Shown here: piece after piece, positions 1-53,667 of the stretch
How the letters are laid out: every line of letters begins with the position of its first letter
Numbering within the stretch: position 1 is the first letter of the stretch
Assembly (NCBI RefSeq): GCF_021295345.1
Contig: NZ_JAIMJB010000025.1
Coordinates: 1-53,667, forward strand
Reading direction: 5' to 3'
DNA from: Motilimonas eburnea
GTDB taxonomy: Bacteria; Pseudomonadota; Gammaproteobacteria; Enterobacterales; CBDFNC01
DNA: 53,667 bases
Notes under the pieces: model-generated
The model's input: the letters and a program-made list of their open reading frames with translations, nothing else
Told to the model about the DNA's origin: nothing
Database searches by the model: none
Translations under genes and position numbers: made by a program

Positions 1-1
1 T

Positions 2-106
2 GTTGCTGTAATGCGTAAGTATTTAACGGGATTGTGGGCAGTTTATAAAGAAGGTCAAGCATTTGACTCCGCAAAATTATTCAATTTTGAGAGTAAAAAT
101 GCTTGA
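2..106 (+). CDS. IS110-family transposase, C-terminal fragment
   Basis: The open frame enters from the left edge and ends with TGA at 104-106. Its 34 residues contain VMRKYLTGLWAVYK and FDSAKLF, which match the conserved C-terminal end of IS110-family DEDD transposases as I know them. The catalytic and RuvC-like parts lie outside the window. The next 20 or so bases (GGACAGAGTATCTAC near 112-126) are probably the element's short end. From there to the first large gene at 345 I see no other gene. The window may start inside a complete insertion sequence or a remnant; this cannot be decided here. Confidence 0.75.
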   Translation, partial: VAVMRKYLTGLWAVYKEGQAFDSAKLFNFESKNA

Positions 107-344
107 ACTTGGACAGAGTATCTACAAGAGCTGCTCCACTAATAGCATTATTGTGAAGATCTGCATGAATTAGTGATCAAAAAAACGAAGATCCTGCCGA
201 TAAAGGCAACCAACTGATAAGCTAAGGAAAACTAATCCATTAGTAATCAATAAGTGGTAGTTTGGCTGAGCGCTCTGTTTAGCGATATGGCTTCTTTATT
301 GCCTAATTGGGTTGTTAATCTGTTGTTGCAATGGATAAAAATAG

Positions 345-3300
345 ATGGATTTAAAGGGATATACTGACATTGAGTTGGTGCACTTGGCGCAGCAAAGCCG
401 AGTTTATCGCGCGGTTAGAGAGGTCGACCAAGTTCAGGTGATGCTAAAAACGCCTAACCAAGATTTCCCCGATCCCCGTCAGTTATCCGCATTAAAGCGT
501 GAACATAGCATCTTACAGACCCTATCTGGCGATGGTTTAGCTCAAGCATTTGATTACATAGAGCAAAAAAACTCAGCCGTTTTGGTTAGGCAGTGGTTAG
601 AGGGGATATCACTGCGCCAATATGAAAAAGAGAACTCGCCTTCCTTAACACAAGCCTTAAATATAGCCATTCAACTTACGGATATTTTGGGTTGCGTGCA
701 TCAGCAACATTATTGTCACCGCGATATTTCTGCTGGCAATGTGATTGTTGATCCGGCCACTGAGAAGGTGAGTCTCATTGATTTTTGTTCCGCGCTGGAG
801 CTGCCCAATCGCGCTCGGCAAGTGATAAAGCCTAAGTTTATTGAAGGCTCAAGGCCTTATATGTCGCCCGAACAAACGGGACGAATGAATCGAGGACTGG
901 ATTTTCGTACCGACTTTTATTCGTTAGGGGTGTTGTTTTACGAACTGTTTACCCAGCGTTTACCGTTTGCGGCATCGGATAATAACGAACTGATCCATTG
1001 TCATATTGCGGTTGAGCCTGCCTTTCCTGATACGGTCAACCCTGACATTCCCCATCCCTTAGCGCGATTGATCATCAAGCTAATGAGCAAGTCGCCCGAT
1101 GATCGTTATCAGAGTGCACAAGGCCTAGCTGCGGATTTACGTCATTGTCTAGCTCAGTGGCAACAACATCAACGAATTGATGATTTTGTTTTAGCACAAC
1201 ATGAAGTGCAGGACTGGTTTATTCTGCCGGATAAACTCTATGGTCGTGAGCAACAAACCGCGCAGCTACTTAACACCTTTGATCGGGTGAGTGAAGGCAA
1301 GGGCCATTTGGTGTTTATTTCTGGCCCCGCTGGTATAGGCAAGACATCATTGATCCGTGAATTATACCGGCCACTGGCGGGCAAGGGCGGTTATATCGTT
1401 AGTGGTAAGTATGACCAAGTAATGCGACATCAGCCCTATTCCGCTTTGTTGCAGGCACTAACCAGTTTGGTTAGGCAGCTATTAGCTGAGCCCGCGGCCT
1501 TGATTGAGTATTGGCGGGATAAAATTCAGCAAGGCGTTGGCGTCAATGGGCAAGTCATCATAGAGGTGATCCCTGAGCTGGCTTTGCTCTTAGGCCCTCA
1601 ACCAAAATTGGCAACCTTATCGGTTGAAGCGGCGTCAACGCGATTTAACACCACGTTTCACAACTTGATGCACAGCCTAGGGCATACGCGTTATCCCTTA
1701 GTGATCTTTATTGATGATTTACAGTGGATCGATCCCCCTAGCTTAGCCTTGCTTGAAGCCATGGCGCCAGCTTTGGCCGATTCATCTTTAATGATGATTG
1801 CGGCCTATCGTGACAATGAGGTCGACCAAACCCATCCATTGTCTTTATCCATGCCCAATTTAACGGCCAGTTGTCCCCATGTGTTGTCGATTGCGTTAGG
1901 CGAGTTAGATGAGCCTGCGTTTGTGGCGTTAGTCCAAGATTGTGTTGCGTTACCTCACGCTGAACTCGCGCCATTTGTGGCCTTGTTGCGCCAGCGTGCC
2001 CAAGGTAACCCACTGATTTTTAGAACTATGTTGGCCTCATTGCATCATCAAGGCCATTTGTACTATGACTATGAAACAAACACTTGGGGCTGCTTGCTTA
2101 AAGAGGTAGAAAAGCTACCTACCATGCACAATTCACTTGAGATGTTAAGGGCTTATATTCTTCAGTTACCCGAGGCGACATCGAGTTTATTGCGTTTGGC
2201 TAGCTGTATTGGTAACACCTTTGACTTGCACTTGTTAGTGAGTTTAAGTGGTTTACCTCGTTCGAAAGTCGCGACCTTGTTGCTGCCTTGCGTGAGTGTG
2301 GGGTTGATCTTGCCCCTTGATGATGACTTTGAATTACTGACCACACAAGCCGGAGAACAGCTGCCGGATGTCGCATTTAGGTTTAGTCATGATAGGGTGC
2401 AGCAGGCCGCTTATACTTGTTTATCCGAGCAGCAAACAATACAAGCCCATTGGCAAATTGGCTGGCAAATGCTGCAAGATAGCCACGAGGGTGAAACCTT
2501 ATTTGATGCTGTTGAACACTTAAACCAAGGTTGCGCCTTAGCCAATGACGTTGAACGTGACCGCTTGGTTGAGTTAAATATTCAAGCTGCGGCGAAAGCC
2601 AAGGCCTCGGCGGCATTTAGTGTGGCTTATAATTGCTTAAGCCAAGCCCATGCCTTGTTAATCCCATTAGCCGAGCCTGAGCATTCAGAGCGCACGATAG
2701 ATCTTGAAATTCAATTGGCACAGGCGTGTTATCTGGTGGGGGAGTTTGAGCAAGCACAAGACTTGTATCAAGCTCTGGACGCTAAGAACACGTCAGTGGC
2801 CGCTAGGCTTAAGCTATGTAATATCAGAGCGAAACAATACCATCACCAAGGTTTATACCAAGCGTCTGTAGCTCAAGAGCGCGCCGCATTGGCCTTGTTG
2901 GGAATCGATTTACCCGATGATGATGACGCTTTGCTCGCTATGTTTGCAGAGCAGCAACAGCAAATTAATGCGCTACTACAGCGTAAAGATGCCGAGCGGT
3001 TATACCAACAAGCTGAGGTGGATGAAGCCCATTTTGTGTTAACCCATGAGCTATTGTTCGACTTATTCGTTGATAGTTATTTACTGGGGCGCGCCCCGTT
3101 ATTATCCGTTGCAGCGGCCATCAGCGCTCGAATTTCGATGGAGCAGGGCAATTGTTGTGTCACCTCTGCTGGCTACATTAATTACGCCACCATTTTATGT
3201 TCCAGTGGTCACTATCGCGATGGCCATGCCATTGGCCGTTTGGCGGTAAGGTTAGCAGATAAATACCAAAACCCCGCCTTTCAAAACTATACCTATCATG

Positions 3301-5369
3301 TCTTTTCGTTAGGGATTAATCACTGGCTTGAACCCCTAAGATCGAGTTATCACTATTGGCATCAGGCGTCTAAATTGTCACTGGAATCTGGCTCGCCCTA
3401 TGCGGGTTGGGTGTTTTTGCAAAAGCCTCACTTATTGTTTTCGGCCGGTGCGCCCTTAGTCGAAGTGGCTGAGCAAGTGAAGGCAAGTGAGCATTATCTG
3501 CAAGCCAACAAGCTTGATGATGTTGCTCAGTTACTGACTATTATTGTTAGCCAACCATTAAAGCATTTACTCGGGCAAACCCAGCATTTTGCCACCTTAG
3601 ATGACGCCAACTTTAATACCACAGAGTTGCTTCACCGTTATCAAGATGCGCCCTTCTTTCTTGGCCATACTTATTATGCCCAGCTGAGAGTGGATTTATT
3701 GGCGCAGCAATACCAAAGTGCAACGCAGTTAATGCAACGCTTAGCCGTGATTGAGGCAACCGTACAGGCGCAGATTATTCAGGTGGATAGCTGCTGGTTC
3801 GTTGCTTTGCAATTAAGCGCACCTTGCCATCACTTAAGCGGTGAGGCCAAGGCTGAACACTTGGGTTTATTACAGCAATTGATTGATAAGTTTGCGGTTT
3901 GGGCTCAGTTATGTCCGCATAACTTCAAACATAAATACTTATTACTTCAAGCTGAGTGGCTTCGCTTAGATGGCCAAACCATGGCTGCGCTTGATCATTA
4001 TGAGTTGGCGCGTGAAGCCGCCCTCGCGGGGCAGTTTTTGTTTGACGCAGCCCTTTGTGACGAGTTCACGGGCTTATTCTGGCTGAGCTTAAATAAAGCG
4101 TATCAAGCACAGAGCTACTTAAAGCGGGCGATGGCCGGTTATGAACAATGGGGCGCTAAAGCCAAAGTTAATTGGATGAAGGCCAATTACGCAGGTTTAT
4201 CCCCTGAATTGCCTAGTGCTTCAGGCTTGTTTGGCACATTAGATTCAACCTTAGGCAGCCATGATTTTTCAACAGCACTTGATATAAACACAGTGTTAAA
4301 AGCCTCCCAAGCGATCTCGCAGCATATCAACATAGATAAACTGAGCGACCAATTGTTAAGTTTGGCGGTAGAGAATGCTGGCGCAACACGAGGACTATTG
4401 TTATTAAGGCAAGCTGATGACTATGTAATTGCCAATGAAAACTGTGCCAAACAAGGGGGCGTCCTCAAGGTTGAGCTAGCGCAGTCATATAGCCAATCCT
4501 TGAGCTTGTCTCAAGGCATAGTGCGCTTTGTAATTAATACCAAACAATTAGTGCTTTACTCGCCAAAACAGCACGATGAGCAATTTGATCGCTGCCCTTA
4601 TCTGAAAAAGCACAAAGAGGTGGCGATTATTTGTGTGCCGATAGTGCGTCAAAATCAGCTCACCGGGATCTTATATCTTGAAAACAGTCACCTTGCCGAG
4701 GCCTTTATGCCGGAGCGGGTGTATACCTTACAAATTTTGGCCACGCAAGCCGCCATTTCCTTGGAAAATGCGCAAATGTATCGCGATTTGCAGGGCTTAA
4801 ATAAAAATTTGGAAGCGCTGGTGGATGAGCGCACCCAAAAGCTACACCATGCTAACCAGTTGTTAGTTGAAAAGAACAATGAGCTGTATTTGCTTTCAAC
4901 CACAGATCAGCTAACGGGTATTTATAACCGCCGTTATATGGAAGAGCAGTTACAGGCAAGTTTAACCACATTAATGCTCCAACCTGCCTGTGTGTTGATG
5001 CTAGATGTCGACTATTTTAAGCAGGTTAATGACAACTACGGCCATGACGTGGGTGATGATGTTTTAGTCAATGTGGCCAATATCATAGGGCGAGTGATCC
5101 GCCGAGTGGATGTTGCCGGGCGTTGGGGCGGAGAGGAATTTGTGATCCTCACTATGTCGGATCTCGCTGGCGCTAAAGCCAATGCCGAGCGCCTTGCTAG
5201 AGAGGTGGCGACACATACTCATCCAACAGCAGGGATAGTCACAGTGAGTATCGGAGTTACGCCGTTATGCGCGACGGATACATTAGATTCTGCCTTAGTA
5301 CGCGTCGATAAGGCGTTGTATGAAGCCAAAAATCAGGGGCGTAATCAAGTGGTGGTTAGGACTAAGTAA
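345..5369 (+). CDS. Multidomain kinase-like/ATPase/GAF/GGDEF signalling protein
   Basis: A 1674-residue cytoplasmic signalling protein of the Ser/Thr-kinase plus AAA-type ATPase class. Residues 5-275 form a protein-kinase-like domain with Lys35, the HRD loop (125-127) and Asn132, but DFG is replaced by DFC (146-148). A P-loop ATPase follows: Walker A 327-335 (GPAGIGKTS) and a Walker B-like IDD near 456-458. Residues about 640-1300 are helical, TPR-like. A GAF domain spans about 1311-1475, then a short coiled coil, then a GGDEF domain ending at the C terminus. The GGDEF site is intact (GGEEF, 1595-1599) and the product-inhibition I-site RxxD is present at 1586-1589, so diguanylate cyclase activity is likely. 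Kinase activity is uncertain. No membrane segment or signal peptide is evident. The start is taken at ATG 345, although a strong ribosome binding site is not visible. Confidence 0.88.
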   Translation: MDLKGYTDIELVHLAQQSRVYRAVREVDQVQVMLKTPNQDFPDPRQLSALKREHSILQTLSGDGLAQAFDYIEQKNSAVLVRQWLEGISLRQYEKENSPSLTQALNIAIQLTDILGCVHQQHYCHRDISAGNVIVDPATEKVSLIDFCSALELPNRARQVIKPKFIEGSRPYMSPEQTGRMNRGLDFRTDFYSLGVLFYELFTQRLPFAASDNNELIHCHIAVEPAFPDTVNPDIPHPLARLIIKLMSKSPDDRYQSAQGLAADLRHCLAQWQQHQRIDDFVLAQHEVQDWFILPDKLYGREQQTAQLLNTFDRVSEGKGHLVFISGPAGIGKTSLIRELYRPLAGKGGYIVSGKYDQVMRHQPYSALLQALTSLVRQLLAEPAALIEYWRDKIQQGVGVNGQVIIEVIPELALLLGPQPKLATLSVEAASTRFNTTFHNLMHSLGHTRYPLVIFIDDLQWIDPPSLALLEAMAPALADSSLMMIAAYRDNEVDQTHPLSLSMPNLTASCPHVLSIALGELDEPAFVALVQDCVALPHAELAPFVALLRQRAQGNPLIFRTMLASLHHQGHLYYDYETNTWGCLLKEVEKLPTMHNSLEMLRAYILQLPEATSSLLRLASCIGNTFDLHLLVSLSGLPRSKVATLLLPCVSVGLILPLDDDFELLTTQAGEQLPDVAFRFSHDRVQQAAYTCLSEQQTIQAHWQIGWQMLQDSHEGETLFDAVEHLNQGCALANDVERDRLVELNIQAAAKAKASAAFSVAYNCLSQAHALLIPLAEPEHSERTIDLEIQLAQACYLVGEFEQAQDLYQALDAKNTSVAARLKLCNIRAKQYHHQGLYQASVAQERAALALLGIDLPDDDDALLAMFAEQQQQINALLQRKDAERLYQQAEVDEAHFVLTHELLFDLFVDSYLLGRAPLLSVAAAISARISMEQGNCCVTSAGYINYATILCSSGHYRDGHAIGRLAVRLADKYQNPAFQNYTYHVFSLGINHWLEPLRSSYHYWHQASKLSLESGSPYAGWVFLQKPHLLFSAGAPLVEVAEQVKASEHYLQANKLDDVAQLLTIIVSQPLKHLLGQTQHFATLDDANFNTTELLHRYQDAPFFLGHTYYAQLRVDLLAQQYQSATQLMQRLAVIEATVQAQIIQVDSCWFVALQLSAPCHHLSGEAKAEHLGLLQQLIDKFAVWAQLCPHNFKHKYLLLQAEWLRLDGQTMAALDHYELAREAALAGQFLFDAALCDEFTGLFWLSLNKAYQAQSYLKRAMAGYEQWGAKAKVNWMKANYAGLSPELPSASGLFGTLDSTLGSHDFSTALDINTVLKASQAISQHINIDKLSDQLLSLAVENAGATRGLLLLRQADDYVIANENCAKQGGVLKVELAQSYSQSLSLSQGIVRFVINTKQLVLYSPKQHDEQFDRCPYLKKHKEVAIICVPIVRQNQLTGILYLENSHLAEAFMPERVYTLQILATQAAISLENAQMYRDLQGLNKNLEALVDERTQKLHHANQLLVEKNNELYLLSTTDQLTGIYNRRYMEEQLQASLTTLMLQPACVLMLDVDYFKQVNDNYGHDVGDDVLVNVANIIGRVIRRVDVAGRWGGEEFVILTMSDLAGAKANAERLAREVATHTHPTAGIVTVSIGVTPLCATDTLDSALVRVDKALYEAKNQGRNQVVVRTK

Positions 5370-5385
5370 TGAGTAAGGAATATAA

Positions 5386-7581
5386 GTGCGAGTGAAACAG
5401 GATAAAAATAACAGCCGAGCTATCAAAAAAGCGTTATTAGTTGTGACTAGCCATACGGAGCTTGACGGCACAGGGCAAAAAACAGGTTTTTGGTTTGATG
5501 AATTAGCGACCCCTTTTTGGGGATTGTATGATGCCGGATACGAAGTTTGTATCGCTTCGATAAAAGGCGGCAAGGCCAGTGCCGATCCCCTCAGTGCTCA
5601 AGGTGAGTTTGCGACGCCTGCCGTGCAGCGCTTTTTAGCATCCGATTTTGCGATGTCTTGGCTCGATGATACCTTGCTGATTGATGAAGTGAATGTCCCT
5701 TCTTTTACTACTTTGTTTCTTTGCGGCGGCCATGGCACCTTGTGGGATTTTAAGCAAAGTCGTGGCTTAGCTCGAGTGGTGAGTGAATTTTACGCCGGAC
5801 AAAAGTTAATTGCCGGCGTTTGCCATGGACCAACGGGACTTTTATCAGCGAAAAAGCCAGATGGCAGTGCGCTGATTGCAGGCCTTAAGTTAACCGCATT
5901 TTCGGACGCTGAAGAAACCTTAACCCCGCCGCAATATATTCAAGCCTTACCCTATCATTTAGAAGATGCCTTGGTTGAGCAAGGGGCAAATTATCAATGC
6001 GGGCAACCCAATGCGCGTTTTGTTCGCTCTGAAAAAGGCCTGATCACAGGGCAAAACCCTGCGTCGGTCGAGCTGGTAACGAAAACCTTACTGGATGCGC
6101 TGAGTAAAAAACGGGTGTGGTTAGACACTAACCTAGCGATAGGGGCTGCGAATCCAGCTGGGCAAGTGTGCAAGGTAGACGATGCTTACGCGCTGCTTAG
6201 TCTATTTAATAGCAGCAACGTAAAAGTGCAGGGCATTAGCAGTGTTTTTGGTGAGACAGATACGCTGACGGCATCACAACTTGCCAAGATGTTAGCGAAC
6301 CGATTTGGTCCGGTGGCGTTACCAGTTGCGACAGGTGCTGCTCAAGCCCTCAATATTAGCGAGGTGAAGTCCAATGAGGCGGTGAAGCGGTTAGCGCAAG
6401 CCTTGCGTCAAGGGCCTATGACGCTGGTAGCCCTTGGGCCGTTAACCAACATTGCAACGCTTATCCTGCTTCATCCCGACTTAACCAGCCAGATAGAACA
6501 GCTTATTTGGGTGGCTGGGCGTGCCAGTGAGCATGGGGCGTTTATCGGTGGCCCTAAACAGCAAACGCCACTTGCCGATACGGGCTTTGAATTAGATGTG
6601 GATGCAGCGCGAGTGGTATTAGCCAGTGATATTCCCGTGGTGTTAACGCCATTTGAGTTAGGGGGCCAAGTGTGTGTAACCCAAGCTGATTTAAAGGCAT
6701 TAGAAGAAAGTCACGGTGTTGGTGAGTATTTAAGTGAGCATTCACAGCCTTGGCTAAATAAATGGACACAGGATTATGGCGCGCAAGGATTTACGCCGAT
6801 AGCGGCACTGGCTGCCGGGTTTGCGATAAACCCGAACCGATACCAATGGCAAAAATTAGCGGTGGAGTTTCGTATCGCCGCCGATGATACCAAAGGGGCC
6901 CGCTTTGGCACGCCGGAACAATACAAGCCCTATCTCGTTGTTTCGCCTGAATGCCAAAGCCCATACTCGGTGCTTTACTGTACCCATGTGGTCGACGACT
7001 TTAAGCAATCTCTGCTATCTGGGATCATTAACCCCAATGATCCGGCTAAGTACATTGCAGCCGTGTCGCACTTAAACATCATAGTGGACGATGTTGATGA
7101 AGCCACCGCGTTTTATCAGCGCACCCTTGGTTTTGAACAGGCCTATGATGAAGCCGGAGAAATCATGGATTATCCGCATTTAACCTTGGCTTCATTTGCG
7201 AAAGATGCGGGCTTTACCAATGGTAAAGTCGATGTGGATATCCGTTTTTTGCGTCACCCTACCGCAGGTCTTTACCTTGAATTAATGCGTTATTACACCC
7301 CACAAGGCGAGCAAGTAATCACTAGGAAAAACACCCATGATATGGGCGGCGTGCGTCATACCGCGCTTGAGGTGAACGATATTATGGAAGCCTTTAACTA
7401 CCTTAAAGATCAGCCTGGGGTCGAAATGGTACGTTTTCCTGATGATCAAGATAATGATGAGCAAGGGCCGCCCATGGTATTGGCGCCATTCCCAATGTCG
7501 TTCTTTTACTGGCGCGACCAATATGGTGTGCAGTGGGAAATGGAATGCGGCAGAAAACGCGGTTATTTAAGAGGCATCTAA
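5386..7581 (+). CDS. DJ-1/PfpI - nucleoside hydrolase - VOC fusion protein
   Basis: A 731-residue protein made of three enzyme-like domains. Residues 14-237 are DJ-1/PfpI (Hsp31-like), with the nucleophile Cys146 in GVCHGPTG followed by His147, and Glu39 as the probable acidic partner. Residues 243-555 resemble inosine/uridine nucleoside hydrolases: the Asp-rich nest is DTN (247-249) with VDD (264-266), and ALGPLTNIATL is typical of the family. The second Asp of the usual DTD is Asn. Residues about 562-722 are a vicinal-oxygen-chelate (glyoxalase/dioxygenase-like) domain retaining His (SHLN), Glu (YLELM), His (RHTALEV) and Glu (QWEMEC) as possible metal ligands. The start is GTG 5386, behind AAGGAA at 5375-5380. 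It lies 16 bp after the preceding gene, so co-transcription is possible. The combined function is unknown; glyoxal or nucleoside detoxification is only an inference. Confidence 0.85.
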   Translation: MRVKQDKNNSRAIKKALLVVTSHTELDGTGQKTGFWFDELATPFWGLYDAGYEVCIASIKGGKASADPLSAQGEFATPAVQRFLASDFAMSWLDDTLLIDEVNVPSFTTLFLCGGHGTLWDFKQSRGLARVVSEFYAGQKLIAGVCHGPTGLLSAKKPDGSALIAGLKLTAFSDAEETLTPPQYIQALPYHLEDALVEQGANYQCGQPNARFVRSEKGLITGQNPASVELVTKTLLDALSKKRVWLDTNLAIGAANPAGQVCKVDDAYALLSLFNSSNVKVQGISSVFGETDTLTASQLAKMLANRFGPVALPVATGAAQALNISEVKSNEAVKRLAQALRQGPMTLVALGPLTNIATLILLHPDLTSQIEQLIWVAGRASEHGAFIGGPKQQTPLADTGFELDVDAARVVLASDIPVVLTPFELGGQVCVTQADLKALEESHGVGEYLSEHSQPWLNKWTQDYGAQGFTPIAALAAGFAINPNRYQWQKLAVEFRIAADDTKGARFGTPEQYKPYLVVSPECQSPYSVLYCTHVVDDFKQSLLSGIINPNDPAKYIAAVSHLNIIVDDVDEATAFYQRTLGFEQAYDEAGEIMDYPHLTLASFAKDAGFTNGKVDVDIRFLRHPTAGLYLELMRYYTPQGEQVITRKNTHDMGGVRHTALEVNDIMEAFNYLKDQPGVEMVRFPDDQDNDEQGPPMVLAPFPMSFFYWRDQYGVQWEMECGRKRGYLRGI

Positions 7582-7739
7582 TTGAATTAGCTTCACTTTA
7601 GGCAATGGTGTACTTGGCTTGAGACTGCGTACGCTATTGCCAACTGTTTTCTATATTGTCTCATCAAGCGAGAGAAGTCTCGCCGCTTTCAGTCTTCTTA
7701 ACCGCATTTCTCGATGAATATTTTAAACAAGGTTTTAGT

Positions 7740-8141
7740 ATGAAACTTAATGGATTAACGCGCATCAGTATAACCCTAGTCCTGTTACTTAGCTCGGTAC
7801 GGGCTTTTGCTAGCGATGACTACAGCGTGCAGCTTTACTTTGGTCTTTCTGTTCCCGATGGTAGCGGCGTGTCTATGCAGCAGTGGGATACCTTTATGAC
7901 CGAGCATATCGTGACACGCTTTGCTGGCTTTAATGTGGTGGACTCGGTGGGCTATTGGCAGGGCAAGCCCGAGCGCTCCAAAATAGTGACTATCTTGCTT
8001 AAAGCCTCGCAAGTGGCTGAAGCTGAAGCGGTAGCTCGCCAGTATGCTAAACAGTTTCATCAAGATTCAGTGATGATGGTGAAAAGCTCTGTAGTGAAGG
8101 TTGAGTTTGTGAGCGCAAAAGAGCCTGAATTAATCCAATAG
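7740..8141 (+). CDS. Exported DUF3574-like protein
   Basis: 133 residues from ATG 7740, preceded by AAGG about 8 bases upstream. The frame is open further upstream (from 7656), but this start gives a clean signal peptide: basic MKLNGLTR, a hydrophobic stretch, then a likely cleavage after AFA. The mature part (LYFGLSVPDGSGVS, QQWDTF, then a region ending in KIVTILL) matches my memory of DUF3574 proteins, small secreted proteins without a known activity. I see no lipobox and no catalytic motif. It stands alone between the fusion gene and the convergent tRNA gene. Confidence 0.7.
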   Translation: MKLNGLTRISITLVLLLSSVRAFASDDYSVQLYFGLSVPDGSGVSMQQWDTFMTEHIVTRFAGFNVVDSVGYWQGKPERSKIVTILLKASQVAEAEAVARQYAKQFHQDSVMMVKSSVVKVEFVSAKEPELIQ

Positions 8142-8233
8142 CTAGTTTTTAATCACGACATGGTGAAAGTGGTCATCCATTCACACTGGATAGAATGGCG
8201 AGTAGAAAGCGAGAAAATCAGATATGCCCCAAA

Positions 8234-8269
8234 GAAAAAAGCACTTAATACCAATGATATTAAGTGCTT
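8234..8269 (-). terminator. Rho-independent terminator of the tRNA gene
   Basis: Read on the minus strand, an 11-bp stem (arms 8240-8250 and 8258-8268) with a 7-base loop is followed directly by a run of six T. It lies 8 bp past the tRNA 3' end and fits a one-gene tRNA transcript. Confidence 0.8.
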
Positions 8270-8276
8270 ACAAATT

Positions 8277-8353
8277 TGGTGGCCCCTCACAGACTTGAAC
8301 TGTGGACCTACCGATTATGAGTCGGGTGCTCTAACCAGCTGAGCTAAGGGGCC
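8277..8353 (-). tRNA. tRNA-Ile with CAU anticodon (lysidine type)
   Basis: A 77-nt cloverleaf with encoded CCA. The acceptor stem begins GGCCCCT and pairs with AGGGGCC, the D-arm is AGCTCAGCTGGTTAGAGC, the anticodon loop carries CAT (CTCATAA), and the T-arm contains GTTCAAGTC. A CAU anticodon alone would suggest Met. However, the acceptor stem with C4-G69 and C5-G68 matches the minor tRNA-Ile2, whose C34 is converted to lysidine by TilS to read AUA, and not elongator tRNA-Met. Annotation pipelines may label it tRNA-Met. Confidence 0.85.
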
Positions 8354-8483
8354 TATATTATTGTTGCTCTTTAAGTGTGCAGAAGGGCTAACTTCTGTCT
8401 CGACATCCTTATCTTGGCCAGCCAAGTGAGCTGCAAACCGATGAGATAAAAGGTCGATTTATTCTTCTTATTAAGCGGGGGAG

Positions 8484-8512
8484 ATTATATAGAGCTCGCT
8501 GAGCCCTGTCTA
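8484..8512 (-). promoter_or_regulatory. Sigma-70 promoter of the tRNA gene, stringent type
   Basis: The minus strand shows TAGACA (8507-8512), a 17-bp spacer and a perfect TATAAT (8484-8489), followed by a C-rich discriminator (CTCCCCCGC). GC-rich discriminators are typical of stable-RNA promoters repressed by ppGpp. Start of transcription near 8477 implies a leader of about 120 nt removed during tRNA maturation. Confidence 0.8.
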
Positions 8513-8582
8513 CTGTTAGCCAATCGTTTGCTGTTTTTATAGTCAGTTGGTTGCAGTGAAGCAAGGGGGCCTAGTGATCAGG

Positions 8583-8613
8583 CAAAAAAATACCAGCCGA
8601 AGCTGGTATTTTT
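8583..8613 (-). terminator. Terminator of the rpsU-yqeY-dnaG-rpoD operon
   Basis: A perfect inverted repeat (arms 8588-8597 and 8602-8611) with a four-base loop, TTCG when read on the minus strand, flanked by A and T runs. It is 17 bp past the rpoD stop. The symmetry would allow it to act in both directions. Confidence 0.85.
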
Positions 8614-8629
8614 ATCTGCGAAGGGTCGC

Positions 8630-10477
8630 TTATTCGTCGAGGAAGCTGCGAAGCTGCTCGCTGCGACTTGGATGGCGCAGTTTACGCAAGGCTTTAGCTT
8701 CAATTTGACGGATACGCTCACGGGTTACGTCAAACTGTTTACCTACTTCTTCTAGGGTGTGGTCGGTATTCATGTCGATACCAAAACGCATCCGCAGTAC
8801 TTTCGCTTCACGTGCGGTTAGGCCGGCTAATACGTCGTTGGTCGCATTTTTCAGGCTTTCGCTGGTGGCGGAATCCACTGGTAGATGGATGGTGGTATCT
8901 TCGATGAAGTCACCTAAGTGCGAATCTTCATCATCACCAATTGGCGTCTCCATCGAGATCGGCTCTTTGGCAATTTTGAGTACCTTACGGATCTTGTCTT
9001 CCGGCATCATCATACGCTCTGCCAATTCTTCAGGAGTGGGTTCGCGGCCCATCTCTTGCAGCATTTGGCGTGAGATACGGTTCAGTTTGTTGATGGTTTC
9101 AATCATGTGAACCGGAATACGTATGGTACGTGCTTGGTCAGCAATCGAACGCGTAATGGCTTGACGGATCCACCAAGTAGCGTAAGTTGAGAACTTGTAA
9201 CCACGTCGGTATTCAAACTTATCAACCGCTTTCATTAGACCTATGTTACCTTCTTGGATCAGATCCAAGAATTGTAGGCCGCGGTTGGTGTATTTTTTCG
9301 CGATGGAAATTACCAGACGTAAGTTGGCTTCAACCATTTCTTTTTTAGCACGGCGGGCCTTGGCTTCACCTATGCTCATGCGGCGGTTGATGTCTTTAAT
9401 GTCGGTAATGGTTAGGCCGGTTTCTTCTTCTACCGAGGCCATTTTTACGATACAACGTAAAATTTCGTCGCGTAACACAGACAGTGAAGCGCTGTAAGGC
9501 TTGCCTTCTGCGATGGCGTTTTCTAACCAAGTACGATCGGTTTCATTGCCTGGGAAAACGGATACGAACGATTTCTTAGGCATCTTACATTGGTCGACCA
9601 CCATTTTTAAGATAAGACGCTCTTGAACACGTACGCGATCCATCATTGAGCGCATGTTGCTTACCATGCGGTCAAATTGCTTAGGCACAAGGCGGAATTC
9701 TTTAAATACTTCTGCCAGCTCTTTGATGGCTTCTTTTGAATCTGGGCTTTGACGGCCTGACTTTTCGATAACAGCTAACAAGTTATCATGGGCTGAGCGC
9801 AGTGCCGCAAATTTCTCACGGGCTTCTTCCGGATCGGGGCCTTTGTCGCCGTCATCATCGTCGCTGTCGTCGTCATCGTCATCGTCGTCATCTAGATCTT
9901 CATCGTCTAGATCGTCGCCTGATAGTTCAGAACCGATGTGAGTGGCTGTTGGGGCTAAGGTTTCCGCTTCATTTGGGTCAATAAAGCCGGAAATAATATC
10001 GCTCAGCTTGATTTCTTCGGCTTCGTAGCGATCCCATTGCTCAAGTAGGTAGTGAATTGCTTCAGGGTATTCAGAGACGGACGTTTGAACAAGGTTGATG
10101 CCTTCTTCAATCCGTTTTGCGATATCGATTTCGCCTTCACGGGTTAACAGCTCAACTGTGCCCATTTCACGCATGTACATACGTACCGGGTCGGTAGTAC
10201 GACCAATTTCTGATTCCACCGAGGCAAGGGCTTGAGCCGCTGCTTCTGCTGCATCTTCATCTGCAGTATCTTCAGATAACATCAGATCATCGGCATCAGG
10301 TGCGTTTTCTACTACCTGAATACCCATGTCGTTAATCATTTGAATGATATCTTCAATTTGATCAGAATCGACGATGTCTTGGGGTAAGTGATCATTAACT
10401 TCGGCGTAAGTAAGGAAGCCTTGTTCTTTACCTTTGGTAACCAGAAGTTTTAACTGAGACTGAGGGGTTGGCTCCAT
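8630..10477 (-). CDS. rpoD: RNA polymerase sigma factor RpoD (sigma-70)
   Basis: Primary sigma factor, 615 residues from ATG 10477; E. coli RpoD has 613. The start is chosen because the protein then begins [12 protein letters not shown] like other RpoD proteins, and GGAG lies just upstream; the frame stays open to a TTG at 10513. Visible parts are region 1.1 at the N terminus, a very acidic non-conserved segment with nine consecutive Asp, region 2 ([17 protein letters not shown]), region 3 ([12 protein letters not shown]) and the region 4.2 helix-turn-helix ([18 protein letters not shown]). It is last in the rpsU-yqeY-dnaG-rpoD operon, 77 bp after dnaG. Confidence 0.98.
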
Positions 10478-10554
10478 AGACTCCATCCGATTAGGGTTTA
10501 AGGATTGGTGCAAAAATGCAAGGGCGCGATTATAATGCCTTTGCGCTTAATTTA

Positions 10555-12324
10555 CTAGTTAGAAGATGATAACTTTCTACTTTGAATCAGTTCACTGAGC
10601 TGCTTTTTTTGTTCTAAGCTAAGCTGACCTGTTCGGGCTTTAGCAAGTAATGCTTCTTCTTTTTGTTCGATATAGGTTGCGAGTAACTTATCTAAGGTGT
10701 CTAAAAACACCGCTTCAATTTGTGTTGCTTCAATATGATGGTCCCACATGGCTAATTTTGCCAGTTGTTGGCCTTCTTTTGTGCCTCGCCAATCTTCTAA
10801 TAACTGTCCCGTGGTGATATGGGGTTGTTGTTGGCACTTTTCAAGTATTTGGGCAAAAAGAGCACTGCCAGGCAAGTTTAACTCGGCGATTTCCGGCATC
10901 GGCGGTAAATCATTAACCAGCTGAGGATATTGAATGACTAAAGCAACGGCCATGCGCATGGGGGTGACTTTAGGTTGTCGAGCTGGTTTAGGTTTAGTTA
11001 CTTGCTCTGTTGTGTCGGATGACGGCAGAAGTTTCTCGAGGCCGGTTAAATCAATGGCGAGTAAGTTAGCTAACTTCTCCTTCATCATATGGCTGAATAC
11101 GTTGTTAGGCAGTTTTGCGATCAACGGCATGGCCAGCTGCGCTAATTTGGTCTTGCCATCACGACTGCCCATATTGACTTGTTGCAGTAAGTTTTCAAAC
11201 AGAAAATCCGACAGCGGTGTGGCTTTGGTTAGTCGTTGCTCAAACGCGTCTTTACCTTCTTGACGAACCATGGAGTCGGGATCTTCCCCATCGGGTAAAA
11301 ACATAAATTTCAGTGATTTACCGTCTTGAAGCAAGGGTAAGGCATTTTCCAACGCGCGCCAAGCCGCTGCGCGTCCGGCGCGGTCTCCATCGTAACAACA
11401 GATCACTTCATCTGTGGTTCTAAACAAGGTTTGCATGTGCTCGGGCGTGGTACTGGTGCCAAGGGACGCGACGGCATAATCAATGTCAAATTGGGCGAGG
11501 GCGACCACGTCCATGTAGCCTTCAACCACTAGGATCTTGGCCACGTCTTTATGGGCTTTTTTGACTTCATAAAGGGCGTACAACTCGCGCCCTTTATGAA
11601 AAATAGGGGTTTCGGGCGAGTTGAGGTATTTAGGCGTGCCGTCGCCTAACACGCGGCCACCAAAGCCGATCACGCGACCACGCCGATCACGAATAGGAAA
11701 CATCACACGATCGCGAAAGCGGTCATAGCTGCCACCGCCCTCTTTTTCGATTAGCATGCCGCCTTCAATCAGTTGCGCCTGACTATCACGATTAGGTGCG
11801 AAGCGCTTTTTCACCTCGTCCCAGCTGTCGGGCGCAAAACCAATGCCAAATCGTTGGCAAATTTCCCCGCTTAGGCCACGACCTTTTAGGTAATCAATGA
11901 CGCGTTGGCTGTGGGCTTGGCCACGCAGCTGTTGCTGATAAAAGTGGGCGATTTGCTCCATCACTTGGTAAAGATCTTTTTTACCTTGGATTTGCGCTGG
12001 CGTTGGTGCTGGGCCTGAGCCTTGCTCACGTGGCACATCTAAACCATGAATACTGGCTAATTCTTCAATGGCATCGGGAAATTCTAAGCCGTCGTACTCC
12101 ATCACAAAGCTGATGGCATTACCGTGAGCGCCACAGCCAAAACAATGGTAAAACTGCTTGTTTGGGCTGACGGTAAATGAGGGGGATTTTTCGTTATGGA
12201 ACGGACAACAAGCCTGATAGTTTTGTCCGGCTTTTTTGAGTTTTACTCGGCTATCGATAAGATCAACGATGTCTGTGCGAGCGATAAGGGTATCGATGAA
12301 ATCGCGTGGGATCCTGCCTGCCAT
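10555..12324 (-). CDS. dnaG: DNA primase DnaG
   Basis: 589 residues; E. coli DnaG has 581. It makes RNA primers at the replication fork and docks on DnaB helicase. The N terminus carries the CHC2-type zinc site (CPFHNEKSPSF then FHCFGCGAHG-like YHCFGCGAHG, about residues 40-67). The TOPRIM catalytic core shows EGYMDVVAL and the metal-binding DGDRAG. The C-terminal third is the less conserved helicase-binding domain. The protein begins MAGRIPRDFIDTL as in the family. It sits between yqeY and rpoD in the macromolecular synthesis operon, with a hairpin upstream that may limit its expression. Confidence 0.98.
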   Translation of the reverse strand: MAGRIPRDFIDTLIARTDIVDLIDSRVKLKKAGQNYQACCPFHNEKSPSFTVSPNKQFYHCFGCGAHGNAISFVMEYDGLEFPDAIEELASIHGLDVPREQGSGPAPTPAQIQGKKDLYQVMEQIAHFYQQQLRGQAHSQRVIDYLKGRGLSGEICQRFGIGFAPDSWDEVKKRFAPNRDSQAQLIEGGMLIEKEGGGSYDRFRDRVMFPIRDRRGRVIGFGGRVLGDGTPKYLNSPETPIFHKGRELYALYEVKKAHKDVAKILVVEGYMDVVALAQFDIDYAVASLGTSTTPEHMQTLFRTTDEVICCYDGDRAGRAAAWRALENALPLLQDGKSLKFMFLPDGEDPDSMVRQEGKDAFEQRLTKATPLSDFLFENLLQQVNMGSRDGKTKLAQLAMPLIAKLPNNVFSHMMKEKLANLLAIDLTGLEKLLPSSDTTEQVTKPKPARQPKVTPMRMAVALVIQYPQLVNDLPPMPEIAELNLPGSALFAQILEKCQQQPHITTGQLLEDWRGTKEGQQLAKLAMWDHHIEATQIEAVFLDTLDKLLATYIEQKEEALLAKARTGQLSLEQKKQLSELIQSRKLSSSN

Positions 12325-12448
12325 AAACCCTCAATAAACGAACTTGAATCTTTTCTATGTTGCTGGCCAAGCTGAAACACCTTGCATCAAAATGGCTTAA
12401 GTGTTGCTAAGTTAGCAGTAAACAATAAGAAATAAAACGTCAGAAACA

Positions 12449-12485
12449 AACAAGCCGCACACTTTCGAAAAAGTTGCGGCTTGTT
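12449..12485 (-). terminator. Hairpin between yqeY and dnaG (attenuator-like)
   Basis: An 11-bp GC-containing stem (arms 12449-12459 and 12475-12485), then a T-rich tract (TGTTTCTG) on the minus strand, just after the yqeY stop. A partial terminator inside the operon is known between rpsU and dnaG in E. coli; here it follows yqeY and could set the rpsU:dnaG ratio. Confidence 0.65.
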
Positions 12486-12504
12486 CAATCAGCTTAGAAT
12501 GGGA

Positions 12505-12948
12505 TTAAGATAAACTGGCTTTAATTTTGCCGCTTACTTGTCCCATGTCCGCTCTACCTTGAATTTGGCTTTTGATCGCCGCCATGACTTTGCCCATGTC
12601 CTGCATACCCTGTGCGCCGGTTGATTCCAGTGCAGCAGCGATAATGCTGTCTACTTCTTCCTCGGTAAGAGGTTGAGGTAAGAATTCTTGTAGAACATTA
12701 AGTTCTTCAGATTCTTTATCGGCTAGGTCTTGACGATTTGCTGCTTCAAACTGGGCGATAGAGTCTTTGCGTTGTTTTACCATTTTGGTAATCACTGCAA
12801 TAATCTCTTGGTCAGATAACTCAACTTGGTTATCGACTTCGCTCTGCTTGATGGCCGCCATGAGCATGCGGATGGCACCTAAGCGGACTTTGTCCTTGGC
12901 GCGCATTGCTGCTTTTTGTTGGTCTTGCAACTTCTCTTTCAAGGTCAT
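12505..12948 (-). CDS. yqeY: GatB/YqeY-domain protein
   Basis: 147 residues, a stand-alone GatB/YqeY domain related to the tRNA-binding tail of the GatB amidotransferase subunit. It starts MTLKEKLQDQQKAAMRAKDK and contains EFLPQPLTEEEV and the C-terminal GRADMGQVSGKIK, all typical of the family. The cellular role is not settled; tRNA-linked functions are proposed from homology. It is the second gene of the operon, 13 bp after rpsU, a placement common in Shewanella- and Vibrio-type genomes but absent from the E. coli operon. Confidence 0.93.
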   Translation of the reverse strand: MTLKEKLQDQQKAAMRAKDKVRLGAIRMLMAAIKQSEVDNQVELSDQEIIAVITKMVKQRKDSIAQFEAANRQDLADKESEELNVLQEFLPQPLTEEEVDSIIAAALESTGAQGMQDMGKVMAAIKSQIQGRADMGQVSGKIKASLS

Positions 12949-12961
12949 TACGAACGCCTTA

Positions 12962-13189
<228 letters not shown>

Positions 13190-13246
13190 TCAGGGTGTTT
13201 GTGAAGCCGGTCGTAGATTGACCAGTCTGTTTAAAAATGGTGCGGA

Positions 13247-13276
13247 ATTTTAATCCTATTAGGGGGCGTTTGTAAA
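13247..13276 (-). promoter_or_regulatory. Promoter of the rpsU operon
   Basis: TTTACA (13271-13276) and TAAAAT (13247-13252) on the minus strand with an 18-bp spacer, about 70 bp before rpsU. It lies in the divergent region shared with tsaD. No clear tsaD promoter was recognised. Confidence 0.55.
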
Positions 13277-13407
13277 CCCCGATTAATTGTCTCTGGTGAA
13301 AAAAGCTGTGAATCGTTACACTAGCGCCAAATTTTTGCCCCGCAAACGCGGTGGAAAAGTGAATTAAGCCCGACTTTGTTGGTTGATTCTAGCTTAGAGG
13401 AATGAAG

Positions 13408-14433
13408 ATGCGAATTTTAGGTATTGAAACATCGTGTGATGAAACAGGTGTGGCCATTTATGACGACGAACAGGGTTTATTGGCTCATCGTTTGTACAGT
13501 CAGGTGAAGTTACATGCTGATTATGGTGGTGTGGTGCCCGAGCTGGCTTCACGCGATCATGTTCGTAAAACCATTCCTCTTATAAAAGAAGCGCTAGCCG
13601 AAGCGAATTGTACTCAAGCTGATATTGACGGCATTGCATTTACCGCAGGGCCAGGGTTAGTGGGTGCTTTGTTAGTCGGTGCCACGATTGGCCGCAGTAT
13701 TGCTTACGCATGGGGTGTACCCGCAGTGGCCGTACATCATATGGAGGGGCACTTATTAGCACCCATGTTAGAAGAAGATCGCCCTGAGTTTCCTTTTCTC
13801 GCGTTGCTTGTTTCTGGCGGTCACAGCATGATGGTCAATGTGCAGGGCATAGGTGAATATGAAGTGCTCGGTGAAAGTGTGGATGATGCGGCCGGCGAAG
13901 CATTTGATAAAACAGCTAAGTTAATGGGGCTGGATTACCCGGGCGGGCCATTACTGGCTAAATTAGCCGAGCAGGGTACGCCTGGTCGTTTCACCTTTCC
14001 AAGGCCGATGACAGATAAGCCTGGACTTGATTTTAGCTTTAGTGGTTTAAAGACGTTTGCTGCCAACACGATACGCAGTGAAGGGGATGATGAACAAACC
14101 CGCGCCGACATCGCCTATGCGTTTCAAGATGCGGTGATCGATACCTTGGCGATTAAGTGTCGCCGCGCCCTAGATCAAACCGGTTTGAAATCCTTGGTGA
14201 TTGCCGGTGGGGTGAGTGCGAATAAGCAGTTACGTGAGCAATTGGATGTCATGATGAAGAAACGTGGCGGCAAGGTGTATTATCCTCGCCCTGAGTTTTG
14301 CACCGATAACGGCGCGATGATTGCCTATGCGGGGATGCAACGCCTAAAAGCGCAGCAGCTGGAAAGTTTAAGTATTCAAGCTAAACCGCGTTGGCCGATT
14401 GATACCTTAGCGCCATTAGCATCCTCGTGCTAA
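13408..14433 (+). CDS. tsaD: tRNA threonylcarbamoyladenosine transferase TsaD
   Basis: 341 residues (formerly Gcp/YgjD). With TsaB and TsaE it transfers threonylcarbamoyl to A37 of ANN-decoding tRNAs. The N terminus [14 protein letters not shown] is the family signature; the metal-binding HMEGH motif ([11 protein letters not shown]) and the late [10 protein letters not shown] motif are present. The start is ATG 13408 because GAGG at 13397-13400 is 7 bp upstream; the ATG at 13402 would leave almost no spacing. It is divergent from rpsU, as in E. coli. Confidence 0.97.
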
Positions 14434-14443
14434 TCAGCTGGGA

Positions 14444-15103
14444 TCACTTAGATTCATCTTGCTGTTGAGTGGCTTGGGGTGGCGTTTCTTGCGGCGAATC
14501 ATGTTTATCCATAGAAAATTTGCGCCAAATCTTCAGCTCGGTGCCACGATAAAGGCGAGCGATGTTTTCATGGTGGCGCAAAATCACCAAACAACCTAGC
14601 ATGGAAACGGGTAAGGTATATTCCGGCTTAATTAAATAGGTAAACAAAGGCGCAAGCAGGGCGGTGATAATGGCCGCTAACGAAGAATAGCCACTGAGAG
14701 CCACCACGAGTAGCCAGCAGCCCACTAAGGCGCCAGCAATATCCATTCCTAAAGGCAGCATGGCCCCCATTGAGGTGGCCACGGCTTTGCCCCCCTTAAA
14801 GTGAAAAAATATTGGGTAGATATGGCCTAAGCATGCCGCCACGCCGACTAAGCCAATATAAACCGGCTCAAACCCCGCCCAATAAGCACAATAGACGGGC
14901 AAGGTGCCTTTTAATAAGTCAGCTAGTAACACCCAAGCCGCTGCTTGTGGGCCGCCTAATCGGAGCACATTGGTAGTACCTGGGTTGTTTGAGCCATGTT
15001 GGCGAGGGTCGGGAAGTTTTTTTAATCGGCAGATTAAAACGGCACTCGAGACTGAGCCCAGTAGGTAAGCTAAAAAAATAAAGACAATGACGGTGGCAGT
15101 CAT
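14444..15103 (-). CDS. plsY: Glycerol-3-phosphate acyltransferase PlsY
   Basis: 219 residues, an inner-membrane enzyme that acylates glycerol-3-phosphate with acyl-phosphate to start phospholipid synthesis. Five or so hydrophobic segments are visible, with the family motifs LLGSVSSAV, the loop [12 protein letters not shown] (phosphate-binding), [17 protein letters not shown], and a cytoplasmic charged C-terminal tail. It is convergent with tsaD (10-bp gap) and divergent from folB, keeping the E. coli arrangement. Confidence 0.96.
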
Positions 15104-15234
15104 AAAATGCTGTTTTTCCTTCTTGGCTTTTTGCGTTATTATCGCCGCTCTTAAATAGCCTACCGATAATACGCTTAATTATTGGGCGGTGGTAGCCCTT
15201 CTCGGCCAAAAAAACCAAACTGTCAGGAAAGCAA

Positions 15235-15609
15235 ATGGATCGCGTTTTTATTCATTCTTTGGAAGTCTTGTGCACCATAGGCGTGTACGATTGGGAAAAG
15301 ACCATCAAGCAAAAACTGGTATTTGATCTGGTATTAGCCTTTGATAACAAGCCTTCAGCCCAAGATGACAATATTGATTTAGCTTTAGATTATGCGGTGT
15401 TATCGCAACGAGTGGTTGAGTTTGCACAACAGCATACTTTCGAGCTGATAGAAACTATGGCAGAGCGGGTCGCAGCCATGATCATGGCTGAGTTTAACGT
15501 GCCAGGATTACAATTAACCCTGAGTAAACCCGGCGCGGTCCCGATGGCGGCCAATGTTGGGGTGCAAATTACCCGCGGTAAGTTTTATGCCCAAGGTACA
15601 CAGTTGTAA
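15235..15609 (+). CDS. folB: Dihydroneopterin aldolase FolB
   Basis: 124 residues. It cleaves 7,8-dihydroneopterin to hydroxymethyl-dihydropterin and glycolaldehyde in folate synthesis. The protein begins MDRVFIHSLEVLCTIGVYDWE, matching FolB, and contains LDYAVLSQRVVEF and the C-terminal LTLSKPGAVPMAANVGV. Its TAA overlaps the folK start by one base (TAATG), indicating translational coupling. Confidence 0.96.
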   Translation: MDRVFIHSLEVLCTIGVYDWEKTIKQKLVFDLVLAFDNKPSAQDDNIDLALDYAVLSQRVVEFAQQHTFELIETMAERVAAMIMAEFNVPGLQLTLSKPGAVPMAANVGVQITRGKFYAQGTQL

Positions 15610-16130
15610 TGGCGCAAATTTATATTAGCGTTGGCTCAAATATCGATCGTGCTCATTATATTCAAGCTGGGATAGATGCGATGACGGCCTTGTTTGGTGA
15701 GTTAAAGGTATCTTCTGTGTTTGAAAGTGAAGCGGTCGGCTTTAACGGCAGTGCTTTTTATAATTTAGTGGTCGGGGCCGACACGCAATTACCTGCGGAG
15801 GAAGTAGCGCAGTGTTTAAAGCAAATTGAATTGGAAAACGGCCGCACACCAGATTCACGCAAGTTTTCGCCTCGCACGCTCGACCTTGATTTATTACTTT
15901 ATGACGATTTAATCACCCATCAAGGCGTCCAACTCCCCCGAGATGAAATCCCCCATAATGCCTTTGTGTTGTGGCCGTTAGCAGAGCTAGCGCCTGATAA
16001 GGTTCATCCTATTTTAGGAAAAAGCTACCGCGTACTTTGGCAAAATTACGATAAATCTTCACAAAAATTGTGGAAAATCCCTTTTAATTGGAAATCTTCA
16101 GAAAGGAACAATCAGCATGACAATGCTTGA
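15609..16130 (+). CDS. folK: HPPK (6-hydroxymethyl-dihydropterin pyrophosphokinase) FolK
   Basis: 173 residues. It transfers pyrophosphate from ATP to hydroxymethyl-dihydropterin, the step after FolB. Family motifs are [10 protein letters not shown] at the N terminus, [19 protein letters not shown], and the active-site stretch [19 protein letters not shown] with the metal-binding [21 protein letters not shown] follows. It is coupled to folB upstream and overlaps uppP downstream by 14 bp. E. coli keeps folB here but has folK elsewhere, so this pairing is a lineage difference. Confidence 0.95.
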
Positions 16131-16920
16131 AATAGTGGTGTTAGCCATCGTTCAGGGCCTCACCGAGTTTTTACCTATCTCCAGCTCGGCACATCTCATT
16201 TTACCCTCGCAAATTTTAGGCTGGCAAGATCAAGGCCTTGCCTTTGATGTGGCGGTTCACGTGGGAACCTTGATCGCGGTGGTGCAATATTTTCGCCGCG
16301 AAGTCTCAACCATGGCCGTCGCTTGGACGGGCTCGGTTTTAAAGCGCCAACACAATCAAGACAGTAAGCTTGCTTGGTGGATCATTTTAGGCACCATTCC
16401 CGCGGGCTTGTTTGGGCTATTTGGCAAAGACTTTATTGAAACCTATTTACGCAGCGGCTACGTGATTGCGACGACGACTATCGTATTTGGTTTATTGCTT
16501 CTACTTGCCGATAAACTAGCCAAGCAACAGGTTACCGAGTATCAGTTAGGGTGGAAAACGGTGTTGTTGGTCGGTTTTGCGCAAGCAATGGCATTGATCC
16601 CCGGTACATCGCGCTCGGGTGTCACCATGACCGCTGGTTTGTTTTTAGGCATGACGCGACAAGCCGCAGCGCGCTTTTCCTTCTTGTTGTCGATTCCCTT
16701 GATCTTTTTAGCGGGCAGTTACTTGACCTTGAAGCTGATCACCTCCGGTGAAGCGGTGGATTGGTTTGCCATGATAGTCGGGGCCTTGTTAGCCTATATC
16801 AGTGCCTTGATCTGTATTACCTTCTTCTTGAAAGTGATTGAAAAGATGGGCATGTTGCCTTTCGTTATCTACCGACTAGCCTTAGGTATCGCGCTATTTG
16901 TCGTGCTGTCATGGGCATAA
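16117..16920 (+). CDS. uppP: Undecaprenyl-diphosphatase UppP (BacA)
   Basis: 267 residues, a polytopic membrane phosphatase that recycles undecaprenyl diphosphate for peptidoglycan and surface glycans and gives bacitracin tolerance. Catalytic signatures are [15 protein letters not shown] near the N terminus and [14 protein letters not shown] in the second half. The start ATG 16117 has AGGAA 8 bp upstream, better than the ATG at 16123. It overlaps folK and is the last gene of folB-folK-uppP. Confidence 0.97.
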
Positions 16921-16925
16921 GGTGA

Positions 16926-16952
16926 CTAGGCTGGAATATCGCTCCAGCCTAG
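16926..16952. terminator. Inverted repeat between convergent uppP and cca
   Basis: A perfect 10-bp stem (arms 16926-16935 and 16943-16952) with a 7-base loop fills the gap between the two stop codons. There is no clear T run on either side, so it is terminator-like only. Confidence 0.5.
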
Positions 16953-18191
16953 CTAAACAATCTGGCTTTCATTTTCTATCATAAATTGGCTTAGGCGTTT
17001 GGCGCGTTGCAATGTCAGTTGTTCACGAATGGCTTGGCCTTTAAAACCTGCTTTAATAATCGGCTGAACTTCAACGCTTTGAGCGGCTTTAAAGGCGGCG
17101 TGTAGATAGTCAGCTTCCGCATAGGGCCTGTCTTCAAAGCCCAAACGCCCAGTTAAATCGGCTTTGCAGGTTAATAATAGTTGCTCGAACCGCTCCGGTT
17201 TGCGCCATGCATCGGCGGTATCAAACAGGCTAAGGATTTGTTCAGGGGGTAGGCTGTATGCTCGGTGCACATCGCCATGGACTTGACTCATGATCAAAGC
17301 CAGATCGCGACAAGGGTTCGGCACTTTATACCGCTGACAAAAACCTTTGATCAGGGGCAACCCCTTGATGCCGTGATGCTTGTGGCTTGGCCAAAGGTTG
17401 GGGTCGGTTTCGGCTTTGCCAAAGTCATGACACAAGGCGCTAAAGCGGACCTCTAAATCCGGAGACAAGAGCGCGGCTTGCTCGATCACCATTAGGGTAT
17501 GCAGCCCTGTGTCTATCTCGGGGTGCCATTTTTTCGGCCCTGGTACACCGTATAAGTTATGCAGTTCAGGCAGTAATATTGGCAGCGCCTGACAATCTTT
17601 GAGTACTTGAAAAAAGACCTGAGGCGAATTTGTCATCAAGGCGGCTGACATTTCTTGCCAAACGCGCTCGGGCGTTAAATGATTAAGCTCGCCGTTGGTA
17701 CTAAGCTGAGTCATTAGCGCCAGTGTCTCGGGCGCGATGGTAAAGCCCTGACGATGATATCGCGCGGCAAAACGTGCCACCCTTAACACCCTTAAGGGAT
17801 CTTCGGCAAAGGCTGGGGAGATATGACGTAAGATCCGGTTTTTGAGATCTTGTTGGCCTTGATAAGGGTCTATGATCTGACCTTGTTGGTCTTGCGCCAT
17901 GGCGTTAATCGTCAGATCGCGGCGCTGTAAATCTTGTTCTAGGGTGACATCGGGGGCGAAATAGCATTCAAATCCCGTATAACCCGCTGCGGTTTTACGT
18001 TCGGTGCGGGCCAGGGCATATTCTTGCTTTGTATCAGGATGCAAAAAAACCGGAAAATCTTTACCTACCTGCTGGTAGCCTTGGGTTTGCATTTGTTTAG
18101 GTGTTGCCCCAACGACCACATAATCGCGATCTTTGATGGGTAAACCTAACAGGCGATCTCGAACGGCGCCTCCAACCAAATAAATTTGCAC
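16953..18191 (-). CDS. cca: CCA-adding multifunctional tRNA nucleotidyltransferase
   Basis: 412 residues, the same length as E. coli Cca. It adds or repairs the 3' CCA of tRNAs. The nucleotidyltransferase head shows [11 protein letters not shown] and the metal-binding [18 protein letters not shown] follows, and the central HD phosphohydrolase motif is ALCHDFGK. The C-terminal HD part, absent from many class II enzymes, is complete, so repair and phosphatase activities are likely. It is convergent with uppP. Confidence 0.97.
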
Positions 18192-18416
18192 GTTATTTCC
18201 CTTAAAATTTCACTTTCTTAAGTATACCTAAAAATAAATCTGAGCAGGCAATGGCGGCGGATGTTAGCCAAAGAATGTGACCCAAAATCCAGGTTTTTGT
18301 GGTTAACCTAGACTCTTTAACCCCTCTGTTGTGACGGTAAATCCAATATTGGCTGATTAAGATGAAATAATCTTTTGCGCCTGTGCGCAAAACTGACATT
18401 CTGTGGTAGCTTGATT

Positions 18417-18444
18417 TTGGTAATATGACGCTCTCTGCTATAGT
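18417..18444 (+). promoter_or_regulatory. Possible promoter of exeAB
   Basis: TTGGTA (18417-18422), a 16-bp spacer and TATAGT (18439-18444) with a TG extension just before the -10 box, 30 bp before the exeA start. The rest of the 283-bp gap between cca and exeA shows no convincing gene. Confidence 0.45.
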
Positions 18445-18474
18445 GGGCGTCCACTGGATGGATGCAGTTAGACT

Positions 18475-20289
18475 ATGTACACAGAGTTTTTTGGCTTAAG
18501 AGAAAGCCCTTTTTCAATCGCCCCTGATCCCGATTATCTTTATCTGAGCGATCGACACAAAGAAGCCTTAGCGCATTTAATGTATGGATTAAATGGCGGC
18601 GGTGGCGGCTTCATTTTACTTACGGGGGAAGTGGGGACCGGTAAAACCACCGTATGTCGTTCTTTGTTACAAGAATTACCTGAGCAAACTGAGCTAGCAT
18701 TTATTCTTAACCCTGCTTTAACTGAACTGGACTTATTGGCGACCATATGTGATGAATTTTCTATCGAATATGATCGTGACAAACCCAGTTTGAAGCACTT
18801 ATTTGATGTTATCGCAGCGTTTTTGTTAAAGAATCACGAGCAAAATATTCACTCGGTATTGCTCATCGACGAAGCTCAACTGTTGAACCCGCCTGTGTTA
18901 GAGCAGTTAAGGCTGTTAACTAACCTTGAAACGGATCGTAAAAAGCTGCTACAAATCATTCTCATTGGTCAGCCCGAATTACAGCAGTTACTGAAAAAAG
19001 ATGAGCTGCGCCAATTGGCGCAACGGATCACCGCTCGTTACCATTTATTGCCACTCAATCAGCTTGAAGTGTGTAATTACATTCGCCATCGTCTACAAGT
19101 GGCGGGCTGCCAGTTACCCATTTTTAGTAAATCTAGCCTAAAAGAAATTCACCGACAAAGTGGCGGTGTACCGCGCTTAATTAACCTGATCTGTGATCGC
19201 GCATTATTGGCTGCCTACGCCAATAGTGATCACACCATCACGCCCTTGTTGATTAAGTCGGTGGCCAATGAGGTGCGAGGTGATGGCGCGGTCGAAAGTC
19301 TTAATGCTAAGCCCATCATTATCGGCTCCGTGGTGTTGGCCATGGCCATATTAGCGGGCTTGACCTTACCTTATATGAGTGGGCCTGCTAATGTCAGCGA
19401 GGCTGAATTACTGGCCGTGGTCACGGGGGAGAGTAGCCCAGAGCCAGCCGTTGTCAAAGATGTTGATCAAGCTATCGAACAAGCGCTTGGCGAAACACAA
19501 GCGCCAGCACAGCAGGCGAGTGATGAACCTGCTGCCTCTAACGCTGAGTCGAGTCAATTAGCTCAGCTTGAAGTCGTTACTCCGCTTGAAGCTGGCAATA
19601 ATGCATCCTCGGCTAATGAGATAAATGGCAAAACCGTGGTTGAAGTGGCCTCAAATTCAGTGCAAACGCCTGATAAAATGAAATACCAACGTCGTTTAGA
19701 AAAAGTGGTTACCGATAGCCGCGAGCCAGAAGCGGCCATCCAGAACCTCTATAAGGTTTGGGGTTATGAAGTGCCACTGATGCAAGCAACTTGCGAGCGG
19801 GCATTAGCGGCGGGCCTACATTGCCTTAATGGTACCGGCAGCATTCGAACCCTAAAAGAGATGAATCACCCCGCGGTGGTGAAGATGTTTGATAAGCGTA
19901 ATCAACCTTATTTCGCTACGTTAATTGCCATTAACGATGGGTTTGAAATTCTGATCAATGCTAATCGGATCAAGGTGACGGAGGCTTGGTTTAACAAGCA
20001 CTGGAGCGGAGCTTATACCCTATTTTGGCAAGCCCCAGAGGGTTACCAACGCGCCATTGGCTTTGGTGCAACCGGCAATGCGGTACAATGGTTAGATGAC
20101 AGCCTAGCTCAAGTACTTGGCTACCCGGCGCGCAGTGCGCGCCAATTTGATTATGAGTTGCAAGATAGGGTGATGCGTTTTCAAGCAAAGCATCACCTTG
20201 AGGCGGATGGCATTGCCGGTGTGCAGACCATACTAAGGTTAAATTTGGCAGTGAATATCGCTATGCCAAAACTTAAGGTTGAGGGGTAA
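18475..20289 (+). CDS. exeA: ExeA-type secretion ATPase (GspA)
   Basis: 604 residues. ExeA with ExeB helps insert the type II secretion secretin through peptidoglycan. Residues 1-270 are an AAA+ ATPase with Walker A GEVGTGKTT (51-59) and Walker B VLLIDEAQLL (Asp132-Glu133); the start MYTEFFGLRESPF is a family signature. One membrane helix lies near 280-302, followed by a Pro/Ala/Glu-rich linker. A domain resembling an inactive C39-type peptidase comes next (ATCERALAAGLHCL, without a full catalytic set), and a peptidoglycan-binding-1 domain at the C terminus (MRFQAKHHLEADGIAG). MshM is a relative but lacks these extra domains, and the next gene is ExeB-like, so ExeA is preferred. Confidence 0.9.
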   Translation: MYTEFFGLRESPFSIAPDPDYLYLSDRHKEALAHLMYGLNGGGGGFILLTGEVGTGKTTVCRSLLQELPEQTELAFILNPALTELDLLATICDEFSIEYDRDKPSLKHLFDVIAAFLLKNHEQNIHSVLLIDEAQLLNPPVLEQLRLLTNLETDRKKLLQIILIGQPELQQLLKKDELRQLAQRITARYHLLPLNQLEVCNYIRHRLQVAGCQLPIFSKSSLKEIHRQSGGVPRLINLICDRALLAAYANSDHTITPLLIKSVANEVRGDGAVESLNAKPIIIGSVVLAMAILAGLTLPYMSGPANVSEAELLAVVTGESSPEPAVVKDVDQAIEQALGETQAPAQQASDEPAASNAESSQLAQLEVVTPLEAGNNASSANEINGKTVVEVASNSVQTPDKMKYQRRLEKVVTDSREPEAAIQNLYKVWGYEVPLMQATCERALAAGLHCLNGTGSIRTLKEMNHPAVVKMFDKRNQPYFATLIAINDGFEILINANRIKVTEAWFNKHWSGAYTLFWQAPEGYQRAIGFGATGNAVQWLDDSLAQVLGYPARSARQFDYELQDRVMRFQAKHHLEADGIAGVQTILRLNLAVNIAMPKLKVEG

Positions 20290-20291
20290 TC

Positions 20292-21329
20292 ATGTCTACC
20301 ATACTTAATGCCCTTAAAAAGTCGGAAGAGTTACGCAATCGAAAAATCCCGACTCAATCTCTGGCCAGTAATCATTATCAATACCCTGTTGCTGAAGAAA
20401 CAACCCAAGCCATTTGGCCCTATGTGACCATTGCTGTGCTCAGTACCAGCTTAATTTGTGGTGGCGTGTTTTGGTATTTAAGCGCTAATAATGACATGGC
20501 TAGCGAGCAGGTTAGCCCAGCTGCTTTGGATATGGAGCAGTGGATTGAACAAACAGCGGCACAGTCAAGCAAGCAACTCTCAACTAACCTACAACCGCCC
20601 AAGGAGCAATTGGTTGCTGAGCGTCAAGGGCAAACCGAGCAGGCCTTGGAGAGTGCGACGCCAGCGGCAAAGCCGATAATAAAGCCTGAAGCTAAGCCAG
20701 TGAAGCCAGATGCGCAAACGGTGAGATCGGCTGAGCCTGCAGAGGTGGAGTTCTTACCAGAAAAACAATTTGAGACGGTTCCACTGCCGGTTTATGTCAG
20801 TAGTCAAAAACCGAGGGCTCGCGTTGAACAAATTCAGCCTAAGGTGATCGAGCCTGTTGATCCCCTTGCTGATCTTGATTTATCAGACACCTCTCCCGAG
20901 CTGGCCGCAAAAATTCGCTTGGCTTTAGCCGGTGAACAAACACAAGCCGTCGAGCCTGAGGCTCCCAATGAGATAGATTATTCGGATGTGTCAGATACGG
21001 TCGCTGAGAAATTTCAGCGTGCCCTTGCGGCACAAGAAAATACCCCTGTGGCCGAGCCTGCACCGAGTCAGCCGATGTCGGCTATTCCTGTCTCAAATCT
21101 ACCCGATGATATCCAAGCGAGTATCCCACCATTTGCCTATAACTCCCACGTGTATTCCAGCTTAGTTGAGAAACGCTCGGTGCGGTTTAACGGCACCGAG
21201 TTTAAAGAAGGCGACAGTGTGTTTACACCGGATTTAACCTTGTTGGAAATTCGCCCTGATTACGTGATCATGCGCTATCAAAATCAAAGTTTTAGCGTTA
21301 AATCCATGGAAGATTGGAAAGGGTATTAA
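20292..21329 (+). CDS. exeB: ExeB/GspB-type secretion assembly protein
   Basis: 345 residues. The N terminus MSTILNALKKSEELR is characteristic of GspB partners. A single membrane helix follows at about residues 42-64, then a long Pro/Glu/Ala-rich periplasmic linker, then a C-terminal GspB domain (SVRFNGTEFKEGD, then a stretch ending SFSVKSMEDWKGY). Two related repeats in the linker (DLSDTSPELAAKIRLALAGE and DYSDVSDTVAEKFQRALAAQ) suggest an internal duplication. It starts 2 bp after exeA behind GAGGGG, so the two are translated together. The rest of the type II secretion operon is not in this window. Confidence 0.9.
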   Translation: MSTILNALKKSEELRNRKIPTQSLASNHYQYPVAEETTQAIWPYVTIAVLSTSLICGGVFWYLSANNDMASEQVSPAALDMEQWIEQTAAQSSKQLSTNLQPPKEQLVAERQGQTEQALESATPAAKPIIKPEAKPVKPDAQTVRSAEPAEVEFLPEKQFETVPLPVYVSSQKPRARVEQIQPKVIEPVDPLADLDLSDTSPELAAKIRLALAGEQTQAVEPEAPNEIDYSDVSDTVAEKFQRALAAQENTPVAEPAPSQPMSAIPVSNLPDDIQASIPPFAYNSHVYSSLVEKRSVRFNGTEFKEGDSVFTPDLTLLEIRPDYVIMRYQNQSFSVKSMEDWKGY

Positions 21330-21355
21330 AAAAAGCGGCCGAGGCCGCTTTTTTC
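21330..21355. terminator. Bidirectional terminator between exeB and ygiM
   Basis: An 11-bp arm pair (21330-21340 and 21345-21355) made of an A run, a GC core, a 4-base loop and a T run. It works on both strands and serves two convergent genes. Confidence 0.88.
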
Positions 21356-21378
21356 TTACGCAATGGCATATCCCATTG

Positions 21379-21990
21379 TTATACCCAGTTAGGATCTTTC
21401 TTCTTTCGTCTGGGTAAAAAAGGAATAACAAGGCCTAGGAAAACACCCGCGCCAAGTACGGCTGCGCCTCTAATTAACCATTGCATTTGCACGGTTTCAC
21501 TTTGATTATCTAAGCGTGTTTGTAACGTTTCATTTTTGAGTTTCAACGCTTCAATGTCTTGTGTTAATAAGGTTTGTTGCTCGAGTAATTGTTTTATCTC
21601 ATTACTTTGTTGCTCGATGGTATGGTCTCTATCAAGCAATACCTGATTATGGCTTTGCTCTGTTTCAGTTAAGGTTTGCTTGGTTTGTGCTAACTCTTGT
21701 CGTAATTCGGGCAGCAGGGTGAGTGCAGGCGGCTCATCACTGACAAACTTGGTTTCAACCCAGCCGATACGACCACGAGTATCTTGAATTTGAGTAAAGT
21801 TGGCTTCGTTGTCCTGTTGCTTAACGGTAACGGGCGAGCCTGCATTTAGGCTGCCTATAATACGAAATTGGGTGCTCGGGCCAGAGTGAATGTAGACAAT
21901 CAGGTTATCGCTAATATATTGAGCTTGTGCGGAAACGGGGGCCACAATCAAAGTAACCAGTAAAATGGAATAAGAGATGAAACTTTTCAC
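21379..21990 (-). CDS. ygiM: SH3-domain protein YgiM-like
   Basis: 203 residues. A signal peptide (to about SAQA) is followed by a bacterial SH3 domain (YISDNLIVYIHSGPSTQFR to GWVETKFV), a long Gln/Glu/Leu-rich coiled coil (about 90-165), one membrane helix (about 168-190) and a short basic tail RRKKKDPNWV. This order matches the YgiM/TIGR04211 family, probably a periplasmic domain anchored at its C terminus. In E. coli ygiM adjoins cca; here exeAB lies between. Confidence 0.88.
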   Translation of the reverse strand: MKSFISYSILLVTLIVAPVSAQAQYISDNLIVYIHSGPSTQFRIIGSLNAGSPVTVKQQDNEANFTQIQDTRGRIGWVETKFVSDEPPALTLLPELRQELAQTKQTLTETEQSHNQVLLDRDHTIEQQSNEIKQLLEQQTLLTQDIEALKLKNETLQTRLDNQSETVQMQWLIRGAAVLGAGVFLGLVIPFLPRRKKKDPNWV

Positions 21991-22086
21991 AAAACCTTCT
22001 CTGCTAAAACAAAAGTTAATGACAAGTTTAAGAGTTTAAGCCGTGAAGACAAGCAGAAAAAATGAAAGCTGCGTTTGATGCTCCAA

Positions 22087-22203
22087 TAATAGACTTAATC
22101 AACCCGGAGATGCTTGATTTCAGCAGGCGTTTAGGCAAGGCATTGATTGCAGGTAATGACTTGCCCTAATTAAATCAATAACGCGGTATAAACGCCTGTA
22201 AAC
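22087..22203 (-). repeat. Dispersed intergenic repeat, copy A
   Basis: About 117 bp, homologous in inverted orientation to 34199-34325. Shared blocks, read on the minus strand, include ACAGGCGTTTAT, CCGCGTTATTGATTT, CATTACCTGCAATCAATGCC and CTGAAATCAAGCATCTCC. A 10-bp inverted repeat (arms 22124-22133 and 22189-22198) encloses the centre, giving a MITE- or RNA-like hairpin. It fills most of the 21991-22256 gap between ygiM and the phosphate transporter. Confidence 0.85.
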
Positions 22204-22230
22204 TGTCGCTGAACGATGCCATAAAAACAA

Positions 22231-22252
22231 AAAAGCGCCCGTAGGCGCTTTT
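22231..22252 (-). terminator. Terminator of the DUF47-pit operon
   Basis: A 9-bp perfect stem (22231-22239 and 22244-22252) with a 4-base loop, followed on the minus strand by TTTTTTGTTTTT, directly after the transporter stop. Confidence 0.88.
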
Positions 22253-22256
22253 GTGA

Positions 22257-23525
22257 TTAGACGCTGAACATGCCTTTCAACATGTAGAAGAACATGATGG
22301 AGAGGAACGCGCCAATCGGCAAGGTGATCACCCAAGACACTACAATGCTGCGCACGACACCTAAGTTCAAGGCAGCAATACCGCGCGCCATGCCCACACC
22401 TAATACGGCACCCACTAAGGTTTGAGTGGTGGAAATAGGCAAGCCGGTACCGGACGCGATAACCACAGTGGTGGCGGCTGCCAATTCTGCGGCAAAGCCT
22501 CGGCTAGGGGTGAGGTGAGTAATACCATTACCTATGGTTGCGATAACGCGTTTACCGAAAATAGCCAAGCCTAATACGATACCAAAACCACCTAATGGTA
22601 AGATCCACCAAGCTAATGCTGCTTTACTGGCTATTTCACCTTGGCTATTAACGATGCTGACCACCGCTGCCAGTGGGCCAATAGCGTTAGCAACGTCATT
22701 TGAGCCGTGAGCAAAGGCCATGGCACAAGCCGTGATCACCATTAAGATAGCGAAGACTTTCTCAACATTGGTAAAGTGCATTTTTTTATCGGCTTTAGGG
22801 TCGATTTTGATGCGATTAATGAAGTACTTACCAATCAAGGCGACCAAGATGCCCACGATCACGGCAAGGCCATAAGCTTCCATGGTGTCAAAATGTAAAC
22901 CAACGTGCTTAAGGCCTTTTTTGATGGTGACCAGTGACATCATAAAGCCAGCTAAAAACATGTATAAAGGAACATAGCGTTTAGCATTTTTTAACGGCTC
23001 TTCGGTATCAAAGATAAGTCGCTGTGCACTCATAAAGATGGCATAGGCGATCAAACCGGCTATCAGCGGGGTCACTATCCAACTGCCGACAATGCCGCCA
23101 ATCTTACCCCAAGATACGATATCTGGGCTGACGCCAACGGCCGCAAAACCAACAATCGCACCGATAATAGAGTGGGTGGTTGATACAGGCCAGCCGCAAT
23201 AAGATGCGATCAACAGCCACAAACCGGCCGCTAGTAACGCGGAGATCATACCAAACACTAATAAGTCTGGGTGCTCGACAAACGCCGCAGAGTCAATGAT
23301 GCCTTTACGTATGGTCGAGGTCACTTCGCCACCGGCAAGGTATGCCCCTGCAAACTCGAAAATCATCGCAATGATAACCGCTTGCTTGATTGTCAGCGCT
23401 TTAGAGCCGACCGAGGTGCCCATTGCGTTAGCGACGTCATTGGCACCGATACCCCATGCCATAAAGAAACCAAACACGGCTGCGAGTACGACTAAGGTTG
23501 TGCCGTAAGTGCTTATTATTTCCAT
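22257..23525 (-). CDS. pitA: PiT-family inorganic phosphate transporter
   Basis: 422 residues, a polytopic inner-membrane carrier for metal-phosphate/H+ (or Na+) symport. The two PiT signature repeats are present: GANDVANAMGTSVGS near residue 27 and HGSNDVANAIGPLAAVV in the second half. About ten hydrophobic segments flank a shorter cytoplasmic loop near residues 230-255. It follows the DUF47 gene by 21 bp, a classic regulator-transporter pair. Confidence 0.94.
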   Translation of the reverse strand: MEIISTYGTTLVVLAAVFGFFMAWGIGANDVANAMGTSVGSKALTIKQAVIIAMIFEFAGAYLAGGEVTSTIRKGIIDSAAFVEHPDLLVFGMISALLAAGLWLLIASYCGWPVSTTHSIIGAIVGFAAVGVSPDIVSWGKIGGIVGSWIVTPLIAGLIAYAIFMSAQRLIFDTEEPLKNAKRYVPLYMFLAGFMMSLVTIKKGLKHVGLHFDTMEAYGLAVIVGILVALIGKYFINRIKIDPKADKKMHFTNVEKVFAILMVITACAMAFAHGSNDVANAIGPLAAVVSIVNSQGEIASKAALAWWILPLGGFGIVLGLAIFGKRVIATIGNGITHLTPSRGFAAELAAATTVVIASGTGLPISTTQTLVGAVLGVGMARGIAALNLGVVRSIVVSWVITLPIGAFLSIMFFYMLKGMFSV

Positions 23526-23546
23526 AATTTAACTACTCTTTGAAAC

Positions 23547-24227
23547 TTATGAACGAGCTAACATTAGCTCCAAGCGAGCACCTACACGCTCTGCTTGATC
23601 GGCAAGGGCACCTACCCACTCCAAGATCTGATATAAAAACATCATATCAATGGGGCTGTATTGGTTTTCCACTTGCTGGAACTGGCGACGCAATTTAATT
23701 TGTAAATGGTCGGTATCGTCTTCAATTTCATCAAGGCGATGAATCATGTCTTCGACTAAATCCACTTCTCGGCCTTTAAAGCCGGTTTCAAGCAATTCAT
23801 CTAGCTCATTAATGGCTTTTTTCGCTTGATTGGTGGCATCGATGCAGCGTTGCAAGTAGGCCATAAAGTCTTCTTGCGTTTCGGCTGGTAGGGTGAGTTG
23901 ACGGCCCAAGATACGGCCCGAGATGTCTTTTGCTCGGTTGGCGATTTTATCTTGCTGAGTCAATAGTTCCAGCATGTCGGTACGCTCAACGGGCATAAAA
24001 ATACCGCGAGGTAACTTTAAGCGGATTTCGCGTTTTAGCTCATCAGCTTGTTTTTCTGCTTGGGATATTTTCGCTCTCAGTTGCTCGGCTTCATCCCAGT
24101 CATTAGCGTTAACCGCTTCAAAAAAAGGGACGAGGAGTTTACAACATTGGTGAACTTTGTTGATATGCTCTTGTAGAGGCTTGATTGGGGACTTTGCAAA
24201 AAGTCCAAGTATTGTATTTACTGGCAT
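23547..24227 (-). CDS. DUF47 (PhoU-like) phosphate transport regulator
   Basis: 226 residues from ATG 24227, giving MPVNTILGLFAKSPI as in the family; a TTG at 24233 also opens the frame. AGG lies about 10 bases before the ATG. The protein is all-helical and PhoU-like, with GIFMPVERTDMLELLTQQD and the acidic, metal-binding-type EIEDDTDHLQ. Members are paired with Pit transporters and thought to control phosphate uptake. It is first in the operon with the PiT gene. Confidence 0.9.
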   Translation of the reverse strand: MPVNTILGLFAKSPIKPLQEHINKVHQCCKLLVPFFEAVNANDWDEAEQLRAKISQAEKQADELKREIRLKLPRGIFMPVERTDMLELLTQQDKIANRAKDISGRILGRQLTLPAETQEDFMAYLQRCIDATNQAKKAINELDELLETGFKGREVDLVEDMIHRLDEIEDDTDHLQIKLRRQFQQVENQYSPIDMMFLYQILEWVGALADQAERVGARLELMLARS

Positions 24228-24404
24228 AGCCAATTACCTGTTCTCGGTGAAAAAACACACGATGGATAGATTGGAGCGCATGTTAACGCAAGTTGGCGAG
24301 CATGAAAACAGCTAAACTGGGTAAATACCCGTTAAAGTCAATTTTTGCGTTTAAATGGTATCGCTAATATACCTGATTAACTTACTAAAGTGTTTAATTA
24401 TCAT

Positions 24405-25898
24405 ATGGATACAGAAGTAGAGATAAAGTTCTTTGTGTCAAAAAAAGCGGGGGAAAAACTGCCAGAGTTACTCGCTAAATGGCAAGTTTGTGCACAAAAT
24501 CAGCATAATTTACAAAATGTTTATTTTGATACCCGAGAGCGAACCCTGAAAAACCAAGGGATTGGTTTGCGTGTGCGTAGCCATGATGGCAAAAATGAAC
24601 AGACCATTAAATTAAATGGCTCTGTGGTAGGTGGTTTACATCAACGCCCCGAATATAATGAGCCCATTGAGGGAATACAGCCCGAATTAGCCCGATTTAA
24701 GGCGGATATTTGGCCTAGTGGTCTAGATATAGCGAGTATTCAGCAAGACTTAGTGCCCATTTTTAGCAATGACTTCACCCGACAAACTTGGCTAGTTGAC
24801 ATCAATGATGAAGGTTTGGTTGAAGTGGCATTTGATTACGGCAAGCTATCTTGTAAAGGCCAAGAGGAGAGCATTTGCGAAGTCGAACTAGAGTTACTCA
24901 AAGGGCACCAAGGTTTGTTGTTTGAATTGGCTCACGACATGGCTGCCTTACCTGGGGCTCGTTTGGTGAATATCAGTAAGGCTCAAAGAGGCTATCTACT
25001 GTCGAGTCAAACCTTGCCCGAGTTGCGGGCTTTAGACATCGTTCCTCTGTCAGCAACCCATGACATTACCGAGGCTTTGGTACAAACCCTAAGCCAAGCC
25101 TTGCAACATTGGCAATATCACGAGCACTTATACTTGCAACACCGATTAGATGCCTTGGCCAACATGCGTGACGGCGTGAATTTATTGCATCAAACCTTGC
25201 TTATATATTCCCGTTACTTGCCAAACCATTTGCCTATTACCTGGTTGGCAGATTTAAATTGGCTCACCAGCAAGTTAAAGTGTATCGACCGCTATCAGGC
25301 GTTGACAGGCTTGACCCAAGATCAAGGGCGTTACATTAAAAAGTTAGATAAGGTTAAGCCCCTAAAACAATTTTTAAAACAAGAGCTGAAGTCGCTGCCA
25401 CAATATAAGCAGATGAAGCGCTTGTTTACCAGTGAGCGTTACTGCACCTTGATATTGGCGATTTCCCAATGGCTAATGGCGTTAACCAAGTTGCCTAAAG
25501 GCCAGCAAGAAGTCCCCTTATCGGATTTTGCCCATCAAGCCATCGCGCAAAGTTGGCAAGAGCTAAGCCAGTCAGCCTTAGTGCTTAGTGATGAATTATC
25601 GCGCTCGCAATATATTGCCCTTGAAGGGTTGTTGAATCGAAATCTGTTAGTTGGCGCCTGTTTGTCAGGTTTGTTTCCGGGTCAACTGAGGGATGAGTTT
25701 CGCTTACCTTGGAATGACATATTACATGGCATTGAAGAGCTCAAAGTGCTCACCCCTATTTATGACTATTTAGAGATTGAGCAAGATACGGCCACCCAAG
25801 AAAAAATTCTCAAGTGGCTAAAACGCAAAGAGAGCTCATTATTGTTGGCAATGGAACAATCTAGATTGCAAGCCAAAACATTAAGCCCGTATTGGTAG
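24405..25898 (+). CDS. ygiF: CYTH-CHAD inorganic triphosphatase YgiF
   Basis: 497 residues from ATG 24405; the protein then begins MDTEVEIKFFV, and the ExExK signature EVEIK is at the very N terminus as in YgiF. A GTG at 24390 would add five unusual residues. Residues 1-200 form the CYTH tunnel domain (NVYFDTRERTLKNQG, GLRVRSH, CEVELELLKG), which hydrolyses inorganic triphosphate. Residues about 215-495 are a His/Leu-rich CHAD-like domain that in other proteins binds polyphosphate. In E. coli it lies beside glnE; here the two are more than 20 kb apart. Confidence 0.92.
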   Translation: MDTEVEIKFFVSKKAGEKLPELLAKWQVCAQNQHNLQNVYFDTRERTLKNQGIGLRVRSHDGKNEQTIKLNGSVVGGLHQRPEYNEPIEGIQPELARFKADIWPSGLDIASIQQDLVPIFSNDFTRQTWLVDINDEGLVEVAFDYGKLSCKGQEESICEVELELLKGHQGLLFELAHDMAALPGARLVNISKAQRGYLLSSQTLPELRALDIVPLSATHDITEALVQTLSQALQHWQYHEHLYLQHRLDALANMRDGVNLLHQTLLIYSRYLPNHLPITWLADLNWLTSKLKCIDRYQALTGLTQDQGRYIKKLDKVKPLKQFLKQELKSLPQYKQMKRLFTSERYCTLILAISQWLMALTKLPKGQQEVPLSDFAHQAIAQSWQELSQSALVLSDELSRSQYIALEGLLNRNLLVGACLSGLFPGQLRDEFRLPWNDILHGIEELKVLTPIYDYLEIEQDTATQEKILKWLKRKESSLLLAMEQSRLQAKTLSPYW

Positions 25899-25945
25899 AG
25901 AGCCCGTAGCGAGCTTAATCGGATTCGTCTTGGCTTAGGCTCGGC

Positions 25946-26746
25946 TTAGGTTTTTAGGTTCGCCTTAGGCTCACCTTTATCAGGTTGTTTCTTGGGCTGT
26001 TGTTTGTGTTTTTCATCTTTCGTTGCGACTGTTTTTAACTCAGCAATTTCAGTGCGCAGTTGCTTTATTTCATTCAATAAGTGTTTGTTGTCAATGTGCT
26101 CTTGTTGGCGACTAGCGGTCAAAAAGGTAGCCATTAGACCACTCAAGGTGGCAAATGCGCCCACGCCACAAATAATCAAGGTGGTTGCGATGGTTCTGCC
26201 CCAGTCTGTGACGGGGTAGAAGTCGCCATAGCCCACGGTAGAAATCGTCACCACGGTCCACCAAAATGCATCGCCTGCCGTTTTAATGTTCCCGTTAGGG
26301 TCGGCCGATTCGAGGTATAGGATAGCGGTTGAGCCGGAGACCAGCAGTAGCATAATAAAAAGGATAATCGATGCAACTGTGGCTTCTTGATAGTGTTTTT
26401 TGATTTGACCGAAAAAGTGAGGGTTTTCTTTTAATACCCTAATGATTCTCACTATTTGTAATAGTCTTGCGTACCTAAGCTCTTCCGTCATCGGAATGGA
26501 GGCAATAAAGTCTACCCAGTGATGTTTGAGGTATTCAAGTTTGTCGTCGGAGCGGATCAGGCGATAGCTCAGGTGGATCAAAAAAATGTAGCAAATGCTG
26601 CTATCTAGGTTATAGAAAAGTAAGGCTGTTTCTGCATCTAGGTTGAGTAATAGCCGTGACAATACTAAACATATACTGATGATGGAAAGGATCATCATGG
26701 TGACATCAAGCGAGGTGATCTTGCGGCTTTTGGCTGTGTCTGTCAT
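25946..26746 (-). CDS. Voltage-gated-type potassium channel protein
   Basis: 266 residues with a six-helix Kv-like layout: hydrophobic segments at about 15-32, 40-62, 80-100 and 122-145, a pore loop with the selectivity filter TVGYGD (in VVTISTVGYGDFYP), and a last helix near 185-212. A cytoplasmic coiled coil (LLNEIKQLRTEIAELKTV) and a Lys-rich tail follow. The arginine-bearing stretch YARLLQIVRIIRVLKEN resembles a short S4 voltage sensor. It would conduct K+ across the inner membrane. It is convergent with ygiF; no operon partner is visible. Confidence 0.88.
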   Translation of the reverse strand: MTDTAKSRKITSLDVTMMILSIISICLVLSRLLLNLDAETALLFYNLDSSICYIFLIHLSYRLIRSDDKLEYLKHHWVDFIASIPMTEELRYARLLQIVRIIRVLKENPHFFGQIKKHYQEATVASIILFIMLLLVSGSTAILYLESADPNGNIKTAGDAFWWTVVTISTVGYGDFYPVTDWGRTIATTLIICGVGAFATLSGLMATFLTASRQQEHIDNKHLLNEIKQLRTEIAELKTVATKDEKHKQQPKKQPDKGEPKANLKT

Positions 26747-26850
26747 GTTTTTTAAACCTAGTTCTAAAGTATTGGTTTTACAGGTCGATTAGTTACCTTG
26801 ATTAGAGTAATTTAGTCATTACACAATAATCTTCTCGTGTTGGAGTAATT

Positions 26851-28500
26851 ATGACTGCTTTTCGGTTGAATAAGCTAGAGCAAGTGTTTGCAAATGTTAA
26901 ATTGATGCCCAAAATGATCTTGCTTATGGTGTTCAGTACCTTGTTGCTAGTTGGCAAGTCTTTTTTCGATGCAAACCAATTTAGAGTGGATGTGCTTGAA
27001 CATAGCCAGCATGAACTGGCGCAAAAGCTGGCTCTGGCCGACGGTGTGTTAAAAACAGCCTATGAAACCCAATCCCAGCTGGGAGGGGAAGATAAGGCCA
27101 AGCAGTTTGCCCTTGATGCACTAAATAAAATGCGTTGGGATGGCGATGGCCATTATTGGGTCGTGGCCAGTCAAGGGGCCGATTCAGGTAAAGCTTTGCT
27201 TTATCCGGCTCAAGAAAGTTTAGTGGGTAAAAAGCTGACCGCCGTTTTTGATGCCAACAGCCCAGCCAATATCCAAACTCAATTAAGGATTTCTCAAGGC
27301 GAAAGTGAAGGCTATTTTACAGCCTTAAAGCAAGGCCAAGCGTATGAAGTCTATGCCCGCGGTTTTCAACCTTGGGGCTGGAGCGTTGCAACCGCCATTA
27401 GTCATCAGCAACTAGACCAATTCTATTATGCGGCCCTTAAACGTGGCTTAGTTGAAACCTTTGTCATGGCCGTGGTGTTTATCTTTATCTTAGTTTGGGC
27501 GGCCAATACCATGTCTAAACAAGTGAAGCATTTAGTCAATGGCATCGATAAAATGGCAAACAAAGATTTACGCCTTAATATGACCATTAGCAGCAAAGAT
27601 GAGTTTGGTGAAATCGCAGAAGCTGTACGCATTACGGCGGCTAATTGGCAGGCTCTATTAGCAGAGCAGCATGTCACTTCAGAGCAGCTAAATGATGTAT
27701 CTGAGCAACTGTCTATTTGCATGGAGGCGGTACAAGACTCCATTGAGGAAGAGTTTGGCCAAATAGACGAGCTGGCCTCCGCAATGAGCCAAATGGCATC
27801 AACGGTAAGAGAAGTGGCTAATAATGCGGTGACGGCTGCCAATGCGACAACTCAGGCTAATCAAGTTGCCCTAGATGGCAATCGTTATGTGGATACCACC
27901 ATAGGTATCATCAGCTCTCTTTCAAATAATATCGATGCTTCGTCAAAAGCGGTTAATGAAGTTGAGAGTAAAGTGGGCAGTATAGGGACTGTGGTTGATA
28001 CCATTCGCGGCATCTCTGAACAAACGAATTTATTGGCGTTAAACGCTGCGATAGAAGCGGCCCGAGCAGGTGAGCAAGGTCGGGGCTTTGCCGTGGTTGC
28101 CGACGAAGTACGTAGCTTAGCGCAGCGCACCCAAGATGCGACGGTAGAAATACAAGGCATGATCGAACAGTTGCAAAGCAGTGCAGGCCAAGCGGTGAGC
28201 CTGATGGTGACCAGTGTTGATGAAGCTCAAAAAAGTGTTGAACAGGTCAGCCAAGCGGGTCAGAAGATTGATTACATCGCTGAGCAAGTACAAAGCATCG
28301 CTGACTTTAACAGCCAGATCGCAACGGCATCGGAGCAACAATCTAATGTGGCTGAAGAAATGAATGAAAACCTCAGCCAAGTAAAAGAGTTGGTGGAAGG
28401 CTCTGTGACTGTGCTTAAAGAGCTCAGTGAAGTAGCTGAAATTATCGCAACGCATGCCCAAACCATGGACAACTCAATCAAGGAATTTAAAGTCAGTTAA
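26851..28500 (+). CDS. Methyl-accepting chemotaxis protein with single Cache domain
   Basis: 549 residues. Order: cytoplasmic N-tail, TM1 (about 20-37), a periplasmic single-Cache (sCache_2) sensor at about 45-190 ([21 protein letters not shown]), TM2 (about 197-217), HAMP, and the MCP signalling domain. The highly conserved hairpin tip [19 protein letters not shown] is present. The C terminus lacks the NWETF-type pentapeptide for CheR/CheB docking. The start has GGAG about 7 bp upstream. Ligand unknown. The last 20 or so codons and the downstream bases are repeated in tandem just after the stop. Confidence 0.95.
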
Positions 28501-28715
28501 TTATTTGTTGGGGGGAGCTGGTGTTCTGTGTTATTCGCCGAACGAGCTCGCATCCCACTGACCTTGAATGGCTTGGCTGAAATCATCGCAAGCCATGTTC
28601 AAAGCCCAAACCATGGATAATTCAATTAAGGAATTTAAAGTCAGTTAATTAATTGCGGGGGGGGAGTTTGTGTTCGGTGTTATTCGCCGAGCCCGCCACT
28701 CTCTGGCCTTGAGTG
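28433..28715. repeat. Tandem duplication of the chemoreceptor gene tail
   Basis: Two adjacent imperfect direct repeats: unit 1 at 28433-28572 (last MCP codons plus 72 bp after the stop) and unit 2 at 28573-28715. Both contain AAGGAATTTAAAGTCAGTTA and later TGTTATTCGCCGA; the offset between units is about 140-149 bp because of small indels. Unit 2 keeps the MCP stop region but has an 8-bp insertion and no start, so it is non-coding now. Confidence 0.88.
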
Positions 28716-28742
28716 AGTGTTTACACGATATTGCTTACCCAT

Positions 28743-28772
28743 GCTCAGGCTTTTTCATTGCGAAGCCTGAGC
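28743..28772. terminator. Inverted repeat between convergent MCP and binding-protein genes
   Basis: A perfect 10-bp stem (28743-28752 and 28763-28772) with a 10-base loop, 24 bp past the end of the convergent gene. No good T run follows on either strand, so it is terminator-like. Confidence 0.5.
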
Positions 28773-28795
28773 GATTAAAGGTCTCGTTTGTTTAT

Positions 28796-29953
28796 CTATT
28801 GCAAGTCCCAGTTACATTGATTGCTAAATTCACGTGTACCGGAATCGTCCAAGGCCTGATTCATCATCCGCTTGTAACGGTTTTTGATATTGGCTGGGAG
28901 TGGGGGGATCAACAAACGCTCATCAAATTCAGGCAAGGCTTTATCGGGTAACACCGCCAGTTCATCAGCAGTGAATTCTCTGCGTAATAAGCGATTGACG
29001 CCTTGGATACTGGGGACACCTTGCAAAACGAGTGCTTGCTGATCTTGGCTGATCAGAAAGTCTATTAACAGGTATGCGGCTTCAAGCTTATCGGGTTGAT
29101 TGGCCAGGTGTTGGGCAATCGCTAAGGTATCAAGTGAATAGATGGGGCCTTCTTCGGCGACCGCGATTTTCCAGCGTTGGTTATTTTCTTGATTGCATTT
29201 TACCAGCTCGAGCCCCCAAGTCGTGGCTAAACTTTGTTGGCGTAAATCGGCGCAGTTGTTTTCTTGATTGGACCAAAAGCCTTGGGCGGTTTTTAATCTC
29301 ATGGTTAAGGTGTTTTGCACCCGCTGTTGCAGTGATGGGTCTTTGATAATTTGACCATTGGCAAACAAGGCGGGAGATTCACCCAGTGCAAGCATGCTGG
29401 AAATTAAAACGGGCTCAAACTGATCGCAATAGATTTTGAATTGCTGTGTGTTTTCAGGTTTACTCAGCCCTGACCAACTGGTGGGCGGCGCACTGAATTG
29501 GTTTTGATCATAAGCTAAACTAAATAAGGCATAAGTATGAGGCACGGCATAGTTATGCTCTCCTTCTTTGTCGTACTGGGTTTGCTGGAAAATGGGCCTG
29601 AGCTGTTGAAAGTTACTCAGCCTCGTTTTATCAATCGGCAGTAATAATTTAATCAGTGGAGAGTGGTGGGCTTTCAAAAAGAAATTGGCCGGCATCACTA
29701 CGTCGGCTTTTTTCGTTCTTAGCGCACTATAAATACTATCAAAGTCGGTGATATAGGGTTGGATAGAGGTGACGTTGACATCCATCCCCTTCGTTCGAGC
29801 ATAGGCTTGAAAACGGTCTTCAAAGCCGACGGGTAAATACCCCCATTCGAGGAAATTCAGCTGGATGGGAGCACTTTTGGCCTGACCAGCCCAAGAAAAA
29901 AGCGACCCAATCAGTAACAACGAAAAGCACATCCAATTTGATATCAACTTCAT
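28796..29953 (-). CDS. Polyamine-type extracellular solute-binding protein
   Basis: 385 residues with a signal peptide (MKLISNWMCFSLLLIG to about AKS). The mature part resembles PotD/PotF-type binding proteins: LNFLEWGYLPVGFEDRF at the start, DVVMPANFF, YAVPHTYALFSLAYD and the late SLDTLAIAQH. It has no lipobox cysteine, so it is probably free in the periplasm. No permease or ATPase gene is nearby, which is odd for an ABC-transport component. It is convergent with the Cache chemoreceptor gene. Substrate unknown. Confidence 0.75.
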   Translation of the reverse strand: MKLISNWMCFSLLLIGSLFSWAGQAKSAPIQLNFLEWGYLPVGFEDRFQAYARTKGMDVNVTSIQPYITDFDSIYSALRTKKADVVMPANFFLKAHHSPLIKLLLPIDKTRLSNFQQLRPIFQQTQYDKEGEHNYAVPHTYALFSLAYDQNQFSAPPTSWSGLSKPENTQQFKIYCDQFEPVLISSMLALGESPALFANGQIIKDPSLQQRVQNTLTMRLKTAQGFWSNQENNCADLRQQSLATTWGLELVKCNQENNQRWKIAVAEEGPIYSLDTLAIAQHLANQPDKLEAAYLLIDFLISQDQQALVLQGVPSIQGVNRLLRREFTADELAVLPDKALPEFDERLLIPPLPANIKNRYKRMMNQALDDSGTREFSNQCNWDLQ

Positions 29954-30249
29954 ATCTTATCTCTTAACTTCTTTTTCGCGGGACAAGGTTTAACTAAGAG
30001 TATAGTTGTAGAGAAAATTTGCTGACGGATTGTTGTAAAGCGTGAACTTAAGAACAAAATTAACCCAACGGGCTATGACTAAACCGATATAAAAGCGCTG
30101 GCTGAAATTTTGCTTGTTCCTAATAGCATGGCCATGCTCGACATAAGACCTAGCTCTAGTAATTGAAGAGAGATTCGGCTGTTTAGTTAATTTAGCCTGT
30201 GGTTTGCGGTACTATCGGCGGCAAAACACATCAATGTTTAAGGATGAAC

Positions 30250-31296
30250 ATGAGGTTTGATGCGCTAGATAGTATTCGAGGCTTAGCGGCTCTCGCGGTT
30301 GTGCTGTTCCACCTTCATTATGGCTTTCCAGGCTATTTAGCGGTGGATTTATTTTTTATTTTGAGTGGCTTTGTACTGAGTTATCGCTACTTTAACCCCC
30401 ATAATCAGGGCGAGCTCTCGCTCACAGACTTTACCATCGCTCGACTTTCGCGTTTGTATCCCTTACACCTATTTGGTCTGATTGCCGTGTTATTGTACTA
30501 TTTTGCAACGGACTTTCCTGACAAAGGGGATGGGAATCTATACACCTTTTTGCAGCATATTTTTTTATTGCACAATACGGGAATGAGTACTTGGTGGGTG
30601 AGTTGGAATCAACCAAGTTGGAGTATCAGTGTTGAGTTTTGGGTGAACCTGATCGTGTTTGCATGGATAGCTTGGCGTGCAAATACCTTAACGCTATTGA
30701 TCCTGTCGATTCTCGGCTACAGCGTACTGATCGCGAACATAAAACACTTAGATGTTCATATCCAGTTGTTATTCGGTTTTTTAAACGCTGGTATGGTGCG
30801 CTGTTTCGCAGGCTTTTTCTTAGGCATGGTGCTGTATCGTTGGTTTGTTGTGATTAAGGCCCACCCCATTAAATTCAGCTCTCCTGCCATGAGGTTTGGT
30901 CTATTTTCCCTAGCCGAAATCGCTTTGGTTGCGGCGGCGGTGGCATTGGTTTTCTTTGCTCCGATACGCACCAAAATGGACTTTAATGCGCCCTTTGTTT
31001 TCACCGCACTTGTATTTTGTTTTGCTTGGCAAGGTGGAATATTAAGTTGGATATTTAACAAGTGTCGTCTTGCCTTTTTAGGCACTTTATCTTACTCCCT
31101 GTACCTTAATCATTATTGGGTGATCAATGTAATGAAGAAGTGGGACTTGCCGACTTATGGCTTTAAGCTGGAAGTGTTTGCTTGGGTGTTTGGTGTGTTA
31201 GTGCCGGTATCACTCGCCACGTATTATCTCATCGAAAAACCAGGACAAGGGTATATACGAGCCAAGTGGAAGCAAATTAAAGGGCGAGTTGAGTAG
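30250..31296 (+). CDS. Acyltransferase-3 family membrane protein
   Basis: 348 residues from ATG 30250, chosen because AAGGA (30240-30244) lies 5 bp upstream and the protein then begins MRFDALDSIRGLAAL, the usual start of the family. Around ten membrane helices are visible. The conserved FHLHYG (catalytic-type His) and the following VDLFFILSGFVLSYRYF are typical of OafA/YrhL-like enzymes that acetylate or acylate surface sugars. The substrate cannot be told. It is convergent with the glycosyltransferase operon, so a joint role in cell-surface glycan modification is possible but unproven. Confidence 0.88.
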   Translation: MRFDALDSIRGLAALAVVLFHLHYGFPGYLAVDLFFILSGFVLSYRYFNPHNQGELSLTDFTIARLSRLYPLHLFGLIAVLLYYFATDFPDKGDGNLYTFLQHIFLLHNTGMSTWWVSWNQPSWSISVEFWVNLIVFAWIAWRANTLTLLILSILGYSVLIANIKHLDVHIQLLFGFLNAGMVRCFAGFFLGMVLYRWFVVIKAHPIKFSSPAMRFGLFSLAEIALVAAAVALVFFAPIRTKMDFNAPFVFTALVFCFAWQGGILSWIFNKCRLAFLGTLSYSLYLNHYWVINVMKKWDLPTYGFKLEVFAWVFGVLVPVSLATYYLIEKPGQGYIRAKWKQIKGRVE

Positions 31297-31360
31297 CGCC
31301 TAACAGAGCCCATGAATATAACCCGGATTTACTTACTGTGAAATAATGCTCAAGGGTCCT

Positions 31361-31384
31361 CTCTGGCCCTTAGTCGGGCCAGAG
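31361..31384. terminator. Inverted repeat between convergent acyltransferase and glycosyltransferase
   Basis: A 9-bp GC-rich stem (31361-31369 and 31376-31384) with a 6-base loop, 10 bp from the stop of the minus-strand gene. No clear T run. Confidence 0.45.
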
Positions 31385-31394
31385 ACATGCGGCA

Positions 31395-32693
31395 CTAATA
31401 TACCGCTGAGTGGAAAAACAGCACGACAAATAGGGTCAGGAACAGGCCAAGGGCAATATCCAGTGTGTTTTCCAAACTAGGGTGCTTTTTGGCCCATAAA
31501 GCCATAAAGATAAACAGTGGAAACAGCCCCATCAAGTACCTTGGTCCACTCAGTAGCCAAGTTGGCGAATAGGAAATAATAAGATAGCAAAAGCTGTAGA
31601 TCACATAAGCGCTTGGCACTTTTCGGATCGAGGTGACAATCAGCGCAATGGATAAAAAGAAGCCCACAAATGTCGGCCACCAGGTTCCTGCTGCCATTTT
31701 ATAGTTTTGGTCTTGGGTGCGATCGAAAATGGCAGAGACATTCTCAGCAAAATAGCCAAAACCATTGTGCCAGTTTTCTTTCTGGTAATCTAAAAACCTA
31801 AACCAATCACCTGTGACCCATTTATTTAGCACTAAATAGAGTATGATCCCAGAAGGAATCAACGCCAAAGCCAGTAGTTTAGGGGTGATAAACTTTATTT
31901 TTGCCCCCCAACCTTCTGGCCATTGTGCTTGATGTTGACGGATCATTTCAAATGCCATGGGTGCCAGTAATAACACACCATGATTGCGAGTAAGTGCTGC
32001 TAATAGACCAAAACAACCCGCTTGCCACCATAGTCCTTGTCGCATGTAATAAAAGCAAGCGATGCTCATTAATAAGAAGGTGCTTTCGGTGTAGACGATA
32101 GCGGTAAAAAACGAAAATGGAAACAAGAGTAAATACTTGACTGTTTTCCATGCGGTGGATTCATCATTAAATTCGTGCGCGACCAGTTTAAAGAGAAAGA
32201 AACAAGATAAGGTGAGGTTGATTAATGAAACGGCCACACCGGCATAAAAGGTATCAGCGATGAAGCCCTTCATAATGGCTATCAACATGGGATATAGGGG
32301 GTAAAATACCAATAAGTACCTATCTTGCCCCTCTGCCACGTAACCGTTATTGGCAATATTGATATAGTGAAAAGAATCCCAGCGCCACCATATGTGCTTA
32401 AACAAATCACTGAAGCCGCCGGCATTTTCATTGATCACACTGAATGAGAAATAGGCAACGAGATAGATGACGAACCGACTAAGCAGCACAACAATCAAAA
32501 TCTGCAGCAATAGCGTTAGATTTTTCTTCCAGCTGAACTGACTGGTAATGGGAGCACTAAGGGCAACATGATGATTATCAACATTTGACTTACCCAGCCA
32601 GCTTAATTGATGACAGGCAATCCAAGCAATATAGAGGCCACTGCAAGCAATTAATAATAAGCTTGCAAATTCAATCGATAATAAATAAGACAC
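31395..32693 (-). CDS. PIG-V-like membrane mannosyltransferase family protein
   Basis: 432 residues, polytopic with ten or more hydrophobic segments. The start is GTG 32693 because AGAGG lies 5 bp upstream; a GTG at 32699 overlaps that site. The large first loop has RWDSFHYINIANNGY and VFYPLYPMLIAIM, a pattern (W-D-S-x-H-Y then F-P-L-Y-P) typical of PIG-V-like GT-C glycosyltransferases that use lipid-phosphate sugars; the Asp is the expected catalytic-type residue. The exact sugar and acceptor are unknown. It is second in a two-gene operon after the ALG10-like gene, 11 bp apart. Confidence 0.75.
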   Translation of the reverse strand: MSYLLSIEFASLLLIACSGLYIAWIACHQLSWLGKSNVDNHHVALSAPITSQFSWKKNLTLLLQILIVVLLSRFVIYLVAYFSFSVINENAGGFSDLFKHIWWRWDSFHYINIANNGYVAEGQDRYLLVFYPLYPMLIAIMKGFIADTFYAGVAVSLINLTLSCFFLFKLVAHEFNDESTAWKTVKYLLLFPFSFFTAIVYTESTFLLMSIACFYYMRQGLWWQAGCFGLLAALTRNHGVLLLAPMAFEMIRQHQAQWPEGWGAKIKFITPKLLALALIPSGIILYLVLNKWVTGDWFRFLDYQKENWHNGFGYFAENVSAIFDRTQDQNYKMAAGTWWPTFVGFFLSIALIVTSIRKVPSAYVIYSFCYLIISYSPTWLLSGPRYLMGLFPLFIFMALWAKKHPSLENTLDIALGLFLTLFVVLFFHSAVY

Positions 32694-32704
32694 AAGCACC
32701 TCTT

Positions 32705-34000
32705 TTAAGGAAATAGGCCAAGGTTGAATTTAACCCAAACTAGGGTTGCCGATAACAGCGCAAAGTAACCTAAGAGAAACCATTCCATTTTTTTACCTTG
32801 ATGAGATAAAAAGACCAGCCATAGTGTCATAGCAGGGATGTAATACCTGTGTTCAATCATAGGGTGCAGCAACAACAAGGCGATAAAGACGGGGTAGAGA
32901 ATATAGGCCGAGGGTCGGGTTAATTTAAACACAAAGGCACCGATGACGGTGGCAAAGATAGGCAAGATCCAAGTGGCTTTTAATAGTGTGCTTGACGTGA
33001 AGTAGAGCGGGATGGTGTTATGCACAAACCCTGGCACAAAATTATAAGGGTGCACTACCTTAAACAGCAACATGTAAGCAGCAAAGAAGATCACACCTAA
33101 CCAAACCAAGTTAACAGGTAGCTGGTATTCCTTGTTGTTGAACTCAATCCTCAACAGTGCTCGTTGCTTTAAGGCATGCCAATAATTAATGCTATTTTTT
33201 AAGATAATGGGCAAAAAGACCAGGAAGAAACAAACCATATAAAAGTAGAGATTACCCACGGACATGCCTACCGGGTGTCGGTTAGCATCGCCAATGGCCA
33301 CCCCGCCGTTAATCACCACAAAACTAGCAAATGCGGCAAACAGCACACCAAACGGAAGCAGTTTCACTACCCAAGTCTTAAGTTGATGGCCAGCTAGCAG
33401 CTTATAATGCTGCCAATCATCAATCACCACCATGGTCGCAAGGGCGGCGACCCAAATAATATTGGTTTGTCTGACCAAGAGGCTGAGTAACATCATGGCG
33501 GCACAGAGCCATAAACGCTTATCTAAGTAAAAATACACACCCAACAGCACGGTTAGCATCGAGAGGCAATGGGTATAGATCAAAAAGTTATACGGGAACA
33601 TCACAGGTAAAAAGAAAAACGCAAGGGACCTTGGCAGTGCCGCTTCAGGCACGGTTTTGCGTAGGCAAAAATACATCACAATGACAGAGGCCAAAACCAT
33701 GAGTAAAGAGATTAAGCGGACATGGTTGGCGCCAGTGAGGTGTAAGTGCTTACCGATGAATGCCGTGACGGCATGGTAACCCGGAATGGTCGTCAGGCTA
33801 GGCAATTGGCTTAACTCACCCCGAAGAAACATCGATATTTGGGCATAATGGGGATTTTCGTCAATCATCAGGCCAAGGTTAAAGCGATACATTTGGCTAT
33901 GTAGCGTCAAAGCAACAAGGGTTAATAAGCCAAACATGATCAAAAAACGCCAATGGCGAGGTGTACTCACAGAAGGGGAGTATTGCGTTGATAGTTCCAT
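32705..34000 (-). CDS. ALG10/DIE2-like membrane glucosyltransferase homologue
   Basis: 431 residues with about twelve hydrophobic segments. Several blocks match my memory of eukaryotic ALG10 (Dol-P-Glc alpha-1,2-glucosyltransferase) in the same order: DEN-HYAQ with TTIPGYHAV (ALG10 MDE..., TTLPGLYLV), LLVRQTNIIWVAAL (ALG10 FRQTNIIW), FVVINGGVAIGD then H (ALG10 FVVVNGGIVIGD then H), and IEHRYYIPA near the end (ALG10 LEFRYFILP). The family is a GT-C type enzyme. In a bacterium the donor would have to be an undecaprenyl- or similar lipid-phosphate sugar. The start ATG 34000 follows AAGGA. It is first in the operon with the PIG-V-like gene. Confidence 0.75.
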   Translation of the reverse strand: MELSTQYSPSVSTPRHWRFLIMFGLLTLVALTLHSQMYRFNLGLMIDENPHYAQISMFLRGELSQLPSLTTIPGYHAVTAFIGKHLHLTGANHVRLISLLMVLASVIVMYFCLRKTVPEAALPRSLAFFFLPVMFPYNFLIYTHCLSMLTVLLGVYFYLDKRLWLCAAMMLLSLLVRQTNIIWVAALATMVVIDDWQHYKLLAGHQLKTWVVKLLPFGVLFAAFASFVVINGGVAIGDANRHPVGMSVGNLYFYMVCFFLVFLPIILKNSINYWHALKQRALLRIEFNNKEYQLPVNLVWLGVIFFAAYMLLFKVVHPYNFVPGFVHNTIPLYFTSSTLLKATWILPIFATVIGAFVFKLTRPSAYILYPVFIALLLLHPMIEHRYYIPAMTLWLVFLSHQGKKMEWFLLGYFALLSATLVWVKFNLGLFP

Positions 34001-34198
34001 TTTTCATCCTTGAAAAGTGAAGCGACAAAATTTTGCTCTATTTTTTAATAAATTGTTATTTTGATCCAGTAAAAATCCTGCGTTACATCAAAAATCAACC
34101 AATAAGTACCAAAAATAAGTACTAAAAAGGTCAGTGAAATGGGGGGCTAATTGTATGCGTGTTTATCTTGTGAAATCAACTGAACTGGCGAGGGCAAG

Positions 34199-34325
34199 TT
34201 TTACAGGCGTTTATGCCGCGTTATTGATTTTGATAAGGGAACAACCATTACCTGCAATCAATGCCTTGCTTAAACGGCTGTAAATTCTTGCTGAAATCAA
34301 GCATCTCCAGGTTGATTGGGTACAT
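34199..34325 (+). repeat. Dispersed intergenic repeat, copy B
   Basis: About 127 bp, homologous to 22087-22203 on the opposite strand. The 14-bp arms at about 34201-34213 and 34271-34284 pair with one mismatch around a conserved core containing CCATTACCTGCAATCAATGC. Copy B has an extra 10 bp after the second arm. It sits in the 34001-34453 gap between divergent genes; the remaining bases there show no gene. Confidence 0.85.
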
Positions 34326-34453
34326 TGGGCTTTGCAGCATAAAGTGAGTGTCTTTGCTATGATGATGGAGTGCCTCTCAATCATTGCGGTTGTGTTAAAA
34401 TCAGCAGTGAGCCTGTAAATCAGAGGTGTTTGTTCAAGGAGTTGTGCATTATT

Positions 34454-35155
34454 GTGCTTAGTTTTCGATTTTTCATTGGCTGTTTACTTCTGAGTGTTAG
34501 CTGTGTGATGGCAGCGCCCTTACGCCTTGCTGTCCCTCAGTTTCCTCCTTACACCAGCATGGACAATGGCCAGTTTTCAGGGGTAGGGATTGAGTTAGTT
34601 GATCAGGTGTTAAAGGTATTAGATCAACCTTATCAATATATATCCGTGCCCAATTATGCGAGGGCCTTGGCCGAATTACGTCGTGGTCGTATTGATGGCT
34701 TTTTTCTCGCCAGTGAGAACGAACAACGTAACCTGCTTGCTGAATTTAGTGAACCATTAATGATCAACCGTTGGCTTTGGTTTATGCGCCCTGATGACGA
34801 GCGAGACCCGCGTTCGGAATCTTTTAAACGCCAAGCTCAAGTGGCGTCGCTGCTGGGCTCCAATACCAGTGTTTGGCTTTTGAAACATAACTACCAAGTA
34901 ATGATGAAAGCCAGCACCATCAAAGAGCTACCGCCCTTACTGCTCAGACTAAATCGCATTGATGCCGTGTTTTTAGCCGAAAAAGTCTTTAAACAAGAGT
35001 TAACGCTACAAGGCTATACGGAAAAGGATTATCGAGTCGTTGAGCAGATCAGCAAGCCTTTTGGCTTGTATATCAGTAAATCATATATAGCTCACCACCC
35101 TGATTTTATGAGTCAATTAAACGAGGCGATTAAACAAGTTAAGCAGGAGCCCTAG
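34454..35155 (+). CDS. Periplasmic amino-acid-type substrate-binding protein (SBP_bac_3)
   Basis: 233 residues from GTG 34454. A long frame opens at 34370, but AAGGAG at 34436-34441 and a clean signal peptide (MLSFRFFIGCLLLSVSC to about VMA) favour the inner start; the spacing of 12 is long, so ATT/TTG starts at 34442-34451 cannot be excluded. The mature protein has the SBP-3 order: LRLAVPQFPPYTSMD, GVGIELVDQVLK, and YARALAELRRGRIDGFF. No transporter genes accompany it. It lies 76 bp before a TPR-GGDEF gene on the same strand and may be its sensory partner. Ligand unknown. Confidence 0.8.
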   Translation: MLSFRFFIGCLLLSVSCVMAAPLRLAVPQFPPYTSMDNGQFSGVGIELVDQVLKVLDQPYQYISVPNYARALAELRRGRIDGFFLASENEQRNLLAEFSEPLMINRWLWFMRPDDERDPRSESFKRQAQVASLLGSNTSVWLLKHNYQVMMKASTIKELPPLLLRLNRIDAVFLAEKVFKQELTLQGYTEKDYRVVEQISKPFGLYISKSYIAHHPDFMSQLNEAIKQVKQEP

Positions 35156-35231
35156 CTTATCGCTTTAGTTTATTGCCTAGGTTAGGGTAAAATAGCAGCG
35201 GTATTTTGATGGTAGCTGAGTAGGTGGTAAG

Positions 35232-37097
35232 TTGATTTTTTTGATAAGGATGTTAGTTACCACTTGGGTTGTTGCCATGATGGCTGCTGGCGTCAAGGCT
35301 AACTCGCTGGATCCTTGGATTGCGTTGGAGAATAGCCATCTCCCGCCCCATGAGTTGATTGTGGAAAGTGAATCGCTGTTGGCACAACACCAACAACAAG
35401 GTTACCTTGCGGGCGAGGTCAGAGGTAATGTGATGCTGGCGCTCGCTCACCTTTCTTTAGAGCAAGATCAACAAGCCCAATCTTATTTAGATCGCGCTAA
35501 GCGGCTCAATGAGTCTGCTAATTCGGTTGCCGACCGGTTAAAAATTAATAACCTGCAAGCGTCTGTTTATGCGATGAATGGCGACATTAAGCAGGCGGTT
35601 GAGGCTGTGATTGCGAACTTAGCCCAAGCCAGAGCATTAGATGACCCCATTTTACTGGGGGATACCTTAATACAATATGCTTACACTATGCAGTTGGAAT
35701 CGCAATATGCTGAAGCCATCGAGCGCTTATTTGAAGCGCAGCAGCTGTTTGAGAAAACCAATGACCATTCACGTTTGATGACCATTCAGAGTAACCTTGC
35801 GATCATTTACTCTAAGTTAAAAAACTACCACAAAGCCATTGAATATTATCGCCATGCTGTGGAATTTGCGATTGAACTGGGTGATGATTTTAGTTTATCC
35901 ATTTTCTATTACAATTTAGGTACAGCGCATATTGGATTAGAGAACTGGCCCAGTGCCATTGATTATTTTTCTCAGGCCAAGGATCTCAGTGTTGCGTTAG
36001 ATGATAAGGCCGGAGTGGCACTGGCTACCTCCCAGTTAGGCAGTGTGATGATCAAAAACCAGCAATTCACCGCCGCGCTTCCCTTGTTATTAGATGCCAA
36101 TGATATGCTTACGGATGCCGGCTCGGAGTACATGCGCATGCGCATCAAGCTCGATATTGCGATGATCTATGCTAAACAAGGCCAGGTAGACTTTGCCAAA
36201 GCTTATATCAGTGAAGTGGAGTGGATGATGGCTCAAGGCGGAGACGATAGTCGTTTTCCGCGTCTATCACTTGGTGAAGTCTATTCCGAGCTGGGCTTAT
36301 ATCAGGATTCCTCACGTATTTTTTATGCCTACATCGATCAGTTGAATAAAGATTTTGAAATTAAAAAGCAGTTATCCCTGCAACGTTTAGAAGTGATTTA
36401 TGATGTGCGTTTTGAGAAATCGCGCAATGAGCTGTTGGAAAAAGAAAATGAACTGAATGAATCTGAGTTGGCTCGGCAAAATCAGTTTCGCATGATTTTA
36501 GCCCTAAGCTTGATTTTGGTGTTGGTCTTTTTGGCGCTGACATTTCGACAAATTCGCATCCAGCGTGCACATAAACAAAAATTTAAAGCATTGGCCTATA
36601 AAGATGAGTTGACGCAAGCCGCTAACCGTAGAGGCATTTTGGCGTTTGCCCAAGAAAGCCTTGAACAACTCGTTGATACTCATGATCAGTTGGTATTGGC
36701 GATCATCGACTTAGATCATTTTAAGCAAGTGAATGATCGTTTTGGTCATGATGTGGGTGATCAAGTCTTGATCTACTTTGCTAAGATTGTTGGTGGTTCA
36801 CTCCGTAGCCATGAAAAAGTAGGGCGTTACGGAGGGGAAGAATGGTTACTGGTCTTACCTCAAGCAACGCCAGATGAAATTCAACCTTTGTTCAATAAAT
36901 TGCTCAAAGCCTATCAGCAGCATAAGCCCGCGAACTTGCCAGCAGAGCTGGTCCTTAACTTTAGTATGGGCGCCGTAGTGGCCCAATGTGGTCAAAATGA
37001 GTCAATTAATGCCTTGTTAAAACAAGCTGATGAGGCCTTGTATCAAGCCAAACAAAATGGTCGCGCTCGGTGTGAAGTTGCGCAGCAAGGAGCTTAA
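35232..37097 (+). CDS. Periplasmic TPR - transmembrane - GGDEF protein
   Basis: 621 residues from TTG 35232, preceded by AGGTGG (35222-35227). A signal-anchor peptide is followed by about ten TPR-like helical repeats (residues 30-385), for example YHKAIEYYRHAVEFAIELGD, a coiled coil, a membrane helix at about 420-440, and a C-terminal GGDEF domain (about 455-615). The catalytic motif reads GGEEW (534-538) with Trp replacing the usual Phe, and the I-site position is RSHE, so product inhibition is probably absent. DLDHFKQVNDRFGHD is intact, so cyclase activity is plausible. Topology places the TPRs in the periplasm, where they could contact the upstream binding protein. Confidence 0.85.
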   Translation: MIFLIRMLVTTWVVAMMAAGVKANSLDPWIALENSHLPPHELIVESESLLAQHQQQGYLAGEVRGNVMLALAHLSLEQDQQAQSYLDRAKRLNESANSVADRLKINNLQASVYAMNGDIKQAVEAVIANLAQARALDDPILLGDTLIQYAYTMQLESQYAEAIERLFEAQQLFEKTNDHSRLMTIQSNLAIIYSKLKNYHKAIEYYRHAVEFAIELGDDFSLSIFYYNLGTAHIGLENWPSAIDYFSQAKDLSVALDDKAGVALATSQLGSVMIKNQQFTAALPLLLDANDMLTDAGSEYMRMRIKLDIAMIYAKQGQVDFAKAYISEVEWMMAQGGDDSRFPRLSLGEVYSELGLYQDSSRIFYAYIDQLNKDFEIKKQLSLQRLEVIYDVRFEKSRNELLEKENELNESELARQNQFRMILALSLILVLVFLALTFRQIRIQRAHKQKFKALAYKDELTQAANRRGILAFAQESLEQLVDTHDQLVLAIIDLDHFKQVNDRFGHDVGDQVLIYFAKIVGGSLRSHEKVGRYGGEEWLLVLPQATPDEIQPLFNKLLKAYQQHKPANLPAELVLNFSMGAVVAQCGQNESINALLKQADEALYQAKQNGRARCEVAQQGA

Positions 37098-37111
37098 ACC
37101 TTAACCCTAGG

Positions 37112-37140
37112 GGGCTGTTTGAGCTAGAATAGCCCTTTTT
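37112..37140 (+). terminator. Terminator after the TPR-GGDEF gene
   Basis: Stem arms 37112-37119 and 37128-37135 (8 bp with one G-T pair), an 8-base loop and TTTTT at 37136-37140. Confidence 0.75.
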
Positions 37141-37166
37141 GCTTGCCACTATAGAAAGAGAGCCCT

Positions 37167-38372
37167 ATGTCATCCCCTGATCTCACTAATATCACTAAGT
37201 TTCTTGACGAATGCCATGGCGTGTTTGGCTCGAGTCAGTTCCAGCGTTTGGTGCTGTCTAAATACCGCGGTGATGAGGCACAGTTGAATCGGATCACTTT
37301 GCGTCCGGTTGAACTAAAAGGTCAGCGACTGATTTCTTGTCTGTATCAATATCAAACTAATCACGTCACCAAAAATATCACCACGGATGACGCCATGGCC
37401 CTATGTCAGCCTTGGCTTAGGGATGATTTTCAAAATGCGCACTTGGTCAGTGATGAGTGGGAAGTGCAATTGAGTGTGACCAAAAAAGGCAAGGTGCTGT
37501 TCAATAAGTACCGAAATAAAAGCGCGGCCATGAAGCCTGCGGCGTCAACACAAGGTAATAAAGTGAGCCATAATCGCGCCAAAAAGCGTTATGTTGAACA
37601 ATCGCGCCCTTATTTAAACGCCCTTGGCATTACCGATAAACAGGGGGAGATCATTCCTTCCATGTCTCGCAAATGGAAGCAAATCAATAAGTTTATTGAA
37701 GTTCTTTCACGTGCGATTGATAACACTGGGCTGGCAAAACGACAAGAGGTACATATTGCGGACTTTGGCTCAGGAAAAGCCTATTTGACATTTGCTGTGC
37801 ACGATTACTTTATGGATAAGTTACACGTACCCACGCAAGTGACTGGGGTTGAATTGCGCCAAGGACTGGTGGATCTGTGCAATCAAACTGCGCAAAAGCT
37901 GAATTTAACCGGCATTAAATTTGAGCAAGGCGATGTGCAACACTTCAAGGCTCAAGGCATCAACATTATGATTGCGTTGCATGCTTGCGATGTGGCTACC
38001 GACTACGCCTTGCATATGGGGATCCGTACGGGAGCAGAAATCATCATGTGCTCACCATGTTGCCATAAACAGATCCGTCCACAAATGAAAAGTCCGCAAA
38101 CATTAGCGCCATTATTACAGCACGGTATTCATATGGGGCAAGAAGCGGAAATGGTGACCGATGGCCTGCGTGCATTGTTGCTTGAAGCCCATGGCTATGA
38201 TACGCAAGTGTTTGAGTTTATTTCTCTTGAGCACACCAGCAAGAACAAGATGATCTTAGCGCAAAAGCGTAAACAGCCACGCGATAACACCGCGATTTTA
38301 CAGCAAATTGCCGATATAAAAGCGTTTTATGGTATTAAGGAGCAATGCTTAGAGACATTGCTCGCTCAATAA
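37167..38372 (+). CDS. Class I SAM-dependent methyltransferase (Methyltransf_32-like)
   Basis: 401 residues. The SAM-binding motif I is ADFGSGKAYLTFAV (about residues 196-209) and the acidic end of strand 2 is VTGVELR. HACDVATDYAL followed by SPCCHKQIRPQM near residue 295 is a pattern I associate with the Methyltransf_32 family (GSTCD- and Trm13-like), which suggests an RNA substrate; the target is unknown. The N-terminal 150 residues are unassigned and basic. AGAG lies 6 bp before ATG. It stands alone after a terminator and is convergent with the opp operon. Confidence 0.8.
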   Translation: MSSPDLTNITKFLDECHGVFGSSQFQRLVLSKYRGDEAQLNRITLRPVELKGQRLISCLYQYQTNHVTKNITTDDAMALCQPWLRDDFQNAHLVSDEWEVQLSVTKKGKVLFNKYRNKSAAMKPAASTQGNKVSHNRAKKRYVEQSRPYLNALGITDKQGEIIPSMSRKWKQINKFIEVLSRAIDNTGLAKRQEVHIADFGSGKAYLTFAVHDYFMDKLHVPTQVTGVELRQGLVDLCNQTAQKLNLTGIKFEQGDVQHFKAQGINIMIALHACDVATDYALHMGIRTGAEIIMCSPCCHKQIRPQMKSPQTLAPLLQHGIHMGQEAEMVTDGLRALLLEAHGYDTQVFEFISLEHTSKNKMILAQKRKQPRDNTAILQQIADIKAFYGIKEQCLETLLAQ

Positions 38373-38381
38373 TTAGTGGGA

Positions 38382-38434
38382 GCCGCAGTGATGCGGCGAT
38401 AAATATGAATATCAAATCGCCCCATTACTGGGGC
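38382..38434. terminator. Two hairpins between convergent methyltransferase and oppF
   Basis: Hairpin 1 has arms 38382-38387 and 38392-38397; hairpin 2 has arms 38419-38423 and 38430-38434. Neither has a strong T run. They fill the 70-bp gap between convergent stops and probably help end transcription. Confidence 0.4.
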
Positions 38435-38442
38435 CCCTACAC

Positions 38443-39432
38443 CTACACTAATAAACACGCCACCTGGTGATTTTCATCGCCAGTGAGTTTGGGTTTTATG
38501 TCGCTGCACTGAGGCTGTGCCTGTGGGCAGCGAGTACGAAACACACAGCCCGATGGCGGATTGATCGGGGAGGGCAAATCCCCTGGCAACAAGGCAATGG
38601 TTTTATCACGCTCTTTATCTGGATCCGGCAGAGGAACCGCAGACATTAAAGCATGGGTATAGGGGTGTTTAGGATGATTAAACAGTTCATCGGAGGTGGC
38701 GAGCTCGACTTCATTGCCTAAATACATCACTAACACGCGATCGGAAATATGCTTTACGACCGATAGGTCATGGGCAATAAATATCAGTGATAATCCCATT
38801 TCCTTTTGTAGTGATTTGAGTAGGTTAACTACCTGAGCTTGGATAGAGACATCCAATGCAGATACGGGCTCGTCACAAATCACTAATTTGGGCTCTAAAA
38901 TTAACGCACGCGCGATGCCGATACGTTGACATTGACCGCCGGAAAACTCATGGGGGTAGCGGTTAATGACGTTAGGCAACAAGCCGACCTTATCCATCAT
39001 GGCTTTCACTTTTGCCTTAACCTCTGGCTTGGTTAAGTTGGGAAAGAAGGTTTGCAACGGCTCGGCGATGATGTCACCCACCGTCATTCGAGGGTTGAGC
39101 GAGGCAAGAGGATCTTGAAAGATCATTTGGATATCTTGGCGCACAGCGCGAAGCTCTGTTTCATTATAACGGGTGAGATCTTGCCCCATCCACAGGATAT
39201 TTCCGGCACTGGATTTGACTAACCCGATAATGGCACGGGCAAAGGTTGATTTACCACAGCCTGATTCACCGACGACGCCAAGGGTTTCGCCCTGATACAA
39301 TTTGATGGATACCCCATCGACTGCTTTTAACTGTGCAGGCGGGGTCCAAGGCCAGCCGCCTTTTTGCTTGATGGCAAATTGAACCTTCAAATCCTGTATT
39401 TCTAGGATCGCATTACTTGTTACTTGTGTCAT
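38443..39432 (-). CDS. oppF: Oligopeptide ABC transporter ATP-binding protein OppF
   Basis: 329 residues from ATG 39432, which overlaps the oppD stop (ATGA). This start is favoured over an upstream frame to 39471. Walker A GESGCGKST, signature HEFSGGQCQRIGIARAL, and Walker B LVICDEPVSALD are intact. The C-terminal oligopeptide extension contains a Cys cluster (CVFRTRCPQAQPQC) that binds an iron-sulfur cluster in some family members. It is last in oppABCDF. Confidence 0.93.
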   Translation of the reverse strand: MTQVTSNAILEIQDLKVQFAIKQKGGWPWTPPAQLKAVDGVSIKLYQGETLGVVGESGCGKSTFARAIIGLVKSSAGNILWMGQDLTRYNETELRAVRQDIQMIFQDPLASLNPRMTVGDIIAEPLQTFFPNLTKPEVKAKVKAMMDKVGLLPNVINRYPHEFSGGQCQRIGIARALILEPKLVICDEPVSALDVSIQAQVVNLLKSLQKEMGLSLIFIAHDLSVVKHISDRVLVMYLGNEVELATSDELFNHPKHPYTHALMSAVPLPDPDKERDKTIALLPGDLPSPINPPSGCVFRTRCPQAQPQCSDIKPKLTGDENHQVACLLV

Positions 39433-40409
39433 GACTGGCTCCCAGAAGTGTTGGTGAATGAATGAAAGCAAGCGCGTTGTCTACCTGCGGCAAACTCGAT
39501 GAGCTCAGGGGCTGCCTGTTGGCATTGCTCACTGACAAATCCACAACGCTGTTGGAACGGGCAGCCAACCGGTAAACGCAGCAGATTTGGTGGGTTACCG
39601 GGAATGGTAGGCAAGGTTTCGCCCTGCGTATCAAGACGTGGGATGGCTTTGAGCAAGCCTTGAGTATATGGGTGAGTCGGTTGATAGAAGATGTCGCGTA
39701 CGCTGCCATACTCCATGGTGCGCCCTGCGTACATGACTAAGACAGAATCACAAATCCCTGCTACTACGCCCAAATCGTGAGTGATCATGATAATTGAAGT
39801 ATCAAAATCAGCTTTTAACTCATTGAGCAGCGCCATGATTTGCGCTTGTACCGTCACATCCAGTGCGGTGGTCGGCTCATCGGCTATCAATAGCTTAGGT
39901 TGGCATAAAAGCGCCATGGCGATCATCACCCGCTGGCGCATGCCACCAGAAAACTCATGAGGGTACATGCTCATGCGTTTTTTCGCTTCGGGCATTTTTA
40001 CGGCATCCAGCATGCGCACGCTGTGTTGAAAGGCTTCTTGTTTACTCATGCCTTTGTGTTTGATCAGCACTTCCATCAGTTGCACTCCCACCTTCATGTA
40101 AGGATTGAGTGAAGTCATGGGATCTTGGAAGATCATCGCGATTTGCTCGGCGCGAATGTGGTTAAGCTGTTGCTCAGGTAAGTTAAGTATCTCTTGGCCT
40201 GCAAACTTCGCACTGCCGCTGATTTGCCCATTTTTGGCAAGCAGCCCCATTAAGGCAAAGGCGGTTTGGCTCTTGCCTGAGCCAGATTCGCCGACGATGC
40301 CTAAGGTTTGGCCTTTGTCTAGGCTGAAGTTGAGTTTATTGACGGCGACTACATCCCCTTCTGGGGTGGCAAATTTAACTTCTAAATCTTGTACTTCCAG
40401 CAGTTTCAT
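39429..40409 (-). CDS. oppD: Oligopeptide ABC transporter ATP-binding protein OppD
   Basis: 326 residues. Walker [10 protein letters not shown], signature [17 protein letters not shown], Walker [13 protein letters not shown] and the switch His in MITHDLGVV. The C terminus has the Cys-containing oligopeptide domain ([14 protein letters not shown]). It pairs with OppF to energise peptide import. Coupled by a 4-bp overlap to oppF and 9 bp after oppC. Confidence 0.93.
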
Positions 40410-40418
40410 GGGCTCTCC

Positions 40419-41327
40419 TTAGCGGTCTTTGGGGTCTAAGGCGTCACGTAAGCCGTCGCCAATAAAGTTAAAGCAGAATAAGGTTGTTACCATAAAACCT
40501 GCGGGGAAAAGCAACTGCCAGAGCGCAATTTCCATTGATTGTGAGCCTTCATTTAACAGCGCCCCCCAACTGGTCATTGGCTCTTGAACGCCTAGGCCTA
40601 AAAAGCTTAAGAAGGATTCAAATAAGATCATACTGGGGACCAGTAAGGTGGCATACACCACCACAATACCTAGCACGTTAGGCACGATATGACGGGTAAT
40701 GATTTTCCATTTACTGACGCCGCATACGTGGGCCGCTTCAATAAACTCTTTGCGTTTTAAGCTTAAGGTTTGACCGCGTACAATACGCGCCATATCAAGC
40801 CAAGAAACCGCACCGATGGCCAAGAATATCAGTAAGATATTACGGCCAAAAAAGGTCACTAGTAGGATAACGAAAAACATAAAGGGGAAGGAGTATAAAA
40901 TTTCCAACACCCGCATCATCACCTGATCCACGCGCCCACCGATAAAGCCGGAAGTGGCGCCATATAAGGTGCCGATAAGCATCGCGACAATAGCGCCCAA
41001 CAAGCCCACCATCAAGGATATTTGGCCACCCATTAAGGTGCGCACAAATAAATCTCGGCCTAGGCTGTCGGTGCCAAAGTAGTGGCCACTTTCGATACTT
41101 GGCCCTACATGCATGGCAGACCAATCCGTGTCATCAAAAGCATACTCGCTAAGGTGTGGACCGATGATGACCAACAAACTGATCAAGGTGAGGATAACTA
41201 AGCTGACGACAGCAGCCTTGTTGCGAAAGAAGCGACGACGCGCATCTTGCCATAAGCTGCGTCCTTCTATTTCTAGGCTCTCAGCCGCATTTGCTATTGC
41301 CTGACTCTTTTCTTTTGAAACAAACAT
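40419..41327 (-). CDS. oppC: Oligopeptide ABC transporter permease OppC
   Basis: 302 residues. A cytoplasmic N-tail, then a membrane helix (VVSLVILTLISLLVIIG), the family feature HYFGTDSLGRDLFVRTL, and the conserved EAA-type loop (EFIEAAHVCGVSKWKIITRHI) that contacts the ATPases. Five to six membrane helices are visible. It lies 13 bp after oppB. Confidence 0.93.
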   Translation of the reverse strand: MFVSKEKSQAIANAAESLEIEGRSLWQDARRRFFRNKAAVVSLVILTLISLLVIIGPHLSEYAFDDTDWSAMHVGPSIESGHYFGTDSLGRDLFVRTLMGGQISLMVGLLGAIVAMLIGTLYGATSGFIGGRVDQVMMRVLEILYSFPFMFFVILLVTFFGRNILLIFLAIGAVSWLDMARIVRGQTLSLKRKEFIEAAHVCGVSKWKIITRHIVPNVLGIVVVYATLLVPSMILFESFLSFLGLGVQEPMTSWGALLNEGSQSMEIALWQLLFPAGFMVTTLFCFNFIGDGLRDALDPKDR

Positions 41328-41340
41328 GGTTAACTCCAGA

Positions 41341-42261
41341 CTAATAGCGAATTTTAGGGTCGATCACCGCATAGAGGATGTCGACGATGGCGTTAAAAGT
41401 AATGGTTAAGGCGCCCACCAAAATAGTGAGACCTAACACCATGGAGTAATCACGGTTGAGGGCGCCGTTAACAAATAACTGGCCAATACCCGGTAAGCCA
41501 AAGATGGTTTCGATGACCACCGAGCCGGTGATAATACCGACAAAAGCGGGACCAAGATAAGACACCACAGGTAAAATCGCTGGGCGTAGGGCATGATGTA
41601 GCACGATATATGAGCTTGCGAGGCCCTTAGCGCGAGCAGTGCGTATAAAGTTCGAGCTCATGACCTCTATCATGCTGCCACGCATAATACGGGCGATGGA
41701 GGAAATATAGTGCATCATCATGCCAACGACGGGGAGCACCATAAACTGCACTGCGCCACCATTCCAACCGCCAGCGGGCAACCATTTTAAACCGATGGCG
41801 AAAATCAAGACCAAGACAGGGGCAAGGACAAATGAGGGGATCACGACACCTACCATGGCTCCTGACATCACCAGATAGTCTATCCACGAGTTTTGCTTTA
41901 GGGCGGCGAGGGTGCCCAAGCTAACACCGATCAACACGGCAAGAATAAAGGCGGCGGCGCCTATTTTAGCCGAGACGGGTAAGGCTTGAGCAACGAGTTC
42001 ATTTACCGTGTAGTCTTTGTATTTAAATGATGGGCCGAGATCACCTTGTACTAAGTTTTTAAGGTAATTGAAGTACTGCTCCACGACAGGCTTGTCAAAG
42101 CCATATTTGGCCTCGATATTGGCTTTGACTTGCGGCGGCAGTGACCGCTCACTAGAAAAGGGGTTGCCGGGCGCAAAGCGCATTAAAAAAAATGAAACGG
42201 TGATCAGCACCAACAGGGTGGGGATCGCTTCCAGCAAGCGTTTAAATATAAACTTGGTCAT
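41341..42261 (-). CDS. oppB: Oligopeptide ABC transporter permease OppB
   Basis: 306 residues from ATG 42261; E. coli OppB also has 306. The frame opens at a TTG (42276), but the ATG gives the normal MTKFIFKRLLEAIPTLL start. FFLMRFAPGNPFS, the EAA-type loop (FIRTARAKGLASSYIVLHHA) and the C-terminal GLPGIGQLFVNGALNRDY are family motifs. About 75 bp separate it from oppA. Confidence 0.93.
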   Translation of the reverse strand: MTKFIFKRLLEAIPTLLVLITVSFFLMRFAPGNPFSSERSLPPQVKANIEAKYGFDKPVVEQYFNYLKNLVQGDLGPSFKYKDYTVNELVAQALPVSAKIGAAAFILAVLIGVSLGTLAALKQNSWIDYLVMSGAMVGVVIPSFVLAPVLVLIFAIGLKWLPAGGWNGGAVQFMVLPVVGMMMHYISSIARIMRGSMIEVMSSNFIRTARAKGLASSYIVLHHALRPAILPVVSYLGPAFVGIITGSVVIETIFGLPGIGQLFVNGALNRDYSMVLGLTILVGALTITFNAIVDILYAVIDPKIRY

Positions 42262-42336
42262 AACATGTGCTTCCAATGCATATGCTTAAAGCCACGGCCA
42301 CAACGCAGCCGCGGTTCGATTAGCAATGAAATATAT

Positions 42337-43956
42337 CTACTGTTTAATGAGGTACATATCTTTGGTGTATAGGTTATCAAGGGGGTTATTTGGGTAACCG
42401 CCAAGATAAGGTTTCACCAAGCGAGCTGATACGTATTGATAGATAGGGGCAACAGGCATGTCTTGGCTTAAGATGGACTCGGCCTGTTGGTAATAATTAG
42501 CGCGCTCGTTGGCGTCGGTGGTTTTACGGCTTTTTGCCATCAGCTCATCATAGGCTGGGCTATTGTATTTACCGTCATTATTGCCATTGTCACTTTCAAG
42601 TAAGCTCAGCATAGAAGAAGCTTCGTTATAGTCAGCAATCCAACCTGCGCGAGCCACGCTAAAGTTACCTTGTTTTTTGGAATCTAAGTAAGTTTTCCAC
42701 TCTTGGTTTTCGAGTTTAACCTCAACCCCTAGGCCTTTTTTCCACATGGAGGCAATGGCAATGGCTACCTTTTTGTGGTTTTCACTGGTGTTGTAAAGTA
42801 AATCAAAGGTGAGTGGGTTGTCTTTGTTATAGCCCGCTTCGGCCAGTAGCGCCTTGGCTTTGGCATCGCGTTCTTTTTGGCTTAGGGCTGCCCATGCTTG
42901 TGGGGCAGGTGTAAAACCATCAACAATTTCTGGAGTAAAGGAATAAGCGGGTGTTTGCCCTTGGCCAAGAATAAAGTTGGCAATGGCTTCTCGGTTAATG
43001 GTGTAAGATAACGCGGTACGTACTCTGACATCATCAAATGGCTTTTGTTTGGTATTAAACTGGTAGTAGTAGGTTCCCACATAGCCGGTTACTTTAATTG
43101 AGTCTGGGTGCTCTTTTTTCAGGCGTTTGAAATGTTCGATAGGCATTTCATAGGTCATGTGGATTTCATCAGCCAAAAAGCGATTCATTTCGGCATTTTG
43201 GGATTGAAGCGGCAAGTAACTCACTTGGTTTATCACTGTGCTGGCATTATCCCAGTATTGGGGGCTACGTTTTAGCACAATGCGCTCGTTAACGGTCCAC
43301 GTTTCTAGCTGATATGCACCGTTACTGACCATGTTACCTGGGCGGGTCCATTTGTCGCCTTTGCCTTCAACCGTGGCCTTATGGACTGGCAAGGTTGAAG
43401 TGTGATAGAGCATGGAAACAAAGTAAGGCAAGGGTTTTTCTAGTTCAATGATCAAGGTGTGATCGTCTTTTGCGTTCACGGCAAGCTCTGATGCTGCAGT
43501 CGTGCCCGCTATAATGGCTTTTGCATTTTTGATGGTAGCTTTTTCAAAGTACCAAGAATAAGGCGAGGCCGTCACGGGATCGACGCCGCGTTTAAACGAA
43601 TATTCAAAATCGTGCGCGGTAACGGGATCGCCATTTGACCATTTCGCATCTTTACGTAGATGGAAGGTGTAGATCTTGTTATCTGTGGTTTCCCAATGGC
43701 TCGCAACACCTGGTAGGGTTTCACCATTGGGTCCAGAGGTCACTAACCCTTCAAATAAATCACGCAATACGTTGGCTTCGGGCACCCCTTCTGTTTTATG
43801 AGGATCTAAGGTGGCCACCTCGGCTCCATTCCCTTTTACGAGTTGTTGCACTGCTGCCAGTTCAACGCCAGCCGGTACCTTGGCTGCGTGTACTTGGCTG
43901 CTCATTGCGCCAGCAGCGATGACGGCGAGTGCGATTAAGGATGGTTTCCGTATCAT
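42337..43956 (-). CDS. oppA: Periplasmic oligopeptide-binding protein OppA
   Basis: 539 residues from ATG 43956; GGAG lies 8 bp upstream, which disfavours the in-frame ATG at 43968. A signal peptide ends near SQVHA and has no lipobox, so the protein is soluble in the periplasm as in Enterobacteria. SBP_bac_5 features are present: GAEVATLDPHKTEGVPEAN, LRKDAKWSNGDPVTAHDFEY and AGWIADYNEASSML. First gene of oppABCDF. It captures peptides for import. Confidence 0.93.
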   Translation of the reverse strand: MIRKPSLIALAVIAAGAMSSQVHAAKVPAGVELAAVQQLVKGNGAEVATLDPHKTEGVPEANVLRDLFEGLVTSGPNGETLPGVASHWETTDNKIYTFHLRKDAKWSNGDPVTAHDFEYSFKRGVDPVTASPYSWYFEKATIKNAKAIIAGTTAASELAVNAKDDHTLIIELEKPLPYFVSMLYHTSTLPVHKATVEGKGDKWTRPGNMVSNGAYQLETWTVNERIVLKRSPQYWDNASTVINQVSYLPLQSQNAEMNRFLADEIHMTYEMPIEHFKRLKKEHPDSIKVTGYVGTYYYQFNTKQKPFDDVRVRTALSYTINREAIANFILGQGQTPAYSFTPEIVDGFTPAPQAWAALSQKERDAKAKALLAEAGYNKDNPLTFDLLYNTSENHKKVAIAIASMWKKGLGVEVKLENQEWKTYLDSKKQGNFSVARAGWIADYNEASSMLSLLESDNGNNDGKYNSPAYDELMAKSRKTTDANERANYYQQAESILSQDMPVAPIYQYVSARLVKPYLGGYPNNPLDNLYTKDMYLIKQ

Positions 43957-44544
43957 GATGATCTCCATATGCTTCAGGCCACTTAAATTTTAGTTGGCTA
44001 TTAACTTTTTTCAAAATAGCGTCAATAGTCAGAGTAAGTGAATAATTATCTAGTTGTGCTTGTTGTTTGCAGGGGATTCTTTGGTCTGATTTATCCCTAG
44101 CAGCTCAATTTACAAAATAGCTGGGGCAAATTACAAATCATATTCTAGTAACTCCTTGGTTAGATGAGCGAGATCAAAGCCGATAAACCAGATGAAACCT
44201 TCAATGATAGTGGGGGGGTATTTACTGAGGCTTTCTTTTTAAGTTGTTGAAATTAAATTGTTTTACGTTTCTTTTGTGCGGTTTTCTTAAGTAATAAATC
44301 GCCCTTGGTGATGGTTATCCTGTTGGCGATACAGGCAAAAGGGGAGGTGATTTTTTATAGTCTGTGTGATCTCGGTTGGCAACGGAAAAGGGAAATATTG
44401 GCCTTTAGGGGCAACAAACAATGACATGAGCCCTTGCTTAGGCGGTTTCTGATTTGGGCTAATTATGCAGTTTTATTCGCATAAACCGTATTGCGCCTTC
44501 ACATCACTTGGTTGTTTTTAGCGGTTTTGGGTCTATTCAAACCG
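43957..44544. other. Long intergenic region upstream of opp, no gene seen
   Basis: 588 bp between oppA and alkD. Both flanking genes read on the minus strand, so it must contain the opp promoter. TTGACG and TTCACT near 44010-44045 (minus strand) are possible -35 boxes, but I cannot pick a convincing pair. No coding frame, strong terminator or repeat was recognised. Confidence 0.5.
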
Positions 44545-45267
44545 TTAGCGGGTGCCATGTAAGTAAGATAAGCGCAGCTCGGGCTCGAATTTTTCAATGG
44601 CATATCTGAGCATGGTGCGAGGCATCACTTGATAGTGTTGGTCTAGGAATGCCAGTTCAACGGATAAATCGCGCTTGCCTATTTCTCGTAACATCCAGCC
44701 GCTGGCTTTATGTATTAAATCATGAGGGTGGTGTAATAGGTGTTCGGTTAAGTCCAGTGTCAGTTGAAATTGCCCTTGTTGGATAAAGGCAAAGCTTGCC
44801 ATGATAGCAATACGTTGCAACCATAGCTGGTTGCTGTTTGCAAGCTGCCATAGGATGTCGGTGTCTTTATTGAGCAACCAGTGGCCTAGTAAGTAGTGTG
44901 CTGAGCTATCGACCAGATCCCAATTATTAACGCCATCTAAATGGCTTAAGTAGAAATCTATGATGGCCTGTTGGTGCGCTGGATCGGCTTTTTCAAATTG
45001 CAGTCTCAGGATAAATAAAGCCAGCAATCTCTGTTCATGAATGGCTGAGTTGATGAGTTGTTCAATTTGTTGGATGGGCAGTAAGCGGTATTTTTTGGCC
45101 AGTTGGCGCAAAGGGGGGACGCGGATCCCCCAAAATTGATCGCCTTCGCCATAGCCACCAGGAAAGGCTTGAAAAAACGTGGGAAAGAAGGCTGCTTTCT
45201 CGGGCTCAATATGACTTTTCAAGTCCAGCAACAGCGCGTCCATGTTTAAGCTTGGTGGCTGACTCAT
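44545..45267 (-). CDS. alkD: AlkD-like DNA alkylation repair protein
   Basis: 240 residues, all-helical with HEAT-like repeats. AlkD glycosylases remove bulky N3/N7-alkyl purines without flipping the base. The family motif NNWDLVDSSAHYLLG (Trp and Asp of the active site) and KASGWMLREIGKRD are present, as is the C-terminal MPRTMLRYAIEKF. It is 12 bp after a small gene on the same strand and may be the tail of the yjfIJK transcript. Confidence 0.88.
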   Translation of the reverse strand: MSQPPSLNMDALLLDLKSHIEPEKAAFFPTFFQAFPGGYGEGDQFWGIRVPPLRQLAKKYRLLPIQQIEQLINSAIHEQRLLALFILRLQFEKADPAHQQAIIDFYLSHLDGVNNWDLVDSSAHYLLGHWLLNKDTDILWQLANSNQLWLQRIAIMASFAFIQQGQFQLTLDLTEHLLHHPHDLIHKASGWMLREIGKRDLSVELAFLDQHYQVMPRTMLRYAIEKFEPELRLSYLHGTR

Positions 45268-45279
45268 TTAACGCCCCGT

Positions 45280-45603
45280 TCATTGAGTAGAAAAAGTGGC
45301 GAGCTCTTCCATTACGCGGCGTTTAATTTCTAATTGCTGCTCAGGCTCTAAGCCATATCTCATGGCAAGTTGTTGATAATCTTCAGGGCTGAGTGACACG
45401 GTTAAGCGTGGGCGTTTGGGCTTGCGAGTCACAGGCAGTTCAAGAATATGACGAATTTGGTCGGAAGGACTGATGCCTTCATCTAAGGCTTTTTTACGGA
45501 TGCAATATTGGACTTGTTCATCCATATCAAATGCCACTTGTACCGCCTTGGCGGCTTTAGCGGATTTTGCCCACTTTTCGGGTAGCTTTCTTTCGTTAGT
45601 CAT
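45280..45603 (-). CDS. Unknown small protein, possible double ribbon-helix-helix
   Basis: 107 residues from ATG 45603 (AAGG upstream; the frame opens earlier at 45639). I do not recognise a named family. Two segments look like ribbon-helix-helix folds, a short strand followed by two helices: KAVQVAFDMDEQVQYCIRKK through ISPSDQIRHILELP, and RLTVSLSPEDYQQLAMRYGL through RRVMEELATF. Such folds are common in small DNA-binding repressors. It begins 4 bp after the yjfK stop and so belongs to the operon. It could bind the paired palindromes upstream of yjfI; this is a hypothesis. Confidence 0.6.
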   Translation of the reverse strand: MTNERKLPEKWAKSAKAAKAVQVAFDMDEQVQYCIRKKALDEGISPSDQIRHILELPVTRKPKRPRLTVSLSPEDYQQLAMRYGLEPEQQLEIKRRVMEELATFSTQ

Positions 45604-45607
45604 AATA

Positions 45608-46252
45608 TCAGCCTTTTGGCCAGAGCTCGGTAATGTCACTAATGGGTTTTTCTATTGAAAGATATATGTCTGTGTCGCCATTTTCAAATACATATATTTC
45701 AATCCAGCGCTGCTCTTGCTCACCAAATAAAGAAAAGTACTCAAACTGCCTGCCGTGTTGCTCATCGGTATAGGCCGGAGGCTTGGTGCCTCGATAATCG
45801 GTATCATGCCAATAACCTACGGTGGCATAGTCTTGTTGTAGGTAATTATTGGCTAAAAAAGCTTGCCATTTGGTGTCTTGACTTAGGGGAGTTAATTTAG
45901 CCTTGCCCGGTGGTTCAAAGATCTCTGCAAAGTCATCCATGTCAAACAAACTTTCGACATCGGCGCGCTTGAGTAGCGCAGTGAGTTTGATGGTGTTTTT
46001 ATTCTTTTCATCCAGCAAGATGAAAACAGGGTCGCGTTGTGCACCCTGACAAGTAAGCTGAGTTTGTTGGCGATATTGAAACTCTTGAGTCTGGATATCG
46101 GTGACTTCAAACTGCTGATTACGGAAAAAATCGGCTAAACCAAAGCTATCACTCATTTTCAACAAATCACCCCGTTGTAGCTGGTAAGGGTGTGTTAACT
46201 CTCGGCCAACTTTGGCGGCCGGTTTCGCAAACAGCTTTTTGAAAAAACTCAT
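45608..46252 (-). CDS. yjfK: DUF2491 protein (YjfK-like)
   Basis: 214 residues from ATG 46252, with AGGA 6 bp upstream. MSFFKKLFAKPAAK is followed by a mostly beta-rich protein. The family match rests on context (following a DUF2170 and a PspA-like gene exactly as E. coli yjfI-yjfJ-yjfK) and on motifs such as DTDYRGTKPPAYTDEQHGR and EIYVFENGDTDIYLSIE near the end. Function unknown. A hairpin separates it from yjfJ. Confidence 0.75.
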   Translation of the reverse strand: MSFFKKLFAKPAAKVGRELTHPYQLQRGDLLKMSDSFGLADFFRNQQFEVTDIQTQEFQYRQQTQLTCQGAQRDPVFILLDEKNKNTIKLTALLKRADVESLFDMDDFAEIFEPPGKAKLTPLSQDTKWQAFLANNYLQQDYATVGYWHDTDYRGTKPPAYTDEQHGRQFEYFSLFGEQEQRWIEIYVFENGDTDIYLSIEKPISDITELWPKG

Positions 46253-46287
46253 AGCAGGTCCTAGATTTGAAGTTGATAGCAAAGGTT

Positions 46288-46318
46288 AAAAACAAAAGCA
46301 GGTGGCTGGGCCACCTGT
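46288..46318 (-). terminator. Hairpin terminator/attenuator between yjfJ and yjfK
   Basis: Stem arms 46299-46306 and 46310-46317 with a 3-base loop, then CTTTTGTTTTT on the minus strand, between yjfJ and yjfK. It may cut the level of downstream genes relative to yjfI-yjfJ. Confidence 0.7.
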
Positions 46319-46346
46319 ATTGTCATGCTCAATTGTCACAAGTCAA

Positions 46347-47033
46347 TTAAGATTTATTTTTAAGACGCTCAAGTACGGCATTTGCGCTGTTTTGCTGCTG
46401 GCCAATACCTGCTTGCTTAAGTTTATCTTTCAGTGACTGATCACCTGATTCAGCTTGTAATTGCTCTGCGGCCACAAGCTTGTCGTCAAACATGGCTTGT
46501 TTTTGCTTAATGCGCTCAAGTGATTCTTTTGCACTTAACAGGCTCGAGTTGCTTGAGGTAAAGCTATCCGTAATGGCCGCGGTTGCTTTTTGCACACTGT
46601 CTGTGGTTTTCACCATGCTAAGCTGGCGCTGGTAATCGGCCAATTGACGCTCGCTCTTCTTGATTAAGTCTTTTAAGCGCGTTGCTGCTTTTTCAAACGT
46701 AGCATGAGAGGTTGTTTGCTCTTGCAACTCAACTTCAAGCTGGGCAATTTTCTCGGCCACTTCAAGGGCGAGCGCTTCATTGTTCTGTGCTAACGCTTGG
46801 CTTGCATAACCTTCGTGCTCACTGATTTCGCCTTTGATACGTTCAAGTTCACGGCCTGCTTGCATTTGCTTCGCCATGACCTCGGTAAGATCACGCTTAG
46901 CCTTGGTTAAGTGGTTTTCAGCATCACGAATTTCTTGCTCAAAGATACGTGTTGAGTTTGCATCCACGATACCTTCACCCACCTCGCGTGCACCACCACG
47001 AACAGCAGTAATAATTTTCTTTAAAATACTCAT
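46347..47033 (-). CDS. yjfJ: PspA/IM30-family protein (YjfJ)
   Basis: 228 residues, almost entirely coiled coil: MSILKKIITAVRGGAREVGE at the N terminus acts as the membrane-touching amphipathic helix in the family, and long heptad-rich helices follow (NHLTKAKRDLTEVMAKQMQ onward). ESCRT-III-like PspA proteins form scaffolds that protect the inner membrane. The gene lies in the yjfI-yjfJ-yjfK order known from E. coli and is not linked to pspBC/F. It is 19 bp after yjfI. Confidence 0.9.
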   Translation of the reverse strand: MSILKKIITAVRGGAREVGEGIVDANSTRIFEQEIRDAENHLTKAKRDLTEVMAKQMQAGRELERIKGEISEHEGYASQALAQNNEALALEVAEKIAQLEVELQEQTTSHATFEKAATRLKDLIKKSERQLADYQRQLSMVKTTDSVQKATAAITDSFTSSNSSLLSAKESLERIKQKQAMFDDKLVAAEQLQAESGDQSLKDKLKQAGIGQQQNSANAVLERLKNKS

Positions 47034-47052
47034 CGTTCACTCCTTAAAGTGT

Positions 47053-47466
47053 TTATTTGAGGTAGTCAGCCATTTCCGCAATGACTTCTAAACTGTTATC
47101 ACTCAGTACACTGACCTCGTGCTCAATATCAGCAAGGGTTGAATGCTCAGAAAGTGCGCCGAAAATAACGTATTTTTGCTCAATACGTGCAAAAGAGGAC
47201 AGCGGCATGGGAATGTTCATCTCCAGCATGGCTTCCATCATCTCGGCTTTCTTGCCTTCGATTACCTCGTCTTCACCCCACAAATAAGAAATACAAAGAA
47301 TTTGGTCACCCGTGACGGAAACAAATACAGGTATTTCTTCGCGGCCTTGGATGTCGACTCGTAACACATCAACTTCACCGGCAATCGGCACACAGTCAAA
47401 AATTAATCCTGTGTCTGATTGATCTGTTAACCCATTTAGATAGGTGGCAATTTTGTGAATATTCAT
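47053..47466 (-). CDS. yjfI: DUF2170 protein (YjfI-like)
   Basis: 137 residues from ATG 47466 behind AAGGGAG (spacing 4). It resembles DUF2170 proteins: DCVPIAGEVDVLRVDIQGRE, EIPVFVSVTGDQILCISYLW and LEMNIPMPLSSFARIEQKYV. Function unknown; it is always near a PspA-like gene in the genomes I recall. First gene of the operon, immediately below two palindromes. Confidence 0.85.
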   Translation of the reverse strand: MNIHKIATYLNGLTDQSDTGLIFDCVPIAGEVDVLRVDIQGREEIPVFVSVTGDQILCISYLWGEDEVIEGKKAEMMEAMLEMNIPMPLSSFARIEQKYVIFGALSEHSTLADIEHEVSVLSDNSLEVIAEMADYLK

Positions 47467-47479
47467 ACGTCTCCCTTGT

Positions 47480-47532
47480 GACATAATATGTCTGACAAAG
47501 CTAACTTTAGTGCGCTAGACATAATATGTCAA
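47480..47532 (-). promoter_or_regulatory. yjfIJK promoter with two identical palindromic operators
   Basis: Two perfect copies of GACATAATATGTC lie at 47480-47492 and 47518-47530, 38 bp apart. A sigma-70 promoter on the minus strand, TTGACA (47527-47532), 17-bp spacer, TAAAGT (47504-47509), overlaps the distal palindrome with its -35 box. The proximal palindrome falls just after the expected start near 47497 and next to the ribosome binding site. Such placement fits repression. Confidence 0.8.
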
Positions 47533-47720
47533 GCGTCGTGGTGATATTTTATTCAAATCAATTAATCATCATTTACGGTGTCAAGCTAAGGTATCTGCTG
47601 CGCTGTGTCAATTTTATTGATTTTGCGAACACTATGTGGTCATTTTTAAGCACATTAGGCTGGTGATATGGACGTAAATTGGTACAGTGGCAGTTAAAGA
47701 AACAACCGTCATTAGAGAAA

Positions 47721-50588
47721 ATGTATATGGATCATTTAACTGCCGCCGCCGATCATCATTTAGCCCGATTAGTCGAGCTGATCGAGCTCGACTCTCTGAG
47801 TGTGGAACAGCAAAGTGATTTAAGGCGTGCCTTTGGGCTAAGTGATTTTATTGCTAACAGCCTATACAAGCAGCCTGAGTTGGTGAGCATGTGTTTTGAG
47901 CAAGGTTTGTTTGAACAAAATAGCCGCTGTTTAGATATTCAAACTGAGCTTAGCCAATGCCTGGCTGATTGCCATGACGAAACTAAATTGCAAAAGTTGT
48001 TGCGTCAATTCCGTCGCAAACACATGCTCATTATCGCTTGGCGTGAATTGCTGGGTAAATCCGATTTGGCTGAAAGCCTTGAGCACACATCTTGTCTTGC
48101 CGATGAATTAATTAGCCAAAGCAGCCAGTGGCTTTATCACAAGCAATGCCAAGAGTTAGGAGAGCCGCGTAGCGAAGAAGGCATCGCGCAGCCATTTTAT
48201 ATCTTGGCCATGGGCAAACTGGGAGGTAAGGAGCTTAACTTTTCTTCCGATATCGATCTTATTTTTACCTTTCCTGAAAACGGCGAAACACACGGTGGTC
48301 GCCGAGAACTATCTAACCAGCAGTTTTTTATTCGCTTGGGGCAACGGGTTATTGCCGCGTTAAATCAGCCTACGGTCGATGGGTTTGTATTTCGAGTGGA
48401 TATGCGGCTACGCCCGTTTGGTGAGTCAGGCCCGCTGGTGATGAGTTTTGCGGCGTTTGAAGATTATTACCAGACTCAAGGCCGAGATTGGGAACGTTAC
48501 GCCATGGTCAAAGCGCGGGTACTCGGACCGACAAGCCTTTATAAAGATGAGCTTGAAACCATGCTACGCCCGTTTGTATTTCGCCGTTATATTGACTTTA
48601 GTGCCATCCAATCTCTGCGTCAGATGAAAGCCATGATCAGTGCTGAAGTTCGCCGCAAGGGCCTAAAAGACAATATAAAACTGGGCGCAGGGGGCATTCG
48701 CGAAATTGAGTTTGTGGCTCAAGCTTTCCAACTTATTCGTGGCGGCCGTGAGCCGTTATTGCAACAAAAAGGGTTAAGGCAAACCTTGCAAGCGTTAATT
48801 GAGCTAGATGTCATGCCTAGCGACCGCGTCAATACCTTGCTTGATAGTTATCATTTTTTACGCCGCACCGAGAACGTGTTACAGCAAATTGATGATAAAC
48901 AAACCCAAACACTACCCGAAAATGAGTTAGATAAGCAGCGCCTGATCACGGCATTAGGCTTTACCGATTGGGACAGCTTTTATCAGCAATTAACGCATGT
49001 GATGTCCCAAGTTAACCAAGAGTTTGATTGGGTGGTGGGTGAAAACGAACAACAAGATGATGAGCTCGATAGTGATATCACCGAGCTCTGGTTGCACGAC
49101 CTTGAGCAGGATGAAGCCTTGGCAGTACTGGCTAAGTTTGACTTAGGTGAGGAAGAAGCCCTTAAGTTTTACCGTATCGTTGTTGATTTCAAAAAAGAAA
49201 CTCAGCGTCGTGCAGTGGGCCCGAGAGGTCGAGAAAACCTGAAAAAGTTAATGCCGCTACTAACCTGTAAGGCATTAACCAAAGCCGCCCCAGTGACCTT
49301 AATTGAACGTTTGGTGGAGCTATTGACCAGCATTATGACGCGTACCGCCTACCTTGAGTTACTCAATGAAAACCACGGTGCGTTAAAACAGCTGGTACGT
49401 TTATGTGATGCCAGTGCTCGAATTGCTGCGCAGTTAGCACGCCACCCTATCTTGCTTGACGAGTTACTCGACCCTCAACATTTGTACAACCCTACGCCAT
49501 TTGAGCAATACAAAAGCGATTTACGTCAATATATGCTGCGTATTCCTGAAGAGGACATGGAGCAGCAAATGGAAGGCTTGCGTCAATATAAGCAGATCCA
49601 GCGCTTACGTATTTCAGCTGCTGATATCGCCGGCGCCTTGCCCTTAATGAAAGTCAGTGATCATTTAACCTATCTTGCCGAAGCTATCATGGAGTATGTG
49701 GTTAATATTGCATGGCAGCAGATGATAGAAAAATACGGTGAGCCATCGAACATTCAAGGCAGTGAACGCCGCGGGTTTGCCGTGATTGGCTACGGAAAAC
49801 TAGGGGGCATCGAGCTGGGCTATGGCTCAGATCTGGATGTGGTATTCTTGCATGACACTGACGTGTCGGGCTACACCAATGGCCAAAAAGAGATTGATAA
49901 TAAACAGTTTTACTTACGCCTCGGTCAGCGCATTCTTCACCTGTTTAGCACGCGAACATCTTCTGGCATCCTCTATGAAGTGGACATGCGTCTGCGCCCG
50001 CAAGGGGACTCAGGTTTATTAGTGAGTTCGATGGCGGCTTATCAGCAATATTTAGAGCAAGAAGCCTGGACTTGGGAGCATCAATCCCTAGTGCGAGCCC
50101 GCTGTGTATATGGTGATGAGGCCATCGTTGAAGCGTTTACCCAGATCCGGCTGGCGATTTTAGCCAAGCAGCGTGAAATCAATGTCTTGGCAAAAGACGT
50201 TGTGGACATGCGACAAAAAATGCGCGATCACTTACTGCGCGCCGATGAGACTCAGTTTGATTTAAAACAGTCGCCCGGTGGCATGGTGGATATCGAGTTT
50301 ATGGCACAATTTTTAGTGTTAGCGAACACCCAGACTATGTCTGCGATGGCGCGCTGGTCTGACAATATTCGCATTTTTGAAACCTGCGTGGAGCAAGGTT
50401 TATTATCACCAGAGCAAGGCAAGCTGTTATCTGAAAGCTATTGCCATATACGCGATGCGGCTCATCGTTTAACCTTGAATCAGCAAACCCGCGTGGTGTC
50501 AGCTGATCGCTATGAGGAGGACAGGGCTAAAGTGATCGATTTATGGGATAGCTTAGTGGCTTGTCATTACCCGAGTAGCGCAGAATAA
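47721..50588 (+). CDS. glnE: Glutamine synthetase adenylyltransferase/deadenylylase GlnE
   Basis: 955 residues from ATG 47721 (a frame opens at TTG 47679; ATG 47727 is also possible); E. coli GlnE has 946. It adds or removes AMP on glutamine synthetase in response to PII. It has two nucleotidyltransferase domains: the N-terminal deadenylylase shows MGKLGGKELNFSSDIDLIF, the C-terminal adenylylase GYGKLGGIELGYGSDLDVVF, both with the paired Asp of the G-x11-D-x-D signature. Helical bundles follow each catalytic unit. It is divergent from yjfI. Confidence 0.96.
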   Translation: MYMDHLTAAADHHLARLVELIELDSLSVEQQSDLRRAFGLSDFIANSLYKQPELVSMCFEQGLFEQNSRCLDIQTELSQCLADCHDETKLQKLLRQFRRKHMLIIAWRELLGKSDLAESLEHTSCLADELISQSSQWLYHKQCQELGEPRSEEGIAQPFYILAMGKLGGKELNFSSDIDLIFTFPENGETHGGRRELSNQQFFIRLGQRVIAALNQPTVDGFVFRVDMRLRPFGESGPLVMSFAAFEDYYQTQGRDWERYAMVKARVLGPTSLYKDELETMLRPFVFRRYIDFSAIQSLRQMKAMISAEVRRKGLKDNIKLGAGGIREIEFVAQAFQLIRGGREPLLQQKGLRQTLQALIELDVMPSDRVNTLLDSYHFLRRTENVLQQIDDKQTQTLPENELDKQRLITALGFTDWDSFYQQLTHVMSQVNQEFDWVVGENEQQDDELDSDITELWLHDLEQDEALAVLAKFDLGEEEALKFYRIVVDFKKETQRRAVGPRGRENLKKLMPLLTCKALTKAAPVTLIERLVELLTSIMTRTAYLELLNENHGALKQLVRLCDASARIAAQLARHPILLDELLDPQHLYNPTPFEQYKSDLRQYMLRIPEEDMEQQMEGLRQYKQIQRLRISAADIAGALPLMKVSDHLTYLAEAIMEYVVNIAWQQMIEKYGEPSNIQGSERRGFAVIGYGKLGGIELGYGSDLDVVFLHDTDVSGYTNGQKEIDNKQFYLRLGQRILHLFSTRTSSGILYEVDMRLRPQGDSGLLVSSMAAYQQYLEQEAWTWEHQSLVRARCVYGDEAIVEAFTQIRLAILAKQREINVLAKDVVDMRQKMRDHLLRADETQFDLKQSPGGMVDIEFMAQFLVLANTQTMSAMARWSDNIRIFETCVEQGLLSPEQGKLLSESYCHIRDAAHRLTLNQQTRVVSADRYEEDRAKVIDLWDSLVACHYPSSAE

Positions 50589-50598
50589 AAAGTGATCA

Positions 50599-50619
50599 GA
50601 GCCAAGGCTAGCTTGGCTC
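50599..50619. terminator. Inverted repeat between convergent glnE and lpxL
   Basis: An 8-bp stem (50599-50606 and 50612-50619), 5-base loop, located between the two stops. No obvious T run. Confidence 0.5.
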
Positions 50620-50637
50620 GTTAAGTGAGCGGCCAAC

Positions 50638-51561
50638 TTATTTTTTATACAAGGATGCCTCGCCTTCAGGTCGGGTCTTAAAGCGTCTATGCAGCCACAT
50701 ATATTGCTCAGGCGCTGTCATCACCATTTGCTCTATCACTTTATTGGTGGTGGCGGCATCAGCTATATCATCGCCCGTGGGGAAGTTTTCGAGCGGCGCT
50801 TTAAAGATCATTTTATAGCCTTGACCATGGGCTAAACGCTGAGCAAATGAAGGGATCACCACGGTATTTTTGGTTCTGGCTAGGCTTGCCGTGCCAGTGA
50901 CGGTGGCCGCTTTATCCACCGCAAAAAAGGGCACAAAGGCGCAGCGACGACGGCCGTAATCGTGATCGGGGGCGTACCAAATGACTTCGCCTTGGCGCAA
51001 GGCTCGCACCATGCCACGAAAGTCACTGCGATCGAGCAAGCTTTTTAACGCCCGAGTTCGGCCCCAATAAAACCAAAAATCTTGCAGCGGGTTATTGTGT
51101 TTACGATAAATGCCGATGCCGGGATGCACCATGCCGCCGATACGGCCATTCATTTCCAACGTTAAAAAATGCGCGCCGATCAAGATAACGCCTTGTCCCT
51201 TGTCAATGGCGGCAAATAGGTGTTCTTTGCCTTCCACCTTAAAGTGACGACGTACGCGCCAATCAGGCCAAAACCAAGCCATGCAGATCTCAAAGAGCGC
51301 GATACCGGTATTTTCAAAGTTTTTTTCCAGCATGGCTTCGCGTTCAGATGGGGGCATATCAGGAAAACACAGCTCAAGATTACGCTTTGCGACCTTGTAT
51401 CTTGATTTCATTAGCTTCATGGCTAAACGGCCCAAGTGTTTTCCTAACCAAAGTTGGACGCGATAGGGTAATAATGACACCAGAAACATGGCGGCTATGC
51501 CTAACCAGACGCCCCAATACTTAGGGTGGGCAAATTGCGAAGTCAGTTTGGGTTGGCTCAT
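50638..51561 (-). CDS. lpxL: Lipid A lauroyl-type acyltransferase (LpxL-like)
   Basis: 307 residues from ATG 51561 (the frame also opens at a TTG 51582). One N-terminal membrane anchor (WLGIAAMFLVSLLPYRVQL) precedes a soluble acyltransferase domain. The catalytic HxxxxE is in GAHFLTLEMNGR, as in E. coli LpxL; IWYAPDHDYGRR is also conserved. It adds a secondary acyl chain to Kdo2-lipid IV-A in the inner membrane. It is divergent from hldE, another lipopolysaccharide gene; E. coli has neither order. Confidence 0.93.
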   Translation of the reverse strand: MSQPKLTSQFAHPKYWGVWLGIAAMFLVSLLPYRVQLWLGKHLGRLAMKLMKSRYKVAKRNLELCFPDMPPSEREAMLEKNFENTGIALFEICMAWFWPDWRVRRHFKVEGKEHLFAAIDKGQGVILIGAHFLTLEMNGRIGGMVHPGIGIYRKHNNPLQDFWFYWGRTRALKSLLDRSDFRGMVRALRQGEVIWYAPDHDYGRRRCAFVPFFAVDKAATVTGTASLARTKNTVVIPSFAQRLAHGQGYKMIFKAPLENFPTGDDIADAATTNKVIEQMVMTAPEQYMWLHRRFKTRPEGEASLYKK

Positions 51562-51765
51562 ATCGACTCTTTTTGGTGGCAAATAACGCTGCAGTTTAAC
51601 TAATTTTTGTGCCGACAGGTATGTTTTTGGGAATTGAAAAAATAGCCGTTATTGATAGTGCAGGGATGCCAGCCACTGAAAATGCGAGTGTTCAAACAAG
51701 TCTCGGCTGCCAGTTCTTAGCTAGCCTATGATACACTGCTGCTAGCTAACAAAATGAGACTAGAT

Positions 51766-53196
51766 ATGAAAATTACGCTTCCTGATTTTGATAACGCCAA
51801 TGTATTGGTTGTCGGCGATGTGATGTTAGACCGTTACTGGCATGGCCCAACCGAGCGGGTTTCCCCTGAAGCACCTGTGCCCATCGTGAAGGTTAAACAG
51901 ATTGAAGACCGTCCAGGCGGCGCGGCTAACGTCGCATTGAACGTCGCTGCACTTGGGGGCAAGGCAAAGTTGATTGGCTTAACGGGCCAAGATGAAGCGG
52001 CCGATATTTTAGCGAATCAGTTAGCCAGCATGCACATAGCAACGGATTTTGCGCGCCAATCCGAGCGTCCAACCATTACTAAGCTGCGGGTGCTAAGCCG
52101 TCACCAGCAGCTGATCCGACTTGATTTTGAAGAATCGTTTTTGGCCGATGACAGCCAAGCATTAGTTGAACGTGTCTCGGCCAATATGGATTATGCGCCT
52201 GTGGTGGTGTTTTCCGATTATGCCAAGGGGGCATTGGCTGATGTGGCGAACATGATCGCCTTAGCTAAACGCCAAGGCATGAAAATTTTAATCGACCCCA
52301 AAGGGAATGATTTCGAAAAGTATCGCGGCGCGGATTTATTGACGCCGAATTATGGTGAGTTTGAAGCCGTGGCAGGCCCTTGTCACAGTGAAGAGCAAAT
52401 CATAGAAAAAGCGACCGCTATGCTGGCCAAGTATGATTTAACGGCGCTGTTGATCACACGCAGCGAACATGGCATGACCTTAGTGCAAGCCGATCGCAGC
52501 ACCTTACACTTACCCGCTAAAGCCAAAGAAGTGTTTGATGTGACAGGGGCAGGCGATACCGTGGTTTCTGTGTTGGCAGCGGCGTTATCGGCAGGAGCTG
52601 ATTTAGCCACATCTTGTACCTTAGCCAATGCGGCCGCTGGCGTGGTGGTGGGTAAATTGGGTACCTCTACGGTGAGCTTAGTTGAGCTTGCTAATGCCGT
52701 GCACAGTCAACAAGAGCTTGGTTTTGGCGTGGTTGCGCCAAATACACTTAAATTAGCCGTGGCGGCAGCGAAAAGTCGCGGCGAGAAAGTGGTGATGACC
52801 AATGGCTGCTTCGATATCTTACATGCGGGGCATGTATCTTATTTAAACAGTGCGAAAGAGTTAGGCCATCGTTTAATTGTCGCGGTGAATACCGATGCGT
52901 CGGTGCGCGCATTAAAAGGCGAAGGGCGTCCGGTGAACTCAGTGGAGCGGCGCATGGCGGTGCTAGCAGGGTTAGGCGCCGTTGATTGGGTGGTGCCTTT
53001 TGCCGAAGAGACACCACAGCAGTTAATCGCCGATATTTTGCCGGATATTTTGGTTAAAGGCGGTGATTATCAAGTTGAACAGATTGCCGGTGGCGCTGAA
53101 GTGTTAGCCAATGGTGGCGAAGTAAAAGTGTTGCAATTTGAAGAGGGGTGCTCCACCACAGAGATCATTAAAACGATCCGTAACGAGCGCAACTAA
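51766..53196 (+). CDS. hldE: Bifunctional heptose-7-P kinase / heptose-1-P adenylyltransferase HldE
   Basis: 476 residues from ATG 51766; E. coli HldE has 477 and starts MKVTLPEFERAGV, matching [13 protein letters not shown] here; the ATG at 51754 lacks a ribosome binding site. The N-terminal ribokinase-type half has the DVTGAGDTV catalytic motif and [14 protein letters not shown]. The C-terminal half is a cytidylyltransferase-like domain with [16 protein letters not shown]. It makes ADP-heptose for the lipopolysaccharide inner core. Confidence 0.97.
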
Positions 53197-53220
53197 CAGA
53201 GTGAACGTTTTATGAGCAAT

Positions 53221-53248
53221 AAAAAAACCCACACAAGTGGGTTTTTTT
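53221..53248. terminator. Bidirectional terminator between hldE and tolC
   Basis: A perfect 12-bp arm pair (53221-53232 and 53237-53248) with a 4-base loop; A run on one side, T run on the other. It serves both convergent genes. Confidence 0.9.
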
Positions 53249-53267
53249 ACGCCATTGGATCAACGTA

Positions 53268-53657
53268 TTACTGCGTTGAAGTGACCGGCTTTAAGCCTGC
53301 ATTGATGTTGGCGATATCGTCTTCAGATAAATCCCCTGCGGCGTATTTTAGGTTAAGCATACTTAAGATGTAATCGTAGCGAGCGTTAGAAAGTTGATCT
53401 TTTGATTGATACAACTGACGTGTGGCATCGAGTACGTCAACGATGGTTCGCGTGCCTACTTCAAAGCCCGCTTCCGTGGCTCTTAATGCACTTTCTGATG
53501 AGATCACCGTTTGCTCATAAGCCTGAATGGTGCTGATGGATGCTCCTTGTATGTTGTAACCAAACATATTTACTATTGAACCAGTTCCGGGGAAGCCGCC
53601 CGCTCCTTGAAGCAGAATCCGTTCTGACTTCGTCTGTAGAGGGGCTCCCCACCTCAT
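53268..53657 (-). CDS. tolC: TolC outer-membrane efflux channel, C-terminal fragment
   Basis: The last 90 or so residues are clearly TolC: AYEQTVISSESALRATEAGF, GTRTIVDVLDATRQLY and YDYILSMLNLKYAAGDL. The reading frame can be followed only to 53657, where it is closed by an in-frame TGA at 53661-53663 (minus strand). TolC proteins are over 400 residues, so most of the gene is missing. The 30 or more residues before ASISTIQAYEQ do not resemble TolC. The gene is therefore interrupted or misassembled near 53541-53560. TolC is the outer-membrane duct for RND, MFS and ABC efflux and type I secretion. Confidence 0.8.
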   Translation of the reverse strand: MRWGAPLQTKSERILLQGAGGFPGTGSIVNMFGYNIQGASISTIQAYEQTVISSESALRATEAGFEVGTRTIVDVLDATRQLYQSKDQLSNARYDYILSMLNLKYAAGDLSEDDIANINAGLKPVTSTQ

Positions 53658-53667
53658 TGTTCAGCTC
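53541..53667. other. Unidentified hairpin-rich sequence joined to tolC
   Basis: From about 53541-53560 the sequence stops looking like TolC and becomes GC-richer with stacked inverted repeats: GAAGCAGAA (53609-53617) can pair with TTCTGACTTC (53622-53631) apart from one bulge, and GGGGCTCCCCACCTC (53640-53654) holds a short GC hairpin. This looks like the structured end of a mobile element or RNA. I could not assign a family. Confidence 0.5.

Follow-up and report, generated by a model that had tools for sequence, protein, structure and literature searches.

A recurrent fusion of DJ-1, nucleoside-hydrolase-fold and VOC domains beside a diguanylate cyclase gene, with apparent decay of the hydrolase-fold domain in Motilimonas eburnea

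A gene from Motilimonas eburnea, which is probably a marine bacterium, encodes three enzyme folds in one chain. The protein belongs to a recurrent kind, in which a VOC metalloenzyme (glyoxalase/dioxygenase superfamily) is combined with a cysteine-dependent DJ-1 domain and a nucleoside-hydrolase-fold (NH) domain, and its gene lies in a short cassette whose first gene encodes a diguanylate cyclase. Active-site residues have been lost from the NH domain of this copy, and probably only the DJ-1 and VOC parts are still enzymes. By "the window" we mean the whole stretch of DNA that we analyzed (53,667 nucleotides); loci are designated by L numbers. The gene and its domains are:

5386..7581, + strand: DJ1-NH-VOC fusion gene, a single open reading frame of 731 amino acids
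5386..6105, + strand: DJ-1/PfpI domain (residues 1-240), on the Hsp31/glyoxalase III side of the superfamily
6106..7029, + strand: NH domain (residues 241-548), whose clade carries a long loop within the aspartate motif
7030..7578, + strand: VOC domain (residues 549-731)

The original prediction was that three enzyme folds are joined in this protein, and all three domains do exceed the Pfam gathering cut-offs: DJ-1_PfpI (best stretch at residues 97-234, 35.2 bits, cut-off 26.6), IU_nuc_hydro (264-506, 108 bits, cut-off 34.2), and Glyoxalase (560-691, 39.1 bits, cut-off 20.6). The residues that it named are present as well (Glu39, Cys146 with His147, V264-D265-D266, His562, Glu632, His658, Glu718, and Asn249). 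It also knew of no description of the fusion; our literature search for a DJ-1/NH/VOC fusion found no description. The gene begins with GTG, with AAGGA just 5' of it. That it is an assembly or sequencing artefact is close to inconceivable. The frame is open across the whole gene, and full-length homologues of the protein occur in four other genomes from two phyla (76, 66, 62, and 61% identity), which rules out a chance or assembly fusion. The same order of domains is found in Motilimonas sp. E26, Vibrio rhodolitus, Psychromonas aquimarina, and a Desulfobacterium metagenome-assembled genome (MAG), so there are five complete genes, counting the window's. L041 is a sixth copy; its contig begins inside the gene, so its DJ-1 part is unseen.

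The same three kinds of domain have also been joined in another order. Five other genes (L056, L058, L059, L060, and L078, whose NH start is missing from the locus) have the order NH-DJ1-VOC, and their NH domains are from a different clade. In a tree of 27 NH domains (with 6 of the 19 two-domain rows and four of the five re-ordered genes; L078, which is truncated in its locus, was left out), the clade with the long loop has 16 rows and support of 100/100, and it excludes both the re-ordered set and generic NHs. An AU test against a single clade of all fused NHs gave p = 0.037, but it was designed after the groups had been seen, and the constraint also expels stand-alone NHs from Bacteroidota from that clade, and this alone makes the fit worse. 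The DJ-1 part of L059 has the isonitrile hydratase InhA as its nearest solved relative. (The DJ-1 tree has 24 rows. The VOC tree has 15, namely 12 aligned VOC domains and three more; L059, L078, L041, and most two-domain rows are not in it.) The two three-domain orders have only the VOC part closely in common, which makes it probable that the set was put together at least twice.

The original prediction held that finding the separate genes as neighbors would support a shared pathway, and there are such cases. In L006, a VOC gene is followed 8 nucleotides on by a canonical NH gene (if the NH starts at the ATG at 2046), and the pair adjoins a gene of cluster c16, which also lies downstream of NH-VOC fusions in three congeneric species. 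In L039, genes for NH-VOC, kinase-GGDEF, and DJ-1 lie in a row. By Rosetta-stone reasoning, partners that are joined independently or that occur as separate neighbors are functionally linked; here, the NH and DJ-1 subfamilies differ between the two domain orders, and L006 and L039 have separate neighbors. Repeated assembly is good evidence for a shared function, and we consider it very likely that the three domains share one.

Could three detoxification-type domains instead have been joined by accident, without a shared pathway, and then spread by gene transfer? The distribution is patchy and reaches across distant phyla, as this would predict. But the three kinds have been joined anew with NH and DJ-1 parts from other subfamilies, and they lie as separate neighbors in L006 and L039, which makes such an accident quite improbable. 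In evenly drawn samples of genomes, we found the VOC subfamily in 3 of 274 genomes from the window's class at E ≤ 1e-25 (the window's own genome and two distant stand-alone VOCs). At E ≤ 1e-30, we found it only in the starting genome itself for each of three phyla: those of the Desulfobacterium MAG (1 of 297 genomes), a Bacteroidales MAG (1 of 247), and an Aminicenantes MAG (1 of 99). Known carriers such as L038, L039, and L041 were outside these samples, so the counts show that the subfamily is rare, not that it is absent. We also scanned genome contigs for carriers with two peptide patterns, which will miss divergent copies; viral contigs scanned with two VOC peptide patterns gave no match. 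A plasmid origin was rejected, as no record among 72,556 plasmids covers 80% of the query (825 records match; the best 20 of these are all on the DJ-1 stretch, with some extending to residue 299). Similarly, none of 50,697 phage records reaches 80% coverage (12 match; the best 10 of these are on the DJ-1 or NH stretches), so a phage origin was rejected too.

The original prediction stated that each domain keeps most of its catalytic residues, and this is correct for the DJ-1 and VOC parts:

5500..5502, + strand: Glu39, kept in all 5 of the three-domain proteins whose DJ-1 part is present
5821..5826, + strand: Cys146-His147, the DJ-1 nucleophile and its partner, kept in 5 of 5
7069..7071, + strand: His562, VOC metal ligand position 1, invariant in 12 of 12 aligned VOC domains
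7279..7281, + strand: Glu632, VOC metal ligand position 2, invariant in 12 of 12
7357..7359, + strand: His658, VOC metal ligand position 3, invariant in 12 of 12
7537..7539, + strand: Glu718, VOC metal ligand position 4, invariant in 12 of 12

The VOC domain is the most conserved part of the fusion and is common to every architecture that we found. Its His/Glu/His/Glu set is the ligand pattern of the glyoxalase I type. It falls below the equivalog cut-offs for glyoxalase I (20.0 vs. 120 bits), YaeR (24.3 vs. 140 bits), and methylmalonyl-CoA epimerase (23.3 vs. 114.95 bits), and its best solved relatives are at E = 5e-7 only, so it apparently forms its own VOC subfamily. For the DJ-1 part, the nearest solved chains are 4p5p, 1u9c, and YDR533c (which we take to be Hsp31), with 4lru ("Glyoxalase III") lower down. 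It scores far below the HchA equivalog cut-off (54 vs. 365 bits), so we do not class it as an HchA orthologue.

For the NH domain, the statement fails, as the presumed metal ligands Asp10 and Asp242 and the ribose-binding Asn168 (nucleoside hydrolase numbering) have been replaced by Asn249, Ala473, and Gly400:

6130..6132, + strand: Asn249, replacing the metal ligand Asp10 (from the alignment of relatives)
6178..6183, + strand: Asp265-Asp266 (NH Asp14-Asp15), kept (from the alignment of relatives)
6583..6585, + strand: Gly400, replacing the ribose-binding Asn168 (Asn in the other 41 of 42 aligned rows)
6802..6804, + strand: Ala473, replacing the metal ligand Asp242 (from the alignment of relatives)

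Only the first of these losses had been noticed before, and it was taken as a possible sign of changed chemistry. The substitution at Asn249 is real, but the alignment of NH relatives rules out a family-wide change: L035, L036, L037, and L040 have Asp at this position, and Asn is also found in L041. Since the sister protein from the same genus keeps the Asp, lineage-specific decay is the better reading. All 35 of the two-domain and stand-alone relatives that show all three metal positions have them intact, including Asp at the position of Ala473, while three of the six three-domain proteins have lost metal positions (Fisher p = 0.0019). (L023 is without the N-terminal part of the NH and was left out of the counts for Asp10 and Asp15.) The window's aspartate motif is DTN, a 15-residue spacer, and DD, where most relatives have DxD and a long spacer. 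Nucleoside hydrolases have an N-terminal DXDXXXDD motif (PMC10526354). The window's NH domain departs from this motif and also lacks the C-terminal metal Asp and the ribose-binding Asn. The long loop departs from DXDXXXDD even in the intact relatives, so hydrolase activity is putative for the entire clade.

The NH domain has also changed quickly. Comparing the window to L035, with L036 as the outgroup, the NH domain has 47 vs. 15 unique changes (p = 4.8e-5), as compared to 17 vs. 13 for DJ-1 and 10 vs. 8 for VOC, and the end branches in the NH tree are 0.47 for the window and 0.01 for its sister. The window's DJ-1 and VOC domains are not accelerated in most comparisons, although its VOC is faster in one (9 vs. 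1, p = 0.011, with L037 as the outgroup). Rates are uneven beyond the decayed copies: L036, whose NH is intact, is faster than L035 in DJ-1 (27 vs. 9) and in NH too (37 vs. 21, p = 0.036). And in two other decayed copies, acceleration of the NH is weak (34 vs. 21, 46 vs. 22, and 40 vs. 26 for L040; 27 vs. 15 and 32 vs. 16 for L041). All 308 NH codons of the window pair with those of L035, with no gap or stop, despite a synonymous difference of 0.82 (synonymous sites are saturated, so we draw no inference from dN/dS), which suggests that the NH fold is still under constraint.

We also considered that the window's NH domain might be alive, with changed chemistry or a different metal site. Its length and reading frame are preserved, as are D247, D265, D266, T354, and N355, and there is something of a precedent in HopQ1, which has an altered aspartate motif: according to PMC3608555, no NH activity was detected, yet the putative catalytic residues mattered. 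However, three separate active-site positions are altered in this copy, and other three-domain proteins have lost partly different positions, which looks like relaxed constraint. We therefore think that an active domain is unlikely here and that the NH domain is probably inactive. The decay of one domain while the other two stay conserved hints at which parts of the fusion matter most.

The fusion gene lies between:

345..5369, + strand: upstream gene, 1674 amino acids, with Ser/Thr protein kinase, AAA_16 ATPase, GAF, and GGDEF domains (Pfam)
7656..8141, + strand: downstream DUF3574 gene (Pfam; cluster c12), with a signal-peptide-like stretch

The upstream gene has a GGEEF motif in its translation and ends 16 nucleotides before the fusion gene. 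The true start of the DUF3574 gene is probably the ATG at 7740. A DUF3574 relative lies downstream of the fusion in all six three-domain loci, and also after the remnant of a fusion gene in L063. A GGDEF gene adjoins 23 of the 24 assessable DJ1-NH-VOC or NH-VOC loci, but these loci are related, so these are not 23 independent events. This link to a diguanylate cyclase was not part of the original prediction. (There are 25 loci in the two groups; L041 could not be assessed, L038 has no GGDEF motif, and L063 is outside the 25.) In L039 the GGDEF gene lies downstream, and in L034 a 499-amino-acid reading frame with GGEEF, 41% identical to the cyclase of L026, overlaps the NH-VOC frame. The window's genome encodes 49 GGDEF domains. 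A PNP_UDP_1/MTA-nucleosidase-like gene is the neighbor of only two of the six three-domain genes (L037 and L041), and of 17 Bacteroidota loci with a stand-alone NH relative, 13 have an MTR-kinase-like gene next to it (cluster c6, with the family shown on L062 only). These two kinds of neighbor speak for a connection to nucleosides. A role in anti-phage defence was set aside: neither the fusion protein nor the DUF3574 protein matches PADLOC models, and the upstream gene matches 34, but among the 25 of these that were shown, all are on the kinase part.

We propose that in the intact relatives, the NH domain would free or bind the ribosyl part of a nucleoside-like compound. The DJ-1 and VOC domains would work one after the other on the same compound or on its reactive carbonyl product, in the fashion of a glyoxalase or a hydratase, with channelling on one chain. 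In the window's copy, the NH would no longer hydrolyze but would stay folded as a binding or scaffold part, with the activity carried by DJ-1 plus VOC. The product, the substrate, or the enzyme may be tied to control by c-di-GMP. As a whole, this explanation (a cassette enzyme with a decayed NH and a tie to c-di-GMP) has about an even chance of being right. Taken singly, a nucleoside-derived substrate is about as likely as not, and c-di-GMP control of the fusion could go either way. A more specific version is tentative and somewhat less probable: an undescribed nucleoside-linked carbonyl-processing module, built on one VOC subfamily, with DJ-1 and NH recruited at least twice independently in two orders, under or feeding c-di-GMP, and with the NH on its way to becoming a non-catalytic holder of the substrate in some lineages.

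Alternatively, the fusion might make or destroy a nucleoside-derived ligand that is sensed by the neighboring kinase-GAF-GGDEF protein, thereby setting c-di-GMP output; at many two-domain loci, the sensors would be a small CxxCH protein and a membrane GGDEF cyclase. The GGDEF genes are not only adjacent but overlap in several loci, and there are two different cyclase types. Also, in 11 loci the gene before the cyclase encodes a conserved CxxCH protein whose start resembles a signal peptide. L063 cuts both ways: it retains the cyclase though the fusion gene is reduced to a remnant, but a cyclase that survives alone does not need the enzyme. Neighboring genes may have nothing but a promoter in common, and we saw no GGDEF motif at L038 or in the four re-ordered loci that we scanned, of which two are short contigs (the re-ordered Psychromonas locus has only an HD_5 gene). 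We consider this signal-turnover role doubtful.

The original prediction guessed at a pathway for glyoxal-modified nucleosides. This would be salvage or repair of glyoxal- or methylglyoxal-modified nucleosides, with DJ-1 and VOC acting on the carbonyl adduct and NH on the glycosidic bond. The window's DJ-1 part falls closest to the Hsp31/glyoxalase III side, the VOC has its full metal set, and glycated dNTPs and DNA are reportedly repaired by yeast Hsp31 paralogues (PMC10431920). The deglycase premise is thus supported for those proteins, but it is disputed for human DJ-1, whose effect is ascribed to glyoxalase rather than deglycase action in PMC10634309. Furthermore, the NH domain, which is the step that requires a nucleoside, has lost metal residues in three of the six fusions; a re-ordered fusion has an isonitrile-hydratase-like DJ-1; and among the annotated neighbors, there is no nucleotide-repair gene and none that points to glycated nucleosides in particular. 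This pathway seems unlikely to us, and glyoxal-modified nucleosides as the substrate are possible but unsupported.

Which substrates DJ-1 proteins truly act on is a matter of debate. A natural DJ-1 substrate could be sought with concrete proteins, namely those of the VOC partner, the operon, and the intact relatives, and the diguanylate cyclase neighbor suggests where a phenotype may show. The repeated joining of the same three enzyme kinds, in different subfamilies and orders, is strong genomic evidence for an unknown pathway.

Among known systems, the Hsp31/glyoxalase III class (YDR533c and 4lru, with 4p5p and 1u9c) aligns with the whole of the window's DJ-1 part, including Glu39, Cys146, and His147, but the solved chains are single-domain proteins of 224-247 amino acids. 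InhA is a relative of the DJ-1 part of L059, while the window's DJ-1 is of another subfamily. The VOC part has weak profile matches to methylmalonyl-CoA epimerase, 4-HPPD, YaeR-like proteins, and glyoxalase I, and it shares the His/Glu/His/Glu metal set with the last of these. The NH part resembles the ribonucleoside hydrolases (IU_nuc_hydro; RihA/B/C) in its Pfam score of 108 bits and its PLTN stretch, but it differs by the clade's long loop in the aspartate motif and, in the window, by the lack of Asp10, Asp242, and Asn168. HopQ1/XopQ, likened here by the description in PMC3608555, are NH-fold proteins whose N-terminal aspartate motif is likewise altered, and HopQ1 had no detected NH activity; unlike the window protein, they are injected plant effectors with other flanking parts.

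The enzyme fusion of the window is real and recurrent.

5386–7581, + strand: fusion gene with DJ-1, nucleoside-hydrolase-fold (NH), and VOC domains, in that order

The gene is one uninterrupted open reading frame of 731 codons for amino acids. DJ-1_PfpI, IU_nuc_hydro, and Glyoxalase each exceed their own Pfam gathering scores, which bears out the original prediction of three unrelated enzyme families in one protein. The active-site residues named in that prediction (such as Glu39 and Cys146) are positioned correctly, and those of the VOC and DJ-1 parts are conserved. Besides the window's genome (4,591,594 bases), we searched three further species of the same genus. Proteins of the same order, with 724–733 amino acids, are found in Motilimonas sp. 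E26 (L035), Vibrio rhodolitus (L036), Psychromonas aquimarina (L040), and a Desulfobacterium MAG (L037). A sixth gene of this type, from a Desulfobacterales MAG (L041), is cut by the contig start before its DJ-1 part. The window's protein is 58–76% identical to these five relatives. A two-domain form, NH-VOC (485–495 amino acids where the start is clear), is carried by Alginatibacterium, Aliagarivorans, several Vibrio, Grimontia, Enterovibrio, Motilimonas pumila (L026), and Desulfobacterota. The original prediction knew of no description, and we found none of the fusion or of its domain pairs among the papers listed in the literature searched, whose scope excluded most subscription journals and domain-architecture databases; within that literature, it is undescribed so far.

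Psychromonas ossibalaenae retains only a 72-amino-acid remnant (L063:5902–6120), with the start of DJ-1 fused to the end of VOC. The remnant is flanked by a kinase-GGDEF gene of intact length and by ORFs of the DUF3574 cluster, and these neighbor clusters are as in the intact loci. In Desulfosarcina cetonica (L038:905–2373), the NH-VOC frame is broken within the VOC part, giving two overlapping ORFs.

The middle domain of the window's copy has lost key residues. Alignment with ordinary nucleoside hydrolases places Asn249 at Asp10, so a metal-binding aspartate is indeed replaced, as originally predicted; it also places Gly400 at Asn168 and Ala473 at Asp242 (Crithidia numbering). The NH of P. 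aquimarina has lost the loop, D15 (to N), and D242 (to G), and L041 has D10 to N and D242 to A. A review (PMC10526354) assigns calcium and ribose roles to the DXDXXXDD motif, to Asp residues further along the chain, and to the ExN motif. In a 42-row alignment of the clade, the three metal positions are intact in all 35 two-domain and stand-alone rows that show all of them, but in only three of the six three-domain rows (Fisher p = 0.0019, computed as if rows were unrelated; L023 was excluded because the start of its NH is absent). The sisters of the window and of L041 are both intact in the NH tree, and L040 is placed next to L041 and its partner L037, which is intact. The window's NH domain is probably no longer an enzyme. 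Its genome has no other match to PF01156, so we found no second hydrolase of this family as a stand-in.

Rates of change also suggest that the middle domain is decaying in the window's copy. Compared to L035, with L036 as the outgroup, the window has 47 unique changes in NH versus 15 (p = 4.8 × 10−5), with 17 versus 13 in DJ-1 and 10 versus 8 in VOC. With L037 as the outgroup, the counts are 46 versus 13 (NH), 14 versus 11 (DJ-1), and 9 versus 1 (VOC); with L040, they are 33 versus 11, 9 versus 14, and 7 versus 8. However, the picture is not clean: VOC also has an excess with outgroup L037 (p = 0.011), and L036, whose NH is intact, exceeds L035 in DJ-1 (27 versus 9) and in NH (37 versus 21). 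In the other two decayed copies, the NH excess is only modest: 34 versus 21, 46 versus 22, and 40 versus 26 for L040, depending on the outgroup, and 27 versus 15 and 32 versus 16 for L041. Because the NH part of the window's protein keeps its reading frame and length even though synonymous sites are saturated, its fold is probably still needed.

Three-domain fusions lie in a cassette: a kinase-AAA-GAF-GGDEF gene, the fusion, and DUF3574 (in L041, the upstream gene is beyond the contig). Both Desulfobacterota three-domain copies have a PNP_UDP_1 gene inserted; the best score of these genes is to MTA/SAH nucleosidase, below the cut-off. Two-domain fusions mostly follow a gene for a shorter GGDEF protein (485–545 amino acids), as seen in 17 of 19 loci; in M. 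pumila, this protein has GGDEF and a HAMP match below the cut-off. Across three-domain and two-domain loci, a GGDEF gene adjoins the fusion in 23 of the 24 that could be assessed, but since these loci are related to each other, they are not 23 independent events, though the cyclases are of two different types. In the window's genome, GGDEF domains number 49, or around one per cent of genes if there are about 4,100 genes (our estimate). Besides the GGDEF domain of the gene upstream of the fusion, the window has another (36594–37067), within a 625-amino-acid open frame.

In eleven loci, the gene just before the shorter GGDEF gene is for a small, conserved protein that has one CxxCH and a start resembling a signal peptide (L026:3932–4501 and 10 further loci). 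The M. pumila protein has no match in Pfam or NCBIfam. The window's DUF3574 protein (7656–8141) also reaches the cut-off for Pfam's S-AdoMet_lyase (28.8 versus 28 bits), as does one of five relatives.

As the original prediction suggested, we looked for the partners as separate neighboring genes in relatives, and they exist. In L006 (genome G056), a canonical NH gene comes right after a 198-amino-acid VOC gene, with a gap of 8 nucleotides if NH begins at the ATG at 2046. This NH forms a long branch of its own (27-row NH tree). The next gene belongs to cluster c16, and a member of this cluster also follows the NH-VOC fusions of three congeneric species (L003, L004, and L068), although the neighbors on the upstream side are not alike. 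L039 has NH-VOC, kinase-GGDEF, and DJ-1 genes in succession, but its DJ-1 shares just 30% identity with the fused one.

We also identified 17 Bacteroidota loci with stand-alone relatives of NH, whose neighboring gene clusters are each present in 8–17 loci. The neighbors, assigned to families using the representatives L062 (1561–12629) and L050, are SusC/SusD, an ABC importer, genes for an MTR-kinase-like protein and DUF2064, and in some cases a radical SAM gene. These loci are possibly for uptake and breakdown of a nucleoside-like compound. In intact fusions, we propose that NH acts on a ribosyl compound, and that VOC and DJ-1 handle either this molecule or a reactive carbonyl derived from it. 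In the window's copy, VOC and DJ-1 would have the same role, with NH as a non-catalytic part. The association with GGDEF genes suggests that c-di-GMP might control the fusion.

Five genes join the same three families in another order, NH-DJ1-VOC:

L056, Psychromonas: NH-DJ1-VOC
L078, genus code shared with P. aquimarina: NH-DJ1-VOC
L059, Vibrio penaeicida: NH-DJ1-VOC
L058, Bacteroidales MAG: NH-DJ1-VOC
L060, Aminicenantes MAG: NH-DJ1-VOC

A GGDEF motif was not found at the four of these loci that were scanned, two of which are short contigs. A sensor-like HD_5 gene (dCache match below the cut-off) comes after the fusion in L056 (8893–11781), and a gene with the same N-terminus is in the same place in L078 (1–1003). 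Upstream in L056 is an ADP-ribosylglycohydrolase gene (3428–4249), with histone-deacetylase-like and acetyltransferase genes nearby.

In all four re-ordered genes whose start is visible, NH has the ordinary DTDMGWDD motif. These four NHs fall outside the window's NH clade, whose 16 rows cluster at 100/100 in the 27-row tree. An AU test disfavors a single clade of all fused NHs (p = 0.037), though it was chosen after the groups were seen, and its constraint also expels the stand-alone Bacteroidota NHs from the clade with the long loop. Only the VOC part is close between the two orders (49–51% identity of the window to L056, L058, and L060), while NH and DJ-1 come from other groups, which is most simply explained if a single VOC subfamily acquired partners of the DJ-1 and NH kinds on two or more occasions. 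This re-assembly and the cyclase link are of more interest than the glyoxal-nucleoside pathway that was proposed originally. As for DJ-1, the nearest solved chain to the L059 part is isonitrile hydratase InhA, while the nearest to the window's are 4p5p, 1u9c, and Hsp31/glyoxalase III chains; long, fully supported branches split these two kinds in a 24-row tree.
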